NCBI GenBank assembly: GCA_902587325.1
Contig: CACIKV010000002.1
Coordinates: forward strand, 62,001-126,000
Length of the DNA: 64,000 nt
Direction: 5' to 3'
Source of the DNA: an uncultured Bacteroidota bacterium
Lineage (GTDB): Bacteria > Bacteroidota > Bacteroidia > Flavobacteriales > Flavobacteriaceae
Below are positions 1 through 64,000 of the stretch, in pieces. A model generated the notes under the pieces. It saw only the letters and a program-made list of their open reading frames with translations. It was not told where the DNA came from and did not search any database. The first letter of the stretch is position 1, and each line of letters begins with the position of its first letter. A program made the position numbers and the translations under genes.

Positions 1-154
1 ATTGGATAATTACTGGTGAGTTTAACTTTGATGCAGTTTCTAAAGTTGCATTAATTGAGCTAGAACCAATAACATTTACAGCTGGAATAGCAAATTTCTT
101 TTTTTTTGCTAAATCAAATATCTTTTGAACGTCATTTCCTGTGATAACACCCAT
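1..154 (-). CDS. fbaA: Class II fructose-bisphosphate aldolase, N-terminal fragment cut by the window edge
   Basis: Only the first 51 codons lie in the window; the rest continues beyond base 1. Reading the minus strand from the ATG at 154 gives MGVITGNDVQKIF, then a stretch ending FAIPAVNVIGSSSIN and a T-A-S-K-L-N-S-P-V-I-I-Q segment. This matches the start of the long (FbaA-type, about 355 aa) zinc-dependent aldolases, which cleave fructose-1,6-bisphosphate to two triose phosphates. Catalytic residues lie outside the window. In flavobacteria this gene often neighbours tamL and a SpoU methyltransferase, as here. The identification rests on a short but characteristic N-terminus. Confidence 0.85.
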   Translation of the reverse strand, partial: MGVITGNDVQKIFDLAKKKKFAIPAVNVIGSSSINATLETASKLNSPVIIQ

Positions 155-173
155 TATATTATATTGTTAAAAA

Positions 174-181
174 CAAAAATA
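174..181 (-). promoter_or_regulatory. Candidate -7 box for fbaA
   Basis: The minus strand reads TATTTTTG, matching the Bacteroidota -7 consensus TANNTTTG, about 20 bases before the aldolase ATG. I see no well-spaced -33 TTG, so this rests on one box in AT-rich sequence. Confidence 0.4.
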
Positions 182-197
182 GTAAGAATAAAGCAAG

Positions 198-2582
198 TTA
201 AAAAGGATAATTTAAACCAATATTAAAAACAGCTTTTTTTAATGAAAAATCGTTAAACCATCTATCTTTTTTAATTAAAGCTGGGTTATATGTTTTCAAA
301 CCCATGTCCAACCTAAAAATAAATAAGCCAGAATCATATCTTACTCCTATACCGCTTCCAATTGCTAATTCATTAAGATCTTCAAAACCATTAAAACTTC
401 TTGATTCTTCTTCAGTGTCATCAAAGACATTCCAAATATTTCCAATATCTGTAAAAATTGCACCATTAAAGTTTCCAAACATTTTAAATCTGTACTCTAA
501 ATTAAGAGCTAGTTTAAGATTAGCTTCATTAAACTCATTTTTAGCACCACTTGAACCTGGACCAAGCTTATAAACTTCCCATGCTCTATTATCGTTAGAG
601 CCACCTCCAAAAAATGATTCTGAAAATGGAATATTATTGGAATTTCCAAAAGGAATTGCAATACCACCGAAATATCTCATGGCAAAAAGAGAATTATCAC
701 TTACATCCCAATGCCTGATAAAACTGGATTCAATCTTTAAAAATTGTGAAAATTCCAAATCCGAAATAAGTTTCTTGCCCTCAGAGTTTTTATTAATCAA
801 TATACTAGCTAGATTTCCAGACGACTTGAACTTAAGTTTCCATTGCCTAAAATTCTTTTTATCATATCTGTTATCATAATTATTAGAAATTTGAAAACTG
901 GATCCTATAATTAAATTATTAGATATTAGTCTTTGTCTTCTACCCTCAATGTAGCTAAGTAATGAAAAATCATCACTATCAATAATTATATTTCCATTTA
1001 ATACATCTTCAATAAATAAATTAATACCGTTTGGAATATTTAGCTGATCATTTAAAAAATATTTTGAATCAGATGTATATTTAGAAGAAATAAAATTTAA
1101 TTGACCATACGAATTTGAGTATATGTTAAAATAATTTTCAATATTTTTATTATTAATTAACTCAATTTGAATAGCTGAAAAATCAATAAATTTATTATTT
1201 TTCGTCCACCCATAATTAAAATCAAGTTTAAAACTGTTTCTATCTAATCCAATATTTCTTTGGTTTGATGATCCAAAACTCAAAAATGTAGTTTTGTTTT
1301 CTAAATTATCAGTATAGTTTTCAAAAAACAAGAACCTTGGAAAATTGATTGTTAAATCATAATTAGTTTGCGAAATTGTTTTATTGCCAGATTTACCGAT
1401 TGATCCACTTGCTGTAAGATTAAGGTTTTCTCCATTTTTAAAAAAGTTTCTTGATTTAAATCTATTTTCAAAAGCAATTCCTATATCCTCAATATCAGAT
1501 TGTTTAAGGTCAAATCCAAAGCCTAGTCCAAACTTCTTTTTATTATTTAAAATTATGTTAGCGTCTAGTGTGTTGTCGCTAGCTTCAGTATATTGTATTG
1601 ATGGAAAATTAAATAGATCAAGATTATTTAATGATTTTAAAGTAGATTTTCTTAATGAGTCATTAAAAACAGAATTCTTTCTGAATTTAATTTTAGATTG
1701 CAAAAAACCTTTATTGAATTTAAATTTCGTTTCATTATCAATTTCTTCTAAATTAATATTTCTAATTTTAAATATTTTATAATCATCTCCATTAATTATT
1801 ATATCAACTGGTAAAGAGTAATTATTTCTTGTCGAATCGATTTTAATTGAAAATACTATGGAATTTATTTGAAATCCATAAACACCATTATTTCTAAAAA
1901 GATTGTAGAGTCTATTTCTTTCTAAATCAAAATTTTCAGTAATAAAAAACTCATTTTCTTTTAAAAATGAATTGAATTTATTTTTATTATAAATTGAGTC
2001 AATTATTTTTGATTCGATTTTTGAAACAATATTTCCGATATAGTAACGTGGACCTTGCTTTACATTAAAATCAATAGATGCCTTTTTTTGTGGTTTTTTA
2101 TTTACAGTAAAACTTACAGAATTGTCAAGATATCCAATATTTTTAAAATAAAGATTTATATTTTCTTTGGACTTATTAATTTTAGAGCTATCAATTAGGC
2201 TAATCTTTTCTCCATTATTTTTTTTCCAATCATTAAAATTGTTATAATATTTATTTATTTGAAAAAGTTGTTTTTGAGAAAATATATTTGTCAGTTTTTC
2301 TTTTTTATTTTTTTTTGATATCCATTTTTTAAATAAACTATCAGAGTTTTTTTTTGCACTTGATGCAATTAAAGCACTAATGGGAATTCCTAAAAATTTT
2401 GAGTTTTCCTTGAGTGTTATTAGCTCTTTTAAAGAATCGTTTTTAACAATTTTTCCATCAATTTTAATGCTAGTTTTTTCAACAATGAAATCTTTATTTG
2501 AAATTGTTTTTTGAAGTGAACACCCACTAATAAATAATATTAGTATTAATATTAATTTTATTTTAGTAAAGATTTTGAGCAT
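198..2582 (-). CDS. tamL: Outer-membrane assembly lipoprotein TamL (BamA/TamA family)
   Basis: A 794-residue Omp85-family protein. The N-terminus is a lipoprotein signal ending in the lipobox ISGC (Cys21), unlike classical TamA/BamA, which have cleavable Sec signals. POTRA-like repeats follow over roughly residues 130-330, then a beta-barrel from about residue 345 to a C-terminal NIGLNYPF with terminal phenylalanine, the usual barrel end signal. In Bacteroidota this lipoprotein form is called TamL and is thought to work with an inner-membrane TamB in delivering or inserting outer-membrane components. No tamB is visible nearby. The ATG at 2582 puts the signal peptide in place. It is divergent from the adjacent SpoU methyltransferase, a common flavobacterial arrangement. 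Confidence 0.85.
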   Translation of the reverse strand: MLKIFTKIKLILILILFISGCSLQKTISNKDFIVEKTSIKIDGKIVKNDSLKELITLKENSKFLGIPISALIASSAKKNSDSLFKKWISKKNKKEKLTNIFSQKQLFQINKYYNNFNDWKKNNGEKISLIDSSKINKSKENINLYFKNIGYLDNSVSFTVNKKPQKKASIDFNVKQGPRYYIGNIVSKIESKIIDSIYNKNKFNSFLKENEFFITENFDLERNRLYNLFRNNGVYGFQINSIVFSIKIDSTRNNYSLPVDIIINGDDYKIFKIRNINLEEIDNETKFKFNKGFLQSKIKFRKNSVFNDSLRKSTLKSLNNLDLFNFPSIQYTEASDNTLDANIILNNKKKFGLGFGFDLKQSDIEDIGIAFENRFKSRNFFKNGENLNLTASGSIGKSGNKTISQTNYDLTINFPRFLFFENYTDNLENKTTFLSFGSSNQRNIGLDRNSFKLDFNYGWTKNNKFIDFSAIQIELINNKNIENYFNIYSNSYGQLNFISSKYTSDSKYFLNDQLNIPNGINLFIEDVLNGNIIIDSDDFSLLSYIEGRRQRLISNNLIIGSSFQISNNYDNRYDKKNFRQWKLKFKSSGNLASILINKNSEGKKLISDLEFSQFLKIESSFIRHWDVSDNSLFAMRYFGGIAIPFGNSNNIPFSESFFGGGSNDNRAWEVYKLGPGSSGAKNEFNEANLKLALNLEYRFKMFGNFNGAIFTDIGNIWNVFDDTEEESRSFNGFEDLNELAIGSGIGVRYDSGLFIFRLDMGLKTYNPALIKKDRWFNDFSLKKAVFNIGLNYPF

Positions 2583-2592
2583 ATTATAAATT

Positions 2593-2622
2593 CAAAAATA
2601 CATCTAAAAAAATGGTTACCAA
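2593..2622 (-). promoter_or_regulatory. Promoter of tamL, embedded in the start of the divergent methyltransferase gene
   Basis: On the minus strand TTG (2622-2620), 19 bases, then TATTTTTG (2600-2593) fit the Bacteroidota -33/-7 consensus TTG-N17-23-TANNTTTG. The box ends only 10 bases before the tamL ATG, so the leader would be a few bases at most. The -33 element lies inside the first codons of the divergent gene. Confidence 0.55.
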
Positions 2623-3334
2623 AAATGAAATAAAATTTATAAAATCACTAACTAGTAAAAGAGTTAGAAATAAATTGAAATTATTTGTTGTTGAGGGTGA
2701 AAAATCTATAAATGAATTTTTAAAGTCTGATTATAAAGTTTATAAAATATACTCAATAAATCCAACGACTTTTAACATACCAGAAAAAGTTGTTGAAATT
2801 TCTGACAAACAACTATCTCAAATAAGTTCTTTTAAATCTCCAAATAAACATCTCGCAGTATTTAAACAAGTTGAGGTTACGTTAAAAAATAAAAATATTT
2901 ATTTTATTTTGGATAATGTTAATGATCCCGGAAATTTAGGAACAATTATTAGAACAATTGACTGGTTTGGATATAATCAATTAATTTGCTCGAAGAATTC
3001 TGTTGACTGTTATAACTCTAAAGTTATTCAATCTACTATGGGATCTCTTGCCAGAGTTGATGTTCATTATACAGATATAATTAAGTTTTTAAAAAAATCT
3101 CAATTGCCCATTTATGGCACATCATCAAAAGGCACTTCTATTTATAAATTTTCTGGAAATAAAAAAATTGGAATTTGGATTTTTGGATCTGAGGCACATG
3201 GAATTTCTAATGACATTCTAAAATTTGTAAATGAACGATATACAATTCCTAAATTTGATACAAAAACAATGACAGAAAGTTTAAATTTATCAACTTCTTT
3301 TTCTATAGTTGCAAGTTTTCTTAGATTTTATTAA
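2612..3334 (+). CDS. SpoU/TrmH-family RNA 2'-O-methyltransferase
   Basis: A 240-residue SPOUT methyltransferase expected to methylate a ribose 2'-OH in rRNA or tRNA using SAM. The N-terminal 90 residues form the small substrate-binding domain (VEGEKSINEFL). The catalytic domain carries the three family motifs: motif 1 NDPGNLGTIIRT near residue 104, motif 2 FGSEAHGIS near 192, and motif 3 around ESLNLSTSFSI near 221, with the trefoil-knot Asn and Ser. The exact RNA target cannot be read from sequence. Its stop shares bases TTAA with the stop of porT on the other strand. The ATG at 2612 is the only reasonable start. Confidence 0.9.
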   Translation: MVTKNEIKFIKSLTSKRVRNKLKLFVVEGEKSINEFLKSDYKVYKIYSINPTTFNIPEKVVEISDKQLSQISSFKSPNKHLAVFKQVEVTLKNKNIYFILDNVNDPGNLGTIIRTIDWFGYNQLICSKNSVDCYNSKVIQSTMGSLARVDVHYTDIIKFLKKSQLPIYGTSSKGTSIYKFSGNKKIGIWIFGSEAHGISNDILKFVNERYTIPKFDTKTMTESLNLSTSFSIVASFLRFY

Positions 3335-4014
3335 TAAAAACTCAAATTTATAAATATTGCTCTTGTCATAAGTTTTTTAATATTTCCTGTCCAAGGATTG
3401 TCAGGAACTCCATCGGGTAATTCATTATTTAAACCAAATATTCCTCTAATTGATGGTGAAAATTTAAAATATCTCAGATAAAAATCTATTCCAAATGATA
3501 ATTCATAATAAATATTAAATTTTGCGAACTCAAAATTATCAATTGAATAGTTTTCAAGTGTGCTTTCTAATTCTGAAAGATTTATTGAAGCAGAAATACC
3601 TCCTTTAAGAAATGGTTTCAAATTTTTTAATCTTTTCGAGCTGTATTTTAAAAGTAATGGAAAATGAATATTATTTGATTTAATTGTCCATAGAGTATCA
3701 TTATAATTAGTAAAATTCCTTCTCTCATTAAAAATTAATTTCTTAGAATTAGAGTATAGTCCAGGTTCAATACTTAATCTTAAATTTTTGTTCAGTTTTA
3801 ATTCTCCAATTAGGCCAACATTTAATCCATTTCCTCTTTCAACTGAAATTGGGTATTCAGGATTGTCCTTATATACAATTTTATAATCATATTGATTAGT
3901 GCCAATAAAATATCCAAATCTTAAATCCTTTTCATCGAAATTAGGAAGATTTATAAATTGAGATAACGAGACAAAAGAGGTTAGAAATAATAAAATAAAT
4001 AGTCTTATTTTCAC
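3331..4014 (-). CDS. porT: PorT/SprT-like outer-membrane protein of the type IX secretion system
   Basis: A 227-residue exported protein with a cleavable signal (hydrophobic LFILLFLTSFVSLS) and a predicted small beta-barrel. The start of the mature part (FDEKDLRFGYFIGTNQYDYKIVYK) resembles PorT/SprT, and there is an aromatic C-terminus (INLSFY). PorT is needed for T9SS function, which exports adhesins and enzymes and drives gliding in flavobacteria; its molecular role is unclear. In relatives porT sits beside a SpoU methyltransferase and tamL, as here. The start is GTG at 4014, and no in-frame ATG comes before the signal peptide. A generic PorT-family barrel protein is the alternative, but context favours the true PorT. 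Confidence 0.75.
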   Translation of the reverse strand: MKIRLFILLFLTSFVSLSQFINLPNFDEKDLRFGYFIGTNQYDYKIVYKDNPEYPISVERGNGLNVGLIGELKLNKNLRLSIEPGLYSNSKKLIFNERRNFTNYNDTLWTIKSNNIHFPLLLKYSSKRLKNLKPFLKGGISASINLSELESTLENYSIDNFEFAKFNIYYELSFGIDFYLRYFKFSPSIRGIFGLNNELPDGVPDNPWTGNIKKLMTRAIFINLSFY

Positions 4015-4018
4015 TATT

Positions 4019-4026
4019 CAAATCTA
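4019..4026 (-). promoter_or_regulatory. Candidate -7 box for porT
   Basis: The minus strand reads TAGATTTG, an exact match to TANNTTTG, only 4 bases before the GTG start of porT. If used, the transcript would be leaderless or nearly so. No -33 TTG at the expected spacing. Confidence 0.35.
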
Positions 4027-4087
4027 CTAAAGTCTTAATTAAGCTCATAGTCATAAGTATTTTTATTTAATTATATACAAAATCAAG

Positions 4088-4095
4088 TATATTTG
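4088..4095 (+). promoter_or_regulatory. Candidate -7 box for trkA-trkH
   Basis: TATATTTG matches the Bacteroidota -7 consensus and lies 24 bases before the chosen trkA ATG. This supports transcription starting upstream of 4120 and argues against the in-frame TTG at 4093, which overlaps the box. Confidence 0.45.
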
Positions 4096-4119
4096 TTGAG
4101 TTATTCAAACAACTGGTTG

Positions 4120-5469
4120 ATGAAAATAATTATTGCTGGGGCTGGTGAAGTAGGATTACACTTATCTAAATTATTATCTTTTGAGTCGCACGATATTACT
4201 CTTATTGACAATAATGTTGTAAATCTCAAAGATGGTGAAAACTACCTTGATATAAAAGTCATTAATGGTGATTCATCATCGCCATCCTCCTTAAAAAATG
4301 CAAATGTTTCAAATGCTGATTTAGTAATTGGAGTCACAGCAAGCGAATCAATTAATTTTTTTACATGTATACTAGCTAAAAAATTAGGAGCTAAAAGAAC
4401 TATAGCTAGGCTCACGAATACAGAGTTTATTGAAAATGGAAATAAGTTTGATTTTTCATCTATTGGTATTGATGAAATTATTTCACCCGAAAATCTTGCA
4501 GTTAATGAGGTTAAATTATTGATTAATAATTCAGGATTTACTAATAGTCATGATTTTGAAGATGGAGCTTTAAACATGATGGCTGCAAAAATTCAAAATG
4601 ATGCTCCATTTATTGGAAAAACAGTAAAAGAAGCAGCTTCTGTTTATCCAGGTATAAAATTTATGCCTATAACAATTGAAAGAAGTGGAAGTCATTCAGC
4701 TATAATACCAAGAGGTGATACCGTCTTTAAAAAAGATGATCATGTATATTTTATCACATGCAGTGACGGTATCGATGAATTGTATAATTTGATGGGTACA
4801 GAAAGAGATGAAATTGAAAAAATTATGATTCTTGGAGGGGGAAGAGTTGGTTATAAAGTAGCTAAAGACCTTAGTGATGAAGGATATAAGGTAAAAATAG
4901 TTGAAATAGATCCAAATAAGGCAGAGAATATTGCAAATTCGTTAAGCAATGTTTTAGTATTAAATATTGATGGAACTAGAGTAGATCTGCTTAGTGAAGA
5001 AAATTTGGAAGAAATGGATGCTTTTATTGCTACAACTGGAGATTCACAAAAAAATATAATGTCATGTTTAATGGCTAAATCAAAAAATATAGGTAGAACC
5101 ATTGCTATTGTTGACAATACCGATTATTTTGAACTTTCTGAATCCATTGGAGTTGATACATTAATCAACAAAAAATTATTAGCTGCTAATGAAATTTTCA
5201 GATTCATTCGAAAAGGGAATATTTTAGAACTCAACAAATTAAATAATATGAATGCTGAGGTTCTTGAATTTTTAGTGAATAAGGATTCAAAGGTTAAAGG
5301 AAAAAAAATCAGAGATTTAGATTTTCCAAGGTCTGCCATAATTGGAGGTATTATAAGAGAAGGTATTGGTAAAATTGCTCTTGGTGATTTTACAATTAAA
5401 AAAGGGGATAGAATTTTAGTTTGCTCACTTTACAATTCAATTAATAAAGTAGAAAAGTTATTTCTTTAA
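4120..5469 (+). CDS. trkA: Trk potassium uptake regulator TrkA
   Basis: A 449-residue cytoplasmic subunit that gates the TrkH potassium channel through nucleotide binding. It has the duplicated RCK architecture of full-length TrkA: a first Rossmann domain starting at the N-terminus (GAGEVGLHL), a first RCK-C domain around residues 145-225, a second Rossmann domain near 235 (ILGGGRVGYKVA), and a second C-terminal domain ending near 449. I chose the ATG at 4120, since MKIIIAGAGEVG is the usual TrkA start; an in-frame TTG at 4093 would add nine residues with no family support. trkH follows after two bases, so the two are co-transcribed and probably made in fixed ratio. Confidence 0.92.
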   Translation: MKIIIAGAGEVGLHLSKLLSFESHDITLIDNNVVNLKDGENYLDIKVINGDSSSPSSLKNANVSNADLVIGVTASESINFFTCILAKKLGAKRTIARLTNTEFIENGNKFDFSSIGIDEIISPENLAVNEVKLLINNSGFTNSHDFEDGALNMMAAKIQNDAPFIGKTVKEAASVYPGIKFMPITIERSGSHSAIIPRGDTVFKKDDHVYFITCSDGIDELYNLMGTERDEIEKIMILGGGRVGYKVAKDLSDEGYKVKIVEIDPNKAENIANSLSNVLVLNIDGTRVDLLSEENLEEMDAFIATTGDSQKNIMSCLMAKSKNIGRTIAIVDNTDYFELSESIGVDTLINKKLLAANEIFRFIRKGNILELNKLNNMNAEVLEFLVNKDSKVKGKKIRDLDFPRSAIIGGIIREGIGKIALGDFTIKKGDRILVCSLYNSINKVEKLFL

Positions 5470-5471
5470 TA

Positions 5472-6974
5472 ATGTCACAGCTTAACTACAAATTTATTTC
5501 TTACATCATTGGTTTATTGCTTTTGTTTAATGCTACAGCAATTTTTTTAACATCCTTTGTAAGCTATTATTTTAACGACGGTTTTTTTTCCAGTGTTCTA
5601 AAATCAGGTTTAATATGCTTTATTTTTGGATTATTTGTAATGTTTCTGTCAAAAAATCCAAAAAAGATTATAAATCGTCGTGATGGTTATTTGGTTGTAG
5701 TTGTAGGGTGGTTAACGATGGTTTTTTCAGGAATGTTGCCATATGTTTTTACAAATACAATTGATAATGTACCTGATTTAATTTTCGAGACAATGTCAGG
5801 CTATACTACAACAGGCTCAAGTATAATAAGTGATATCGAAGCTTTGCCTAAAAGTATTATTTTTTGGAGAAGTATGACTCATTGGCTCGGTGGAATGGGT
5901 ATAATAGTTTTAGCAATTGCAATATTGCCAATGCTTGGAATAGGGGGTATGCAATTATTTTCAGCTGAAGCACCTGGTAGTGGAATTAGTGGAGATAAAA
6001 TTCATCCGAGAATCAGTAATACGGCTAAAAGATTATGGTTTATTTATTTGGGTTTAACAATCTTAGAAACTCTTTTATTGAATATTGCAGGTATGAGTTT
6101 TTTCGATGCAATTAATCATTCTATGAGTAACATTGCTACTGGCGGTTTTTCAACAAAAAATGCTAGTTTGTCATTTTGGAATTCCATGCCTCTAATACAA
6201 TATATTATCATTTTTTTTATGATACTTGCGGGAACAAATTTTCTATTAATATATCTTTCATTAGTTGGCAGGTTTAAAAAGTTGTTTTCAAATACGGAAT
6301 TCATTTGGTTTTTAGGACTTATTGCTTTTTTTGTTTTAATAACTACGATTATTCTTAATTCTAATGTAGACTTAGACTCAACTAATTTTAATCACCCTCA
6401 AGTACTTGGTAAGTTAGAAGCTAGTTTCAGACATGCACTTTTTCAAGTAGTCGCAATAATAACAACAACAGGATTTGTAAGCGGTAATTTTGCAGCTTGG
6501 ACACCATTTTTAACAATGTTGTTTTTTGGCTTAATGTTTATTGGAGCTTCCTCTGGATCTACATCTGGAGGGATTAAGATATCAAGACATCTTATTCTTA
6601 TTAAAAATGGTTTTCTTGAATTTAAAAGATCATTACATCCAAACGCAATTTTACCACTTAGATATAATCACTCAGTTGTAAAAAAAGGAGTAGTAGTAAA
6701 CATTTTAGCATTTTTCATGCTATACTTAATATTATTTATTGTAGGAGCCGGTGTTTTAAGCACACAAGGTTTGGATTTTATTTCATCAATTGGTGGATCT
6801 GCTGCCTCACTTGGCAATGTTGGTCCTGCATTAGGATCCATTGGTCCAGCTTTTAATTTTGAAAGTATAACTGGATTTTCAAAAATTTGGTGCGCAATTT
6901 TAATGTTAGTTGGTAGATTAGAACTATTTACTTTTTTAATAATATTCACTCCATATTTCTGGAAAAATATTTAG
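5472..6974 (+). CDS. trkH: Trk potassium uptake channel subunit TrkH
   Basis: A 500-residue inner-membrane protein with about ten hydrophobic segments. All four pore loops of the TrkH/Ktr superfamily can be seen: MSGYTTTGSS, NIATGGFSTK, ITTTGFVSGN and SLGNVGPALG, each with the central glycine of the selectivity filter. It imports K+, probably together with H+ or Na+, under TrkA control. It starts two bases after trkA. Its TAG stop shares the bases TTAG with the stop of the convergent aminotransferase, leaving no space for a terminator between them. Confidence 0.93.
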   Translation: MSQLNYKFISYIIGLLLLFNATAIFLTSFVSYYFNDGFFSSVLKSGLICFIFGLFVMFLSKNPKKIINRRDGYLVVVVGWLTMVFSGMLPYVFTNTIDNVPDLIFETMSGYTTTGSSIISDIEALPKSIIFWRSMTHWLGGMGIIVLAIAILPMLGIGGMQLFSAEAPGSGISGDKIHPRISNTAKRLWFIYLGLTILETLLLNIAGMSFFDAINHSMSNIATGGFSTKNASLSFWNSMPLIQYIIIFFMILAGTNFLLIYLSLVGRFKKLFSNTEFIWFLGLIAFFVLITTIILNSNVDLDSTNFNHPQVLGKLEASFRHALFQVVAIITTTGFVSGNFAAWTPFLTMLFFGLMFIGASSGSTSGGIKISRHLILIKNGFLEFKRSLHPNAILPLRYNHSVVKKGVVVNILAFFMLYLILFIVGAGVLSTQGLDFISSIGGSAASLGNVGPALGSIGPAFNFESITGFSKIWCAILMLVGRLELFTFLIIFTPYFWKNI

Positions 6975-8158
6975 TGTAGTAAATCTTTAATTCTATTAAC
7001 CGCTATTATTATATTTTCTTTTGATGCAGCGTAACTTATTCTAATATTTTTTGGAGAACCAAATGCATCACCTGTGACTGTAGCCACATGAGCTTTTTCT
7101 AAAATAACTATGGCAAAATCAGAAGCATTTTTTATTGTAATATCACCTATTTTCCTTCCAAAATAATATGAAATATCAGGAAATATATAAAATGCACCAT
7201 CTGGATTATTTAACTTAAACCCTTTAATTTTACTTAACAGTTTAATAATTAAATCCTTTCTTTGTTCAAATTCTTGGACCATATAATTAATCTTATTTGG
7301 TGATTGCGTAATCGCTTCAATTGTAGCACGTTGAGCAATACAATTTGCACCACTTGTTACTTGTCCTTGTAATTTTGTGCATGCCTTTGCAATCCAGACA
7401 GGTGCTCCCAAATATCCAATTCGCCATCCAGTCATAGCAAAAGCTTTAGCGATTCCATTAACAGTTATAGTTCTATCATACATACCTTCAATACTGGCAA
7501 AACTTACATGTTCAGAACCATAATTAATATGTTCGTATATTTCATCTGAAAGAATAAAAATATCGGGATGATTTCTTAGTACACTTGCAATTTCATTTAA
7601 TTCATCTTTATTATAAACACTTCCACTTGGATTATTTGGTGAGTTAATAATAACCATTTTTGTTTTTTCAGAAATTGAATCATTAATTTGTTTTGCTGTT
7701 ACTTTAAAATCATTTGTAATATCACTTTCGAGAATTTTTGGTATGCCATCAGCCATTAAAACAATAGCGGAGTAACTTACCCAAAATGGAGCTAATAAAA
7801 TAACTTCCTCTCCAGGTTTTATTAATGCCTGAATAACATTAGCAATTGACTGTTTTGCACCTGTTGAGACAACAATTTGATCTGGATTGTAAATTATTTT
7901 ATTATCCCTTTTGAATTTTTTACAAATAGCTTCTTTAAGTTCAGAATATCCATCTACTGGTGAATACGAATTATAATTTTGATTTATTGCATCAATTGCT
8001 GAATTTTTAATAAAATCTGGGGTATTAAAATCAGGTTCTCCTAGACTTAAACCAATTATGTCAATTCCATTATTCTTTAACTCTCTAGCCTTAGCTGCCA
8101 TGCTCAATGTTGCGGAGGGGGGTAGGTTGTTAATTTTATCAGTCAAAAATTCTTTCAT
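6971..8158 (-). CDS. aspC: Class I pyridoxal-phosphate aminotransferase, probably aspartate aminotransferase
   Basis: A 395-residue fold-type I aminotransferase. It shows the N-terminal GLSLGEPDF typical of the AspAT subgroup Ib, INSPNNPSG (PLP-contacting Asn), SDEIYEHINY (Asp/Tyr contacts), the PLP Schiff-base lysine in VNGIAKAFAMTG near residue 235, and RISYAAS with the substrate-carboxylate arginine near the C-terminus. The likely reaction is aspartate plus 2-oxoglutarate to oxaloacetate plus glutamate; some members of this subgroup also use prephenate, which the sequence alone cannot exclude. It is monocistronic as far as visible. Confidence 0.88.
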   Translation of the reverse strand: MKEFLTDKINNLPPSATLSMAAKARELKNNGIDIIGLSLGEPDFNTPDFIKNSAIDAINQNYNSYSPVDGYSELKEAICKKFKRDNKIIYNPDQIVVSTGAKQSIANVIQALIKPGEEVILLAPFWVSYSAIVLMADGIPKILESDITNDFKVTAKQINDSISEKTKMVIINSPNNPSGSVYNKDELNEIASVLRNHPDIFILSDEIYEHINYGSEHVSFASIEGMYDRTITVNGIAKAFAMTGWRIGYLGAPVWIAKACTKLQGQVTSGANCIAQRATIEAITQSPNKINYMVQEFEQRKDLIIKLLSKIKGFKLNNPDGAFYIFPDISYYFGRKIGDITIKNASDFAIVILEKAHVATVTGDAFGSPKNIRISYAASKENIIIAVNRIKDLLH

Positions 8159-8177
8159 AAATTCAAATTATTATTAT

Positions 8178-8185
8178 CAAAGATA
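8178..8185 (-). promoter_or_regulatory. Candidate -7 box for the aminotransferase gene
   Basis: The minus strand reads TATCTTTG, fitting TANNTTTG, 19 bases before the ATG at 8158 in the divergent gap before rsmG. The nearest upstream TTG is about 26 bases away, longer than usual. Confidence 0.4.
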
Positions 8186-8214
8186 TTTAAATTACATTAG
8201 TTAAATAGGAACAA

Positions 8215-8853
8215 ATGGATCTGTTAAAAAAATATTTTCCACAAATTACAGAATTTCAAGTTGAAAAATTAATTCTGTTTAAAGATTTAATAAAGCAATG
8301 GAACAAGAAAATAAATTTAGTCTCAAGAAAAGATGTTGAAAACTTTGAGGTAAATCATATTTTACATAGTTTAAGCATTTCAAAATTTATTAAATTTAAA
8401 AAAGACACTCAGATATTAGACCTTGGAACTGGAGGTGGTTTACCCGGTATTCCTTTGTCTATTGTTTTTCCTAACTCAAATTTCAAATTAATTGATCGAA
8501 AGAATAAAAAAATTAATGTTTTGAATGAAATCATAAATAAATTAAGTATTAATAATGTGAAAGCTCAAAATATTGATATAATTGACTTGAATCATAACTA
8601 TGATTTTATTATTAATAGAGCTGTATCATCTACTGATAACTTGATTAAATTATGTAATGGCAGAATAAACTTTAAAGAACATAATGAGATTAAAAATGGA
8701 ATAATTTGTCTTAAAGGTGGCAATTTAAACTCAGAACTAAAAAATATAAATAAGTTTCAAATAGTTGAACTGAAATATTTTTTTTCAGAATTATTTTTTG
8801 AAAAAAAAAAAATACTTTACATTCCTAATCCATATAATCATATGGATAACTAG
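8215..8853 (+). CDS. rsmG: 16S rRNA (guanine527-N7)-methyltransferase RsmG
   Basis: A 212-residue GidB/RsmG protein, near the usual 205-215. The N-terminal helical part has the family feature WNKKINLVSRKD near residue 24. The Rossmann SAM-binding motif ILDLGTGGGLPGIPLSI starts near residue 64, followed by LIDRKNKKINVL and the FIINRAVSS segment. It methylates N7 of a guanine in the 530 loop of 16S rRNA in the cytoplasm. Its last 29 bases overlap the 3' end of pruA on the opposite strand. Confidence 0.92.
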   Translation: MDLLKKYFPQITEFQVEKLILFKDLIKQWNKKINLVSRKDVENFEVNHILHSLSISKFIKFKKDTQILDLGTGGGLPGIPLSIVFPNSNFKLIDRKNKKINVLNEIINKLSINNVKAQNIDIIDLNHNYDFIINRAVSSTDNLIKLCNGRINFKEHNEIKNGIICLKGGNLNSELKNINKFQIVELKYFFSELFFEKKKILYIPNPYNHMDN

Positions 8854-10444
8854 TTGGAGGGTTATGAGTTCTACTCACTAGTCTAGGACTTACCCATCTC
8901 AATAAATTAAGTTTTGAGCCTGCTTTATCATCTGTTCCAGACGCTCTACAACCGCCAAAAGGTTGTTGACCTACAACAGCACCAGATGGTTTGTCATTAA
9001 CATAAAAATTACCAGCAGAATATCTTAACTTGTTAAGTGCAATTTTTATACTTTCTTCATCTTGAGATATAAATGCTCCAGTTAATGCATATTCAGATGT
9101 ATTATCAACAATGTCAAGCATTTCCTCCCAATTTTTATCATCATAAACATATAATGTTACTACTGGCCCAAATATTTCCTCTTTCATTGTCTTAAATTGG
9201 TGATTCCTAGTTAGTATTATTGTTGGTTCAACAAAATATCCTACTGAATCATCGTAATTTCCACCATGAAGAATTTCACATTCATTACTAGATTTAGCAT
9301 AATCTATATATTTTGAAATTCTTTCAAATGCACCTGCGTGAATAACAGCCGTCATGAAGTTGTTAAAATCAATTGGCGAACCCATTTTAATGGTTTTGGT
9401 TTCATCAATGACTTTATTAATCAGATTATCAGAAATTGAATTTGGAATATATATTCTTGATGCTGCAGAGCACTTTTGACCTTGATATTCAAATGCACCT
9501 CTTATTATTGCAGTGGAAGTTGTATCTATATCTGCCGTAGGGTGACAGAAAATAAAATCTTTACCTCCAGTTTCTCCAACAATTCTTGGATAATCTCTAT
9601 ATAAGTTTATGTTGTTACCAATTTTTTTCCATAAATCTCTAAAAACTGAGGTTGACCCAGTAAAATGTAATCCTGAAAATTCTGGATGGGATAATGCAAT
9701 ATCTGAAATCATTTTTGGGTCTCCTGTAATTAAATTTATGATACCATCAGGTAATCCTGCTTCACGAAAAATATCCATAGTTATTTTAGCAGTATAGATT
9801 TGGTTATCACTTGGCTTCCATAAAACAACGTTACCCATCAATGCTGCACTTGCACATAAATTTCCACCAATTGCTGTAAAATTAAATGGAGTAATAGCAT
9901 AAACAAATCCTTCTAATGATCTGTATTCTAAATTATTTGATTTTCCTTCTCCATTAACAGGTTGTTCATTATAGATTTCTGTTAAATATGCTACGTTGAA
10001 TCTTAAAAAATCAATAAACTCACATGCCGCATCAATTTCAGCTTGAAAAATATTTTTTGATTGACCGATCATCGTACCGGCAGTTATTTTAGATCTATAC
10101 TTATTTGAAATCAGATCAGCAGCTTTTAAAAATATATCGCATCTTTTTTCCCATGGTGTTTCCGACCAAGATTTTTTATTCTCAAGTAGATTTTTAATTG
10201 CATGTTTCACGTGATTTTCATTTGCTTGGGAATATGTTCCAATAGAATTCTTATAATCGTGAGGCGGAAGGATTAATTTTCTATCATTAGTTAATATTTT
10301 TTCACTTCCAATGAACAGGGGAATATCAATTTTAGAATTGAACATTTCATTATAAGATTTCACAACCATTTTTCTTTCTTTAGATCCTTTCAAATATTTT
10401 AAAACAGGCTCATTTTTTGCTTTATAAATTCTAATTGTACTCAT
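8825..10444 (-). CDS. pruA: L-glutamate gamma-semialdehyde dehydrogenase (1-pyrroline-5-carboxylate dehydrogenase)
   Basis: A 539-residue NAD-dependent aldehyde dehydrogenase of the stand-alone P5C dehydrogenase type; it oxidises glutamate semialdehyde to glutamate in proline breakdown. Visible motifs are FTGSTSVFRDLW for NAD binding, the general-base glutamate in RIVGETGGKDF, and the nucleophile cysteine in YQGQKCSAASR. The N-terminus (NEPVLKYLKGSKER, then the PPHDYKNSIGTY region) matches eukaryotic and Bacteroidota P5CDH rather than PutA. No proline dehydrogenase gene is adjacent. The 3' end overlaps rsmG by 29 bases. Confidence 0.92.
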   Translation of the reverse strand: MSTIRIYKAKNEPVLKYLKGSKERKMVVKSYNEMFNSKIDIPLFIGSEKILTNDRKLILPPHDYKNSIGTYSQANENHVKHAIKNLLENKKSWSETPWEKRCDIFLKAADLISNKYRSKITAGTMIGQSKNIFQAEIDAACEFIDFLRFNVAYLTEIYNEQPVNGEGKSNNLEYRSLEGFVYAITPFNFTAIGGNLCASAALMGNVVLWKPSDNQIYTAKITMDIFREAGLPDGIINLITGDPKMISDIALSHPEFSGLHFTGSTSVFRDLWKKIGNNINLYRDYPRIVGETGGKDFIFCHPTADIDTTSTAIIRGAFEYQGQKCSAASRIYIPNSISDNLINKVIDETKTIKMGSPIDFNNFMTAVIHAGAFERISKYIDYAKSSNECEILHGGNYDDSVGYFVEPTIILTRNHQFKTMKEEIFGPVVTLYVYDDKNWEEMLDIVDNTSEYALTGAFISQDEESIKIALNKLRYSAGNFYVNDKPSGAVVGQQPFGGCRASGTDDKAGSKLNLLRWVSPRLVSRTHNPPTSYPYDYMD

Positions 10445-10519
10445 TAATTTTAAAGTTTCATTTGTAGATAATTTAATGACTGGAATATATGCTTTAAGAT
10501 CATCTATATATAATAGTAT

Positions 10520-11707
10520 CTAATTTACAATATTTGATGAATTATTTTTGGCAATTGCTTTTATTTTAAAATAATTTTCTTCTGGTCTTTTTTCATATAG
10601 AATTGCAGTATATAAATTTTCTGTTTGCCAAAAATTTTCAATTTCATTATTTAAATTATTTTCATTAATTACATATTTATAATTATAAAAACCTTGCTTT
10701 AATAATAATTCAGTTCGGTATTGATTATTCATTTTTTTTAAAATACTATTTTTATTGATTTCATAATTATTAAAGTTTCCAACCACATAAACCGGATGAT
10801 TATTTATATTGTCATTTTTTAATGAAAAAATAACTTTTGAATATTCCGATTCAGTGAAGTTCTTTTCTTTATTGTTTTTAATTATATACTTACCATTAAT
10901 ATCAGGTTCGTATACATAAATATTTGAAATTTTATCTTCTCTAAGCTCAGTAACGTATGTTGTGTTTAGATTAATATTTTTTATTTCAACACTCGTTTTT
11001 AAAATATTTGAATTATCAAAATTAAAAAACTGTAATCCACCACTAAAAGTAATATTATCAAAAACAAAACTATCAGCAAGTTTAAATGTTGGATAGTTTA
11101 TCATTTTACAATCTGTCAAGTTGTAATTTTTATGTACCATTAATTTATATTGAAAAGAATTATTGTTGAAATTACAATCGTTGCAAGGTATTGTTACTTT
11201 GAGATTTTGATTTGATTTTTGAAAATTTATGTTTTTTGGCTTTGATATTTCAATTGAGCCAATTTGTGGATTTTTAATTAAAATAAATTTTCTTGAAAAC
11301 ACATAATTACCATTATTATCCTTGACAATAATTTTGTAATTCCCACTTTTTGTTAAACTTAAATTTTTATTTGGAATTTTAAATCGGTAGTGAATGTAAG
11401 GATTTAAAGTGTTATAGGATTTTGTGTAGTTAGTGATTCTAATATCATCAAAACCTTCCAAAAACTCAGATTTTCTAATATCAGATAATTCCCATTTGAA
11501 GTCATAATGTTCAATTTCGTAATAAAAACTTCTACTTTTCTCATTTAATTCATCAAAAATAACCGTAATGAATTCAAAATCATTGAAAATTAATTTTTCA
11601 TTATTATTAGCATCTAATAATTGAATTGATTTTATTAAATTTTCCTGACTAATTAAATTATTATTTAACATAAAAATTGTAATAAAGTATGATACAACTA
11701 ATCTCAT
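10520..11707 (-). CDS. Type IX secretion system plug protein (DUF5103 family)
   Basis: A 395-residue exported protein with an N-terminal signal (VVSYFITIFMLNNNLISQ). The first half (LNEKSRSFYYEIEHYDFKWELSD and the following YHYRFKIPN region) matches the N-terminal domain of DUF5103 proteins. The best-known member is the periplasmic plug of the SprA translocon of the flavobacterial T9SS, which seals the channel when no PorV shuttle is bound. The second half looks beta-rich, with a VYVVGNFNNYEIN segment like a starch-binding or glycogen-binding fold. Relatives keep this gene next to nqrA, divergently oriented, as here. Confidence 0.78.
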   Translation of the reverse strand: MRLVVSYFITIFMLNNNLISQENLIKSIQLLDANNNEKLIFNDFEFITVIFDELNEKSRSFYYEIEHYDFKWELSDIRKSEFLEGFDDIRITNYTKSYNTLNPYIHYRFKIPNKNLSLTKSGNYKIIVKDNNGNYVFSRKFILIKNPQIGSIEISKPKNINFQKSNQNLKVTIPCNDCNFNNNSFQYKLMVHKNYNLTDCKMINYPTFKLADSFVFDNITFSGGLQFFNFDNSNILKTSVEIKNINLNTTYVTELREDKISNIYVYEPDINGKYIIKNNKEKNFTESEYSKVIFSLKNDNINNHPVYVVGNFNNYEINKNSILKKMNNQYRTELLLKQGFYNYKYVINENNLNNEIENFWQTENLYTAILYEKRPEENYFKIKAIAKNNSSNIVN

Positions 11708-11772
11708 ATGAAAATGTTTAAAAATCTAAGTAATATTAACAAAAAATATTTCACTTAATGGCATTTAATTAA

Positions 11773-11780
11773 TACATTTG
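11773..11780 (+). promoter_or_regulatory. Candidate -7 box of the nqr operon
   Basis: TACATTTG fits TANNTTTG and lies 18 bases before the nqrA ATG chosen at 11799. The TTG at 11778 that could extend nqrA sits inside this box, which supports the shorter start. I see no -33 TTG at the right distance. Confidence 0.5.
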
Positions 11781-11798
11781 CACAGTATTAAATTATTT

Positions 11799-13154
11799 AT
11801 GTCAAAAGACATTAGGATAAAGAAGGGTTTGTCCATAAATATTAAGGGTACTGCAGATAAAAAAATAGAAAAACTTCCTCTAGCAAATACTTACGCCCTG
11901 AATCTAAATGACTTTCATTTAATTGTTCCAAAACTTATAAAAAAAGAAAATCAGACTATAAAAAGGGGTGAACCAATTTTTTATTCTAAAACTAACGAAA
12001 ATTTATTATTTGTTTCTCCAATTTCTGGAAAAATAAAAGAGATAGTTCGAGGTGAAAGAAGAAAAATTATAAATATTATCATTGAAAGTGATGGGGAAGA
12101 TGATTTTATAAAAAATAAGCCTTTAAATTTTAAAAATTCAACGGCTTCAGATATTAAGAAGCATCTTTTAAAATCGGGACTATGGCCATTTTTTAAACAA
12201 AGACCCTTTGATATAATTGCTGACCCAAATTTAAAACCAAAATCTATTCATGTTTCTTGTTTTGATTCTGCCCCATTGTCTGTTGATTTTGAATTTATTC
12301 TGAAAGACAATATTGATTTGTTTAAAACTGGCCTTGATGCTCTTGAAATTTTATGCCCCGACAATTTAAATTTAGGTTTAAAAAAATCTCAAAATTTTTT
12401 AATTAATGAGCTTAGTGATTATAATTTTACAGTTTTTGATGGTCCTCATCCCTCAGGTAATGTTGGAGTTCAAATTCATCATATTAATCCAATCAATTCC
12501 GGAGATGTGGTATGGATTGTTAAGCCCGAAGATATTATTACGATTGGAGGTTTTTTGAAAACTGGTGAATTTTGTCCTAATAGAACTATTGCAGTTTCTG
12601 GCCCGCCTGTAAAAAATCCTATGTATTTCAAGACTCGAGTAGGTGCAAAATTAAATTCGATACTAAATCATATAAATTTTAATGATGAATCTAATCTAAG
12701 AATTATTAATGGCGACGTTCTTTCTGGATATAAAGTTAAATCCGATGGTTTTTTAGGATATTATAATAATAATTTGTCAGTTTTAAAAGAAGGAAATAAT
12801 TATAGAATGTTTGGATGGATTCCTTTTATAAATAATGAAGTCCCAAGTATTTACAAGACTTCTTTTTCATGGTTATCTAACAATAAGCCAAAGGAATATG
12901 ATACAAATTTAAATGGAGAAGAAAGAGCGTTTGTAGCTACTGGTGAAATGGAAAGTGTTTTTCCAATGGATGTTTATCCAATGCAACTTGTTAAAGAATG
13001 TTTAATTGGGGATATTGAAAAAATGGAAAAGCTTGGCATTTATGAGGTTTCACCTGAAGATTTTGGACTAATTGACTATTCATCATCATCAAAAATTGAA
13101 GCTCAAACTATCATTAGAGAAGGTTTAGATTACTTATATAAAGAAACACAATAA
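11799..13154 (+). CDS. nqrA: Na+-translocating NADH:quinone reductase subunit A
   Basis: A 451-residue peripheral subunit of the six-subunit Na+-NQR, which pumps sodium out while passing electrons from NADH to quinone. MSKDIRIKKGLSINIKG is the standard NqrA start, followed by the lipoyl-like hammerhead region (PIFYSKTNENLLFVSPISGKI split by a barrel strand) and a C-terminal segment with GEMESVFPMDVYPMQL. Earlier in-frame TTG at 11778 would add seven residues, not supported. It is the first of seven tightly packed genes. Confidence 0.95.
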   Translation: MSKDIRIKKGLSINIKGTADKKIEKLPLANTYALNLNDFHLIVPKLIKKENQTIKRGEPIFYSKTNENLLFVSPISGKIKEIVRGERRKIINIIIESDGEDDFIKNKPLNFKNSTASDIKKHLLKSGLWPFFKQRPFDIIADPNLKPKSIHVSCFDSAPLSVDFEFILKDNIDLFKTGLDALEILCPDNLNLGLKKSQNFLINELSDYNFTVFDGPHPSGNVGVQIHHINPINSGDVVWIVKPEDIITIGGFLKTGEFCPNRTIAVSGPPVKNPMYFKTRVGAKLNSILNHINFNDESNLRIINGDVLSGYKVKSDGFLGYYNNNLSVLKEGNNYRMFGWIPFINNEVPSIYKTSFSWLSNNKPKEYDTNLNGEERAFVATGEMESVFPMDVYPMQLVKECLIGDIEKMEKLGIYEVSPEDFGLIDYSSSSKIEAQTIIREGLDYLYKETQ

Positions 13155-13155
13155 A

Positions 13156-14310
13156 ATGAAAATTAGAAATATTTTAGATGAATTAAAAAAACCATTTGAA
13201 AAAGGTCAAAAGCTTGAAAAATTATATCCTGCTTTTGATGCTTTTGAAACTTTTTTATTTGTTCCAAATCATACATCAAAAACTGGTGCTCATATCAGGG
13301 ATGCTATTGATTTAAAAAGAGTAATGATAACAGTAATTATAGCTCTTTTGCCTGCGTTATTTTATGGCATATACAACACTGGATATCAATATCTAGTGCA
13401 GCTTCCTGAATCTTTTACAACAGTTGATGCAATTATACATGGATCATACAAGATAATTCCAATGATTGCTGTATCATATATTGTAGGATTATCTATTGAA
13501 TTTTTATTTGCAATTTTAAGAGGACACCAAGTAAATGAAGGTTACCTTGTTACTGGACTTCTTATCCCAATGATTATGCCTGTTGATATTCCACTTTGGA
13601 TGGTTGGTGTTTCAGTTGCTTTTGCAGTTGTTATTGGAAAAGAAGCATTTGGAGGAACAGGAATGAATATACTTAACCCTGCTTTAACTGCAAGAGCTTT
13701 TGCATTTTTTGCATATCCAACTTACATGTCTGGCAATCAGGTTTGGGTTTCTGAGGCTTCCAATGTTGATGGTGTTTCAGGTGAAACAATTCTTGGGATG
13801 CTTGCTGCTGGTAACTCACCGGGTCAATATAGTGTTATGGAAATGTTTGTTGGGTCGATTCCAGGATCAATTGCTGAAACCTCTACTTTGATGGTATTAA
13901 TTGGAGCGATTATATTAATATATACTGGTATTGGAAGTTGGAGAATCATGCTAGGAGGTATTATTGGAGCAGCTATTACTGGAATTTTATTTAATCTTTG
14001 GGGAGCCAATGCTTTAATGAGTTTTAATTGGATGAATCATTTAATTGTCGGTGGTTTTGCTTTTGGGATTGTTTTTATGGCTACTGACCCTGTTTCTGCT
14101 TCACAAACTGTAAAGGGAAAGTGGATCTATGGTATTTTAGTTGGTATATTATGTATTCTTATAAGAGTTTTTAATCCTGCTTATCCTGAAGGAGTTATGT
14201 TAGCAATTTTATTGATGAATGTATTTGCACCAACAATTGATCATTATGTGATTGAATCAAATGTTAAGAAACGAGAAAAAAGACTTATAAATCAATTAAA
14301 AACAGCTTAA
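13156..14310 (+). CDS. nqrB: Na+-translocating NADH:quinone reductase subunit B
   Basis: A 384-residue membrane subunit with about ten transmembrane segments; it binds riboflavin and carries a covalent FMN on a threonine in relatives. The loop containing GKEAFGGTGMNILNPALTARAF is a highly conserved family signature. The expected flavinylation site is DGVSGETILG, with Thr211 as the acceptor; the position before Thr is Glu where Vibrio has Ala (SGAT). Starts one base after nqrA and ends overlapping nqrC by one base (TAATG), implying translational coupling. Confidence 0.95.
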   Translation: MKIRNILDELKKPFEKGQKLEKLYPAFDAFETFLFVPNHTSKTGAHIRDAIDLKRVMITVIIALLPALFYGIYNTGYQYLVQLPESFTTVDAIIHGSYKIIPMIAVSYIVGLSIEFLFAILRGHQVNEGYLVTGLLIPMIMPVDIPLWMVGVSVAFAVVIGKEAFGGTGMNILNPALTARAFAFFAYPTYMSGNQVWVSEASNVDGVSGETILGMLAAGNSPGQYSVMEMFVGSIPGSIAETSTLMVLIGAIILIYTGIGSWRIMLGGIIGAAITGILFNLWGANALMSFNWMNHLIVGGFAFGIVFMATDPVSASQTVKGKWIYGILVGILCILIRVFNPAYPEGVMLAILLMNVFAPTIDHYVIESNVKKREKRLINQLKTA

Positions 14311-15035
14311 TGGACAGAAATTCTAATTTTTATACTTTTCTTTTTGTTGGCGTCATGATTGTTGGAATTGCTTCAATATTAGCATATACTTCTCAAACAT
14401 TAAAGCCAATGCAAGATGAGAATGTAAAAAATGAGAAAATGCAAAATATATTATCAACTGTTGGTATTAATGTTTCAAGGGATGAAGCTGAGAAATTTTA
14501 TAAAAAATATATCATTGAGGAACTAGCATTGACAATTGATGGATCTATAAATAATACAATAAGTCCTTTTTCTGATTTAAATTTAGCCAAAGAATTAAAA
14601 AAAGATTATAAAGATCAGCATTTTCCCCTTTACATTGCTGATATTGATTCAGAAAAATACTACATAATCGAGTTGAGAGGAACCGGCCTTTGGGATGCAA
14701 TTTGGGGATATATTTCATTAAAATCAGACTTCAATACTGTGAATGGGGTTTCTTTTGATCATAAAGGTGAAACCGCTGGTTTAGGAGCTGAGATTACAAA
14801 AGATTGGTTTAAAGAAAGTTTTATAAACGAAAAAGTTTTTAATGATGATGGAAAACTTGTTGGTATTACAGTTTTAAAAGGAAATAATGACCCTACTAAC
14901 TCTGATAAAGACGATCATGAAGTTGATGCTATTTCTGGTTCTACAATCACTGGTGATGGGGTTACAAATATGATTATTGAAAGATTAAATAATTATTTAC
15001 CATATATTAAAAAGTTTGAGATTGCGCAATTATAA
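14310..15035 (+). CDS. nqrC: Na+-translocating NADH:quinone reductase subunit C
   Basis: A 241-residue subunit with one N-terminal transmembrane helix (FLFVGVMIVGIASILAYTS) and a periplasmic FMN-binding domain. Family landmarks are GTGLWDAIWGYISL, HKGETAGLGAEIT and the FMN attachment motif DAISGSTITGDG with Thr212 as the acceptor. ApbE, encoded at the end of the same operon, would attach the FMN. The residue before Thr is Ser, a mild variant of the SGAT consensus. ATG overlaps the nqrB stop. Confidence 0.95.
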   Translation: MDRNSNFYTFLFVGVMIVGIASILAYTSQTLKPMQDENVKNEKMQNILSTVGINVSRDEAEKFYKKYIIEELALTIDGSINNTISPFSDLNLAKELKKDYKDQHFPLYIADIDSEKYYIIELRGTGLWDAIWGYISLKSDFNTVNGVSFDHKGETAGLGAEITKDWFKESFINEKVFNDDGKLVGITVLKGNNDPTNSDKDDHEVDAISGSTITGDGVTNMIIERLNNYLPYIKKFEIAQL

Positions 15036-15726
15036 AATTAACAAGAAAAAAAGTAAAAATAAACCACTATTTCTATTTATTGGAAAAAATAGTGAACCTC
15101 TTTTTTCAAAAAAAAATAAGAAATTACTTTCTGACCCACTTGACGATAACAATCCAATTACAGTTCAAGTTCTTGGTATTTGTTCCGCTCTTGCCATTAC
15201 AGTTCAGCTTAAGCCTGCAATAGTAATGACCATGTCAGTTATTTTTGTAATGGCTTGTAGCAATGTTATAATTTCTATTTTAAGGAATTTAATTCCAAAT
15301 AGAATTAGAATAATTGTTTTTTTAGTTGTAATATCTTCATTAGTTGCTCTAGTAGATCAATTTCTTAAAGCTTACGCATACGATGTTAGTAAGGAGCTTT
15401 CAATTTTCATTGGTTTAATTGTAACAAATTGTATCGTCATGGGTAGACTTGAAGCATTTGCTCTTGGGAATGATGTTTGGAAATCTTTTCTTGATGGTAT
15501 TGGAAATGCTTTTGGCTATGGTGTAATACTTATTTTAGTAGCTTTTTTTAGAGAACTATTAGGCTCTGGAAATTTAATGGGTTTTCAGGTTATTCCAGAT
15601 TTTATATATGACATGGGTTATGAAAATAATGGATTAATGTTGTTATCGCCAATGGCTTTGATTACAGTAGGAATAATAATATGGATTCAAAGATCTAGAA
15701 ATAATAAACTAATTGAAGAAGGATAG
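15016..15726 (+). CDS. nqrD: Na+-translocating NADH:quinone reductase subunit D
   Basis: The membrane subunit D, about 205 conserved residues with six helices. The core starts with [19 protein letters not shown] near 15112, the usual N-terminus. The two cysteines that relatives use to bind an iron centre at the membrane midpoint are seen in [11 protein letters not shown] and [10 protein letters not shown]. The start is unresolved: there is no ATG or GTG in frame between the nqrC stop and the core. TTG at 15016 or 15022, overlapping nqrC, would give an unusual lysine-rich extension of about 30 residues. A rare ATT start (15079) or a sequence error are alternatives. Confidence 0.93.
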
Positions 15727-15731
15727 TAATT

Positions 15732-16352
15732 ATGTTAGAAGATTACGCAAATTTATTTATCAAAAGTATTTTTATTGAAAATATGGTTTTCGCATATTTT
15801 CTTGGAATGTGCTCTTACCTAGCTATTTCAAAAACTTTAAAAAATGGTGTTGGAATGGGGTTTGCTGTTATTTTTGTTTTAACGATAACTGTTCCATTAA
15901 ATTATCTTATTTACGAATATCTTTTAGTTGACGGAGCCTTGAAATGGCTTGGTCCAGAGTATGCAAAATTAGATCTTAGCTTTTTAAGTTTAATTATGTT
16001 TATTGCTGTTATTGCATCAATGGTTCAGCTTGTAGAAATGATTGTCGAAAAATTTTCTCCTGCTCTTTATGGTTCTTTAGGTATTTTTCTACCATTAATC
16101 GCTGTTAATTGTGCGATTTTGGGTGGTTCACTTTTTATGCAAATTAAAGATTTTTCAGGAATATCTGAGGCGGCTGTTTATGGCTTTGGTTCTGGAGTGG
16201 GATGGTTTTTAGCCATTGTTGCTATCGCTGCAATTAGAGAAAAGATTGCTTACTCAAATGTTCCAGCTCCACTTAAAGGTTTAGGTATAACTTTTATAAT
16301 AACTGGACTGATGGCTTTGGGTTTTATGAGTTTTATGGGAATTAAATTATAA
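15732..16352 (+). CDS. nqrE: Na+-translocating NADH:quinone reductase subunit E
   Basis: A 206-residue, six-helix membrane subunit homologous to NqrD with inverted topology. It begins [21 protein letters not shown] in the usual way and carries the paired iron-centre cysteines in [11 protein letters not shown] and [12 protein letters not shown]. Together with NqrD it forms the core through which electrons cross the membrane. It begins five bases after nqrD. Confidence 0.95.
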
Positions 16353-16355
16353 TAT

Positions 16356-17654
16356 ATGAGTGTTTATACATACATACTTGTCAGTACCTTAATTTTTATT
16401 TTTATTATATACATTTTAGTAGCTATGCTTCTTGGAGTAAAATCCAAATTGCTTCCATCAGGGCCTGTCAAGATCTTAATCAATGGTGAAAAAGAAATTG
16501 AGGTTAACTCAGGAAGCACGCTGTTATCCACACTTGGTGATAATAAAGTTTTTTTACCATCGGCTTGTGGTGGTGGAGGTACATGCGTTCAATGTAAGTG
16601 TATTGTTAATGATGGTGGTGGAGAAATCTTACCCACGGAAAAACCTCATTTCTCTAGAAAAGAAATAAAAGATGGTTGGAGATTGGGCTGTCAGGTAAAA
16701 GTGAAAGAGAATATGAATATTCATGTCCCAGAAGAAGTATTTGGGATTAAGAAATATGAAGCTAAAGTTGTGAGAAACTATAATGTTGCCTCATTTATAA
16801 AAGAGTTTGTTGTTGAGATTCCAGAAGAAATGAATTATAAAGCAGGAGGATATATTCAAATTGAAATACCAAAATGTGAAGTTGATTATAAAGATATCGA
16901 TATTACTTCTCATCCAAAGGAGCATCCAGATGATCCTGAGAAATTTAAATTAGAGTGGGATAATTTTGGATTGTGGAATTTAAAAATGAAAAATGATGAT
17001 GACGTTGAAAGAGCTTACTCTATGGCTTCATACCCTGCAGAAGGTAAAGAGATTATGTTAAATGTTAGAATTGCGACTCCCCCTTGGGACAAGTCTAAAA
17101 ATAGTTGGATGGACGTAAATCCTGGTATCGCCTCAACTTATATTTTTTCTAAAAAACCTGGTGATACTGTAACAATTTCTGGTCCATACGGTGAATTTTT
17201 TATAAACGAATCAGACTCCGAGATGCTATATGTTGGAGGTGGAGCTGGGATGGCACCAATGAGATCCCATCTTTATCAATTATTTAGAACTATTAAAAGC
17301 GGTAGAAAAGTTAACTTCTGGTATGGTGGAAGATCAAAAAGAGAATTATTTTATGTTGATCATTTTAGAGCATTAGAAAAAGATTTTCCAAATTTTAAAT
17401 TTTATATTGCCTTATCGGAGCCAGCGGAAGAGGACAATTGGATAGTTAAAGATAGCCTAGATGGAGAAGGAGATGGTTTTGTAGGATTCATTCACCAAGC
17501 TGTAATTGATAATTATTTAAACTTTCATGATTCGCCTGAAGATATTGAAGTCTATTATTGTGGTCCTCCACTTATGAATCTTGCTGTTGAAAAAATGGCT
17601 CTAGATTTTGGAGTACCCCCAGAAAATATTAGATTTGATGACTTTGGTGGGTAA
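16356..17654 (+). CDS. nqrF: Na+-translocating NADH:quinone reductase subunit F
   Basis: A 432-residue NADH-oxidising subunit: one N-terminal membrane helix (residues 4-27), a ferredoxin domain with the 2Fe-2S cysteines C71, C77, C80 and C112 in the typical C-x5-C-x2-C spacing, then FAD and NADH domains of the ferredoxin-reductase fold. RAYSMASYP binds FAD, the [13 protein letters not shown] and VYYCGPP motifs bind NADH. It takes two electrons from NADH and passes them to the cluster. The C-terminal sequence RFDDFGG is standard. It overlaps the apbE start by 17 bases. Confidence 0.96.
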
Positions 17655-18657
17655 TCCTTTCAAATATAGTTATCTTTGTATTTTACTATTTGCATGCTCA
17701 TGTCATTCAGATTTTTCCTTTAAAAACTTTACTGGTTATACTTTTGGTACTTATTATGATATTAAAGTTTTTTCTGAAAAAGAAATTTTATTGTCAGAAG
17801 AAAATTTTGATTCCATATTTTTAGCATTTAATAACTCCTTTTCTACATATAAAAATTCTTCAATTATTTCAAGGCTTAACAATGGAAATGATGTAGATAT
17901 TGATGATCTTTTTTTTGATGTTTATAATAAATCTAAAATTTTGAATAGTAGAACTAATGGCTTGTTTGATCCAACTATTGGTTTATTAATTGAATATTAT
18001 GGTTTTGGGCCTGAAAATTCAAAAAATATAATTGATGAAGATTCGATATTACAAATTTTGGAAACTGTTGGTTTTGAAAAAATATCAATTAATAATCGTA
18101 AGCTTATAAAGGAAAATAATAAAACAAAATTAGATTTTAATGCAATTGCTAAAGGTTATGCTGTTGATGTAATTTCCAATTATATTGAATCTAAAGGTCA
18201 TTTAAACTATTTAATTGATATTGGAGGAGAAATAAAGTCTGCTGGAACTAATATTTCAAAAAAAGATCATTGGAAAATTGCAATAAATAATCCAGACCTA
18301 AACAATCCCGACAGTTTTTATAAAATATTAAGACTTAGCAATCATTCTATAGCAACATCTGGAAATTACCGTAATTATAAAATTGACTCACTTACTGGAA
18401 ATAAATATGTTCATATTTTAAATCCAATCAATGGGAAGTCTCAACAAACAAATATATTGAGTGCATCAGTTGTTAGCAGTAGTTGTTTTAAATCTGATGC
18501 TTTTGCGACAGCAATGATGGCTACCAATCTTAAAAATGCAATAAGTCTAACTGAAAATAATAATGATATTGAATCTTTTATTATTTATGTTGATTCATTA
18601 AATAATATAACAAATTACGCTTCTGCAGGTTTTAAAAAATTATTGCTTAAACCTTGA
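17638..18657 (+). CDS. apbE: FAD:protein FMN transferase ApbE (lipoprotein)
   Basis: A 339-residue ApbE-family enzyme that moves FMN from FAD onto threonine in exported or periplasmic targets; here the evident clients are NqrB and NqrC. From the ATG at 17638 the protein has a short lipoprotein signal ending LLFAC. Family motifs are GTYYDIKVF, the [15 protein letters not shown] segment, [13 protein letters not shown], the IDIGGEI loop and, near the C-terminus, [11 protein letters not shown] prefer the ATG at 17638 over the TTG at 17608, as it gives a proper signal peptide. It overlaps nqrF by 17 bases, and the convergent methyltransferase by 11. Confidence 0.92.
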
Positions 18658-19411
18658 TACATACTGGAATGCTCCCAGCATTGTGAAGCGAGTACTTATC
18701 TTTTTCATCTTGTGATATATTTGATAAATAGTTTTCATTTTTAACTTTAAAACCAATATTTTTTAATTTTTTAAAATAATCTAAGCCATACATTCTCAAG
18801 TGGTCATATTGCCCAAAAAGTTTATTCCTATCTTGTTTATTATCTATATCTCTTCCTTCATGAGTATAATTATTATTTATATCTATGGGTACTTGTAAAA
18901 TTGCGATACCATTTTTATTTAAAACTCTATAAATTTCTTTCATGGCTTTTTCGTCATCATAAATATGTTCTAAGACATGATTACATAATATATAATCAAA
19001 GGAGTTGTCATTAAATGGTAGATTACATATATCAGCTTTAATATCAACAATTGGTGAATTTAAGTCTGTAGTTGTGTAATTTTTAAAAAATGATTTAAAA
19101 AATTTGTGAAAACATTGTTCAGGAGCAAAATGAAGTATTTTATTATTTGAATTAAAAAAATCAGTTTCTTTTTTTAAATAAAGCCACAATAATCGATGTC
19201 TTTCTAATGAAAATGTTCCTGGACATAAAGCATTTTTTCTTTGTTTATTATATCCGTAAGGAAAAAAGTAAGAATAAGATTTATTGTTAATTGGATCAGT
19301 AAATCTTGTTCCCTTAAAAAAAATATCAAAGAAAGGCTTAAATAAAAGACTTGTTCTTATGAGAAATGTTCTTGTAAATAAATTAAGCAATAATCTTACT
19401 ATTAACTTCAT
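18647..19411 (-). CDS. Class I SAM-dependent methyltransferase
   Basis: A 254-residue protein with a Methyltransf_11-like domain at about residues 95-200. Motif I is degenerate (KILHFAPEQ in place of a glycine-rich loop), followed by TTTDLNSP, DICNLPFNDNSFDYILCNHVLEHI, and EIYRVLNKNGIAILQVP. The basic, hydrophobic N-terminus (LLNLFTRTFLIRTSLLFKPF) may associate with the membrane. The substrate is not evident; relatives sit in glycan or lipid loci. It is the last gene of a minus-strand run after map, separated by two bases. Confidence 0.8.
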   Translation of the reverse strand: MKLIVRLLLNLFTRTFLIRTSLLFKPFFDIFFKGTRFTDPINNKSYSYFFPYGYNKQRKNALCPGTFSLERHRLLWLYLKKETDFFNSNNKILHFAPEQCFHKFFKSFFKNYTTTDLNSPIVDIKADICNLPFNDNSFDYILCNHVLEHIYDDEKAMKEIYRVLNKNGIAILQVPIDINNNYTHEGRDIDNKQDRNKLFGQYDHLRMYGLDYFKKLKNIGFKVKNENYLSNISQDEKDKYSLHNAGSIPVCIKV

Positions 19412-19413
19412 AT

Positions 19414-20226
19414 TTATTTAAATTCATTTTCTTCATTGGATTCAATTCCTAAAGCATCATATATGTATTTAAATGTGGATAAAAGTTTTGTTTGACCATT
19501 TATTAATGCCACATTGTGTTCAAAGTGAGCACTAGGTTTTTTATCTGCTGTTTCAATTGTCCAACCATCATTTAAATGTAAAACTTTATCGGTTCCTAAA
19601 TTAATCATAGGTTCGATTGCCAAAACCATTCCATCAACCAGTGATTTTCCATTACCTCTTCTTCCAAAGTTTGGTACTTCAGGTTTTTCATGTAAGTTTT
19701 TACCTAAACCATGACCAACTAAATCTTTTACAACACCATAACCATTTTTTTCATTATAATTTTGTATTGCATAGCTAATATCACCAACTCTATTTCCGGT
19801 TTTAAATTCTCTTATACCTTCGTATAGAGATTTTTTAGTAACATTAAGAAGTTTTTTTATTTCATCAGATACTTCACCAACTTCAAATGTGTAAGCATGA
19901 TCTCCATAAAATTCATTTTTGACAACGCCACAATCAATTGATATAATATCGCCATTTTCAAATGGTATTTCATTTGGAATTCCATGAACTACTTCTTGAT
20001 TTGGGCTAACACAAAGAGTGTTTGGAAAACCATACATGCCTAAAAATCCAGGTTCTCCACCGTTATCCCTAATAAATTCTTCTGCAATCTTATCCAGTTT
20101 TAAGGAATTTGACCCAGGTTTAATTTCCTTCGCTATAAGGCCTAGGGTTTTTGAAACTAACAAAGCACTTTCTCTTATTAATTCAATTTCTTCCTCAGAC
20201 TTAATCACTATTTTTTTAGAATCCAT
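19414..20226 (-). CDS. map: Type I methionine aminopeptidase
   Basis: A 270-residue enzyme that removes the initiator methionine from new proteins. Metal ligands and catalytic residues can be seen: the VVHGIPNE histidine, ISIDCGVV (Asp), YGDHAYTF (Asp), LVGHGLGKNLHEKPEVPN (His), AIEPMI (Glu) and SAHFEHNVAL (Glu). I start at the ATG at 20226 (MDSKKIVIKSEEEIELIR), the normal family beginning; a longer frame reaching 20289 would add a spurious hydrophobic leader that is really antisense-free overlap with the upstream thioredoxin-like gene. The 11-base overlap implies coupling. Confidence 0.95.
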   Translation of the reverse strand: MDSKKIVIKSEEEIELIRESALLVSKTLGLIAKEIKPGSNSLKLDKIAEEFIRDNGGEPGFLGMYGFPNTLCVSPNQEVVHGIPNEIPFENGDIISIDCGVVKNEFYGDHAYTFEVGEVSDEIKKLLNVTKKSLYEGIREFKTGNRVGDISYAIQNYNEKNGYGVVKDLVGHGLGKNLHEKPEVPNFGRRGNGKSLVDGMVLAIEPMINLGTDKVLHLNDGWTIETADKKPSAHFEHNVALINGQTKLLSTFKYIYDALGIESNEENEFK

Positions 20227-20764
20227 AGTAAGCATTTTCATAGCCACTATCACTGAGAATACTAAAAATATCTTTTTCCAAAGTTTCAATAGTTATTTCA
20301 ACTATTCTATTAATTTCCTTATCCTTTCTGTAGAATATAAACGTTGGAACATTAATAATATCATAAATTTCGTGGTAGTTATCTTGCGATTTTTTTTCAT
20401 TATCCAAGCCTATAAGCTCAATTTTTCTTTTATTAAATCTTAATTTATCCATTACTTTTAAAAATTGGGGAACCAATAGCCTGCTATCGTCACACCAAGT
20501 ACCCATTATAATTTTGATAGATATATTTTTATCTAAGAAAGGTTCTATATTGCTTAAAACTCTTTTCTCAGGCTTATAATTTTTATAATTTAAATTGAAT
20601 GAATCTTTAAGAAATGGATGTTTTTCAAGTTCTAATCTTTTAAATTTGCCAATTAAATCTACATACTCAATATCTTCATTATCAATATTAGCTTCTTTTT
20701 TTACTTTACTATTACAACCAACAAATAAAATTAATAACAGAGTTAGTTTTATTACATTTTTCAT
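20216..20764 (-). CDS. Thioredoxin-fold lipoprotein with a single active-site cysteine
   Basis: A 182-residue lipoprotein (lipobox LFVGC, Cys17) with a thioredoxin-like domain over residues 85-175. The active site reads MGTWCDDSR: the second cysteine of CXXC is replaced by serine, so a simple disulfide oxidoreductase cycle is not possible, although a monothiol or chaperone role is. The cis-proline is present in INVPTFIFY. It overlaps gpmI by four bases (ATGA) and map by 11, so it lies inside a gpmI-trx-map-methyltransferase transcript. The substrate is unknown. Confidence 0.8.
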   Translation of the reverse strand: MKNVIKLTLLLILFVGCNSKVKKEANIDNEDIEYVDLIGKFKRLELEKHPFLKDSFNLNYKNYKPEKRVLSNIEPFLDKNISIKIIMGTWCDDSRLLVPQFLKVMDKLRFNKRKIELIGLDNEKKSQDNYHEIYDIINVPTFIFYRKDKEINRIVEITIETLEKDIFSILSDSGYENAYYGF

Positions 20765-22284
20765 ATTAAAATTTTTCCTGACATTTTCTCTGGAATGTCA
20801 ATATCCATAATATTTAAAATAGTAGGGGCAATATCTGCTAAAATACCATCATTAACTTTATCAATTTTTGAATCAATAACAATAATAGGAACTGGATTTG
20901 TAGTATGCGCTGTATTGGGTGAACCATCATTATTTTTCATGACATCACTATTACCGTGATCGGCAATAATTATAATTGAGTAATTCTTATTAATAGAAGA
21001 TTCAACGATTTCCCTTAAGCAAGTATCAACTGTTTCACATGCTTTTACAGCAGCGTTAAAGTTACCTGTGTGACCTACCATGTCTGGATTTGCAAAATTT
21101 AAGCAAATAAAATCAGATGAATTTGAATTAATTTCTGGAATTATAGCATCTCTTATTTCAAAAGCACTCATTTCAGGTTTTAAGTCATATGTTGCAACCT
21201 TCGGGGAAGGACACATTATTCTTATTTCATCTTTAAAAGGTGATTCTTTCCCTCCATTAAAGAAAAATGTGACATGGGGATACTTCTCTGTTTCTGCAAT
21301 TCTGATTTGAGTTCTCTGGTTTTTTTCTAAAACTTCACCCAATGTTTGACTTAAATTTTCATTTTCATAAATACAATCGATATTTTTATAATCATCATTG
21401 TAATTGGTCATAGTTAAGAATTTCAAGTTCAATTTCTTCATTGAAAAATCATTAAAATCCTTTTGACTTAATACCTCTGTTAGTTGTCTTCCCCTGTCAG
21501 TTCTGAAATTAAAAAATATAACAACATCATTATCTTCAATTTTTGCTAACGGAAGATTTTCATTATCAACAACTACTATAGGTTCCATAAATTCATCAGT
21601 TATTTGATTGTTGTAAGAATCAATAATTGATTTTTCAATTTCATTTGATTTTTTCCCAATTCCATTAACAATCAAATCATATGCTTTTTTAGTTCTTTCC
21701 CATCTTTTGTCTCTGTCCATGGCATAATATCTACCGCAAACACTAGCAAGTTTTGCATTTGTTCCATCCATGGATTCCAAAAGTTCATTAATCATGTTAA
21801 TTCCAGATTTTGGATCAACATCTCTACCATCTGTAAAGGCGTGAATAAATACATTTTTTAATTCATGAGTTTTAGATAGATTAATTAGGTGTTTAATATG
21901 ATTAATATGGGAATGAACACCGCCATCAGACACAAGACCAATAAAATGAAGCTTTTTTTTATTTGACTTACAATAATTAAAAGCTTCAATCAGTTTTTTA
22001 TTTTGATCTATTGTTTTATTAACTATGTCACGATTAATTTTTGCTAACTCTTGATAAACAATTCTTCCAGCACCTATATTTATATGACCTACTTCACTGT
22101 TACCCATTTGCCCACTTGGAAGACCAACATTTTCACCATGAGTTAATAGTTTAGCGTTTGGATATTTTTTAATAAGACTATCAAAATAAGGTGTTTGAGC
22201 CTGATCAATAGCTGAGAACTCTGAATTATTAGATATTCCCCAGCCATCAAGAATAATTAGGATACTTTGTTTTTTTTCTTTCAA
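20761..22284 (-). CDS. gpmI: 2,3-bisphosphoglycerate-independent phosphoglycerate mutase
   Basis: A 507-residue cytoplasmic alkaline-phosphatase-superfamily enzyme of glycolysis that interconverts 3- and 2-phosphoglycerate using Mn2+. It shows the N-terminal metal site (LIILDGWG), the phosphoserine motif GNSEVGHINIGAGR, DGRDVDPKSG, the RYYAMDRDKRWERT arginines, FFNFRTDRGRQL, and the C-terminal metal sites NPDMVGHTG and ADHGNSD. The start is TTG at 22284; no in-frame ATG is available, and the TTG reproduces the family N-terminus exactly. First gene of a four-gene minus-strand group. Confidence 0.95.
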   Translation of the reverse strand: MKEKKQSILIILDGWGISNNSEFSAIDQAQTPYFDSLIKKYPNAKLLTHGENVGLPSGQMGNSEVGHINIGAGRIVYQELAKINRDIVNKTIDQNKKLIEAFNYCKSNKKKLHFIGLVSDGGVHSHINHIKHLINLSKTHELKNVFIHAFTDGRDVDPKSGINMINELLESMDGTNAKLASVCGRYYAMDRDKRWERTKKAYDLIVNGIGKKSNEIEKSIIDSYNNQITDEFMEPIVVVDNENLPLAKIEDNDVVIFFNFRTDRGRQLTEVLSQKDFNDFSMKKLNLKFLTMTNYNDDYKNIDCIYENENLSQTLGEVLEKNQRTQIRIAETEKYPHVTFFFNGGKESPFKDEIRIMCPSPKVATYDLKPEMSAFEIRDAIIPEINSNSSDFICLNFANPDMVGHTGNFNAAVKACETVDTCLREIVESSINKNYSIIIIADHGNSDVMKNNDGSPNTAHTTNPVPIIVIDSKIDKVNDGILADIAPTILNIMDIDIPEKMSGKILI

Positions 22285-22300
22285 ATCAATTTTATATCAG

Positions 22301-22308
22301 CAAATTTA
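22301..22308 (-). promoter_or_regulatory. Candidate -7 box for the gpmI group
   Basis: The minus strand reads TAAATTTG, an exact TANNTTTG match, 16 bases before the TTG start of gpmI in a 40-base gap. No -33 TTG with standard spacing is seen. Confidence 0.4.
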
Positions 22309-22324
22309 AAGATATAATATCAAT

Positions 22325-23041
22325 TTATAGCTCAAGTTCTTTATTAACACCTAGAATATTTTCATTAATATATTTTTCAATAAATTCTTTTGTTAAATAT
22401 TCTTTACCCATGATATCAAGATTCGATATTATTTTCAAGATATTATTTTTTTTAAACTCCTCTAAAAGATTTTTTGATATAGGCTTATAGCTGTAATGCC
22501 ATGGTTCATATTCAAACCCTTTTCTTTGTTCATCATTAGTGTAGGTTAAATAAAAACCAAATTTTTCGGAATTTGAATCCATCCACTTTTTCAATTTATT
22601 AAAAACACCACCGGTTTCGTATTTTTCAGAAATTAATGGGTTTTTTTCATTTTTAAATTCTTCATCAATTATATCAATCTCAGTTCCCCAATGATGTCTA
22701 GAGGTTCCGGGAACAGTAGAGAATCTTATAATTTCATTTAAGGCTTCATCAGGCTTTAATTTAAATTCTTTTGTGAACTTGATAAATTTTGAATTCCAAA
22801 TCAAAGCTTGTCTTTCAAAATCTCTATGACCAGAAATGATTTTAATTTTAATTCCATCATTCATAGCTGCATTTCTCATTTTTTCAAATGCTTTAAAAGT
22901 TTCTTTTTCTAGTAAAATGGTATCACCAACAAGATGTCTAGTTGTTTTACCTTGAAGAATATCTAAGTCTATTTTTTGTGACATTAATTCTGATGTATGA
23001 GTTAAAATTAAAATTAAAATAAAGAATTTACTTTTATTCAT
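22325..23041 (-). CDS. M15 family D-alanyl-D-alanine carboxypeptidase (VanY-like), exported
   Basis: A 238-residue protein with an N-terminal signal (KFFILILILTHTSELMSQ). The M15B zinc-peptidase signature is present: SGHRDFERQALIW, the zinc ligands in SRHHWGTEIDI (His and Asp) and EPWHYSY (Glu and His). It would trim the terminal D-alanine of peptidoglycan stem peptides in the periplasm. The gene overlaps the upstream acetyltransferase gene by four bases (ATGA). A dipeptidase activity is possible for the family, but the VanY-type spacing fits a carboxypeptidase. Confidence 0.85.
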   Translation of the reverse strand: MNKSKFFILILILTHTSELMSQKIDLDILQGKTTRHLVGDTILLEKETFKAFEKMRNAAMNDGIKIKIISGHRDFERQALIWNSKFIKFTKEFKLKPDEALNEIIRFSTVPGTSRHHWGTEIDIIDEEFKNEKNPLISEKYETGGVFNKLKKWMDSNSEKFGFYLTYTNDEQRKGFEYEPWHYSYKPISKNLLEEFKKNNILKIISNLDIMGKEYLTKEFIEKYINENILGVNKELEL

Positions 23042-23478
23042 AGTTTTTTGTAAAGCATATAGTGTAAACCTATTTCGTTAATATTGTATCTTATCTCAGA
23101 ATTACTGTAATTTAATTTTAAATAAAAATCAAGTGCTTTAACTCTTGCATTCATCCACAAATAACTGATTTTTTTGTTTTTAAGTAAAGACTCAACTCTG
23201 TTAATTATCATTTTTCCGATACCTTTTTTTTGATGATTAAAATCAACAAATAGACCTCTTAACTGAAAACAATTAGGAAAATCTTTATATGGACATTTAT
23301 TTTTTATCATTGAAACTCCACCTACTAAAACTCCATCAATATAGGCTCCAATATGAAATGATGTTTTATCATCATCACCTTGATAAATACATTTAGATGG
23401 ATTCATGTTGTTTCTTAAGATTTTACTTCTAAGTTTAAGCAACTTGTTAGATTTGACTATTTTTATGTTAAGATTCAA
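23038..23478 (-). CDS. GNAT family N-acetyltransferase
   Basis: A protein of about 146 residues. The acetyl-CoA binding motif A is LRGLFVDFNHQKKGIGKMIINRVE (split here: LRGLFVDFNHQ then KKGIGKM), and it ends with ARVKALDFYLKLNYSNSE, typical of a small GNAT. I chose the TTG at 23478 (LNIKIVKSNKLLKL) because a longer frame runs through the antisense of tRNA-Gly and makes no sense there; the first in-frame ATG (near 23405) would cut into the fold. The acceptor substrate is not evident. Overlaps the M15 peptidase gene by four bases. Confidence 0.78.
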   Translation of the reverse strand: MNLNIKIVKSNKLLKLRSKILRNNMNPSKCIYQGDDDKTSFHIGAYIDGVLVGGVSMIKNKCPYKDFPNCFQLRGLFVDFNHQKKGIGKMIINRVESLLKNKKISYLWMNARVKALDFYLKLNYSNSEIRYNINEIGLHYMLYKKL

Positions 23479-23516
23479 TTCTAACAAATTTAATCTTAAA
23501 TTGTTAAAATTAAAAT

Positions 23517-23589
23517 GCGGGAGTAGCTCAGTTGGTAGAGCGTCAGCCTTCCAAGCTGAATGTCGCCGGTTCGAACCCGGTCTCCCGCT
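23517..23589 (+). tRNA. tRNA-Gly (anticodon TCC)
   Basis: A full 73-base cloverleaf. The acceptor stem pairs GCGGGAG (23517-23523) with CTCCCGC (23582-23588), discriminator T. D-arm AGCTCAGTTGGTAGAGC, anticodon stem TCAGC/GCTGA with loop CTTCCAA and anticodon TCC at 23550-23552, T-arm CCGGTTCGAACCCGG. The CCA end is not encoded. Confidence 0.97.
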
Positions 23590-23602
23590 CAAGATTTAAG
23601 TA

Positions 23603-24352
23603 ATGAATTATAAAAAATATTTTTTTGTTTTAGTTATTCTTTTTTCATCCATTTCATTTGGACAAAATGATTATCGTACATGGATTAAAGGAAAAGTTCT
23701 GTATAAAAATGTTAGTGTTGTTGGTGCTAATGTTATTAATAATACTTCTCAAAGCGCAACAATTACTAATGAAGAAGGAGAATTTGAAATAGAAGTTAAA
23801 TTAAATGACAAATTAATTTTTTCGTCAGTTCAGTATCAAATTTCAGAACTTAATATCTCAAAAGAAATTTTACAAAGAAATAGAATTGTTGTTGATGTTA
23901 ATGAAAAAGTTACGGCTCTAGATGAAGTTGTTATAACACCTGAAAATAGAGAAAAATTTCTTGATCTCAAGGAAGAGGAGTTTAAAAGATTTGATTATAC
24001 AACTGATAAATCAACAAGAGTTGTTAATGTAATTAATGAACAAGGTAAGTTGAGAGATGGTATTAACTTTGTAAATCTTTACAGACTTATTTCAAAATCT
24101 ATAAATAAAAAAATATCAGAGGAAAATTCATCGTTTAATTATAGTCCTAGTGATTTAATAAGAGAAGTTTATGATGATCTTTTCTTTATATCAAATCTTA
24201 ATATAAAAAAAGATAAAATTAACGAGTTTTTGATTTATTGTGATGAAAATTTTCCATCTAAAATTTTATTAAAAAAAGAAAAGGAATTTGAATTAATAGA
24301 ATTTCTAGTCAAACAAAGTAAAAAATTTAATAGAATTGTCAACAAGGGTTAG
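23603..24352 (+). CDS. Exported carboxypeptidase-like regulatory-domain protein (paralogue 1)
   Basis: A 249-residue protein with a clear signal peptide (FFVLVILFSSISFGQ). Residues 27-105 look like a carboxypeptidase D regulatory-like beta-sandwich (IKGKVLYKNVSVVGANVIN, TITNEEGEFEI, LIFSSVQYQ) ending in the TALDEVVIT motif often found before TonB-dependent receptor plugs. No receptor barrel follows; the rest is a charged helical region. It is the first of two tandem paralogues, then a DUF6702 protein and an M1 peptidase, an order I recall from other flavobacteria. No catalytic function can be assigned. Confidence 0.75.
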   Translation: MNYKKYFFVLVILFSSISFGQNDYRTWIKGKVLYKNVSVVGANVINNTSQSATITNEEGEFEIEVKLNDKLIFSSVQYQISELNISKEILQRNRIVVDVNEKVTALDEVVITPENREKFLDLKEEEFKRFDYTTDKSTRVVNVINEQGKLRDGINFVNLYRLISKSINKKISEENSSFNYSPSDLIREVYDDLFFISNLNIKKDKINEFLIYCDENFPSKILLKKEKEFELIEFLVKQSKKFNRIVNKG

Positions 24353-25121
24353 TTTTTGTATTACATTTTTTTTATTATCTGTATTAGCTTACTCCCAAAA
24401 TTCAGAAATTAAAGAACTTAATGCTTTGATAGTTAATGATGAAATTGAAAAAAGTGGAATTGTTGTCATCAATAAATCAAGTGGTGGAACTACAATTACT
24501 GATAAAGATGGTTTTTTCAGTATTGGGGTAAGTCTAAAGGACTCATTGTTTATAAGATCTATTCAAATTAAAGATTATTACTTATATATTAACGAAGAAA
24601 TATTTAAATCTGACTCATTGAGAATTTATTTAGATCAAAAAGTCAATGAATTACGAAATGTAACTGTTTCTCCATATAATTTATCAGGAAACTTAATTAC
24701 AGATATTAATAAAATCGATAAAAATGAATTATTAAACTTTGATGATGTTGGTATTCCTGGTTATAAAGGTGAGAGGAAGGAAAAGATAGCTTACAGCAAT
24801 AATGCTCAAGTATTATTAAATGTATTGCTTCTGCCTGTAATGCCCGTCAATATCGAGGGTGTATATAAACAGCTAAGTGGTTATTATGATATGCTTAAAA
24901 TGGCTCGTGGACTTGAAAAAAGATATGATACTATTGAAAAAATAATTCAATTTTATGGAATAAATTATTTTGTTAATAGATTTGGATTGAAGGAAGATGA
25001 AATTTATGAATTTATTTTAGGAGCTGCTGAAAATTATGATTTGGAATTTGACTTTAAGAATTCTAATCATGGACTAATTTTACTTAATCTTGACAAATTT
25101 TATGAATCAATTAATAATTAA
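24336..25121 (+). CDS. Exported carboxypeptidase-like regulatory-domain protein (paralogue 2)
   Basis: A 261-residue protein with a signal peptide (SFCITFFLLSVLAYSQ) and a beta-sandwich domain like its upstream neighbour (GIVVINKSSGGTTITDKDGFFSIGV, then VNELRNVTVSPYNL). The C-terminal 130 residues are helical, with KRYDTIEKIIQFYGINYFV. The only start that keeps the signal peptide is TTG at 24336, inside the previous gene, giving a 17-base overlap and suggesting coupled translation. The pair probably arose by duplication. The role is unknown. Confidence 0.72.
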   Translation: MSTRVSFCITFFLLSVLAYSQNSEIKELNALIVNDEIEKSGIVVINKSSGGTTITDKDGFFSIGVSLKDSLFIRSIQIKDYYLYINEEIFKSDSLRIYLDQKVNELRNVTVSPYNLSGNLITDINKIDKNELLNFDDVGIPGYKGERKEKIAYSNNAQVLLNVLLLPVMPVNIEGVYKQLSGYYDMLKMARGLEKRYDTIEKIIQFYGINYFVNRFGLKEDEIYEFILGAAENYDLEFDFKNSNHGLILLNLDKFYESINN

Positions 25122-25590
25122 ATTTTTAAGTTTAGCTTTATTCATAACAACTACACATAAGTATTATGTTAGTACAACACTCATTGATTTTGATTTGAAA
25201 ACGAAATCCTTTGAAATAACGTTAAAAGTTTTTTACGATGACCTTGAATTAGCTCTTAATTTAGATTCAAAAAATATTGATTACAAGCAAGATTATGAAT
25301 ATTTGAATGAGTTGTATTGGAGTTATTTAGAACAAAATTTTCAGTTAAAAAGTAATGGTGATTTAATTAAAATTGAATATTTAGGGTTTGAAAAAAAAAG
25401 AGATCAAATTAACTTGTATATGGAAATTAATGACGAATTAAATGAAGGCAACTTTACAATAAAAAATTCAATATTGTTTAATTCATTTTCAAACCAAAAA
25501 AATATAATTTTAATAAGAAAAGGTAATTTCAGGAAAAGCTTCATTCAAGATAAATATAATCCAACGGATGGTATTGATTTTGATTATTAG
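25102..25590 (+). CDS. DUF6702 family protein
   Basis: A 162-residue protein with an N-terminal hydrophobic signal (IIKFLSLALFITTTH) followed by HKYYVSTTLIDFDLKTKSFEITLKVFYDDLE, the characteristic start of DUF6702 domains. It ends in an NPTDGIDFDY tail. The family is widespread in Bacteroidota, always exported, and of unknown function. I chose the ATG at 25102 over the TTG at 25090, since the former directly precedes the signal. It overlaps the preceding gene by 20 bases. Its constant place before an M1 peptidase hints at a shared process. Confidence 0.75.
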   Translation: MNQLIIKFLSLALFITTTHKYYVSTTLIDFDLKTKSFEITLKVFYDDLELALNLDSKNIDYKQDYEYLNELYWSYLEQNFQLKSNGDLIKIEYLGFEKKRDQINLYMEINDELNEGNFTIKNSILFNSFSNQKNIILIRKGNFRKSFIQDKYNPTDGIDFDY

Positions 25591-25605
25591 TTTTTTATAA
25601 ATTTG
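25574..25605 (+). promoter_or_regulatory. Promoter of the M1 peptidase-tatA pair
   Basis: TTG (25574-25576), 21 bases, TAAATTTG (25598-25605) fit the Bacteroidota -33/-7 consensus. The -7 box lies 16 bases before the ATG at 25622. The -33 element lies in the last codons of the upstream gene, so the M1 gene can be expressed independently. Confidence 0.55.
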
Positions 25606-25621
25606 CAACTGAATAAGAAAA

Positions 25622-27913
25622 ATGAACAAACATATTTTACCAATAGCTATTTCACTATTACTTTTTTCAAGTAGTGTTATATCACAAAGGATACAAACCG
25701 AACAAATAAATACGAACAAGTTTAGACAATTAAATCAAGAATTTTCTTCACCTAACATGTTCAGAACTGCTTCTGGAGCACCAGGACCTGCATACTACCA
25801 ACAACAAGCAGATTATAAGATTAATATTGAGTTAGATGATTTAAATAAAAAAATTTATGGTGATGAAATAGTAACCTATACAAATAATTCACCTGATCAA
25901 CTAGATTATTTGTGGGTGCAATTAGATCAAAATATAAGATCAAAAGATTCGCCAAGCTTAATTAGAGATAGTAGTAAGTTAGTTGAACCAGCATATATTC
26001 CTAATTCATTTGATGATGATTTTTTAAAAAAGCCATTTGATGGAGGATTTAATATAAATCACGTAAGGGGAATTGATAATAAGCCACTCGATTATTTTAT
26101 AAATCAAACTATGATGAGGATTGATTTACCAGAGCCACTGAAAACTGGACAAAGTTTTTCTTTTAAAGTTAAATGGAATTATAATATTAATAATCGATTA
26201 GAGGACAGAGGAAGATCTGGCTATGAGACGTTCCCAAGTGATGATAACAGAGCTTATACAATTGCTCAATTTTTTCCGAGAATGTGTGTTTACGATGAAG
26301 TTGAAGGCTGGCAAAATTATCAATTTTGGGGTGATGGTGAATTTGCTTTGCCATTTGGAAATTATGAAGTTAATATAACGGTTCCAGCAGATCATATTTT
26401 AGAGGCAACCGGTGAGTTAATTAATAGAAAAGAAGTATATACAAAGGAAATGATGAAAAGGTTTAATCAGGCTAAAAAGTCATTTGATGAACCTGTTTTA
26501 ATTGTAAATCAGGAAGAGGCTGAAATTACTGAAAAATCCTTTTCAAAAGATAAAAAGACTTGGAAATTTATTGCAGAAAATGTTCGTGATTTTGCCTTTG
26601 CAACATCTCGAAAATATATTTTGGATATGATGGCGGTTAAAATTGGTCAAGATACTGTGATGGCTGTATCACTTTATCCTAGAGAGGGAAACCCAATGTG
26701 GGAGGATTTTTCTACCATTACTGTTGTTGAAACCTTAAAATTTTATTCTGATTATACATTTAATTATCCTTATCATAAAGCTGTTTCAGTTCATGCTCAC
26801 AGAGTTGGAATGGAGTATCCAATGATATGTTTTAATTTTGGACGACCCAATATTGATGGATCATATTCTGATGATGAAAAATTCGGAATGATTGGTGTTA
26901 TTGTTCATGAAATAGGTCATTTTTTCTTTCCTATGATTGTCAATAGTGATGAAAGACAATGGGCCTGGATGGATGAAGGAATTAATACCTTCGTTCAATA
27001 TTTAGCTGAACAAGAGTTTGGTAAAAAGTATCCTGAAATTATTTATCCTTACAAAAACTTTCCATCTGACAGAGGACCTGCTGAAATGATAGTTGATTAT
27101 ATGAGTGTTGATCAGAATTATTTAGCTCCAATAATGTCTAATCCTGAAAATGTTTATAGTTTAGGTCCAAATGCATATGGCAAACCTGCAACTGCGCTTA
27201 ATATTCTTAGGGAAACTATAATGGGTAGAGAATTGTTTGATTATGCATTTAAAAAATATTCAAACAGGTGGAAATTCAAACATCCAACCCCTGAAGATTT
27301 TTTTAGAACTATGGAAGATGCATCTGCTGTTGATCTTGATTGGTTTTGGAGAGGATGGTTTTATACAACTGATTATGTTGACATTGGAATTAAAGAAATT
27401 AATCAATACTATGTATCTCCAAACCCTAGTGAGGAGCTTAAAAAACTGTTGATCGATGAAATGGGAATTCCAAGGAATAGTTGGAGACCTTTAATTTTCT
27501 TAGATAAGTTCGAAAATGATAAAGAAAATAACAAAGAAAAAGCTCCGCTTGATAATTCTAAATTGCTTAATAATTATCTTAACGAAAACTATTCAAAAGA
27601 AGAAATCAGTAATTTAAATATTCCGAAGTATTATTATGAGGTTATTTTTGATAAACCTGGAGGATTAGTAATGCCAATAATAATTGATATTGAATATGAT
27701 GACGGTACAACTGAAAGAAAAAAATATCCTGCACAAGTATGGAGAAAAAATGATTTAGAAGTTAGAAAAGTATTGACAAGTAATAAAAAGATTTTAAGTA
27801 TTAAACTTGATCCAGATAAAGAAACAGCGGATATTGATGTATCAAATAATTCTTGGCCAAAAGTAGAAAGTAATTCAGATTTTGATAATTTTAAATCTAA
27901 AATAAAGGGATAA
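25622..27913 (+). CDS. M1 family metallopeptidase, exported
   Basis: A 763-residue gluzincin aminopeptidase-like protein with a signal peptide (ILPIAISLLLFSSSVISQ). The N-terminal half is the beta-saddle domain; the catalytic domain has the zinc motif VIVHEIGHFFFP near residue 437 and the third ligand in WAWMDEGINTFVQYL about 20 residues later. The GAMEN exopeptidase motif is replaced by VGMEYPMICF, as in related exported M1 proteins. It lacks a recognisable T9SS C-terminal domain, ending in a lysine-rich tail, so it is likely periplasmic. tatA follows with no gap. Confidence 0.88.
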   Translation: MNKHILPIAISLLLFSSSVISQRIQTEQINTNKFRQLNQEFSSPNMFRTASGAPGPAYYQQQADYKINIELDDLNKKIYGDEIVTYTNNSPDQLDYLWVQLDQNIRSKDSPSLIRDSSKLVEPAYIPNSFDDDFLKKPFDGGFNINHVRGIDNKPLDYFINQTMMRIDLPEPLKTGQSFSFKVKWNYNINNRLEDRGRSGYETFPSDDNRAYTIAQFFPRMCVYDEVEGWQNYQFWGDGEFALPFGNYEVNITVPADHILEATGELINRKEVYTKEMMKRFNQAKKSFDEPVLIVNQEEAEITEKSFSKDKKTWKFIAENVRDFAFATSRKYILDMMAVKIGQDTVMAVSLYPREGNPMWEDFSTITVVETLKFYSDYTFNYPYHKAVSVHAHRVGMEYPMICFNFGRPNIDGSYSDDEKFGMIGVIVHEIGHFFFPMIVNSDERQWAWMDEGINTFVQYLAEQEFGKKYPEIIYPYKNFPSDRGPAEMIVDYMSVDQNYLAPIMSNPENVYSLGPNAYGKPATALNILRETIMGRELFDYAFKKYSNRWKFKHPTPEDFFRTMEDASAVDLDWFWRGWFYTTDYVDIGIKEINQYYVSPNPSEELKKLLIDEMGIPRNSWRPLIFLDKFENDKENNKEKAPLDNSKLLNNYLNENYSKEEISNLNIPKYYYEVIFDKPGGLVMPIIIDIEYDDGTTERKKYPAQVWRKNDLEVRKVLTSNKKILSIKLDPDKETADIDVSNNSWPKVESNSDFDNFKSKIKG

Positions 27914-28180
27914 ATGGTTCTATTATTTATTAGCGGAGCGGAAATTTTAGTAATTTTTTTAATTATTCTTTTGCTTTTTGGAGCTGACAAGATCCCAGAT
28001 ATTGCAAAAGGTTTGGGTAAGGGGATAAGACAGGTTAAAGATGCAACCCAAGAGATTAAGTCTGAAATTCAAAAAAGTGCAAAAAAAAAGGGTATAGATA
28101 CTAAAGAGATTTCTGATCAAATTGATAGTGTTAAGGACGATATTGATGATTTAACAGGTTCGATCAGAAGAGATCTCTAG
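27914..28180 (+). CDS. tatA: Twin-arginine translocase subunit TatA
   Basis: An 88-residue protein with the single-spanning TatA/TatB layout: a short N-terminal membrane helix ([21 protein letters not shown]), the hinge FGADKIPD, then an amphipathic helix ([19 protein letters not shown]) and an acidic tail. TatA oligomers form the pore for folded proteins exported by the Tat pathway. Its ATG directly follows the TAA of the M1 gene. tatC is not in the window. Its TAG stop shares CTAG with the convergent gene's stop. Confidence 0.88.
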
Positions 28181-28821
28181 ATTTTTCTAATAAAACTTAA
28201 CCCATCCCTTACTGGAAGAATAACAGTTTCAACTCTTTTGTCTGAATTTACCTTTTCGTTAAATTCCAAAATAGATTTTGTAGCTAAATCATCTTCCTCA
28301 ACTTTGTCAAGTATTTTGCCACTCCAAAGGATATTATCAGCGATAATAACTCCACCAGATTTAACCTTATCAATTATCAAATCAAAATATAAAGGATAAT
28401 TTTCCTTATCAGCATCGATAAAAACAAGATCGAATTCAAAATATAGTTTATCAATTATTTTTATAGCATCACCTGTATATTGTATTACTTTTTTAGAAAT
28501 TCCAGCTTTATTGAAATATTTATTTTGAATGTCTATTAATTCTTCATTATGGTCAATCGTATGAATAAAACCATTATCATCAAGACCTTCTGAAAAACAA
28601 ATTGTTGAATAACCAGTGTAAGTTCCAATTTCAAGTATAGAGCTAGGTCTTATTATTTTTGAAATCAGAGATAATATTCTTCCTTGATAATTTCCACTTA
28701 ACATTCTAGGGTTTAATATTTTTAAATGAGTCTCCCTATTTAACTCTTTTAATATTTCTGGTTCATCAGAACTTTTACTAAGTGTATAATCAAAAATTTT
28801 TTTATCAATAAAGTTTTTCAT
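28177..28821 (-). CDS. O-methyltransferase, family 3
   Basis: A 214-residue SAM-dependent methyltransferase of the catechol/caffeoyl-CoA O-methyltransferase-like family. It carries [21 protein letters not shown] (motif I), [13 protein letters not shown], the metal-binding [18 protein letters not shown] and [12 protein letters not shown], and a C-terminal GLSFIRKI. The physiological substrate is unknown; a divalent-metal-dependent O-methylation of small catechol-like molecules is the family norm. Overlaps the upstream flavin reductase gene by four bases, so the two are co-transcribed. Confidence 0.88.
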
Positions 28822-29435
28822 TTTTTTGGCCTAGCATATTCAAATCTATCAATTAGCTTAGTTTTTGCATAACCGTCGAGTCCATTAATAGTAACAGTTT
28901 CTGCTTTATCTAATCTTATCCATCCATCATCTTCTAGAAAATCTTTTCCAACATAAAGACATTCAATCGATGCAACAACAAGAATTGTATTATTCTCTTT
29001 AATATTATATTCATTCAAATATTTACAACCAAATTTAATCTTTGAATTTTTTACAAAAGGAGCTTTAAAACCGTCAAGATATTCAGGTTCAAATTTTGTT
29101 TTTTCAAATTCTGAGATTTCTTTTGGATATTTAGCAGATGTGTGATGAGCATCTTTAATGTCCTCAGCTTTTACATGATTAACTGTAAAATATTTTGTAT
29201 TAAAGATGTTATTATACGTGTTTCTAGGAACAGTCCTTGGCCTCAGAACAAAACCAATCATCGCTGGATCACTTCCAAGGTGAGTGATAGAGCTGAATAT
29301 TGCAAGATTTGTATTTCCTTCACTGTCTATTGAGCCCAGAAGATTTGCTGATTTGTATCCAGTACAACTATTTATAAGATTTAATCTATAAATTTTTTCT
29401 AAACTTTTAATTTTATTTTTATCAAATCGAACCAT
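28818..29435 (-). CDS. Flavin reductase family protein
   Basis: A 205-residue FMN-binding split-barrel protein. SCTGYKSANLLGSIDSEG and NLAIFSSITHLGSDPAMIGF form the flavin pocket; FTVNHVKAEDIKDAHHTSAKYPKE is typical for the Bacteroidota subgroup. Members reduce flavin with NAD(P)H or use bound FMN; the electron acceptor here is not evident. It shares a four-base overlap with the O-methyltransferase gene downstream. Confidence 0.85.
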   Translation of the reverse strand: MVRFDKNKIKSLEKIYRLNLINSCTGYKSANLLGSIDSEGNTNLAIFSSITHLGSDPAMIGFVLRPRTVPRNTYNNIFNTKYFTVNHVKAEDIKDAHHTSAKYPKEISEFEKTKFEPEYLDGFKAPFVKNSKIKFGCKYLNEYNIKENNTILVVASIECLYVGKDFLEDDGWIRLDKAETVTINGLDGYAKTKLIDRFEYARPKK

Positions 29436-29474
29436 ATATTTTTATTAATTTAAAATTATGAAAATTAATAGCAA

Positions 29475-29672
29475 TTGGAAACTAAATTTAAAATAGCAAC
29501 AACCTTTTTAGTAATTGGTATTATTTGTTTTTTAGTATTTTACTTAATCGATTCTCAAGTTGATGAAAATGGAATAATACAAGAACCATTTTTTTTATTA
29601 CCTATAGGTTTTACAAGTTTACTATTATCTATTTTCTTATTTATCTTGTTTGCTGTTATAAAAAAAAAATAG
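29475..29672 (+). CDS. Small two-helix membrane protein (DUF3955-like)
   Basis: A 65-residue protein with two membrane helices (ATTFLVIGIICFLVFYLI and LLPIGFTSLLLSIFLFILFAV) joined by DSQVDENGIIQEPFF. The conserved VDENG..EPFFLLPIG segment resembles DUF3955 proteins, of unknown function. Start is TTG at 29475; an ATG at 29458 is in another frame and quickly stops. It is immediately followed by an intrinsic terminator, supporting a real transcript. Confidence 0.6.
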   Translation: METKFKIATTFLVIGIICFLVFYLIDSQVDENGIIQEPFFLLPIGFTSLLLSIFLFILFAVIKKK

Positions 29673-29702
29673 GATTCAATTTGAATCCTACTTTAATTTT
29701 TT
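29665..29702. terminator. Bidirectional intrinsic terminator
   Basis: The inverted repeat AGGATTCAA-T-TTGAATCCT is preceded by a run of As and followed by ACTTTAATTTTTT. This arrangement gives a stem and U-tract on both strands and lies between convergent genes (29672 and 29719). Confidence 0.75.
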
Positions 29703-29718
29703 AGTTGTATTATAAAAT

Positions 29719-30354
29719 TTAATTTTTTCTTTCCTTGGTGTCCTTTTGTTCACAAGTTTCTTTTAATTCTTGTAAATCTTTTTCACTATCCATCACTTTT
29801 TCAATGAGATTTTTATCATCATCATAAAATGTTACAGTGACAGGGAATAATAATTTAATTTCTTTTCTATCTGACTTACTTTCTGAGTTGTAAGTTTTAA
29901 CAACATCGCAATGTTCTTTTCTATCATTAACTTTAATAATTTTTCCATCTGGAAGTTCAAGCGAGAGCGGATATTTAAGTTTAAAACATGGCTTGCTTCT
30001 TTTCTTTTTATCTTTTTTGTCAAAATCTTTACTTCTTTCTAATTTTCTGCCATCAGTATCAAAAAAAACATCGCCAGATTTAATTCCCATGTTAAATACA
30101 TCAATTGACATCATTCCTAATTGATAACCAAGGCTAGGAGCCAGTTTTGCATCTTCGATAAAATCATCAGGCATTTCATTAGAAATAGAATTTTTTATTA
30201 AATAAGGTAAATCATTTTCTAAAACTGAAATTTTATCCTCCGAATTAATAATAGCATCAATTAGTTCATCGTCAGTCAATATATTTTCAACTTCACAGGA
30301 ATTGATAAATAATAACAATATTGGAAGGAATAAAAGTTTTGAGTAATACTTCAT
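29719..30354 (-). CDS. Lipoprotein of unknown function with a charged C-terminus
   Basis: A 211-residue lipoprotein (signal LLFLPILLLFINSC, Cys20). After an acidic segment, the C-terminal half contains KPCFKLKYPLSLELPDGKII, a motif I recognise from several flavobacterial lipoproteins of unknown function, and a second cysteine in EHCDVVKTY that could pair with the first. The last 30 residues are very rich in Lys, Glu and Asp. No enzymatic motif is visible. It is separated by 43 bases from the upstream minus-strand gene. Confidence 0.6.
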   Translation of the reverse strand: MKYYSKLLFLPILLLFINSCEVENILTDDELIDAIINSEDKISVLENDLPYLIKNSISNEMPDDFIEDAKLAPSLGYQLGMMSIDVFNMGIKSGDVFFDTDGRKLERSKDFDKKDKKKRSKPCFKLKYPLSLELPDGKIIKVNDRKEHCDVVKTYNSESKSDRKEIKLLFPVTVTFYDDDKNLIEKVMDSEKDLQELKETCEQKDTKERKN

Positions 30355-30397
30355 TTTAATTTTTTATAAAAATACTAAAATATTAGTAATCATGTAA

Positions 30398-30817
30398 CTA
30401 TGAAATATAGTTTTCAGTATTTTTAGCTTTTTCTTCCATGATTTTTCTTATGAATGAGTGATCATTTTCTGATTTAACTTTGATTTTTAAAAATTTACTA
30501 TCAACATTAAATGTGTATTCTTTTTCAGTGACTTTAAAAACTACCAATTTATAGTACGGTATTGCTAAACCATATGTCTCTAAAAGTGACCTAAAATATA
30601 TGATAATACCTTTCGTTCTTAACTCAATATTACAATGATTTGTATTTTGATCAAGAATTAACAGATTTTCTATCCCTTTATTTGCTTTAGTAATTAATAA
30701 CTTTCCAGAACCAACACCTCCTTTTTTTATTTTTTCAAAAAAAGAATATGAGTTTCCAATTAAATCATCAATTTCATTTTTAATATTATCATTTTTATAC
30801 GAAACATTTCTTAACAT
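30398..30817 (-). CDS. Conserved hypothetical protein
   Basis: A 139-residue soluble protein with no signal peptide or membrane segment. The central part IELRTKGIIIYFRSLLETYGLAIPYYKL is aromatic and looks like a small beta-rich fold; I recall similar hypothetical proteins from flavobacteria, but no function. Start ATG at 30817. It is divergent from the Kelch lipoprotein gene with a 34-base gap, where both promoters must lie. Confidence 0.6.
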   Translation of the reverse strand: MLRNVSYKNDNIKNEIDDLIGNSYSFFEKIKKGGVGSGKLLITKANKGIENLLILDQNTNHCNIELRTKGIIIYFRSLLETYGLAIPYYKLVVFKVTEKEYTFNVDSKFLKIKVKSENDHSFIRKIMEEKAKNTENYIS

Positions 30818-30851
30818 GTAAAATAAATATCAATAATTATACTAAATTTAA

Positions 30852-31862
30852 TTGTTGAAAAATTTAATTTCATTATTTATATTAATACTATTAGTTCTGT
30901 CTTGTAGTGACAACAATAATGACTCAGAGCTGGCTGAATCCCCTTGTATTGAGGCTGATTATGTGTCATTTAAAACCTCAACCAGTCTAACCAGCTCAAG
31001 AGGCTATGGTTCATCAACTTTTTTAAATAATAATATTTACATATCCAGAGGAGCAAAATTAAATATCGATGGTGTTTCTAATTCACGTACAAGTGATATA
31101 ATTAGGTACGATACTAATAATGAAACTTGGTCTGAAATTACAAACGATCTCATTAGTCTGAGATACGGAGATATAGAAATTTATAATTCAAAAATTTATT
31201 TACTTAATGGCGATATAAGTGGTGGAGGTCTTAATAATTCAGTCGAAGTTTTTGATTTAACAACTAATGAACTAAAAATATTAAATGGTATAAACCCTTA
31301 TCCTGTCAGAGAAAATGGAAGTGATATTTGGAAATTTCATAATATTATTTTTTTTGGTGGAACAGATGAAAATGGAGATTGCTCAGACAAAATTGTAAAA
31401 TATAATTTAAACGATAATTCATTTGAATTAATAGGTAATCTTCCAGTTGCTATTTGTAATACTAAGGGTCAGATAATAAACGATAAATTATATATTATAG
31501 CAGGATATTTAGGATCAGAAGTGCTTAACAAAATTTTAGTGTATGATTTAAATAATAATTCTTTGATAGACGAAATTTCAATCCCGGTCTCAATTTCTGC
31601 TCACACAACTTCAAAATATAAAGACAAAATTTTCATAAAAGGTGATTATAATATCCAAAATTTATTTGCTGTTTTTGATACAGATGATAATTCATTTAGA
31701 ATTATTGAAAGTGATGTTGCAAACTCTAGACATTTAATGTCTGAAATAGTTAATGGAAAATTTTATGTTTTTGGAGGTAATACAACATCTCAATTTTCTA
31801 CTATGACTGATAAAGTTCAGTACTTAGATCTAGATAACGAGGGTTATTTTTGTTATGATTAA
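30852..31862 (+). CDS. Kelch-repeat lipoprotein
   Basis: A 336-residue lipoprotein (signal LISLFILILLVLSC). From about residue 45 it carries five to six Kelch-like blades with the usual G-x-x-Y or GG signature (NNIYISRG, SKIYLLNGDISGGGLNN, HNIIFFGGTDENG, DKLYIIAGYLG, GKFYVFGGN), which should form a beta-propeller on the cell surface or in the periplasm. It binds an unknown partner. No T9SS C-terminal domain. The start is TTG at 30852 or 30855; no ATG precedes the signal peptide. Confidence 0.75.
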   Translation: MLKNLISLFILILLVLSCSDNNNDSELAESPCIEADYVSFKTSTSLTSSRGYGSSTFLNNNIYISRGAKLNIDGVSNSRTSDIIRYDTNNETWSEITNDLISLRYGDIEIYNSKIYLLNGDISGGGLNNSVEVFDLTTNELKILNGINPYPVRENGSDIWKFHNIIFFGGTDENGDCSDKIVKYNLNDNSFELIGNLPVAICNTKGQIINDKLYIIAGYLGSEVLNKILVYDLNNNSLIDEISIPVSISAHTTSKYKDKIFIKGDYNIQNLFAVFDTDDNSFRIIESDVANSRHLMSEIVNGKFYVFGGNTTSQFSTMTDKVQYLDLDNEGYFCYD

Positions 31863-31878
31863 TTGAGAATTTGTTTTG

Positions 31879-31953
31879 GGGTGATTAGCTCAGTTGGTTC
31901 AGAGCACTACCTTGACAGGGTAGGGGTCACTGGTTCGAATCCAGTATCACCCA
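31879..31953 (+). tRNA. tRNA-Val (anticodon GAC)
   Basis: A 75-base cloverleaf. Acceptor GGGTGAT (31879-31885) pairs with ATCACCC (31946-31952), discriminator A; D-arm TAGCTCAGTTGGTTCAGAGC, anticodon stem CTACC/GGTAG with GAC at 31914-31916, T-arm ACTGG-TTCGAAT-CCAGT. CCA is not encoded. Its 3' 23-24 bases recur 2.2 kb downstream at 34142-34165. Confidence 0.97.
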
Positions 31954-32063
31954 CAAAAAAATACACACTGATTATCAACGCTTTACAAAACTAAAAATTG
32001 TTCCCAAATTTTGACTCGAACTAGTGAAAATTTAATTTTTGTAATTAGAAACCTAACATTTTC

Positions 32064-33122
32064 TCAGAATATTGTATCCCTTTGGTTTGTAAAGTATTTT
32101 AAATTATTAGATATTTTTTTATTTGATTTTTCTCTTATAAAATCAATTAAAATTTTATCAATGATTTTCTTATTTTCATCAGGATAAGTCATCCTAATTA
32201 AATTAACTTTTTTAATCCATTTTCTAATCTTACTAATTGAGTTTTTATTAAGTGTTTTTAGAACTTTAACTCCCATTTTGTCTAAGGCAACTGCGTTCAT
32301 ATGTTGTTCAAATTGATATTTCATTGGAATAACCAGTAATTTTTTTCCAAGAAATAGTGCTTCAGATGGAGTTTCAAAACCAGAATTACATATTACTCCT
32401 GAACACGACAATAAACTTTCTTCAAACTCCTCATATCCTGTAGGAAAAAATGAAATATTTCCTCTCCTATACTTCTGCTTTGTATGTTGGGAAAAAACAT
32501 GCCAATTTTGCTTGTATATTTTTGAAAATATAGCATAAAGATACTCATCTGAATATGATGGTAAATATGTAGTTATATGAGAACCATTTTTAATTTCTTT
32601 ATTTCTTAGGTTGGATTTTATTATTGGGAAAAAAAAATTTCTATCATATTTTTTAAAATGAAATCCATAGCCTTTCTTAATAGGTGAATAATATTTTAAA
32701 ATAAATGACTGAATCAGATTCACTTTTGATCCTTTTGGTACTTTATGTGATAATAAAGAGAATTGATGACTCAATGCAATACAATTTTTTTTTCTTTTAA
32801 ATAAACATGCCCAAGCAGATATAGGTTCAAAATCATTAATTATTAAATCGTATTTGTTAACTGGACAATTATAAATCTCTCTAATAAATGTTATTGGATT
32901 GAATAATTTAAATGTCTTGAAAAAATCAATTCCTCCTTTTTTTCCAAATACAAAACTCAAGCCTTTATATTGATATTTTATATCATATTTCAATTTTAAT
33001 GATGATTGAGTTCCACTAATCAACACATCAACCTCAGCTCGATTTTTAAAAATTTTAATTAATTCATTTGCTCTAATTATATGTCCGTTTCCTGTTGACT
33101 GAACTGCGTATAAAATTTTCAT
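32064..33122 (-). CDS. GT-B glycosyltransferase of the MJ1255/VC2487 type
   Basis: A 352-residue protein of the GT28/MurG-like clan. It starts MKILYAVQSTGNGHIIRANEL, where the GNGH loop is the family signature, and the C-terminal donor-binding domain has SGVICNSGFETPSEALFLGKKLLVIP and QFEQHMNAVAL. It probably transfers a sugar from a nucleotide-sugar donor to a lipid or envelope acceptor. It overlaps the LpxH-like gene by four bases; the two form an isolated minus-strand cassette between tRNA-Val and a copy of its 3' end. The exact donor and acceptor are not known. Confidence 0.8.
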   Translation of the reverse strand: MKILYAVQSTGNGHIIRANELIKIFKNRAEVDVLISGTQSSLKLKYDIKYQYKGLSFVFGKKGGIDFFKTFKLFNPITFIREIYNCPVNKYDLIINDFEPISAWACLFKRKKNCIALSHQFSLLSHKVPKGSKVNLIQSFILKYYSPIKKGYGFHFKKYDRNFFFPIIKSNLRNKEIKNGSHITTYLPSYSDEYLYAIFSKIYKQNWHVFSQHTKQKYRRGNISFFPTGYEEFEESLLSCSGVICNSGFETPSEALFLGKKLLVIPMKYQFEQHMNAVALDKMGVKVLKTLNKNSISKIRKWIKKVNLIRMTYPDENKKIIDKILIDFIREKSNKKISNNLKYFTNQRDTIF

Positions 33123-33955
33123 GATTTAAAATTTTTAAGCATAGATTCAAAAAGTTCGTTTGTTGATTTATCAATTGTTGATTTTCTTTCTTTTTTCAGA
33201 TTTTTGAAATTATTAGGATCATATTCGAACAAACTCCAACTATCATTGTTGTATTCCAGTGAAGTTAAATTTTCTATCCAATCTCCAGAGTTCAAATATG
33301 TTATTTTTTTTCCCTTATTAATTTGATCCCTAATAACTGGTTGATGTATGTGTCCACAGACAACAAAATCATAATTATTTTCACGAGCTATCCCGAGAGC
33401 AATATCTTCAAATTGATTGACATATTTCACTGCTTCCTTGACCTTGTATTTTATGTATTTAGAAAATGATATTTTTCCTTTACCCCTCCATTCCCTAAAA
33501 CGATTAACAGTAAAATTTAATCTAATCAAAAAATCATATCCTATTCCTCCTAATTTTGCGACCCATTTAGAATACTTCATTGTTATATCAAATACATCAC
33601 CATGAAAAAACCAAGCTTTTTTACCATTTAATTTTAAAACTGCTTTATTACTAATTTTAAAATTTTTCATTCCATAACCATTAAATTTCCTAAGAACTTC
33701 ATCATGATTTCCTGGTAAATAATAAATCTTGGTTCCTTTAGATAAAAAATCTAAGAGTATTCTTATTACTTTCAAATGAGATTTTGGAAAGTACTTTTTT
33801 TTGAACTGCCATATATCAATTATATCACCATTTAGAATGATTTTTTTAGGTTTGATAGTTCTCAAATAATTAATTAATTCATCAGCTCTGCACCCTCGTG
33901 TACCTAGGTGAATATCTGAAAGAACAACTAAATCTATTAGTCTTTTTTTATACAT
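33119..33955 (-). CDS. UDP-2,3-diacylglucosamine diphosphatase-like metallophosphoesterase
   Basis: A 278-residue calcineurin-fold phosphoesterase. The metal-binding motifs are all present: VLSDIHLGT, LNGDIIDIWQF, LPGNHDEVLR, WFFHGDVFD and VCGHIHQPVI. This resembles LpxH/LpxH2, which hydrolyses UDP-diacylglucosamine in lipid A synthesis, though a different envelope substrate is possible. I place the start at the ATG at 33955 (MYKKRLIDLVVLSDIHLG); a further in-frame extension to 33985 adds ten residues without support. Shares a four-base overlap with the glycosyltransferase gene. Confidence 0.8.
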   Translation of the reverse strand: MYKKRLIDLVVLSDIHLGTRGCRADELINYLRTIKPKKIILNGDIIDIWQFKKKYFPKSHLKVIRILLDFLSKGTKIYYLPGNHDEVLRKFNGYGMKNFKISNKAVLKLNGKKAWFFHGDVFDITMKYSKWVAKLGGIGYDFLIRLNFTVNRFREWRGKGKISFSKYIKYKVKEAVKYVNQFEDIALGIARENNYDFVVCGHIHQPVIRDQINKGKKITYLNSGDWIENLTSLEYNNDSWSLFEYDPNNFKNLKKERKSTIDKSTNELFESMLKNFKS

Positions 33956-34020
33956 ACTTGATAATATGACTGTAATGTGAATCAAATGTTTTTAAAATAA
34001 TAAGATAATGTTAAAATTTA

Positions 34021-34057
34021 AAAATTAATGTGGACAGAATCTGTCTACATTAATTTT
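34021..34057. repeat. Near-perfect 17-bp inverted repeat (hairpin) upstream of the cassette
   Basis: AAAATTAATGTGGACAG (34021-34037) pairs with CTGTCTACATTAATTTT (34041-34057) over 17 positions with one G-T wobble and a 3-base loop. It lies in the gap between the LpxH-like gene and the tRNA-like relic. It may be a terminator, since T-rich bases follow on the plus strand, or part of the cassette boundary. Confidence 0.7.
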
Positions 34058-34079
34058 CATTAGTTTTGTTTAAGTGAAA

Positions 34080-34165
34080 GTGATACTACGGGGAACACCC
34101 TAAAAAATTAAGCTTTTGAAAATGAATAGCTTAAGATGTGAGTTCGAGTCCAGTATCACCCACAA
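34080..34165 (+). pseudogene. tRNA-Val-like relic or attachment-site copy
   Basis: The last 24 bases (34142-34165) match the 3' end of tRNA-Val (31932-31955 region) with one difference (GAG for GAA in the T-loop); the shared tail includes TCCAGTATCACCCACAA. Upstream, GTGATACT (34080-34087) can pair with AGTATCAC (34152-34159), and two more hairpins lie inside: GGGG-AACA-CCCT (34090-34101) and TTAAGCT/AGCTTAA (34108-34134). The D-arm and T-stem are missing, so it cannot be a normal tRNA. It could be a decayed tandem tRNA or an att duplicate left by an integration. Confidence 0.6.
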
Positions 34166-34211
34166 TTTATATCGATAAAAATCGTAGATTTAATGATTAA
34201 AATTTAACACA

Positions 34212-34700
34212 ATGAAAAAAATATTTATTATGCTAGTTTTTTTACTAGCTTCTTGCTCTAGTCCTCAGCAAAATCCAGACTTTGAAAAAAATGTTGAATT
34301 AGCAAAAAATTATTTTGCAACTTTTGTTACTGAAGATTTTGATGCAACTGCTGCTCTTATATCTGATGATGTAGAATGGCAAGGATGTTTTTATGGTACA
34401 ACACTTATGAATAAGGAACAAGCAATGGAATACTCTAAAGGTTGGCATGATGCTATGGAAAACATAACTTATACCGCTGAGAATTATTTGCCTGGTGTAG
34501 ATCCTGAAACTGGATTGCTGAACGGTAGCGTAAGAACTTACGGAACTTGGACAGGAACAAATACTGCTAGCGGTAAAGACTTTGAAATTTCAATGTATCA
34601 CTACTTTACATTTAATGATGATGGTAAAATTATTAATGCTGGCGATTATGGTGATGCAACTGGACTAATAATGGCTGTTGCACCAGATCCAGCTGAATAA
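34212..34700 (+). CDS. SnoaL/NTF2-like lipoprotein
   Basis: A 162-residue lipoprotein (signal IFIMLVFLLASC, Cys16). The mature part resembles an NTF2-like cone fold: NVELAKNYFATFVTEDFDATAALISDDVEW, then a C-terminal sheet with MYHYFTFNDDGKIINAGDYGD. Such proteins bind small hydrophobic ligands or act as isomerases, but no catalytic residues can be assigned. It stands alone between the tRNA-like relic and a strong terminator, so it is likely monocistronic. Base use appears slightly richer in G and C than its neighbours. Confidence 0.75.
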   Translation: MKKIFIMLVFLLASCSSPQQNPDFEKNVELAKNYFATFVTEDFDATAALISDDVEWQGCFYGTTLMNKEQAMEYSKGWHDAMENITYTAENYLPGVDPETGLLNGSVRTYGTWTGTNTASGKDFEISMYHYFTFNDDGKIINAGDYGDATGLIMAVAPDPAE

Positions 34701-34714
34701 ATATGCTAAAACTG

Positions 34715-34740
34715 AAAAGCGCCAATTGGCGCTTTTTTTT
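34715..34740 (+). terminator. Intrinsic terminator after the SnoaL-like gene
   Basis: AAAAGCGCC-AATT-GGCGCTTTT followed by further Ts forms a GC-rich stem and a U-tract, 14 bases after the stop at 34700. It is the clearest rho-independent terminator in the window. Confidence 0.92.
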
Positions 34741-34772
34741 TCATATTTGGCACTTGATTTGTAATTAAATTA

Positions 34773-35903
34773 ATGATGAATTTCTTTGGAAATATTCCTA
34801 TTTCGGGCTGGTCATATTCAACCTTTTCAAATGATAATGTCTCTCTTTTTGATAGGCTTCTTGAAATATTTAAGGAGTTGTTAACTTATACATCCGGAGA
34901 TTTTGATGAAGCTGTAGACTGGTTAAGACAATTAGACAAAGAATATTCTTTGACTACGGAAGATTATACTATCGATGACTTTATCGATGAATTATTAAAC
35001 AAAGGTTTTATATCAACTGAAATAAATGCCAAAGATGGGAAAGAATTAATAAAGATCACATCCAAAATGGAAAAGGCTTTAAGAAAGTTTGCATTAAAAA
35101 AAATTTTTGGACAAATAAAGAAATCAAAACAAGGAAATCACAAATCAAAATATTCAGGATCAAGTGATGATGATAATTCTGATATCAAAAGTTTTGAATT
35201 TGGTGATCCATTTGACAAAATAATTGTAAGTGAAAGTTTAAAGAATATGTATAATCGTACCGGTACTGATGAATTGAATTTAATTTCAGATGATATAGTT
35301 GTAAGTAATGGAAATTTTCAATCTCAAATGAGTACAGTTCTTATGATTGATATAAGTCATAGTATGATATTATATGGTGAGGATAGAATAACACCTGCCA
35401 AAAAAGTCGCTATGGCTTTAGCAGAATTAATAACAACAAGATATCCAAAAGATACATTAGATATAATTGTTTTTGGGAATGAAGCTAAAGTAGTTGAGCT
35501 TAAAGATTTACCCTATTTAAAAGTCGGACCTTATCACACAAATACTGTTGCCGGTATTCAATTAGCTATGGACATTCTTAAAAGAAAAAAGAATAATAAC
35601 AAGCAAATATTGATGATTACAGACGGAAAACCTAGTTGTTTAAAACTTAGAGATGGGAGTTTTTATAAAAACAGCGCTGGCTTAGATCCTAAAATTATTA
35701 ATAAATGTTATAACATGGCAAAACAAGCCAGAAAGTTAAAGATCCCAATCACTACCTTCATGATAGCCCGTGATTCCTATTTACAACATTTTGTTAGAGA
35801 ATTTTCTAAGGCAAATGGAGGTAAGGCATTTTATACGGGTTTAGATAATTTAGGAGAAATGATTTTTGAAGATTATAATAGCAATAAAAAAAGAAAGATA
35901 TAA
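34773..35903 (+). CDS. VWA-domain protein partnered with a MoxR-like AAA ATPase
   Basis: A 376-residue cytoplasmic protein. The N-terminal 150 residues are helical and charged (YTSGDFDEAVDWLRQL and so on), and a von Willebrand A domain spans about 185-370, with the MIDAS-type motif MIDISHSM near residue 192 and MITDGKPSC with the later metal Asp near 290. Such VWA proteins act with MoxR/ChlI-type AAA ATPases as metal-insertion or chaperone machines. The AAA gene follows with no gap. No client protein is encoded nearby. The ATG at 34773 or 34776 is the start. Confidence 0.82.
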   Translation: MMNFFGNIPISGWSYSTFSNDNVSLFDRLLEIFKELLTYTSGDFDEAVDWLRQLDKEYSLTTEDYTIDDFIDELLNKGFISTEINAKDGKELIKITSKMEKALRKFALKKIFGQIKKSKQGNHKSKYSGSSDDDNSDIKSFEFGDPFDKIIVSESLKNMYNRTGTDELNLISDDIVVSNGNFQSQMSTVLMIDISHSMILYGEDRITPAKKVAMALAELITTRYPKDTLDIIVFGNEAKVVELKDLPYLKVGPYHTNTVAGIQLAMDILKRKKNNNKQILMITDGKPSCLKLRDGSFYKNSAGLDPKIINKCYNMAKQARKLKIPITTFMIARDSYLQHFVREFSKANGGKAFYTGLDNLGEMIFEDYNSNKKRKI

Positions 35904-37367
35904 ATGAAAAAACCTAGTATAAAAACCTTAAAAGAGTTGAAGAATTCAGAGTATAAGTCTCAAACAATAAAAGATGAGTTATGTAAAAATCTTTCTATTC
36001 TCCTCAAAAGTGGAAAGCCATCATTTACTGGCATCCATGGCTATGAAAGTACAGTAATTCCGGACTTGGAAAGAGCAATTTTATCCAAACACAATATAAA
36101 TTTCTTAGGACTTAGAGGTCAAGCAAAAACAAGATTAGCCAGAAAAATGATTGATTTATTAGATGAGTGGATACCTTTCATAAAAGGATCTGAAATAAAT
36201 GATGATCCATTATCACCAATTTCTAATTACGGAAAAAAAATTTTGGAAGAAAAAGGTGATAGTACGGAGATTGAATGGTTACACAACTCAGAAAGATTTT
36301 ATGAAAAATTAGCAACACCTGATGTTACCGTCTCTGACTTAATAGGTGATATTGACCCTATAAAAGCTGCATCTCTAAAACTATCTTATGCTGATGAAAG
36401 AGTAATTCATTTCGGTATGATACCAAGAGCTAATAGGTCAATTTTTGTTATAAATGAATTACCAGATTTACAGGCCAGAATTCAAGTAGCATTATTTTCA
36501 ATACTTGAGGAAAAAGAAATCCAAATTAGAGGATTTAAACTGCGCATACCCCTTGACCTACAATTTGTTTTTACTGCAAACCCTGAAGATTATACTAATA
36601 GAGGCAGCATAGTAACACCATTAAAGGATAGAATTGGTTCCCAAATCATTACTCATTATCCATTAACTACCGAAATTTCAAAAAAAATTACGGATCAAGA
36701 ATCAAATTTTATTGATGACAATATATATGTTCCAGAAATTGCAAAAGATTTAGTTGAGGAAATCAATTTTGCTGCCAGAAGAAGTGATTATGTTGACTAT
36801 AAAAGTGGAGTTAGTGCAAGAATGAGTATTACAGCGTTTGAGAATTTGGTAAGTACAACCAAGAGAAGAATGCTAATTAACGGTGAAGATAGCTCCTCTG
36901 TAAGACTTTCAGATTTTGGTGGAATAATCCCTTCTATCAATGGAAAAATTGAGTTAGTGTATGAAGGTGAAGAACAAGGAGCTGATCAGATTTCCTATGA
37001 CCTTATAAATGAAGGTGTAAAATCAATATTTGTTAAATATTTTCCAGAAATAAAGAAATTAAAGAAGGAAGAAGAGATATCACCATATGATGAAATTACT
37101 GAATGGTTTATTATGAGTAACAAGGAGATTTTTATTGGAGATGAGTTTACTAACAGTGAATATGAAAAAATATTGAATAGTATTAAACCTCTTAATACTT
37201 TTATTGATAAGTATTGTAAAAATGAAAGCACAAAAGATTTATTATTTATAAAAGAGATATTACTCTGGGGTTTATCTGCTTTTAAGAAATTAGATAAAAA
37301 TAGAATGTTAGATGGATTAGAATTTAAAGACTCGCTCGGGACCTACTTCAACGATATAAATAAATAA
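35904..37367 (+). CDS. MoxR/ChlI-like AAA+ ATPase
   Basis: A 487-residue AAA+ protein resembling the magnesium-chelatase I subunit/MoxR group. The Walker A motif is GLRGQAKT near residues 69-76. The Walker B region reads SIFVINELPDLQ near 179, with Asn184-Glu185 where most AAA proteins have Asp-Glu; similar NELPDL sequences occur in other members of this family, as I recall. Sensor 1 is FTANPEDYTNRGS, and an arginine-finger region follows (LKDRIGSQ). The C-terminal half has the helical lid. It likely remodels a target together with the VWA protein encoded just upstream. Confidence 0.85.
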   Translation: MKKPSIKTLKELKNSEYKSQTIKDELCKNLSILLKSGKPSFTGIHGYESTVIPDLERAILSKHNINFLGLRGQAKTRLARKMIDLLDEWIPFIKGSEINDDPLSPISNYGKKILEEKGDSTEIEWLHNSERFYEKLATPDVTVSDLIGDIDPIKAASLKLSYADERVIHFGMIPRANRSIFVINELPDLQARIQVALFSILEEKEIQIRGFKLRIPLDLQFVFTANPEDYTNRGSIVTPLKDRIGSQIITHYPLTTEISKKITDQESNFIDDNIYVPEIAKDLVEEINFAARRSDYVDYKSGVSARMSITAFENLVSTTKRRMLINGEDSSSVRLSDFGGIIPSINGKIELVYEGEEQGADQISYDLINEGVKSIFVKYFPEIKKLKKEEEISPYDEITEWFIMSNKEIFIGDEFTNSEYEKILNSIKPLNTFIDKYCKNESTKDLLFIKEILLWGLSAFKKLDKNRMLDGLEFKDSLGTYFNDINK

Positions 37368-37372
37368 TTTTT

Positions 37373-37879
37373 TTAGTTTGAAAACCACTTATGCTTTCCA
37401 AAGAAATTTCTTTCAACAACTTTTTTGTTTGACAAGTACCAATCTAAACCAGAAATAACACTATTAAGATATTTTTTTAAGTTTGGTTTAAAAAATAAGT
37501 AGTGTGGGATAAAAGATAGAATTTTCGATTTTTCCCTCAAAAACCATGGATATACAGCTATACATAAATAAACCTTATCGTTCTTTTCAATAATCTCCCA
37601 TTTTACTAAAGATTTTTTTCCATTTTTTCTACCAATTAATAACTCATAGCCTCTTTTTTCTTCCCATTTTGTAAAGTTTCGGATTAATTTAATTCCATTA
37701 AGGTAAGTAAGCTCATCACATGACCCTTTCCCCGGCCATTTAATAACATTATTTGATTTACAAAATGGATGGTAAAGTTCAAGATTTTTAGGCGATGAAA
37801 TTAAGTTCCATATCTCATCCCTATTTGAGTTAATTCTTTTTATTAATTTAACACTCCATGAATTTTTGTACTCAATCAT
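37373..37879 (-). CDS. SRPBCC-superfamily protein
   Basis: A 168-residue soluble protein with the layout of the SRPBCC/START-like helix-grip fold: INSNRDEIWNLISSPKNLELYHPFCKSN at the N-terminus, beta strands in the middle (KKSLVKWEII, VYLCIAVYPW), and a C-terminal helix (NSVISGLDWYLSN). Such domains bind hydrophobic ligands. It has no signal peptide. The gene converges on the AAA gene with a five-base gap. The function is unknown. Confidence 0.7.
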   Translation of the reverse strand: MIEYKNSWSVKLIKRINSNRDEIWNLISSPKNLELYHPFCKSNNVIKWPGKGSCDELTYLNGIKLIRNFTKWEEKRGYELLIGRKNGKKSLVKWEIIEKNDKVYLCIAVYPWFLREKSKILSFIPHYLFFKPNLKKYLNSVISGLDWYLSNKKVVERNFFGKHKWFSN

Positions 37880-37901
37880 TAAGCTAACATAATTTTATTT
37901 T

Positions 37902-38309
37902 ATGATTTTTCAAAAGGAAATAGTAATTGAGCCACATCCCAGAGGATTTCATTTAATAAGTGAAAATATTTTTAATGTATTACCTAAAATGAGTGGATTA
38001 GTTCATGTCTTTATAAAGCACACATCAGCAAGTTTAACAATTAATGAAAATGCTGACCCAAGTGTAAGGGTTGATTTTGAGACTCATTTTAACAAACTAG
38101 TTTCAGACCAAGATGATCATTACACTCACATTACTGAGGGACTCGATGATATGACATCTCACATTAAAAGTTCTCTATTGGGATCATCAATTAGCTTTCC
38201 TATAACAGATGGAATTCCACAAATTGGAATATGGCAAGGAATTTATTTATGTGAACATAGGGATCATGCCTCATCAAGAAAATTATTTATAACAATTATA
38301 GGAGAATAA
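37902..38309 (+). CDS. YjbQ family protein (UPF0047)
   Basis: A 135-residue protein of the secondary thiamine-phosphate synthase (YjbQ) family. Signatures: VFIKHTSASLTINENADPSVR, HITEGLDDMTSHIKSSLLGSS, and the C-terminal WQGIYLCEHRDHASSRKLF. The fold and invariant histidines suggest an enzyme with a phosphate-like ligand; a weak thiamine-phosphate synthase activity has been reported for the family, but the true role is unclear. ATG at 37902. Confidence 0.9.
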   Translation: MIFQKEIVIEPHPRGFHLISENIFNVLPKMSGLVHVFIKHTSASLTINENADPSVRVDFETHFNKLVSDQDDHYTHITEGLDDMTSHIKSSLLGSSISFPITDGIPQIGIWQGIYLCEHRDHASSRKLFITIIGE

Positions 38310-38322
38310 GACATTATGTCTT
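38308..38322 (+). terminator. Possible terminator hairpin after yjbQ
   Basis: AAGACAT-T-ATGTCTT is a 7-bp inverted repeat overlapping the yjbQ stop and followed by TTGGTTT. The U-tract is weak, so the call is tentative. Confidence 0.3.
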
Positions 38323-38401
38323 GGTTTACAACCAATTAAAATGTCATTTTGGCAATTTATATAAAAGGAATGTGATTTGATATACGTTAAATAAATAATT
38401 A

Positions 38402-40984
38402 ATGAAAACAGATCAATTTACATTTAAAACACAAGAAATTCTTCAAGATTCTCAACAAAAGGCACTTGAAAAAAGTCACCAGACTGTTGAAAATTCTCAT
38501 ATCTTAAAGTCAATTATTGATAATGATGATAATATTTTTCCATATGTTTCTAGTCAGTTGGAGGTAAATAATGAAATTATTAAATCTACAGTTGAAAAGA
38601 TGATTGATTCTTTACCTAAGGTCAATGGTGATTTTGTGGGATTTTCACAAGATTCATCAAAAACTTTGATGAAAGCGATAAATCACTCAAAAAAAATGGG
38701 GGATAATTATGTTTCAATTGATCATTTATTAATCTCATTAATTGACTCTAACAATGAATTATCAAAGATTTTGATTGGATTTGGATATAACCTAGATAAA
38801 GTAAAAAAGATTTTGGTAAATATGAGGAAAGGTGAAAAAGTAAAATCATCATCAGATGATACTAACTTAAACTCCCTTGAAAAATATGCTATTAACCTCA
38901 CATCAAAAGCAAGTGAAGGTAAATTAGATCCCGTAATTGGTAGAGATGATGAAATAAGAAGATTGTTGCAAATTTTATCTAGGAGATCAAAAAATAATCC
39001 AATTTTAGTTGGGGAGCCTGGTACTGGAAAGACAGCTATCGTTGAGGGATTAGCAAAAAGAATCATTGAAGGTGATGTACCTGAGGACTTGAAAGAAAAA
39101 ATGATTTATGCTCTTGACATGGGCGCATTAATTGCAGGCGCAAAGTATAAAGGAGAATTTGAAGAAAGATTAAAATCTGTGATTAAAGAAATTACAACTT
39201 CCGATGGAAGAATAATCTTATTTATTGATGAAATTCACACACTTGTTGGAGCAGGGGGAGGCCAAGGCTCTATGGATGCAGCAAATATTTTAAAGCCTGC
39301 ATTGGCAAGAGGTGATCTCAGAGCAATTGGTGCAACTACACTTGATGAGTTTCAGAAATACTTCGAAAAAGATAAGGCACTTGAAAGAAGATTTCAGAAA
39401 GTCTATGTTAATGAACCAGATATTGAGAATTCAATTTCAATTTTAAGAGGAATCAAAGAGAAGTACGAAGCTCATCATAAAGTAAAAATTTTAGATGAAG
39501 CTCTTATTGGAGCTGTTAAATTATCAAGTAGATATATATCTAACAGATTTTTACCGGATAAAGCTATTGATTTAATGGATGAATCTGCCTCAAAGCTAAG
39601 GTTAGAAATAAATTCAAAACCTGAAGAACTTGATACGCTTGATAGAAAAATAAGACAAATTGAAATAGAATTGGTTGCAATAACTAGAGAAAAAGACAAA
39701 AAGAAGATTAAAAAACTTAATGATCAATTGGCCGAATATAAAGAAGAAAGAAACTTATTGTTTACAAAATGGGAAAATGAAAAGAATGTAATTGAAAGGG
39801 TACAGCAAACAAAAATCAATATAGACGAATTAAGATCCCAAGCAGAAAAATATGAAAGAGATGGTGATTACGCAAAAGTTGCTGAGCTAAGATATGGTAA
39901 GATCAAAGATTTTCAAGAAAAACTCAAAGATTATGAATTGGAAATGACTAAACAGTTTAATGAAGATTCATTATTGAGTGAAGAAGTTACATATGATCAT
40001 ATAGCTGAGGTTGTATCAAAATGGACTGGAATTCCTATATCAAAAATGCTAAAATCTGAAAAATCAAAGCTTCTAGAGCTTGAAAGCCAAATATCTAATA
40101 GGCTAGTTGGTCAAAAAGATGCTGTTGAGTCAGTAAGCGATTCAATTAGAAGGAGTAGATCTGGTTTACAAGATGAAAATAGACCAATTGGTAGTTTTTT
40201 ATTTTTAGGTACAACAGGTGTTGGAAAAACTGAGCTGGCTAAGGCTATAGCTGAAATTTTATTTGATGATGAACAAAATATTGTCAGAATAGATATGAGT
40301 GAGTATCAAGAACAACATTCAGTTAGTCGTTTAATTGGTGCTCCTCCTGGATATGTTGGATATGATGAGGGAGGACAGTTAACTGAAGCTATTAGAAGAA
40401 GACCTTATTCAGTTATTCTACTGGATGAAATTGAAAAAGCACATCCTGACACTTTTAATATTTTACTTCAATTACTTGATGAAGGAAGATTAACTGATAG
40501 CAAAGGAAGAACAGCAGACTTTAGAAATACCATTGTAATTATGACTAGTAATATGGGTAGCGAAGAAATTCAAAGATCCTTTGAAGAGATTGATGATTTT
40601 AATAAAGCTAAATCTAGAGCATTGGATTCCACTATGATGCTTCTAAAAAAATCATTGAAACCAGAATTTTTAAATAGAATTGATGATATAATTTTATTCT
40701 CACCTTTGACTAAAATGGAAATTAAAAAAATTGTTGAGTTACAATTTGAGATTATTTCTAAAAAATTAAAAAATAAAAATATTAATCTATCCATTACTGA
40801 TGACGCACTTGACAAATTGACTGATTTGGGATTTGATCCAGAGTATGGTGCAAGGCCAGTTAAAAGAGTAATTCAAAAAAATATTCTTGATAATTTAAGT
40901 AAGATGATTTTGTCTGAAAAAGTTAGTACCAAGAATAAATTAGTGGTCGACTTTTTTGGAGATGAAATTGTAATAAGGAATTAA
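38402..40984 (+). CDS. clpB: ATP-dependent chaperone ClpB
   Basis: An 860-residue Hsp100 disaggregase. It contains the Clp N domain (residues 1-150), a first AAA+ domain with Walker A GEPGTGKTAIVEG near residue 206 and Walker B IILFIDEIH, the ClpB-specific middle coiled coil (about 400-520), and a second AAA+ domain with GTTGVGKTELAKA near 607 and Walker B VILLDEIEKAHPD. It lacks the IGL/F loop of ClpA/ClpX-type protease partners. It frees aggregated proteins with DnaK. No CIRCE-like element is seen upstream. Confidence 0.97.
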   Translation: MKTDQFTFKTQEILQDSQQKALEKSHQTVENSHILKSIIDNDDNIFPYVSSQLEVNNEIIKSTVEKMIDSLPKVNGDFVGFSQDSSKTLMKAINHSKKMGDNYVSIDHLLISLIDSNNELSKILIGFGYNLDKVKKILVNMRKGEKVKSSSDDTNLNSLEKYAINLTSKASEGKLDPVIGRDDEIRRLLQILSRRSKNNPILVGEPGTGKTAIVEGLAKRIIEGDVPEDLKEKMIYALDMGALIAGAKYKGEFEERLKSVIKEITTSDGRIILFIDEIHTLVGAGGGQGSMDAANILKPALARGDLRAIGATTLDEFQKYFEKDKALERRFQKVYVNEPDIENSISILRGIKEKYEAHHKVKILDEALIGAVKLSSRYISNRFLPDKAIDLMDESASKLRLEINSKPEELDTLDRKIRQIEIELVAITREKDKKKIKKLNDQLAEYKEERNLLFTKWENEKNVIERVQQTKINIDELRSQAEKYERDGDYAKVAELRYGKIKDFQEKLKDYELEMTKQFNEDSLLSEEVTYDHIAEVVSKWTGIPISKMLKSEKSKLLELESQISNRLVGQKDAVESVSDSIRRSRSGLQDENRPIGSFLFLGTTGVGKTELAKAIAEILFDDEQNIVRIDMSEYQEQHSVSRLIGAPPGYVGYDEGGQLTEAIRRRPYSVILLDEIEKAHPDTFNILLQLLDEGRLTDSKGRTADFRNTIVIMTSNMGSEEIQRSFEEIDDFNKAKSRALDSTMMLLKKSLKPEFLNRIDDIILFSPLTKMEIKKIVELQFEIISKKLKNKNINLSITDDALDKLTDLGFDPEYGARPVKRVIQKNILDNLSKMILSEKVSTKNKLVVDFFGDEIVIRN

Positions 40985-41007
40985 TTTCATACTTTAATTG
41001 AGTATTT

Positions 41008-42294
41008 ATGAAATACCTTTCTTTTTTATTTTTTTTTATTTCTATCGTTTCATATTCTCAAAAATTTGATGAAAAGGTAAATCTTCTGATTAATGAGAAT
41101 ATTGCTGAAATAATTGAGCTGAGACATTGGTTCCACGAAAATGCTGAGCTAAGTAATCGTGAATTTAAAACATCTGAAAGAATTGCTGAGGAACTTATTA
41201 AAATTGGATATAATCCACAAACAGGAATTGCAAAAACTGGTGTTGTTGCAATTCTAAATGAAGGCAAACCAGGGCCTGTTGTTGGGCTAAGAGCTGATAT
41301 TGATGGACTTCCTGTTAAAGAACGCGCAAATATTCCTTGGGCATCTAAAATGACAGGAATTTATAATGGTGAAACAGTACCTGTTATGCATGCATGCGGT
41401 CATGATATGCATACTGCGATTTTATTAGCTACAGCAAAAATTTTATACGAAATTAGGGATGAAATTCCAGGTCAAGTAAAATTTATTTTTCAACCTGCAG
41501 AAGAAGGCGCTCCTGCCGGTGAAGAGGGTGGTGCACAATTAATGGTAAAAGAGGGAGTTTTAAAAAATCCTGACGTTGATGCAATATTTGGTCTACATGT
41601 TTGGTCTGGTTTATATGCAGGACAAGTTCATCTAAGACCACAAGGTATAATGGCAGCTGTTAATGAGTTTAGAATTGATTTAAAAGGAGTTCAGACACAT
41701 GGATCTACACCCTGGACTGGTAGAGATCCAATTGTTACAGCTGCGCAGATTGTTAACTCATTGCAAACAATAGTAAGTAGAAGCTTACCATTAACTGAGG
41801 CAGGTGCTGTTGTGACAATTGGTAGTATTCATGGCGGAGTAAGGAGTAATATTATTCCTGAAGATTTATATATGTTAGGTACCATTAGAACCTTAGACAA
41901 TGATATGAAAACTATAGTTCTTAAAAGATTAGAGGAAATAGTGTATAATGTTGCTAAATCTAATAATATTGAAGCTAAAATTACATATATGGTATCATAC
42001 CCAATCACATACAATGATCCATTTTTATACAAAGAAGTTCTTCCCACATTAAAAAGAGTAAATGGCGAAAAAAATGTTTTTTTAATGAGGGCAATTACTG
42101 GTGCAGAGGACTTTTCTTATTTTCAAGAAAAAATACCTGGAATATATTTTTTTATTGGTGGATCAAAAAATGGCACGGATCTAACTAAGGTAGCTCCTCA
42201 TCACACTCCAGATTTTTACGTTGATGATTCTGCTATCGAAACTGGTATTAGATCAATGACTTCTTTAACGATTGATTATCTATTAAATAATTAA
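41008..42294 (+). CDS. M20 family amidohydrolase, exported
   Basis: A 428-residue zinc peptidase of the M20D (IAA-amino acid hydrolase/hippurate hydrolase-like) family, with a signal peptide (LSFLFFFISIVSYSQ). The metal-binding motif PVMHACGHDMHTAILL and the Glu pair of FQPAEEGAPAGEEGGA are present, as is the dimerisation/lid domain (LKGVQTHGSTPW). It would hydrolyse N-acylated amino acids or small peptides in the periplasm. The stop shares TTAA with the convergent amidase gene's stop. The ATG at 41008 is 23 bases after clpB. Confidence 0.88.
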   Translation: MKYLSFLFFFISIVSYSQKFDEKVNLLINENIAEIIELRHWFHENAELSNREFKTSERIAEELIKIGYNPQTGIAKTGVVAILNEGKPGPVVGLRADIDGLPVKERANIPWASKMTGIYNGETVPVMHACGHDMHTAILLATAKILYEIRDEIPGQVKFIFQPAEEGAPAGEEGGAQLMVKEGVLKNPDVDAIFGLHVWSGLYAGQVHLRPQGIMAAVNEFRIDLKGVQTHGSTPWTGRDPIVTAAQIVNSLQTIVSRSLPLTEAGAVVTIGSIHGGVRSNIIPEDLYMLGTIRTLDNDMKTIVLKRLEEIVYNVAKSNNIEAKITYMVSYPITYNDPFLYKEVLPTLKRVNGEKNVFLMRAITGAEDFSYFQEKIPGIYFFIGGSKNGTDLTKVAPHHTPDFYVDDSAIETGIRSMTSLTIDYLLNN

Positions 42295-43928
42295 TTTTTT
42301 GAATTTTCAGGAGCTTTTCTCTTCTTTGAAATTTGTTCATAAGAATATCCAATTTCATAAAGCTTTTGTTCAGATTTTGATTTGGTAATAAATGTTAAGC
42401 CTACAGGTTGATTATTATTTCTAAATCCCATAGGTACAGTAAGACAAGGATTGTGAGCAACTGCTGCATAAGCAGCGTGATAATTATTAATAGAAACAAC
42501 AGCATCTATATTAAACTTATCTAAGGCAGAATCAAAAAATTTATTTCCATTCTTAGATAATTCATTTTTTAAAGATTTGAAATCTGAAATACTTAAGGTA
42601 TCCTCTATTATTGACCTAAAAATCCCTTGACCATATGGTGATCTAATTACAGAATCTAACGAATTATAATTGATAATTGTTTTTATATCGTTTACTAACA
42701 AATCTTCATTTCCATAATCTTTTAAATATTTTACTAAATCTACTCTCATGTCCTCATCCAATAGTTTTCGAAAATTGGTAAGAGGGATATTAGATTGTTT
42801 TATTTCAATCATTTTAGCACCAAAAGATTTTAATAAATCAATATTTTCTTTATACAGTGAATCGTTTTTGTAATAATTAGAGTAATAACCTAAACTATAA
42901 TTTTCAATTTTACTTTTTTTTACAAAACTTATATCAATTGGATTTGAATCGTAGGAAAATGAATCATTACCATCATATCCTAATATTGCATTCATTAGAA
43001 TTATATTATCAATTACAAATTTTGTCATTGGGCCTGCAGTATCTAATGTTGATGAAATTGGAACAATACCTGATCTACTTACTGATCCTATTGTCGGTTT
43101 CATTCCAACAAGAGAATTTGATGAAGAAGGTGACAATATTGAACCTGAAGTTTCAGATCCAATTGAAACAGAAGCTAAATTTGAAGCGATAGCAACACCA
43201 CTTCCTGAACTTGAACCCCCTGTATCAATTTTCATTCTGCCATATGGATTTAAAGTTTGACCGCCCATTGAGCTGTAACCATTTGGACAACCTAAACAAA
43301 AATAATTTGCCCATTCACTTAAGTTTGTTTTTCCTAAAATTATAGCTCCTTTTTCTTTTAATTTTTCTACGATATATGAATCTCGAGTTATATTATTTTT
43401 TAAACTAAAAGCACCCGCGGTCGTTGCTAGACCATCAAAACCAACGTTATCCTTTAAAAGAATTGGTATTCCATAAATAGAGTATTTTTTACTTTGAGAA
43501 TTTTGATCACGTAATTTTGCTTCACTTAAAACATTTTTATTAATTGAAATAATTGAATTTAAAAATTGGTCTTTATCAAATTCAATTAAATATATTCTTG
43601 ATAAGTAAAAAAGAGTTAGTTCCTCATAAGAAAAATCTTTTTTAGAGATACTATTTTGAATTTCAGGAATTGATTTTTCAATTATTAAATCTTTTATCTG
43701 ATCATATCTACTTTTCAGAAATTTTGAAATTTCATTTTCAAACTCATTTATATAATTATTTTTATCGTTTGAAATACTTTGAATTATCTTATATCTTAAT
43801 CTTTGATTCTCGTTTTTTGAACTTTTTATAATTTCATTTGTCTGGTCAAAATTAGTCCAAGCTTTTAAACTGTTTTCGTCACATGAAATAGTGGTAATTA
43901 TGATAAAAAGTAGTATTATAGTTCTCAT
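42291..43928 (-). CDS. Amidase signature family lipoprotein
   Basis: A 545-residue amidase with a lipoprotein signal (TIILLFIIITTISC). The Ser-cisSer-Lys triad is evident: lysine in PILLKDNVGFDG, the serines in TGGSSSGSGVAIASN and SIGSETSGSILSPSS. A long N-terminal region (residues 20-130) precedes the catalytic domain, as in similar exported amidases. Its substrate is unknown; anchored extracytoplasmic amidases are thought to work on peptides or exogenous amides. It overlaps murF by four bases, an odd pairing for a cytoplasmic wall-synthesis gene. Confidence 0.85.
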   Translation of the reverse strand: MRTIILLFIIITTISCDENSLKAWTNFDQTNEIIKSSKNENQRLRYKIIQSISNDKNNYINEFENEISKFLKSRYDQIKDLIIEKSIPEIQNSISKKDFSYEELTLFYLSRIYLIEFDKDQFLNSIISINKNVLSEAKLRDQNSQSKKYSIYGIPILLKDNVGFDGLATTAGAFSLKNNITRDSYIVEKLKEKGAIILGKTNLSEWANYFCLGCPNGYSSMGGQTLNPYGRMKIDTGGSSSGSGVAIASNLASVSIGSETSGSILSPSSSNSLVGMKPTIGSVSRSGIVPISSTLDTAGPMTKFVIDNIILMNAILGYDGNDSFSYDSNPIDISFVKKSKIENYSLGYYSNYYKNDSLYKENIDLLKSFGAKMIEIKQSNIPLTNFRKLLDEDMRVDLVKYLKDYGNEDLLVNDIKTIINYNSLDSVIRSPYGQGIFRSIIEDTLSISDFKSLKNELSKNGNKFFDSALDKFNIDAVVSINNYHAAYAAVAHNPCLTVPMGFRNNNQPVGLTFITKSKSEQKLYEIGYSYEQISKKRKAPENSKN

Positions 43929-45202
43929 AATATTCTTTCATAAATTTCTTCCATTTTCATTCCTCTAGATCCCTTGATTAAAATATTTTTAGCTGATATT
44001 GATTTAAATTTCTCAAAAAAATCATTTTTATTTCTAAAAAAGTGATGTGATGGTTTTTCTATTTTTTGCTGGTAGAATATCTCACCTATAAAAACGCAAT
44101 TATCTATTTTTTTTAATAAACAATATTCAATTATTTCTTTGTGTTCTTTTTCTTTTTCGTCACCGAGCTCATACATATCACCCAAAATGGCAATTTTAGT
44201 ACCTGAAGCCATATCAAACGATTCGATTGCAGATTTCATACTAGAGGGATTTGCGTTGTATGCATCAAGAATTATTTTTTTATCATCATTAATTATAAAT
44301 TCAGATCTATTATTTTTTAACTCAAAATTTTGCAACTTTTTTGAAATAGTATCAATATCAATTTTAAAAAATAAACCTAAAGATATAGCTGCGCAGACAT
44401 TCGAGAAATTATAATTACCATACAAGTTAGTTGATATAATTTTATTCTTGTATTTCACAGAAACCCTGTTCTCAGAAATGTCATTAAAATTATAGTGTGA
44501 ATTTTCCTTGCTTCCGAAAGTAACTGAATTATCATCAATAAATTTAGTTTGTGTCTTATCATCAGAATTTATTAGTATTGACTTTTTATTTTTTAAAATC
44601 CATTTATATAATTCTGTTTTACCTTTAATCACACCATCTATATTTTTAAAGCCTTCAAGATGTGCTTTTCCAAAGTTAGTAATGTAGCCAATATCAGGTA
44701 ATGTTAATTTGGTTAAAAAATCAATTTCACCAAAATTATTTGCTCCCATTTCAATAATTGCAATTTCAGTATCAGCCTTAATTTTGAGTAAACTTAGTGG
44801 TACCCCAATGTGATTATTTTGATTCCCTTCAGTGCACACTACATCATATTTATTTTCTAGAACTGTTTTAATAAGCTCTTTTGTACTTGTTTTACCGTTG
44901 CTTCCAGTTAGCGCTATAACTTTTGCTGATGATTGTTGTCTATTAAATTTACTAAGTTCTTGAAGGGTTTGAAGTACATTTTCAACTTTAATAATTTGAT
45001 CTTTATATAAATCATTTTTAAAATCATTATCAACAATGACAAAACTAGCCCCCATTTTAAGAGCTTCCAGCGCATATTCATTTCCGTCAAAGTTTTTGCC
45101 TTTTAATGCAAAAAAAATTGAATTTGAAGTAATTTTTCTAGTGTCTGTTGACACTAAGTAATTACAATCTATTAATAGTTTATGTAATTTATTGATATAC
45201 AC
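43925..45202 (-). CDS. murF: UDP-N-acetylmuramoyl-tripeptide:D-alanyl-D-alanine ligase
   Basis: A 425-residue Mur ligase. Domain 1 (residues 1-90) binds the UDP (SNSIFFALKGKNFDGNEYA). The central domain has the ATP motif ALTGSNGKTSTKELIK near residue 94, EMGANNFGEIDFL and TNFGKAHLEGF. The C-terminal domain carries LDAYNANPSSMKSAI and GDMYELGD. It adds D-Ala-D-Ala to the tripeptide precursor in the cytoplasm. The only usable start is GTG at 45202, since a stop lies three codons upstream. It follows gldJ by 42 bases on the same strand, as in other flavobacteria. Confidence 0.93.
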   Translation of the reverse strand: MYINKLHKLLIDCNYLVSTDTRKITSNSIFFALKGKNFDGNEYALEALKMGASFVIVDNDFKNDLYKDQIIKVENVLQTLQELSKFNRQQSSAKVIALTGSNGKTSTKELIKTVLENKYDVVCTEGNQNNHIGVPLSLLKIKADTEIAIIEMGANNFGEIDFLTKLTLPDIGYITNFGKAHLEGFKNIDGVIKGKTELYKWILKNKKSILINSDDKTQTKFIDDNSVTFGSKENSHYNFNDISENRVSVKYKNKIISTNLYGNYNFSNVCAAISLGLFFKIDIDTISKKLQNFELKNNRSEFIINDDKKIILDAYNANPSSMKSAIESFDMASGTKIAILGDMYELGDEKEKEHKEIIEYCLLKKIDNCVFIGEIFYQQKIEKPSHHFFRNKNDFFEKFKSISAKNILIKGSRGMKMEEIYERIL

Positions 45203-45244
45203 TATTTAAATATAAATAAAGTGAAATATAAAAAACAGTATGAT

Positions 45245-46828
45245 TTACCTTTTCTTAGGTTTACTAGTGTTCCTAGCCTCTCCAAGATATGACATCGCAC
45301 ATCTAAAACCTATAAAATTTGTAGTCATGTATTCAGGGTAGAATCTTCTTTGAGCAGGGTCTAAATAATAAGATCGGTCAAGCCATGAGCCACCTTTATA
45401 AACTCTCGATTCGTTACTAATAAGTGAAGTACTATTAATCGAAGAGTTACCATCAGGGTTCATTGGAGAATTATACATAGATTGATCTTTAGTTTCACCT
45501 GCTGTATAAAATCTTGATGACTCAGAATCTCCATCTCTGTAGCTTCTGTTATCAGCAGAACTGTAATTGGTTCTCATAAGGTCAGTTTCATCTAAATCAA
45601 CTTCGACTAAATCCCCAGGTAAATTTTGAATGTATATTCTACCGTTAGGTAAAATTGAATCAACAAATGTTTCTCTAGTTACAGTAGTTACTCTTCCATC
45701 TTCAGAAATTAATGGTTTACTATATAAATTTCCTCTGTAGTAATTAAAATCATTAGCTTCTTCGTCAATAATTGGTCTGTATACATCAGCCACCCATTCA
45801 GACACATTACCAGCCATACCAAATAAACCAAAACTATTCGGAGGATAAGATCTAACAGATGTTGTAATTCCTGAACCAGTTTCTGACCAACCAGCAATTC
45901 CACCATAATCACCTTTTCCTAATTTGTAATTAGCTAATTGATCACCTAACGTCTTTTTTTTCTGAGATCTAGTATATTCACCTTGCCAAGGAAATTTTTT
46001 CTTTCCTCTGTATAGATTACCATCTCTTAATTCACCAAGACCTAAAGCAGCATATTCCCATTCTGTTTCAGTTGGAAGTCTATACTCTGGTAAAATGAGT
46101 CCATTTTCGATTGAGGAATGAATAGTGTCATTTTCTGTAATTGATTTATCTCCAATAACAGATGAAATATTACCATCATATGTTTTTGATGGATCTAGTA
46201 AATATGTTTTAGTATTAAAGGATAGTTTTGAGTTAGGATTCAGGACAGAATCACGATTAAGAAAGCCTTTTTCAGCAAGGATTCTTTCATTAACTCTGTT
46301 AGTTCTCCATTTTGCAAAATTATTTGCTTGATGCCAGCTAACTCCAACTACTGGATGATTTTGAAAAGCAGGATGTCTAAGGTAATTATTTACCATATCC
46401 TCATTAAAACCGAGAGGATTCCTCCAAACAAGGGTGTCTGGAAGTGCAGCAACATATATTTTTTTAAGTTCTTCATCACCACCATACATTCTTTTTAACC
46501 AATCAATATATTCTAAATACATAATATTGGTAACCTCAGTTTCATCCATGAAAAAAGATCTAACATATTGCTGAGTTGGAGTATTGTTCCAATCATGCAT
46601 CACGTTGTCTTTGGTATTACCTTTGACAAAAGTTCCACCCTGAACGAATATCATTCCAGGGGCATTTTGTTGTCCTCTGTATTTTGTTTCGGCTTGAAAT
46701 CCTCCTTCAGAATTAATTTTCCAACCTGTTGCTTGAGATATATTTTTACCAGCTTTATAATTGTTTCGACTGCAACCAATCAACATGATAAGGGCAAATG
46801 AAAATAGAATTATATAGGATTTTTTCAT
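45245..46828 (-). CDS. gldJ: Gliding motility lipoprotein GldJ
   Basis: A 527-residue lipoprotein (signal LFSFALIMLIGC). The sequence contains an FGE/sulfatase-modifying-like fold with GTFVKGNTKDNVMHDWNNTPTQ (split across the loop), SFFMDETEVTNIMYLEYIDWL, WEYAALGLGE, and the C-terminal WLDRSYYLDPAQRRFYPEYM, all typical of GldJ. GldJ is an outer-membrane lipoprotein needed for T9SS assembly and gliding, and relatives stabilise GldK. It sits upstream of murF as in flavobacteria. The gene that normally diverges from it, porU, is absent. Confidence 0.93.
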   Translation of the reverse strand: MKKSYIILFSFALIMLIGCSRNNYKAGKNISQATGWKINSEGGFQAETKYRGQQNAPGMIFVQGGTFVKGNTKDNVMHDWNNTPTQQYVRSFFMDETEVTNIMYLEYIDWLKRMYGGDEELKKIYVAALPDTLVWRNPLGFNEDMVNNYLRHPAFQNHPVVGVSWHQANNFAKWRTNRVNERILAEKGFLNRDSVLNPNSKLSFNTKTYLLDPSKTYDGNISSVIGDKSITENDTIHSSIENGLILPEYRLPTETEWEYAALGLGELRDGNLYRGKKKFPWQGEYTRSQKKKTLGDQLANYKLGKGDYGGIAGWSETGSGITTSVRSYPPNSFGLFGMAGNVSEWVADVYRPIIDEEANDFNYYRGNLYSKPLISEDGRVTTVTRETFVDSILPNGRIYIQNLPGDLVEVDLDETDLMRTNYSSADNRSYRDGDSESSRFYTAGETKDQSMYNSPMNPDGNSSINSTSLISNESRVYKGGSWLDRSYYLDPAQRRFYPEYMTTNFIGFRCAMSYLGEARNTSKPKKR

Positions 46829-47015
46829 AGAATCGATTGTAAATATATGAAGATTGATTAAAAAATAATTACTTCATTAATAAAATCGCAATAATCAGAC
46901 CATAATTTTTTAGTTAAATACAGTTATTATTTAAAAGAGATTAATTAAAAAACTATATTAAATAATTAAAAAAATCGTGATATAATTTATTGGTATTATA
47001 TTTATAAATCTTTAA

Positions 47016-48146
47016 ATGAAAAAAATATTAATTTTTATTTCACTCTTTACGGCATTCCTGGGTTATTCACAGAAAGAAAGGAGAGTCATAACTACAGCTG
47101 TTCCATTTTTAATGATTTCCTCTGATGCTAGGGCCTCTGGAATTGGAGAACAGGGAGTTGCTACTTCATTTGATAATTTTTCACAACATTGGAATCCCTC
47201 AAAATACGTATTCTCAGAAAATTCCTCTGGTTTTGGTTTTAGCTATACACCTTATTTGAGTAAAATTGTAAATGATGTTTTCCTAGGAAATTTGACATAT
47301 TATAGAAAAAACTCTGAAAGATCAGCTTGGAGTTTCAGCTTAAAGTATTTTAGCCTTGGAGATATAGATGTGTTACAAAACCCTTTGGATATCCCAATCA
47401 TTGAAAGTCCAAATGAATTTACCATAGATGCGGGCTACTCTTTAAAATTAAACGAAAATTTTGGTCTCGGAATTACCGGAAGATTTTTACTCTCCGATGT
47501 AAAACTTCAGTCTTTTGATGCTGAGTCTCAAGCTGCCACCAGTGTTGCAGTCGATATATCAGGATTTTTTCAATCGGATATCGTAACAATCGGAAGAAGT
47601 AATGGAATCTTAAGAGCTGGATTTAATATTTCTAATTTAGGTCCTAAGATGAAATATACGGACTTAGGTCAAGAAAGTTTTATTCCAACAAACTTAAAAA
47701 TTGGATCTGGGTTTGAGTTTTTCTCTGATAATAGCAACAGCTTAACTGTCTCATTTGAAATTAATAAGTTATTGGTACCAACACCAAGTATTCCAATTTA
47801 CGACTCTTCAGAAACAGAAATAATTGCTTACCGACAAGATGATATTGGTTTTTTAAGTGGAATTTTTAAATCATTTGGAGATGCTCCGGATGGTTCATCA
47901 GAGGAACTGAAAGAATTAACCTACAGCTTTGGTTTAGAATATTCTTTTAACGAATCCTTTTTCTTAAGATCAGGATATTTTAGTGAGCATGAGCTAAAGG
48001 GATCTAGAAAGTTCATAACCCTTGGAACAGGCTTTAAAACTAACTCAAATTTATCTATTGATCTTTCTTATTTAATTTCCACGTCGGAGATTATAAGCCC
48101 ACTGGAGAACACTCTAAGATTTTCTTTATCATATAACTTGTTTTAA
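47016..48146 (+). CDS. porV: Type IX secretion outer-membrane protein PorV
   Basis: A 376-residue FadL-like beta-barrel protein with a signal peptide (ILIFISLFTAFLGYSQ). The sequence RRVITTAVPFLMISSDARASGIGEQG is a PorV hallmark; ATSFDNFSQHWNPSKYVF and barrel strands to the C-terminal LRFSLSYNLF follow. PorV is a shuttle that carries cargo from the SprA translocon to the PorU sortase. Usually porU precedes porV directly; here a 187-base gap without coding potential precedes it. Start ATG at 47016. Confidence 0.9.
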   Translation: MKKILIFISLFTAFLGYSQKERRVITTAVPFLMISSDARASGIGEQGVATSFDNFSQHWNPSKYVFSENSSGFGFSYTPYLSKIVNDVFLGNLTYYRKNSERSAWSFSLKYFSLGDIDVLQNPLDIPIIESPNEFTIDAGYSLKLNENFGLGITGRFLLSDVKLQSFDAESQAATSVAVDISGFFQSDIVTIGRSNGILRAGFNISNLGPKMKYTDLGQESFIPTNLKIGSGFEFFSDNSNSLTVSFEINKLLVPTPSIPIYDSSETEIIAYRQDDIGFLSGIFKSFGDAPDGSSEELKELTYSFGLEYSFNESFFLRSGYFSEHELKGSRKFITLGTGFKTNSNLSIDLSYLISTSEIISPLENTLRFSLSYNLF

Positions 48147-48195
48147 TCAAGAAAAAAACATTATTCTAATTAAGAATTAAGTAATTTTTTTAAAT

Positions 48196-48203
48196 TATCT
48201 TTG
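48196..48203 (+). promoter_or_regulatory. Candidate -7 box for pdhA
   Basis: TATCTTTG matches TANNTTTG and lies 11 bases before the ATG at 48215. No TTG with correct spacing is obvious upstream. Confidence 0.45.
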
Positions 48204-48214
48204 CTCATAATTCT

Positions 48215-49213
48215 ATGAGACCTGTCACGAAAGAAACTTATCTAAACTGGTACGAAGAAATGCTTTTCTGGAGAAAGTTTGAAGACAAGCTTGCTGCAGT
48301 ATATATTCAACAAAAAGTAAGAGGTTTTCTTCATCTTTACAATGGTCAAGAAGCAGTTTTGGCTGGCGCTCTTCATGTTATGGACACTTCTAAAGATAGA
48401 ATGATAACAGCTTACAGAAATCACGTCATGCCTATCGGATTGGGAGTTGATCCTAAGAGAATTATGGCTGAATTATTTGGAAAAAGTACTGGAACTTCAA
48501 ATGGTTTAGGAGGTTCAATGCATATTTTTTCAAAAGAACATAGATTTCATGGAGGTCACGGTATTGTTGGAGGACAAATTCCACTTGGTGCTGGTATGGC
48601 TTTCGGTGATAAGTACCATGGTCGAGAAGCGGTTACCTTATGTTTTATGGGAGATGGCGCTGTTAGACAAGGTTCTTTTCATGAAACCTTAAATTTAGCA
48701 ATGTTGTGGTCGCTTCCAGTGGTATTTATTGTAGAAAATAATGGTTATGCAATGGGAACTTCAGTAAAAAGAACTGCAAATCACACCGATATATGGAAGT
48801 TAGGTTTAGGTTATGAAATGCCATGTGGACCTGTTGATGGTATGAACCCTGTAAAAGTCGCGGAAGCATTAAATGAAGCAATTACGAGAGCTAGATCTGG
48901 AAATGGTCCTAGCTTATTGGAGATGAAAACTTACAGATATCGTGGTCACTCGATGTCTGATGCCCAAAAATATAGAACAAAAGAAGAAGTTAATGAATAC
49001 AGAAAGATTGACCCTATAACTCAAGTCAAAGACTCAATATTGAGTAATAATTATGCCAGTGAAGAAGATTTGAAAGAAATTGACACGAGAGTTAAAACAA
49101 AGGTTTTAGAATGTGAAAAATTTGCAGAAGAATCACCATTTCCTGAAGTCAATGTTATGTATGATGCTGTATATGAGCAAAAAGATTACCCTTTTATAAA
49201 ACATAAACTATAG
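48215..49213 (+). CDS. pdhA: Pyruvate dehydrogenase E1 component, alpha subunit
   Basis: A 332-residue thiamine-diphosphate enzyme subunit. It shows YRNHVMPIGLGVD, FHGGHGIVGGQIPLGAGMAF, the TPP-binding motif GDGAVRQGSFHETLN to ENNGYAMGTS (GDG...N), and the phosphorylation-loop region YRYRGHSMSDAQKYRTKEEV. It decarboxylates pyruvate and passes the acetyl group to the E2 lipoyl arm. pdhB is not in this cluster, as in related flavobacteria where it lies elsewhere. pdhC follows after one base. Confidence 0.93.
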   Translation: MRPVTKETYLNWYEEMLFWRKFEDKLAAVYIQQKVRGFLHLYNGQEAVLAGALHVMDTSKDRMITAYRNHVMPIGLGVDPKRIMAELFGKSTGTSNGLGGSMHIFSKEHRFHGGHGIVGGQIPLGAGMAFGDKYHGREAVTLCFMGDGAVRQGSFHETLNLAMLWSLPVVFIVENNGYAMGTSVKRTANHTDIWKLGLGYEMPCGPVDGMNPVKVAEALNEAITRARSGNGPSLLEMKTYRYRGHSMSDAQKYRTKEEVNEYRKIDPITQVKDSILSNNYASEEDLKEIDTRVKTKVLECEKFAEESPFPEVNVMYDAVYEQKDYPFIKHKL

Positions 49214-49214
49214 A

Positions 49215-49860
49215 ATGGCTGAAGTAATTAAAATGCCCAGATTGAGTGATACCATGGAAGAGGGTGTGGTAGCTACTTGGTTAAAAAAAGTTGGAGACAA
49301 GGTTGAGGAAGGTGAAATTTTAGCAGAAATTGAAACTGATAAAGCTACAATGGAGTTCGAGTCCTTTTATGAGGGTACATTGTTACATATAGAAATTCAG
49401 GAGGGTATTACTGCTACTGTAGACTCTTTATTGTGTATTATTGGAGAAGAAGGGGAGGATATTTCTCAATTTCTAGTTCCAGTAAATGAATCATTGCCAA
49501 CATCAAGTGATAATAATCAACTCGATTTAGTTGATCAGATTAATGAACAAGAAAGTACAGAAACTGTGGATCCAGTTACATCTTTAACCTCTGATAAAAC
49601 TGATGATGTAACAAATGAAAGTGGGTCTATTGATTATATTACAATGCCCAGACTGAGTGATACAATGGAAGAAGGAACAATTTCTAGCTGGTTAAAAAAT
49701 GTTGGAGATAAAGTAAGTGAAGGTGAAATTTTAGCTGAAATTGAAACTGATAAAGCTACAATGGAATTTGAGTCTTTTTATGATGGAATACTAAGTCACA
49801 TTGCTGTACAAGCAGGAGAAACTGTAAATGTTGATGAATTAATTGCAATTATTTCTGAAG
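49215..49860 (+). repeat. Tandem lipoyl-domain repeat within pdhC
   Basis: The stretches around 49310-49370 and 49721-49781 both encode EGEILAEIETDKATMEFESF with only a few silent differences (for example GAGTTCGAG against GAATTTGAG). This points to a recent duplication or gene conversion between the two lipoyl domains. Confidence 0.7.
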
Positions 49861-50909
49861 GGGAGATAGATGTTACAAAAGCTCTTGAAAATTATTCAAA
49901 AGAACCTATTGAACCTTCGACAGAAACAAAATCTGATGTTGAAACTAATGAAGAAGAGACTAGCTCTGTTGAAGTTGACGTAATTCCAGAAGTATCAATT
50001 TCTGATAAGAGAATTTTTGCTTCACCATTAGCAAAAAAAATTGCTAATGAAAAAAATATTGATCTCTCTCAAATAACTGGTTCAGGTGAAAATGGTCGAA
50101 TAGTAAAAGAAGATCTTGAAAATATAAATGTTTCTGAAAAAGTTCCTCCCGTGCTAGTCAGCGAACCTTCTTCAGTAAGCCAACCTGATGTTAATTTAGC
50201 ACCTGTCAAGCCAGTTTTTAATGATGGTGAAGAATTTACTGAAATTGAAAATTCTTCAATGAGAAAAGCAATTGCAAAAAATTTAAGTAAATCTAAATTT
50301 TCTGCACCGCATTATTACTTGTCAGTTGAATTTAATATGGACAATGCAATCGCATTTAGAGAACAATATAATTCAATGCCCAATACTAAAATTTCATTCA
50401 ATGATATAATTATCAAGGCATGTGCTATTGCATTAAAAGCTCACCCACAAGTAAATTCTCAGTGGTATGATGATAAGATTAGATTAAATAATATTGTTAA
50501 CATAGGAGTTGCTGTTGGAATTGAAGATGGTTTAGTGGTTCCTGTTATTAAGAATGCTGATATGGAATCTTTACACAATATAAATAGCACAGTTAGAGAT
50601 TATGCAGTAAGAGCTAAATCAAAAAAATTAAGACCAGATGAAATTGAGGGAAGTACCTTTACAATCTCTAATTTAGGCATGTTCGGTATTCAGGAATTTA
50701 CGTCAATTATTAATCAACCAAACTCAGCTATTTTATCTGTTGGAACCATAGTAAAAAAACCAATTGTTGTTAATGAAAAAATTGTAGTAGGAAATACCAT
50801 GAAATTAACATTAGCTTGTGATCATCGATCTGTTGACGGTGTTACTGGCTCATTGTTTTTACAAACTCTCAAAGGTTACATTGAAAACCCTGTTACAATT
50901 TTAGTATAA
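49215..50909 (+). CDS. pdhC: Pyruvate dehydrogenase E2 (dihydrolipoamide acetyltransferase) with two lipoyl domains
   Basis: A 564-residue E2. Two lipoyl domains lie at about residues 1-78 and 142-218, each with the lipoylation lysine in ETDKATMEFES. An acidic, proline/serine-rich linker, a peripheral subunit-binding domain near 268-303 (FASPLAKKIANEKNIDLSQI), and the catalytic acetyltransferase domain (about 335-564) with the DHRSVDGVTG motif follow. It transfers acetyl groups to CoA. The two lipoyl repeats are strikingly alike at DNA level. It is co-transcribed with pdhA. Confidence 0.94.
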   Translation: MAEVIKMPRLSDTMEEGVVATWLKKVGDKVEEGEILAEIETDKATMEFESFYEGTLLHIEIQEGITATVDSLLCIIGEEGEDISQFLVPVNESLPTSSDNNQLDLVDQINEQESTETVDPVTSLTSDKTDDVTNESGSIDYITMPRLSDTMEEGTISSWLKNVGDKVSEGEILAEIETDKATMEFESFYDGILSHIAVQAGETVNVDELIAIISEGEIDVTKALENYSKEPIEPSTETKSDVETNEEETSSVEVDVIPEVSISDKRIFASPLAKKIANEKNIDLSQITGSGENGRIVKEDLENINVSEKVPPVLVSEPSSVSQPDVNLAPVKPVFNDGEEFTEIENSSMRKAIAKNLSKSKFSAPHYYLSVEFNMDNAIAFREQYNSMPNTKISFNDIIIKACAIALKAHPQVNSQWYDDKIRLNNIVNIGVAVGIEDGLVVPVIKNADMESLHNINSTVRDYAVRAKSKKLRPDEIEGSTFTISNLGMFGIQEFTSIINQPNSAILSVGTIVKKPIVVNEKIVVGNTMKLTLACDHRSVDGVTGSLFLQTLKGYIENPVTILV

Positions 50910-50913
50910 ATTA

Positions 50914-51591
50914 ATGAAAACGGTTATAATTACAGGGACTAGTTCAGGGATCGGATTAGATTTGGTCAAAATATTTGATTCGAACGGATATCGTGTGATT
51001 TCTCTTTCTAGAAATGATCTTCCTAACACTACCAACTTTTCTGAAAATGTAAATCATATAAATTTTGATATTACCAATAATTCTGATTTTAATTCGTTAG
51101 TTGTATTAATTAAATCAAAATACAGTAATATTGACGTACTTATAAATAATGCTGGAAAACTAATAAGCAAACCTTTTGGTGATTTTTCTGACTCGGAGTT
51201 TAGGTCCATTTATGATGTAAATTTTTTTGGAGTGGTTAACTTGATAAAGTCATTACTACCCTATTTTCATGAAAAAAGTCACATTGTAAATATTAGTAGT
51301 GTTGGTGGTATTAATGGAAGTTCAAAATTCACAGGGTTGAGCTCATATTCATCAAGTAAAGGTGCTCTAAATATACTAACTGAAGTCTTAGCTGTTGAGT
51401 TTAAAAATGGACCATATATTAATTCTTTATGTTTGGGAGCGGTCCAAACCCCTATGTTAGAACTTGCCTTTCCCGATTATAAAGCATCAACCACTCCTGC
51501 AGAGATGGCAAATTTTATATATGGTTTTTCAACTTCCAATCCAATTATGTTTAATGGAAAAATAATTCCCGTATCGATTTCGAACCCATGA
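50914..51591 (+). CDS. Short-chain dehydrogenase/reductase
   Basis: A 225-residue classical SDR. The NAD(P) motif TGTSSGIGLDL is at the N-terminus, the NNAG motif in LINNAGKLISKPF, the catalytic serine in VNISSVGG, and the Tyr-x3-Lys in YSSSKGALNIL. It is shorter than the typical 250 residues, ending soon after LGAVQTPMLEL. Substrate unknown. It begins four bases after pdhC and overlaps the SprT-like gene by four bases. Confidence 0.85.
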   Translation: MKTVIITGTSSGIGLDLVKIFDSNGYRVISLSRNDLPNTTNFSENVNHINFDITNNSDFNSLVVLIKSKYSNIDVLINNAGKLISKPFGDFSDSEFRSIYDVNFFGVVNLIKSLLPYFHEKSHIVNISSVGGINGSSKFTGLSSYSSSKGALNILTEVLAVEFKNGPYINSLCLGAVQTPMLELAFPDYKASTTPAEMANFIYGFSTSNPIMFNGKIIPVSISNP

Positions 51592-52196
51592 TTTCAAATC
51601 TCGAAGAATTTATACCGGTTAAATCAATTAACTATGTAAATTCATTAATTGAAAAAGAGAAGATTCAGTTTAAAATAGTAAGGGAAAGAAACTCTAAACA
51701 TGGTGATTTTAAGAGAACAATAAATGGTGATTATATTATAACGATTAATAGATTTTATAACCCTTACCGCTTTGTCCTTACTCTTATTCACGAATTAGCT
51801 CATTATTTTGTAACAATTAAATACTACAAAGCTAAACCGCATGGAACACTCTGGAAAAATAAATTCAAACAGCTTTTAAATCCTATTTTAAATAAATCAG
51901 TTTTTCCAAATGATTTATTAAAATGTTTATCCAAACATATGGAGAACCCTAGATCAACTTTTTCATACGATTTAGAATTATCTAAAGTTTTAGATAAATA
52001 TGATAATTCAAGAAACAAGTATTTTTATTTAGATCAAGTTAAGGATGGGGATACATTTTTTTATGGAGATGGTAATAAATTTCTAAAAATCAAAAAAAGA
52101 AGAAAAAGGTATCTTTGTGAAAATTTAGTTAATAAAAGAAAATATCTTTTTTTAGGTAATGCAAAAATTAAATTAGATGAAAACAGTAGCAATTAG
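51588..52196 (+). CDS. SprT-like zinc metalloprotease
   Basis: A 202-residue cytoplasmic protein with a SprT-like domain: LTLIHELAHYFVTIKYY holds the zinc-binding HELAH motif near residue 68, and KPHGTLWKNKFKQLL (His) supplies the third ligand. The C-terminal part ends in a basic region (KKRRKRYLCEN). The SprT family includes proteases of DNA-protein crosslinks (SPRTN); the bacterial members are largely uncharacterised. It overlaps the neighbouring nucleotidyltransferase gene by 20 bases. Confidence 0.82.
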   Translation: MISNLEEFIPVKSINYVNSLIEKEKIQFKIVRERNSKHGDFKRTINGDYIITINRFYNPYRFVLTLIHELAHYFVTIKYYKAKPHGTLWKNKFKQLLNPILNKSVFPNDLLKCLSKHMENPRSTFSYDLELSKVLDKYDNSRNKYFYLDQVKDGDTFFYGDGNKFLKIKKRRKRYLCENLVNKRKYLFLGNAKIKLDENSSN

Positions 52197-52584
52197 TGGT
52201 TATTTTGATCCAATTCACGTTGGACATTTAGAATACATAAAAGAAGCTAGAAAGCTGGGAGATAAGTTAATTGTTATTGTAAATAATAATCATCAATGTG
52301 TTTTAAAAAAAGGTAAACCATTTATGGATGAAAAAGATAGATTAGTTATTACTTCTAGTTTAAAAGATGTTGATGATGTTTTTCTTTCTGTTGATAAGGA
52401 TAAAACAGTATGTAAGTCTCTTGAACAAATAAAGCCAGATATTTTTGCTAATGGTGGGGATAGAAAAAATTACGAAATTCCAGAATCCACGATTTGTAAA
52501 AAGTATAATATTCAAATTATTGATGGATTGGGTGATAAAATAAGAAGCTCTTCAGATCTTACTGGACTTAAAGAAATAAAATAG
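52177..52584 (+). CDS. Cytidylyltransferase-like nucleotidyltransferase
   Basis: A 135-residue nucleotidyltransferase of the HIGH superfamily. The active-site motif SGYFDPIHVGHLEYIKEAR is at the N-terminus and ends with the C-terminal RSSSDL signature (GDKIRSSSDLTG). It resembles RfaE-type domain 2 or glycerol-phosphate cytidylyltransferase (TagD), which activate a sugar or polyol phosphate for envelope glycans. The substrate is not identifiable. It overlaps its neighbours on both sides (20 bases and 1 base), so is translated as part of a chain. Confidence 0.82.
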   Translation: MKTVAISGYFDPIHVGHLEYIKEARKLGDKLIVIVNNNHQCVLKKGKPFMDEKDRLVITSSLKDVDDVFLSVDKDKTVCKSLEQIKPDIFANGGDRKNYEIPESTICKKYNIQIIDGLGDKIRSSSDLTGLKEIK

Positions 52585-53993
52585 TGGAAACAAAGTTTGA
52601 TTTTAATGATAATTCAGAAGAAATTAAAAAAAATGCATCTGGCTTGTTTAATGCATTATTTCGTTTTACAAAAAAGGTATTCAATTTTAAAAATGATGTT
52701 GATAAAAATCTAGTTGTAAATTCTATAAAGAAGGATATTTCCATGATAGGAACAACTTCATGGATTCTTGTATGTTCTATTTTAATTGCCTCTGTAGGAT
52801 TAAATGCAGATTCAACTGCAGTTGTAATAGGAGCAATGCTAATTTCCCCTCTTATGGGTCCTATTTTAGGTTTAGGTTTTTCAATAGCAACAAATGATCT
52901 TGATACATTCAAGAATTCATCAATGAATTTTATAGCAATGGTATTAATAAGTGTTTTAACTGCATTTATTTTCTTTTCATTATTTCCTATCAAGGATCAA
53001 TCGTCAGAGCTCTTAACAAGAACTGAATTTGATATTAGGGATGTTTTAATTGCATTTTTTGGTGGTTTAGCATTAATCATTGCAAAAACAAAAAAAGAAA
53101 ATATTAGCACAACAATTTTTGGAGTTGCTATTGCCACAGCTCTTATGCCTCCTTTATGTACAGCTGGATTTTATCTAGCTATATATGATCTTACAAATGC
53201 TGGAAAAGCAATGTACCTTTTTATTATAAATTCTATGTACATTATTGTTGCAACTTATTTGGTTTTAAAGCTTTTAAAATTTCCATTATTAAATTATACA
53301 AACTCATCTAAAAGAAAACTAATAAGCAAAGTATTGACTTTTATTTCTATTATAATATTGATTCTGCCAATATTTACTTTTTTAAATGCTGTAAATAAAG
53401 CAAACTTTAATAAAGAGGTTGAATTGTTTTTGAATGATGAATTGGTAGGTTTAGAGAATTATAAATATTTAATTGAAAGTGCTAAAAGTGATTTTGATGA
53501 TCAAGAAATAGTCTTAAATAATTATGGTCAGAAACCAATTTCTGATGATGTTATCTCTTTATTGAAAAGTAAACTAAAAAGTTATAAACATTTAGAAAAT
53601 ACGACATTAGTCTTTAAACAACTGGAACTAGATAAAAATTCAAATTCTTTTATTAAAGAGCTTAGGTTAAGAGATTCAATCGAGATAGTTGAAAAGAATT
53701 TACAACTTGATGAACTCTCTAAAGAAATTGAAGAATTAAAAAAATTGAGCAGAGAAAAATTATTATTTGAAAAGATTGCTAAAGAAGCTAATTTAATTTA
53801 TCCAGACCTAAAGCAATTTGAAATATTTGAAAAAATTAGAACTGATTTTAATTCTACTAAAAAAATATTGGTAGTTAATGTTAATTGGGAGAATTCACTA
53901 ACCGATTTGGAAATAGAAAAACTCAATTTAAGCTTAAGAAGATGGCTAGAGTTTCAGTTTGAAAGTGATGACTTTATTATAGAGAATAACTGA
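52584..53993 (+). CDS. DUF389 family membrane protein
   Basis: A 469-residue protein. After about 50 cytoplasmic residues there are six to seven membrane helices (WILVCSILIASVGLNAD, VIGAMLISPLMGPILGLG and later ones to about residue 275), which is the DUF389 (TIGR00341) domain. A long C-terminal region (about 190 residues) of helical, coiled-coil character follows (EKNLQLDELSKEIEELKK). The role of the family is unknown. Start is GTG at 52584, overlapping the previous stop by one base. Its end abuts the convergent mlaF gene with no gap. Confidence 0.8.
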   Translation: METKFDFNDNSEEIKKNASGLFNALFRFTKKVFNFKNDVDKNLVVNSIKKDISMIGTTSWILVCSILIASVGLNADSTAVVIGAMLISPLMGPILGLGFSIATNDLDTFKNSSMNFIAMVLISVLTAFIFFSLFPIKDQSSELLTRTEFDIRDVLIAFFGGLALIIAKTKKENISTTIFGVAIATALMPPLCTAGFYLAIYDLTNAGKAMYLFIINSMYIIVATYLVLKLLKFPLLNYTNSSKRKLISKVLTFISIIILILPIFTFLNAVNKANFNKEVELFLNDELVGLENYKYLIESAKSDFDDQEIVLNNYGQKPISDDVISLLKSKLKSYKHLENTTLVFKQLELDKNSNSFIKELRLRDSIEIVEKNLQLDELSKEIEELKKLSREKLLFEKIAKEANLIYPDLKQFEIFEKIRTDFNSTKKILVVNVNWENSLTDLEIEKLNLSLRRWLEFQFESDDFIIENN

Positions 53994-54737
53994 TTATTTT
54001 AATTTTTTTACTAATTCAGACGAGTATACAAAGTCATTGACTTGTTCATTACCAGAATTTAATATCTCTTTATTTGTCCCTTGCCAAATTTTTAAACCAT
54101 CTTTAAGAAATACAATATTTTCACCAATTTCAATCACGGAATTCATATCGTGAGAATTTATAACAGTAGTTATTTGAAATTCATTTGTGATTTCTTGAAT
54201 TAATTTATCAATTATAATTGCTGTTTTAGGGTCTAAACCAGAATTTGGTTCGTCGCAAAATAGATATTTAGGATTCATGACTACAGCTCTTGCAATTGCA
54301 ACTCGTTTTTGCATACCACCAGAAAGTTCTGCTGGTAATTTGTTAATAGCATCTTGAAGATTCACTCTTTTAATAAACTTTAAAGCTCTTTCCTCTTTTT
54401 CATCCTTTGCAAGACTAGTTAGCATATCTAGAGGAAATCGGACATTTTCTAATACACTCATAGAATCAAATAGAGCACTACCTTGAAAGACCATTCCCAT
54501 TTCTCTTCTGAGATTTAGCTTATCAAAATCACTCATTTCATTTGAAGATTTACCATCATATATTATTTCACCCTTGTTAATAATATGCAGTCCAAGAAGA
54601 CACTTTAAAAAAACTGTTTTTCCAGATCCACTTTGTCCAATAATCAAATTAGTTTTTCCTTTCTGAAAATGAGCATTTATCTCAGTTAGGACTTCACTTT
54701 CCTCAAATCTTTTTGATATGGATTTTACTTCTATCAT
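53994..54737 (-). CDS. mlaF: ABC transporter ATP-binding protein, MlaF type
   Basis: A 247-residue ATPase with Walker A GQSGSGKTVFLK near residue 34, the signature LSGGMQKRVAIARA, Walker B YLFCDEPNSGLDP and the switch histidine in NSHDM. The sequence resembles MlaF/Ttg2A, the ATPase of the phospholipid transporter that moves lipids between the membranes. Its ATG overlaps the mlaE stop by one base (TAATG). The substrate-binding MlaD-type protein is not encoded in this cluster. Confidence 0.9.
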   Translation of the reverse strand: MIEVKSISKRFEESEVLTEINAHFQKGKTNLIIGQSGSGKTVFLKCLLGLHIINKGEIIYDGKSSNEMSDFDKLNLRREMGMVFQGSALFDSMSVLENVRFPLDMLTSLAKDEKEERALKFIKRVNLQDAINKLPAELSGGMQKRVAIARAVVMNPKYLFCDEPNSGLDPKTAIIIDKLIQEITNEFQITTVINSHDMNSVIEIGENIVFLKDGLKIWQGTNKEILNSGNEQVNDFVYSSELVKKLK

Positions 54738-55471
54738 TAAGCTAGTAATAATTGAGTTATTATGTAGTTTAAAATTATTATGATAATGGATGTCCAGTAA
54801 AAAGACTGAGTACTGGCTTTTCCAACATCCAAAGCTCCACCTTTCATGTAATAGCCATGAAATGCAGGAACGGTTGCAAGTACAAAAGAAAAAACAAGAG
54901 TTTTTACGTAGGAATATGTAACGTGATATCCGTCGAAGTCAGTTTGAATCCCCTCAATATAGGCTTCACTTGGAACACCGGTTAATGCCATTGCTAATAA
55001 ACCACCAATAATCCCTAAAAACATTGAAATTGTAATAATAAAAGGATATAAAAGCATTGCAATAATTTTAGGAAAAACTAAATAATTTAAAGAATTAATT
55101 CCCATAACTTCTAATGCGTCTATTTGTTCAGTAACTCTCATAGTTCCAATACTGGATGTTATGTAAGACCCCACTTTACCTGCCATAATAATTGAAATAA
55201 ATGTAGGAGAAAATTCTAAAATTACAGATTGTCTTGTTGCGAAACCAATTAGAGTTTTTGAAAGAAGTGGACTTTCAAGATTTAGAGCCATTTGAATTGC
55301 AACAACTCCTCCAATAAAAAAAGAAAGAATTGAAACTATAGGAATTGAATCCAATACTAAATCATTAATTTCTTTAAAAATTTGTTTGTATAAAATTGAT
55401 TTTTTACATGACTTAGAAAATGATATTTTTACCATTAAAAAATATTTTCCTATATCGTGTAAATATTTCAT
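54737..55471 (-). CDS. mlaE: ABC transporter permease, MlaE type
   Basis: A 244-residue permease with the MlaE fold: IPIVSILSFFIGGVVAIQMALNL, RQSVILEFSPTFISIIMAGKVGSYITSSIG, IDALEVMGINSLNYLVFPKI and YVKTLVFSFVLATVPAFHGYYMKGGALDVG are family signatures. Five membrane helices. It forms a dimer with MlaF for phospholipid movement in outer-membrane lipid asymmetry. Two bases downstream of the KAS-III-like gene. Confidence 0.92.
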   Translation of the reverse strand: MKYLHDIGKYFLMVKISFSKSCKKSILYKQIFKEINDLVLDSIPIVSILSFFIGGVVAIQMALNLESPLLSKTLIGFATRQSVILEFSPTFISIIMAGKVGSYITSSIGTMRVTEQIDALEVMGINSLNYLVFPKIIAMLLYPFIITISMFLGIIGGLLAMALTGVPSEAYIEGIQTDFDGYHVTYSYVKTLVFSFVLATVPAFHGYYMKGGALDVGKASTQSFYWTSIIIIILNYIITQLLLA

Positions 55472-55473
55472 TT

Positions 55474-56532
55474 TTAAACTTGATATGTAATTGCATTGAC
55501 ATTCATTCCAGCTCCAACGCTAGCAAATAAAATAATATCACCTTTGTTAAGTTGATGTCCTTTAAAATTTTCCTTTAAAACAATATCATATAATGTTGGT
55601 ATTGTTGCTACTGACGTGTTACCAAACACATCAACACTGATGGGCATAATATTTTCAGGAATATCCATTTCAAATAACTTATAAAAGTATTTAAGAACAG
55701 CTTCATCAAGTTTTTCATTTGCTTGATGTATAAAAATCTTTTTCACATCTTGAATATTCTTTCCACTTTCATCCAGGCATTTTTTTAATGCGCCAGGTAT
55801 TGTAGATATAGCAAACTCATAAACTTTTCTGCCATTCATTTTAATATGTTTTTCAATTGAATTTGAATTTGGATTAAATGTTCTATCACAGAAAAGGTAC
55901 AATGCTTCTTTTCCAGAGTATGTAACAGTTTTGTGAGAAAGGATACCACCTGCCTTAGAGCTTTCCTCTATAATTGAAGCTCCAGCTCCATCTGCAAAAA
56001 TCATTGAGTCCCTATCACTTTTATCAACAGTTCGTGAAAGAGTATCAGCACCAATTACTAAGCATTTTTTTGCTAAACCAGCTTTTATATATGCTGATGA
56101 TTGTATTACACCTTCAACCCATCCTGGGCAACCAAAAATTAAATCATAAGCAACACAATTTGGATTTTCAATTGCTAATTTATGTTTAACTAAAGTTGCA
56201 ACCGAGGGCAGAGCAATATATTGACTAGAATCAAAGTCAATTTCACCAAAATTATGAGCAACTATTATATAATCTAAATCCTCTTTATTAATTTTTGCTG
56301 ATTTTATTGCATTTTCTGAAGCGAATGTTGCAAGGTCTGAGGTATTATGATTTTCTTCAGCATACCTTCTTTCCTTAATTCCTGTTATAGACTGAAATTT
56401 TTCAATTATTTCTTTATTTGAATCAGAATATGGCTTTCCTTCTTTATCGTAAAAATCTCTATTTAAAAACTCATCATTTTTAACAATTTTTTTTGGAATA
56501 TATGATCCAGTCCCTGTAATTTTTATAGGCAT
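55474..56532 (-). CDS. 3-oxoacyl-ACP synthase III-like enzyme
   Basis: A 352-residue thiolase-fold condensing enzyme. The catalytic triad is visible: Cys in DLIFGCPGWVEG (near residue 130), His in IFIHQANEKLDEAV, and Asn in DVFGNTSVATIP. The first 50 residues are longer than in housekeeping FabH, which fits the Bacteroidota group that starts special acyl chains. A second, ordinary FabH may lie elsewhere. It sits upstream of mlaE-mlaF with minimal gaps, suggesting a lipid-linked role for the group. It could also be a housekeeping FabH. Confidence 0.82.
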   Translation of the reverse strand: MPIKITGTGSYIPKKIVKNDEFLNRDFYDKEGKPYSDSNKEIIEKFQSITGIKERRYAEENHNTSDLATFASENAIKSAKINKEDLDYIIVAHNFGEIDFDSSQYIALPSVATLVKHKLAIENPNCVAYDLIFGCPGWVEGVIQSSAYIKAGLAKKCLVIGADTLSRTVDKSDRDSMIFADGAGASIIEESSKAGGILSHKTVTYSGKEALYLFCDRTFNPNSNSIEKHIKMNGRKVYEFAISTIPGALKKCLDESGKNIQDVKKIFIHQANEKLDEAVLKYFYKLFEMDIPENIMPISVDVFGNTSVATIPTLYDIVLKENFKGHQLNKGDIILFASVGAGMNVNAITYQV

Positions 56533-56561
56533 AAAAGAATTTTAATAAAAGTATGAATTAA

Positions 56562-59399
56562 TTAGCTATCAATATAATTTTCAACTGGTGAACAAGTACA
56601 TATTAAATTTCTGTCGCCATAAGCTTCATCAATTCTAGTGACAGAGGGCCAAAATTTATTATTTCTTACATAATCAAGCGGGTAAGCAGCATATTCTCTT
56701 GAATATTGTTTGTCCCATTTGTTGGCAGTGATCATGTCAAGTGTGTGAGGAGAGTTTAACAATACATTTTCTACATCTTCTTTTGATGAAGAAATAATTT
56801 CAGCTTTAATAGAAATTAGGGCATCACAAAATCTATCAATTTCAGATAGATTTTCGCTTTCAGTTGGTTCAATCATCATTGTTCCAGGAACCGGAAATGA
56901 AACTGTTGGTGCATGAAATCCATAGTCAATTAGTCGCTTGGCAATATCCATAACGCCAATATTGCGCGAGTCTTTATATTCTCTACAATCAATAATTAAT
57001 TCATGAGCAGAGGTTCCATTTTCTCCCTGGTAGAGAATTTTGTAATCTTTTTCTATTCTTTTTTTAATATAATTTGCATTTAAAATTGAAATTTCTGTAG
57101 CTTTTTTTAAACCATGTGGCCCCATCATACATATATATCCATATGAAATTAAACAAGCCATTGCTGACCCCCAAGGAGCTGATGAAATTGCTTTAATCGA
57201 ATATTCATTCTGAACAAAACCGTCTGAGCTAGGTAAAAAACTTGCAAGATGTTTTGCAACACAAACAGGTCCTACACCAGGCCCTCCTCCACCGTGTGGT
57301 ATAGCAAAAGTTTTATGTAAATTAAGGTGGCAAACATCAGCACCAATTAAATATGGGTTTGTTAAACCGACTTGAGCATTCATATTTGCTCCGTCCATAT
57401 AAACTTGACCACCATTTTTATGAATAATTTCAGTAATTCTTTTTATTGATGATTCAAAAACACCATGGGTGGATGGATAGGTAATCATTAATGCAGCTAA
57501 ATATTCTGAGTTTTCTTCGGCTTTTTCTTTCAGCTCTTCCTCATTTATGTTTCCATGTTTATCAGTTCCTACAACTACAACCTTCATACCTGCCATAATA
57601 GCGGATGCAGGATTAGTACCGTGTGCAGAAGAAGGTATTAAACAAATATTTCTTTTTTCTTGATTAATGCTTTTAAAATAAGCTCTTATTAACATCAAAC
57701 CTGTATACTCACCTTGAGCTCCTGAATTAGGTTGTAAAGTGGTAGAATGAAAACCAGTTATTTCGTTAAGTTGTTGTTCAAGAGTGTTAAGAATTTCTAT
57801 ATATCCTTTAACCTGTTCGTTAGGTGCAAATGGATGTATATTATTCCATTTTTTCCAGCTTAGAGGTAACATTTCAGCAGCTGCATTTAGTTTCATTGTA
57901 CATGAACCTAAAGAAATCATAGAGTGATTAAGTGATAAATCTTTTCTTTCTAAACTTTTTATGTATCTCATCATTGAAGTTTCAGAGTGATGAGTATTAA
58001 ATATTTTATCTTCTAGGAAAGTTGATTTTCTTTCAAATTGACTTACAGAATTATTATTGTAAGCATCTTTATCAAAATTAATTTTTTGACCTTCAAGACT
58101 AGAAATAATATCAAAAATTAATTCTACATCTTCTATTTCTGTTGCTTCATTTAAAGAAATTGAAACTTCGTTCTTGTTGATATAATTGAAATTGATTTTT
58201 TTATCAACAGCAAGTTTTTTTAATTTAATAGAATCTGTTTTTATATGAAGAGTATCAAAGAAGGATTTATTTAATTGTTCAATACCAAGATTTCTGAGAT
58301 TATTATTTAATAAACTACAGAGATCATTAATTTTTTGAGCAATTGATTTTAATCCTTTAGGTCCATGATATACAGCATACATACCAGCCATAACTGCTAA
58401 TAAAACTTGGGCAGTGCATATGTTGGATGTAGCTCTTTCTCTTTTTATATGCTGTTCTCTTGTTTGAAGAGCCATCCTCAAAGCTTTATTTCCTAATCTA
58501 TCCTTTGAAATTCCAATGATTCGACCAGGAATATGTCTTTTGTATGAATATTTAGTTGCAAAATAACCTGCGTGAGGACCGCCAAATCCTAGTGGAATCC
58601 CAAATCTTTGAGATGTGCCAACAACCACTTCACAACCAGATAAAGCAGGTTTTTCTAATATAGCTAAAGCTAACAAGTCGGATCCAACAATAAACTTGAT
58701 GTCAAATTCCAAGAGATAATTTGAAATTTTTTTTAGATCATTTATTTTTCCGTGTTTTCCAATATACTGTATGTAGCATCCAAAAAAAGTATCATCAAAA
58801 TTCATGTTTTCTACATCATCAACAATCACATTAATTCCTAGTGGTTCAGCTCTTGTCTGAATAACTTTGATTGTTTGTTCAAAAGTATCCTTTGAAATAA
58901 AGAATTTTAAACAATCACTATTGATTTTTTGTCTCGATCTGTTTGCAAATATCATCGTCATAGCTTCAGCAGCAGCTGTTCCCTCATCTAATAAAGATGC
59001 ATTTGCCATCTCCATTCCAGTTAGATCGCATATAACAGTTTGAAAATTTAGTAATGCTTCCAATCGACCTTGGGCGATTTCAGCCTGATAAGGTGTGTAA
59101 GCAGTATACCATCCAGGATTTTCTAAAATATTTCTTTGAATAACGGGTGGCAAAATTGATTCGTTGTACCCAAGACCAATAAAATTTTTGAAATGTTTAT
59201 TTTTTTGTGATTGTTTAAAAATATGGTCTAAAAATTGAGCTTCGCTCATTTCAGCGTCTAGGTTCAAAGATTTTTTCATTTGTATACTCTCAGGAATTGT
59301 TTTACGAATTAAAGAATCTAAATTATCAAGACCTAAATAGTCAAGCATGTATTTTTCTTCAGAACTGGAAACGCCAATATGTCTTTGTGAAAATTTCAT
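56562..59399 (-). CDS. gcvP: Glycine dehydrogenase (decarboxylating), P protein
   Basis: A 945-residue fused P protein of the glycine cleavage system. Both halves are seen: the first with SLLDEGTAAAEAM and GFGGPHAGYFATK, and the second with the PLP-binding lysine in NLHKTFAIPHGGGGPGVGPV, and SSAHGTNPASAIMAG. It decarboxylates glycine and loads the aminomethyl group onto lipoyl-GcvH. I chose the ATG at 59399 (MKFSQRHIGVSSSEE), the normal start; a TTG at 59411 adds four residues. gcvT and gcvH are not nearby. No glycine riboswitch is apparent upstream. Confidence 0.96.
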   Translation of the reverse strand: MKFSQRHIGVSSSEEKYMLDYLGLDNLDSLIRKTIPESIQMKKSLNLDAEMSEAQFLDHIFKQSQKNKHFKNFIGLGYNESILPPVIQRNILENPGWYTAYTPYQAEIAQGRLEALLNFQTVICDLTGMEMANASLLDEGTAAAEAMTMIFANRSRQKINSDCLKFFISKDTFEQTIKVIQTRAEPLGINVIVDDVENMNFDDTFFGCYIQYIGKHGKINDLKKISNYLLEFDIKFIVGSDLLALAILEKPALSGCEVVVGTSQRFGIPLGFGGPHAGYFATKYSYKRHIPGRIIGISKDRLGNKALRMALQTREQHIKRERATSNICTAQVLLAVMAGMYAVYHGPKGLKSIAQKINDLCSLLNNNLRNLGIEQLNKSFFDTLHIKTDSIKLKKLAVDKKINFNYINKNEVSISLNEATEIEDVELIFDIISSLEGQKINFDKDAYNNNSVSQFERKSTFLEDKIFNTHHSETSMMRYIKSLERKDLSLNHSMISLGSCTMKLNAAAEMLPLSWKKWNNIHPFAPNEQVKGYIEILNTLEQQLNEITGFHSTTLQPNSGAQGEYTGLMLIRAYFKSINQEKRNICLIPSSAHGTNPASAIMAGMKVVVVGTDKHGNINEEELKEKAEENSEYLAALMITYPSTHGVFESSIKRITEIIHKNGGQVYMDGANMNAQVGLTNPYLIGADVCHLNLHKTFAIPHGGGGPGVGPVCVAKHLASFLPSSDGFVQNEYSIKAISSAPWGSAMACLISYGYICMMGPHGLKKATEISILNANYIKKRIEKDYKILYQGENGTSAHELIIDCREYKDSRNIGVMDIAKRLIDYGFHAPTVSFPVPGTMMIEPTESENLSEIDRFCDALISIKAEIISSSKEDVENVLLNSPHTLDMITANKWDKQYSREYAAYPLDYVRNNKFWPSVTRIDEAYGDRNLICTCSPVENYIDS

Positions 59400-59492
59400 T
59401 TTAAAAAACAAAATTATTGATTATCACAATTGATTACAACATAAAAAAAGAATGATTTAATAAAGTTTTTAACTTTTTTATTGACAATTGAA

Positions 59493-59972
59493 TTAAGTGC
59501 CTAAACTGGAATTATTTACTTTAATTTGAAGTTGTTTTTTATAGTCAATTATTTTCTTTAAAATTTTAGTATCTGAAGCACCAATTATTTCAATCGCTAA
59601 TATTCCAGCATTTTTAGCTCCGTCTAACGCAACAGTTGCAACAGGGACTCCGCCTGGCATTTGAAGAATTGATAAAATTGAATCCCAACCATCAATTGAG
59701 TTTCTTGATTTGATTGGTACTCCAATTACTGGAAGGGGCGAATTAGAGGCAACCATGCCTGGTAAATGGGCAGCTCCACCCGCACCTGCTATAATTACGT
59801 TGATTCCGCGTTTGTGCGCATTTTTACTGTAATCCATCATTTTATCTGGAGTTCTGTGTGCAGAAACAATTTCAATTTCATAGTCAATATCAAATTCCTT
59901 TATAATATCTTCCGCTTCCTTCATCACAGGATAATCGGATTTACTCCCCATTATAATACCAACTTTACTCAT
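59493..59972 (-). CDS. purE: 5-(carboxyamino)imidazole ribonucleotide mutase
   Basis: A 159-residue class I PurE. The N-terminal GIIMGSKSDYPVMKEA, the active-site SAHRTPDKM (His) and GAGGAAHLPGMVA are family marks, and NSPLPVIGVPIKS follows. It moves the carboxylate of N5-CAIR to give CAIR in purine synthesis. Separated from purK by one base and read after it, so both are coexpressed. Confidence 0.95.
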   Translation of the reverse strand: MSKVGIIMGSKSDYPVMKEAEDIIKEFDIDYEIEIVSAHRTPDKMMDYSKNAHKRGINVIIAGAGGAAHLPGMVASNSPLPVIGVPIKSRNSIDGWDSILSILQMPGGVPVATVALDGAKNAGILAIEIIGASDTKILKKIIDYKKQLQIKVNNSSLGT

Positions 59973-59973
59973 T

Positions 59974-61125
59974 TTAAATTGCTTTTACTTTTATTTTTTC
60001 CTTTAATGATTTAGCTTTTTTATAAGCATCATCAAATTTATCACAAATAATTGTTATATGACCCATTTTTCTATTAGGTCTAGTTTTTTCTTTTCCATAA
60101 ATATGTAAATGGGTATTTTCTTCACTAAAAATCTCATTTAGGTTTTCGTATCTGACATTGCCTTCAAAACCCTCACCACCAACTAAATTTAGCATAATAG
60201 CACACCCATCATGATTTGTGTTTCCAAGATCTAAGTTTAATATAGATCTTAGATGCTGTTCAAATTGAGATGTAGGACATGCTTCAATTGTAAAATGTCC
60301 ACTATTGTGAGGTCGTGGTGCTACCTCATTAATTACTATATTGTCTTCATCAGTTAAAAACATCTCAACAGCTAATAAACCAATAACATCTAATTTTTTT
60401 GTCGCTTCAATTGCAATATTAATTGCTTTTTTATTTAGTTCTTCTGAAATTTTTGAAGGACTAATCACATATTCAACTTGATTTGAAAAAGAATTAAATT
60501 CCATTTCTACAGTTTCATATGTTTTTATTTCACCATTAAAATTTCTAGCTACTATTACTGCTAATTCTTTTTTGAATGGAACAAACTCCTCAATTATCAT
60601 TTCGCAATCAGGTAGGTCTAAAGTATCTTTTTCAGATCTCAAAACCTTTACGCCAAAACCATCATATCCAAGTTTTGTCTTTTTCCAAACTGATGGAAAT
60701 TGAATTATTCCATTTTTTATATTTAAAAATAGATCATTTAAATTTTTATAATAGCTGTATTTACTAGTTGGTAAATTATTTTCATTATAAAATTTTTTTT
60801 GTTTTGATTTGTCTTGTACAATTGACAGAGTGTGAGGTTTTGGATAAACCTTTTTTCCTATATGTTCAAGTTTTAATAAAGCATCAATATTAATATGTTC
60901 AATTTCGAATGTTATAATATCACATCTTTTTCCAAATTTTAAAATATCATTATAATTATCTAGCTTACCGATATAAAAATTATTACAAAGATTTTTACAT
61001 GGCGAATTTTTATTTGAGTCTAGGACCAATGTTTTAAGATTCATCCTATTCGCTTCACTCAAAATCATTTTTCCTAGCTGTCCCCCACCAATTAAACCAA
61101 TCTTTATATCTTGAATATCTTTCAT
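59974..61125 (-). CDS. purK: 5-(carboxyamino)imidazole ribonucleotide synthase
   Basis: A 383-residue ATP-grasp enzyme that makes N5-CAIR from AIR, bicarbonate and ATP. It shows IGLIGGGQLGKMILSEANRM at the N-terminus, the ATP-grasp EEFVPFKKELAVIVARN, and the metal-binding NEVAPRPHNSGHFTIEAC. It is the first gene of the purK-purE pair and diverges from adk. Confidence 0.95.
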   Translation of the reverse strand: MKDIQDIKIGLIGGGQLGKMILSEANRMNLKTLVLDSNKNSPCKNLCNNFYIGKLDNYNDILKFGKRCDIITFEIEHINIDALLKLEHIGKKVYPKPHTLSIVQDKSKQKKFYNENNLPTSKYSYYKNLNDLFLNIKNGIIQFPSVWKKTKLGYDGFGVKVLRSEKDTLDLPDCEMIIEEFVPFKKELAVIVARNFNGEIKTYETVEMEFNSFSNQVEYVISPSKISEELNKKAINIAIEATKKLDVIGLLAVEMFLTDEDNIVINEVAPRPHNSGHFTIEACPTSQFEQHLRSILNLDLGNTNHDGCAIMLNLVGGEGFEGNVRYENLNEIFSEENTHLHIYGKEKTRPNRKMGHITIICDKFDDAYKKAKSLKEKIKVKAI

Positions 61126-61130
61126 TGATG

Positions 61131-61138
61131 CAAAAATA
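61131..61138 (-). promoter_or_regulatory. Candidate -7 box for purK-purE
   Basis: The minus strand reads TATTTTTG (TANNTTTG), 5 bases before the purK ATG. With the adk box it marks a divergent pair in a 65-base gap; the leader would be very short. Confidence 0.4.
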
Positions 61139-61167
61139 CACTAATTTATAATTTGACTCTTAATGGG

Positions 61168-61175
61168 TATATTTG
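61168..61175 (+). promoter_or_regulatory. Candidate -7 box for adk
   Basis: TATATTTG matches TANNTTTG, 15 bases before the adk ATG. The alternative TTG start at 61173 overlaps the box, which favours the ATG at 61191. Confidence 0.5.
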
Positions 61176-61190
61176 CTTTTTAATTATTTT

Positions 61191-61772
61191 ATGTTAAATA
61201 TTATTATATTCGGAAAACCTGGCTCAGGTAAAGGAACCCAAGCTTCCATTATTAAAGATAAATACAACCTTCAGCACATATCAACAGGAGATGTTTTTAG
61301 AAAAAATATGTCTAGCAAAACTGATTTGGGTCTTTTAGCAAAAGGTTACATGGACAAAGGTGAGTTAGTTCCCGATCAGGTTACAATTGATATGTTAAGT
61401 CACGAAATTGATAATTTTCTGCCCTGTAAAGGTTTTATTTTTGACGGTTTTCCTAGGACAACCTATCAAGCAAAGGCTCTTGATAATCTACTCTCATTAG
61501 AGTCTCAAAAAATTGATTTAATCATTGCTTTAGATGTTGATAACACAACCTTAACTGAAAGATTACTGCAAAGAGGTAAAAGTAGCGGAAGGTCTGATGA
61601 CCAAAGTGTTGAAAAAATTAATATTAGGCTTCAGGAATATGATAATAAAACAAAACCACTAGTTACATTTTATATGCAACAAAATAAGTTTTTCTCTGTA
61701 GACGGAATTGGATCTCTACAAGATATTACTTCAAGAATAATTCATGTTATTGACAAATACACCAATGACTGA
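61191..61772 (+). CDS. adk: Adenylate kinase, short form
   Basis: A 193-residue nucleotide kinase interconverting ATP+AMP and 2 ADP. Visible are the P-loop [25 protein letters not shown], the [16 protein letters not shown] segment, and [20 protein letters not shown]. There is no 30-residue lid insertion or zinc site, as in other short bacterial Adks. I chose the ATG at 61191; TTG at 61173 would add six residues. It overlaps obg by eight bases. Confidence 0.94.
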
Positions 61773-62778
61773 AGATAATTTTGTTGATTACGTAAAAATA
61801 TATGTTAAATCAGGGAACGGCGGTAGTGGTTCAACCCATTTAAGAAGAGAGAAGTACGTAGAAAAAGGTGGTCCAGATGGAGGAGATGGAGGAGATGGAG
61901 GAAATATAATTTTTATTACTGATAAAAATTTATGGACTCTGTATCATTTTAAATTTAAAAGACATTTTAAGGCCGAAAATGGAAATAACGGAAGCAAGTC
62001 AAGAAGCACAGGTGCTAATGGAAAAGATGAAATAATCAAAGTGCCAGTTGGTACTATTGTTAAAGATTTAGAATCTGATGAAATATTGTTTGAATCAATT
62101 AAAGATGGAGAAAAAAAAGTTGTTGTAGCAGGTGGAAAGGGAGGTTTAGGTAATTGGAATTTTAAATCATCTACTAATCAAACACCTAAATATGCACAGC
62201 CTGGATTAATAGGCTTAGAAAAAAAATTATTATTAGAACTTAAAGTTTTAGCAGATGTTGGTTTAGTAGGTTTACCTAATGCTGGAAAATCTACGCTGTT
62301 AAGTGTTATTAGTGAAGCAAAACCTAAAATTGCTGATTATGAATTTACAACACTCAAACCTAATTTAGGAATTGTTAAGCACAGAGACTTTAATACATTC
62401 ATTGTTTCTGACATTCCTGGCATAATTCAAGGCGCATCTAAAGGTAAAGGTTTGGGACATCATTTCTTGAGACACATTGAAAGAAACTCAATTTTAATTT
62501 TTTTAATTTCATGTGAATCTAAAAATGTTATAAAAGACTATAAAATACTAATATCTGAACTAAAAAATTATAATAATGAATTATTAGATAAAGAAAGGAT
62601 AATTGTTATATCAAAAAGTGATTTAATTTCGAATCTTGTTTTAAATTCAATTCAAAACAAGATTAATTCTAATTTAATTGGAATAGAATCTCATTTTATA
62701 TCCTCAGCTAATAATAATGGCATCCAAGAATTAAAAGATATCATATGGAAAAAGTTAAATGTTAACCAAAAATTATGA
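61765..62778 (+). CDS. obg: GTPase Obg (CgtA)
   Basis: A 337-residue GTPase. The N-terminal glycine-rich Obg fold ([17 protein letters not shown], then a run of GGDGG repeats) covers residues 1-158. The G domain has the P-loop [16 protein letters not shown] near 166, the switch [13 protein letters not shown] and DIPGII, and the NKXD equivalent ISKSDLIS. It assists 50S ribosome assembly and the stringent response. The ATG at 61765 restores the standard start; a TTG at 61744 would add seven residues. It lacks the C-terminal OCT domain found in some Obgs. Confidence 0.94.
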
Positions 62779-64000
62779 AGAAAGTTCACTTTATAGCAAT
62801 TGGGGGGAGTGTAATGCATAATATTGCTATTACATTAAAACAATTAGGTTATGAAGTTTCTGGTAGTGACGACAAAATTTATGATCCATCTAAATCTCGT
62901 CTCGAAAAACAAAATTTATTACCTGATAAATTAGGTTGGAATCCAAATACTATTGATGAAGAAATTGATTTTATTGTACTTGGAATGCATGCGAAGAAAG
63001 AAAATCCAGAATTAATAAGAGCTTTAGAACTAGGCTGTAAAATTTATTCTTATCCAGAATTAATATATGAGTTTTCTAAGACTAAAACAAGAATTGTAAT
63101 TGGTGGAAGCCATGGAAAGACAACAGTAACTGCAATGATTTTACATGTTCTAAGTTTTTACAATATAAATATTGATTATTTATTAGGAGCTCAAATTGAA
63201 GGTTTTGAAAAAATGGTTAATCTAACTAAAAGCAATGAGTTTATATTAATCGAGGGTGATGAATATTTAAGCTCACCAATAGATAAATCACCAAAGTTTC
63301 ATAAATATAATTCAAATATTGCCGTTATTACTGGTATAGCTTGGGACCATATTAATGTATTTCCTTCATTTGAAAATTATGTAAGTCAGTTTGAAAAATT
63401 TATTGAATCTATTACAGATGGTGGGGTTTTAGTCTTTAATAGTAATGATGATTTAGTGACAAATATTGTTAACAGTTCTACAAAATCAATTAGAAAAATT
63501 CAATATGGTTCAGTTGATCATGAACTGATTAATGGTACAACTTATATTAAAACAAGTGAAGGAAATGTTCCATTAGAAGTATTTGGTGATCATAATTTGT
63601 CAAATTTATGTGCTGCAAAACAAATTTGTTCGCTTCTTGGTGTTTTTGATGATGAATTTTATGCAGCAATAGCTAATTTCAAAGGTGCCAGTAACAGGTT
63701 AGAAACAATCTACAGAGATAATAGTAAAGTAATAATTAAAGATTTTGCTCATTCTCCTAGTAAATTAAAAGCTAGCATAGATGCTGTTAAAAAACAATTT
63801 TCAAACAAAAATATAATTGCTGTTTATGAGTTACACACATTCAGCAGTTTTAGTAAAGATTTTATTAATGAGTATTATGGAACAATGAGTAATGCTGAAA
63901 TTAAAATTATATATTATGATAAAGATGTTTTAAGTAAAAAATCTGAAATTGAAATTGATGAAAAAACTATTAAGATTGCGTTTGGAGATTATGATTTAAA
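62775..64000 (+). CDS. mpl: UDP-N-acetylmuramate:L-alanyl-gamma-D-glutamyl-meso-diaminopimelate ligase, N-terminal part
   Basis: Open for 408 codons to the window edge, so the C-terminus is missing. Start ATG overlaps the obg stop by four bases (ATGA). It begins [20 protein letters not shown], as in Mpl, and has the ATP motif [14 protein letters not shown] near residue 114, the [16 protein letters not shown] segment diagnostic for Mpl over MurC, and [16 protein letters not shown]. It recycles wall-derived tripeptide by joining it to UDP-MurNAc, sparing de novo synthesis. Confidence 0.9.

What the first reader, a model, noticed from the sequence alone, without database searches (positions are those of the whole stretch)
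46829..47015. porU is missing between gldJ and porV
In well-studied flavobacteria such as F. johnsoniae, porU, the large T9SS sortase gene, lies between gldJ and porV. Here the two genes are separated by 187 non-coding bases, and a cytidine deaminase gene usually between porV and pdhA is also absent. Either porU moved, or this lineage has a reduced T9SS without the sortase.
Basis: partly seen in the sequence, partly recalled or inferred. Interest (0 to 1): 0.5.

Follow-up and report, generated by a model that had tools for sequence, protein, structure and literature searches.

The report
Secretion system lacking its sortase module

Summary
Observation confirmed. gldJ (45245-46828, -) and porV (47016-48146, +) stand back to back across 187 A+T-rich bases with no porU remnant. 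PorU is not elsewhere: no C25 or full-length PorU match in the 23 genomes of the genus, though 21 have PorV, 18 SprA and 22 type A CTD cargo. So it is loss, not rearrangement, and not peculiar to this lineage. Of 199 family genomes (about one per genus) 65 lack PorU; of the 164 at least 90% complete, 109 have PorU+PorQ+PorZ+PorV, 51 PorV alone, 2 lack only PorQ, 2 lack all four. The PorQUZ attachment complex is thus lost as a block while the shuttle stays; the tree needs 6 changes. PorU-less genomes show fewer type A cargo proteins (median 8 against 27, capped at 27). PorQUZ absence is in print for Sphingobacteriia (PMC7323717), PorU+PorQ absence for two Flavobacteriaceae strains (PMC7440613); extent, block-like repetition, empty slot and cargo correlation I did not find in print. 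Most likely cargo keeps its CTD and stays on PorV; that step is inference.

The parts
46829..47015 (.). 187-base divergent intergenic region; the place where porU lies in PorU-bearing relatives
   Evidence: no PorU remnant; the gldJ-porV spacing is 3.55-4.37 kb in 45 of 46 PorU-bearing genomes examined
45245..46828 (-). gldJ, gliding motility / T9SS lipoprotein
   Evidence: TIGR03524 681 bits
47016..48146 (+). porV, outer-membrane shuttle of type A T9SS cargo
   Evidence: NF033710 484 bits
43925..45202 (-). murF, conserved neighbour of gldJ
   Evidence: TIGR01143 367 bits
48215..49213 (+). pdhA, pyruvate dehydrogenase E1 alpha; 68 bases after porV, no gene between
   Evidence: TIGR03182 433 bits; spacing
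49215..50909 (+). pdhC, pyruvate dehydrogenase E2
   Evidence: TIGR01349 517 bits

Best explanation
The window comes from a small-genome flavobacterium whose T9SS lost its attachment module (PorU sortase, PorQ barrel, PorZ carrier of anionic LPS) in the common ancestor of its genus and the sister genus g5, leaving gldJ and porV back to back. The translocon (SprA), the shuttle (PorV) and a few type A CTD cargo proteins remain. Shown: absence of PorU genus-wide; absence of PorQ and PorZ in the genomes tested; retention of SprA, PorV and cargo. Inferred: secretion still runs through SprA and PorV; the CTD is not cut off by PorU and nothing is joined to A-LPS; cargo stays on the surface because its uncleaved CTD remains bound to PorV, or is freed by some general protease. 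The module is lost or kept as a block, and most genomes without it keep few cargo proteins.
For: 0 of 23 genus genomes with PorU by PF01364 or over the NF033707 cut-off, while PorV is in 21 of 23, SprA in 18 of 23 (a 2350-aa frame without stops in the own genome) and TIGR04183 cargo in 22 of 23. 199 family genomes: PorU 134, PorV 193, PorQ 129, PorZ 131. Of 164 at least 90% complete: 109 U+Q+Z+V, 51 V alone, 2 U+Z+V, 2 none, no other combination. Gene order: 55 of 60 PorU-less, PorV-bearing genomes have divergent gldJ-porV with an estimated gap of 146-1091 bases; 45 of 46 PorU-bearing genomes examined have 3554-4368 bases with PorU between. Tree: window genus + G026 form one PorU-less clade (support 1.0) inside a clade (0.997) with PorU-bearing G088, G236, G209 and G112. 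Type A CTD counts: PorU-less median 8, PorU-bearing median 27 with 108 of 134 at the cap. In P. gingivalis the cargo that does reach the surface of a porU mutant keeps its CTD (PMC5053529, passage).
Against: In that same P. gingivalis porU mutant most cargo piled up in the periplasm (PMC5053529, passage), so PorU loss need not leave secretion intact. Own genome 84.8% complete, other genus genomes 55-87%. PorQ and PorZ were searched in only 2 of the 23 genus genomes (G000, G021) plus sister G026. GldK, L, M, N, SprE and SprT were not searched. SprA was not found in 5 of 23 genus genomes. Some PorU-less genomes have many CTDs (G023 33; G071 and G095 at the cap, G188 23, G228 21) and one PorV-bearing one has none (G068). 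The CTD profile may under-detect diverged CTDs in PorU-less lineages. A replacement CTD protease unrelated to PorU cannot be excluded. The independent-pair test of the cargo correlation gives 5 of 5 pairs, p = 0.0625.
Confidence: 0.7

Rival explanations
1. porU moved elsewhere in the genome (simple rearrangement) or lies in the unassembled part.
For: The own assembly is 84.8% complete in 51 contigs.
Against: No genus genome has it (0 of 23; joint chance about 6e-14 if gaps are independent); PorQ and PorZ are absent too in G000, G021 and G026. Single-contig relatives of 99-100% completeness lack PorU as well: G077 is listed without a match, G101, G187 and G188 follow by subtraction from its list (sizes).
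Confidence: 0.03
2. PorU was replaced by an unrelated protease or transpeptidase that trims and anchors type A cargo, so the system is functionally complete.
For: Type A CTDs persist in 63 of 65 PorU-less genomes, sometimes in numbers (G023, 33). PMC7323717 names this alternative for Sphingobacteriia (passages).
Against: In 55 of 60 PorU-less genomes the vacated slot (146-1091 bases) is too short for a large protease; ORFs in these gaps were not examined one by one except in G125, the widest (nothing over 117 aa at the gap). Absence of PorZ and PorQ together with PorU suggests that the attachment step itself was given up. Cargo numbers are lower. A replacement encoded elsewhere was not searched for.
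Confidence: 0.22
3. The T9SS of this genus is decaying: PorV and the rest are on the way out as genomes shrink.
For: Small genome (1.475 Mb), few cargo proteins (3 matches in G000). Two small family members at least 90% complete lack PorV altogether (G231, G109), and G231 has no CTD match.
Against: PorV, GldJ and SprA are long open frames with strong scores. PorU is missing also from genomes of 3-6 Mb, and PorU-bearing genomes of 1.3-1.9 Mb exist, so shrinkage alone does not explain it. Selection on these genes was not measured.
Confidence: 0.12

Closest known systems
T9SS of Sphingobacteriia without PorQ, PorU and PorZ (PMC7323717; passages and section 16 seen)
   Same: Other components present, the three 'modification components' missing together; the authors suggest that cargo stays on PorV with its CTD.
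   Different: There it is stated for a whole class; here it recurs clade by clade inside one family, with gene-order evidence, PorU-bearing relatives, and lower cargo numbers.
Flavobacteriaceae strains Aa_F7 and DN50 without PorU and PorQ (PMC7440613; passages seen)
   Same: No porU homologue beside gldJ, PorQ missing too, other gliding and T9SS proteins present; both strains still spread.
   Different: Two strains; the term PorZ does not occur in the paper (count 0); there hypothetical genes lie directly beside gldJ, here the slot is empty in this and 9 other genomes of the genus.
F. johnsoniae / P. gingivalis T9SS with PorV and the PorQUZ attachment complex
   Same: PorV, GldJ and SprA orthologues; same gene neighbourhood apart from porU (F. 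johnsoniae order as described in PMC7440613, passage).
   Different: No PorU, PorQ or PorZ.

Membership tests
Type IX secretion system (T9SS) | SprA/Sov translocon | tested here: met
   TIGR04189 in G000 (two pieces of one 2350-aa frame, 1988.6 and 371.6 bits) and in 18 of 23 genus genomes
Type IX secretion system (T9SS) | PorV shuttle | tested here: met
   NF033710 484 bits in the window; 21 of 23 genus genomes
Type IX secretion system (T9SS) | cargo with type A CTD | tested here: met
   TIGR04183: 3 matches in G000, 22 of 23 genus genomes; two G000 proteins scanned, 39.2 and 23.6 bits to PF18962 (cut-off 27), 32.0 and 24.9 to TIGR04183 (cut-off 23)
Type IX secretion system (T9SS) | GldK/L/M/N motor and ring | not tested
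   no search made; GldJ is present
T9SS attachment complex PorQUZ | PorU sortase (C25, over 1000 aa) | tested here: not met
   0 of 23 genus genomes
T9SS attachment complex PorQUZ | PorQ barrel (NF033711) | tested here: not met
   no match at E <= 1e-50 in G000, G021, G026; other genus members not searched
T9SS attachment complex PorQUZ | PorZ (PF21544, N-terminal propeller) | tested here: not met
   no match at E <= 1e-8 in G000, G021, G026; other genus members not searched
T9SS without attachment complex (Sphingobacteriia type) | T9SS core present, PorQ, PorU and PorZ all absent | tested here: met
   core tested by SprA and PorV only
T9SS without attachment complex (Sphingobacteriia type) | cargo displayed with uncleaved CTD (a suggestion in PMC7323717, not shown there) | not testable with these tools
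   needs proteomics

The most novel reading that the evidence does not exclude
PorQUZ is a detachable cassette of the T9SS. It has been lost as a block several times within Flavobacteriaceae, turning the T9SS from a cleave-and-anchor machine into one in which PorV itself is the terminal anchor for uncleaved type A cargo. Each PorV then holds one cargo molecule instead of recycling, so the machine supports few cargo proteins; this would explain the lower type A cargo number of the PorU-less partner in all five independent pairs that the tree allows.
Probability: 0.35. Interest if true: 0.7.

Novelty: new member of a known kind. Interest (0 to 1): 0.5.

Why it matters
A review describes PorU cleavage in the PorQUZ complex as the last step of type A secretion, with the attachment module present in 'many species' (PMC10202324, passages). 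If about a third of Flavobacteriaceae genera have none of PorU, PorQ and PorZ but keep PorV and CTD cargo, PorU cleavage is not needed for type A secretion in nature, and PorU-less strains allow a direct test of what holds or frees the cargo. The one-cargo-per-PorV idea makes a countable prediction.

Tried and rejected
1) Weak NF033707 matches in the genus (13-26 bits, profile positions 984-1094) looked at first like diverged PorU. Each lies on a TIGR04183 match (for G000), and the large one scanned (L108, 1454 aa) has PA, thrombospondin-3 and Por_Secre_tail domains and no C25: cargo, not sortase. tblastn with three PorU proteins found none in the 36 stretches (E <= 1e-5).

2) Genes between gldJ and porV in some genus members (2.8-4.4 kb) were checked as possible PorU. 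In L031 they are a 155-aa CTD protein and a collagen-like protein with an S74 chaperone end; L022, L027, L030 and L032 were judged alike by eye; in L049 they are a 751-aa protein with a borderline CTD (27.7 bits against Pfam's cut-off of 27, 22.6 against NCBIfam's 23) and a 362-aa protein. Not PorU.

3) Genome streamlining as sufficient cause: rejected, since PorU-bearing genomes of 1.3-1.9 Mb and PorU-less genomes of 3-6 Mb exist.

4) Gain rather than loss: Fitch parsimony rooted on G038 (itself PorU-less) gives 'absent' at the root with 6 changes; without regain 10 losses are counted. I prefer loss because porU stands next to porV also in other families (L001-L004, L006) and as PG0026/PG0027 in P. 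gingivalis (Table 1 of PMC5053529, passage). One long-branched outgroup and four linked genes leave the root uncertain; G187's place has support 0.099.

5) Limits of the survey: the 199 genomes are drawn evenly from a larger group; cut-offs were E <= 1e-60 (PorU), 1e-80 (PorV), 1e-50 (PorQ), 1e-8 (PorZ). PorU-less genomes not listed were derived by subtraction. Handles, CTD counts and completeness classes were copied by hand; the sums reproduce the tool's tallies (111, 109, 111 and 162 of 164). One search scores at most 27 candidates per genome, so 27 is a lower bound and smaller counts may also be slightly low. The Mann-Whitney p of 2e-29 ignores relatedness and is not used. The split at 15 CTDs for the pair test was my choice. 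Five of 126 rows had too few genes and were left out of the tree (by their absence: G061, G068, G080, G202, G173). In one search genus members other than G000 and G021, and G038, print 'False' only because they are not in the family sample.

6) Literature: 7 full-text searches. McBride & Zhu 2013 is not held, so I cannot say whether its tables show the pattern. That the extent is not in print rests on these searches only. Figures and supplements of PMC7440613 and PMC7323717, which may show more, were not seen.

Full report
What is in the window. GldJ (45245-46828, -; TIGR03524, 681 bits) and PorV (47016-48146, +; NF033710, 484 bits) are long open frames, divergently transcribed across 187 bases, 46829-47015. 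That spacer is 15% G+C against 29% for the window, and PorU proteins of four relatives give no tblastn match better than E = 1.1 in it or 300 bases to either side. Promoter-like matches in 46700-47100 are only somewhat above shuffles (6 against 3.8, sd 1.6), so nothing is claimed from them. murF follows gldJ, pdhA and pdhC follow porV. The 68 bases between porV and pdhA hold no gene; in G023 and G034 the gene there is a cytidine deaminase (TIGR01354).

PorU is not elsewhere. The window lies in G000, 1,475,136 bases in 51 contigs, 84.8% complete. Peptidase C25 (PF01364) is found in 0 of 23 genus genomes (G000-G022) and in 26 of the 60 genomes of that search. The full PorU model NF033707 reaches its cut-off in 9 of 42 genomes searched, none of them of the genus. 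The weak genus matches cover only the C-terminal end of the profile and lie on type A CTDs of cargo. PorV is over its cut-off in 21 of 23 genus genomes (40 of 44 in the whole search), SprA in 18 of 23 (35 of 42), TIGR04183 in 22 of 23 (31 of 33). If PorU were in every genus member and gaps fell independently, the chance of missing it in all 23 is about 6e-14. So the gene is lost, not moved.

Cargo is present. TIGR04183 has three matches in G000, of which one place is listed, at the end of a 2415-aa frame; the 1490 aa of it that I scanned hold six FG-GAP stretches and Por_Secre_tail, 39 bits against a cut-off of 27. A CTD protein reached through one search is a 533-aa DUF1501 protein directly after a DUF1800 gene; its CTD is over the NCBIfam cut-off (24.9 against 23) and under Pfam's (23.6 against 27).

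It is a family-wide pattern. In one sample of 199 genomes of the same family, about one per genus, PorU is found in 134, PorV in 193, PorQ in 129 and PorZ's N-terminal propeller in 131. Among the 164 that are at least 90% complete and at most 5% contaminated, 109 have PorU, PorQ, PorZ and PorV; 51 have PorV alone; 2 have PorU, PorZ and PorV without PorQ (G176, G191); 2 have none (G109, G231). Mixed cases among the others are PorU without PorQ in G124, G157, G205 and G214, PorU without PorZ in G157, G185 and G236, and PorQ without PorU in G128, which also lacks PorV. The attachment complex therefore behaves as one block. Outside the family G038, G044, G047 and G057 likewise have SprA and PorV but no PorU over the cut-off.

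Gene order. All 60 PorU-less, PorV-bearing genomes of the sample were inspected, 59 as fetched stretches and G000 in the window. In 55 gldJ lies on the same stretch, divergent, at an estimated 146-1091 bases from porV; in 5 (G021, G061, G068, G080, G110) no gldJ was found on the stretch, in G021, G080 and G110 with the contig ending within 2.5 kb. Of 46 PorU-bearing genomes examined (of 134), 45 have gldJ 3554-4368 bases from porV with PorU between; in G173 gldJ was not on the stretch. The short porV-pdhA spacing of the window is shared by six small PorU-bearing genomes (G112, G209, G236, G100, G137, G088: 86-168 bases), not by G091 (700), so it does not go with PorU.

Within the genus the slot is empty in 10 of 21 genomes with PorV (G000, G002, G003, G004, G011, G014, G017, G018, G020, G022) and holds other genes in 6 (G001, G005, G007, G008, G009, G019); in 5 (G006, G010, G013, G015, G021) no gldJ is on the stretch. 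Nineteen of the named loci (L017-L022, L024-L033, L035, L036, L049) have contigs of the same length as stretches fetched from the genus, so I take them as the same records: MAGs and other assemblies titled uncultured Bacteroidetes, Flavobacteriaceae or 'Cryomorphaceae' bacterium, such as MED-G60, MED-G61, MED851 and AG-894-L20. That these are marine, and the AG series single-cell genomes, is recalled, not from a call. In L031 the inserted genes are a 155-aa protein with a type A CTD (PF18962, 38.6 bits) and a 1240-aa protein with collagen repeats and a Peptidase_S74 end that stops about 20 bases before porV. The sister-genus genome G026 has the empty slot, so the refilling is probably secondary.

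Evolution. A tree of PorV, GldJ, PdhA and PdhC (121 of 126 rows) puts the window genus and G026 in one PorU-less clade (support 1.0), nested in a clade (0.997) with the PorU-bearing small genomes G088, G236, G209 and G112. Other PorU-less groups are a 32-genome clade (0.993), G029+G156+G076+G145 inside PorU-bearing genomes (1.0), ten genera with genomes of 1.6-2.2 Mb (1.0), G188+G075 (0.995), G122+G139 (0.933), and single rows G092, G187 (weakly placed), G210 and the outgroup G038. Parsimony needs 6 changes; with no regain 10 losses are counted. With the family rows alone (101) the tree program also gives 6 changes. The root rests on one long-branched outgroup, so these are estimates.

Cargo numbers. 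TIGR04183 matches per genome (at most 27 scored) have a median of 8 in 65 PorU-less genomes and 27 in 134 PorU-bearing ones, of which 108 are at the cap. In the 29 genomes of the sample of 2.0 Mb or less the ranges do not overlap: 9-27 in 13 PorU-bearing, 0-5 in 16 PorU-less. On the tree 5 of 5 independent supported pairs go the same way (p = 0.0625, the least that five pairs can give). Against this: four PorU-less genomes are at the cap (G023, G071, G095, and G128, which has PorQ and is probably an assembly gap), G188 has 23 and G228 21; PorU-bearing G189 has 7 and G225 9; PorV-bearing, PorU-less G068 has none; and the profile may miss diverged CTDs.

How it most likely works. In the published model PorV takes type A cargo out of SprA and hands it to PorQUZ, where PorU cuts the CTD and joins the cargo to A-LPS brought by PorZ, or releases it (PMC10202324, passages). 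Without PorU, PorQ and PorZ the hand-over has no recipient. The simplest outcome is that the uncleaved CTD stays on PorV, as PorU's own CTD does in P. gingivalis (same passages) and as suggested for Sphingobacteriia (PMC7323717, passages). These steps are inference. In print, for: cargo that reaches the surface of a P. gingivalis porU mutant keeps its CTD (PMC5053529, passage); porU deletion did not affect gliding of F. johnsoniae, and strains Aa_F7 and DN50 without PorU and PorQ still spread (PMC7440613, passages). Against: in the P. gingivalis mutant most cargo piled up in the periplasm (PMC5053529, same passage).

What is known and what is not. PorQUZ absence as a class trait (Sphingobacteriia, PMC7323717) and PorU+PorQ absence in two Flavobacteriaceae strains (PMC7440613) are in print. 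In seven full-text searches I did not find the family-wide extent, the all-or-none behaviour, the repeated losses at one gene slot or the cargo correlation; McBride & Zhu 2013, which may bear on it, is not held. I therefore file it as a new member of a known kind.

Noticed in passing
L031:5775-9980 and the like in L022, L027, L030, L032; partly L019, L024, L025, L026, L033: In about half of the genus (10 of 21 genomes with PorV) the stretch before porV holds, in porV's direction and ending within tens of bases of it, a collagen- or S74-like protein of varying length, preceded in the five with gldJ on the stretch by a 154-158-aa CTD protein. A surface fibre linked to the T9SS is conceivable. 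Only L031 was scanned with profiles; the rest judged by eye.
   Followed up: partly
L049:6139-9703: One species has in the same slot a 751-aa protein with a borderline CTD-like end and a minus-strand 362-aa protein with a weak match (29 bits, below the cut-off of 33) to the HPr kinase C-terminal domain.
   Followed up: no
L108:5560-14282 (also G002:C1, G014:C4, G021:C2, G022:C1): Several genus genomes carry two adjacent large CTD proteins (1.4-1.45 kaa; in G014 one frame is only 289 aa); the one scanned (L108:5560-9924) has PA, thrombospondin-3 and CTD domains. They may be a main T9SS cargo of the genus.
   Followed up: partly
L111:9403-13875 and L112:5108-8166: Cargo of the window's own genome: an FG-GAP repeat giant (frame of 2415 aa) and a DUF1800-DUF1501 gene pair whose DUF1501 member bears a weak CTD.
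   Followed up: partly
window 48147-48214: The gene between porV and pdhA (a cytidine deaminase in G023 and G034) is missing here and, judged by spacing, in several small family genomes with or without PorU; whether the gene survives elsewhere was not tested.
   Followed up: partly
G221:C60:9552-12662; G239:C17:6482-13908: G221 has, besides an intact PorU on another contig, a second one with two stop codons (profile positions 1-1010); G239 has two PorU frames without stops in tandem.
   Followed up: no
G109, G231, G068: G109 and G231 are small, nearly complete genomes without PorV, PorU, PorQ and PorZ (G231 also without CTD match, G109 with three); G068 has PorV but no CTD match: possible steps towards full T9SS loss.
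   Followed up: no
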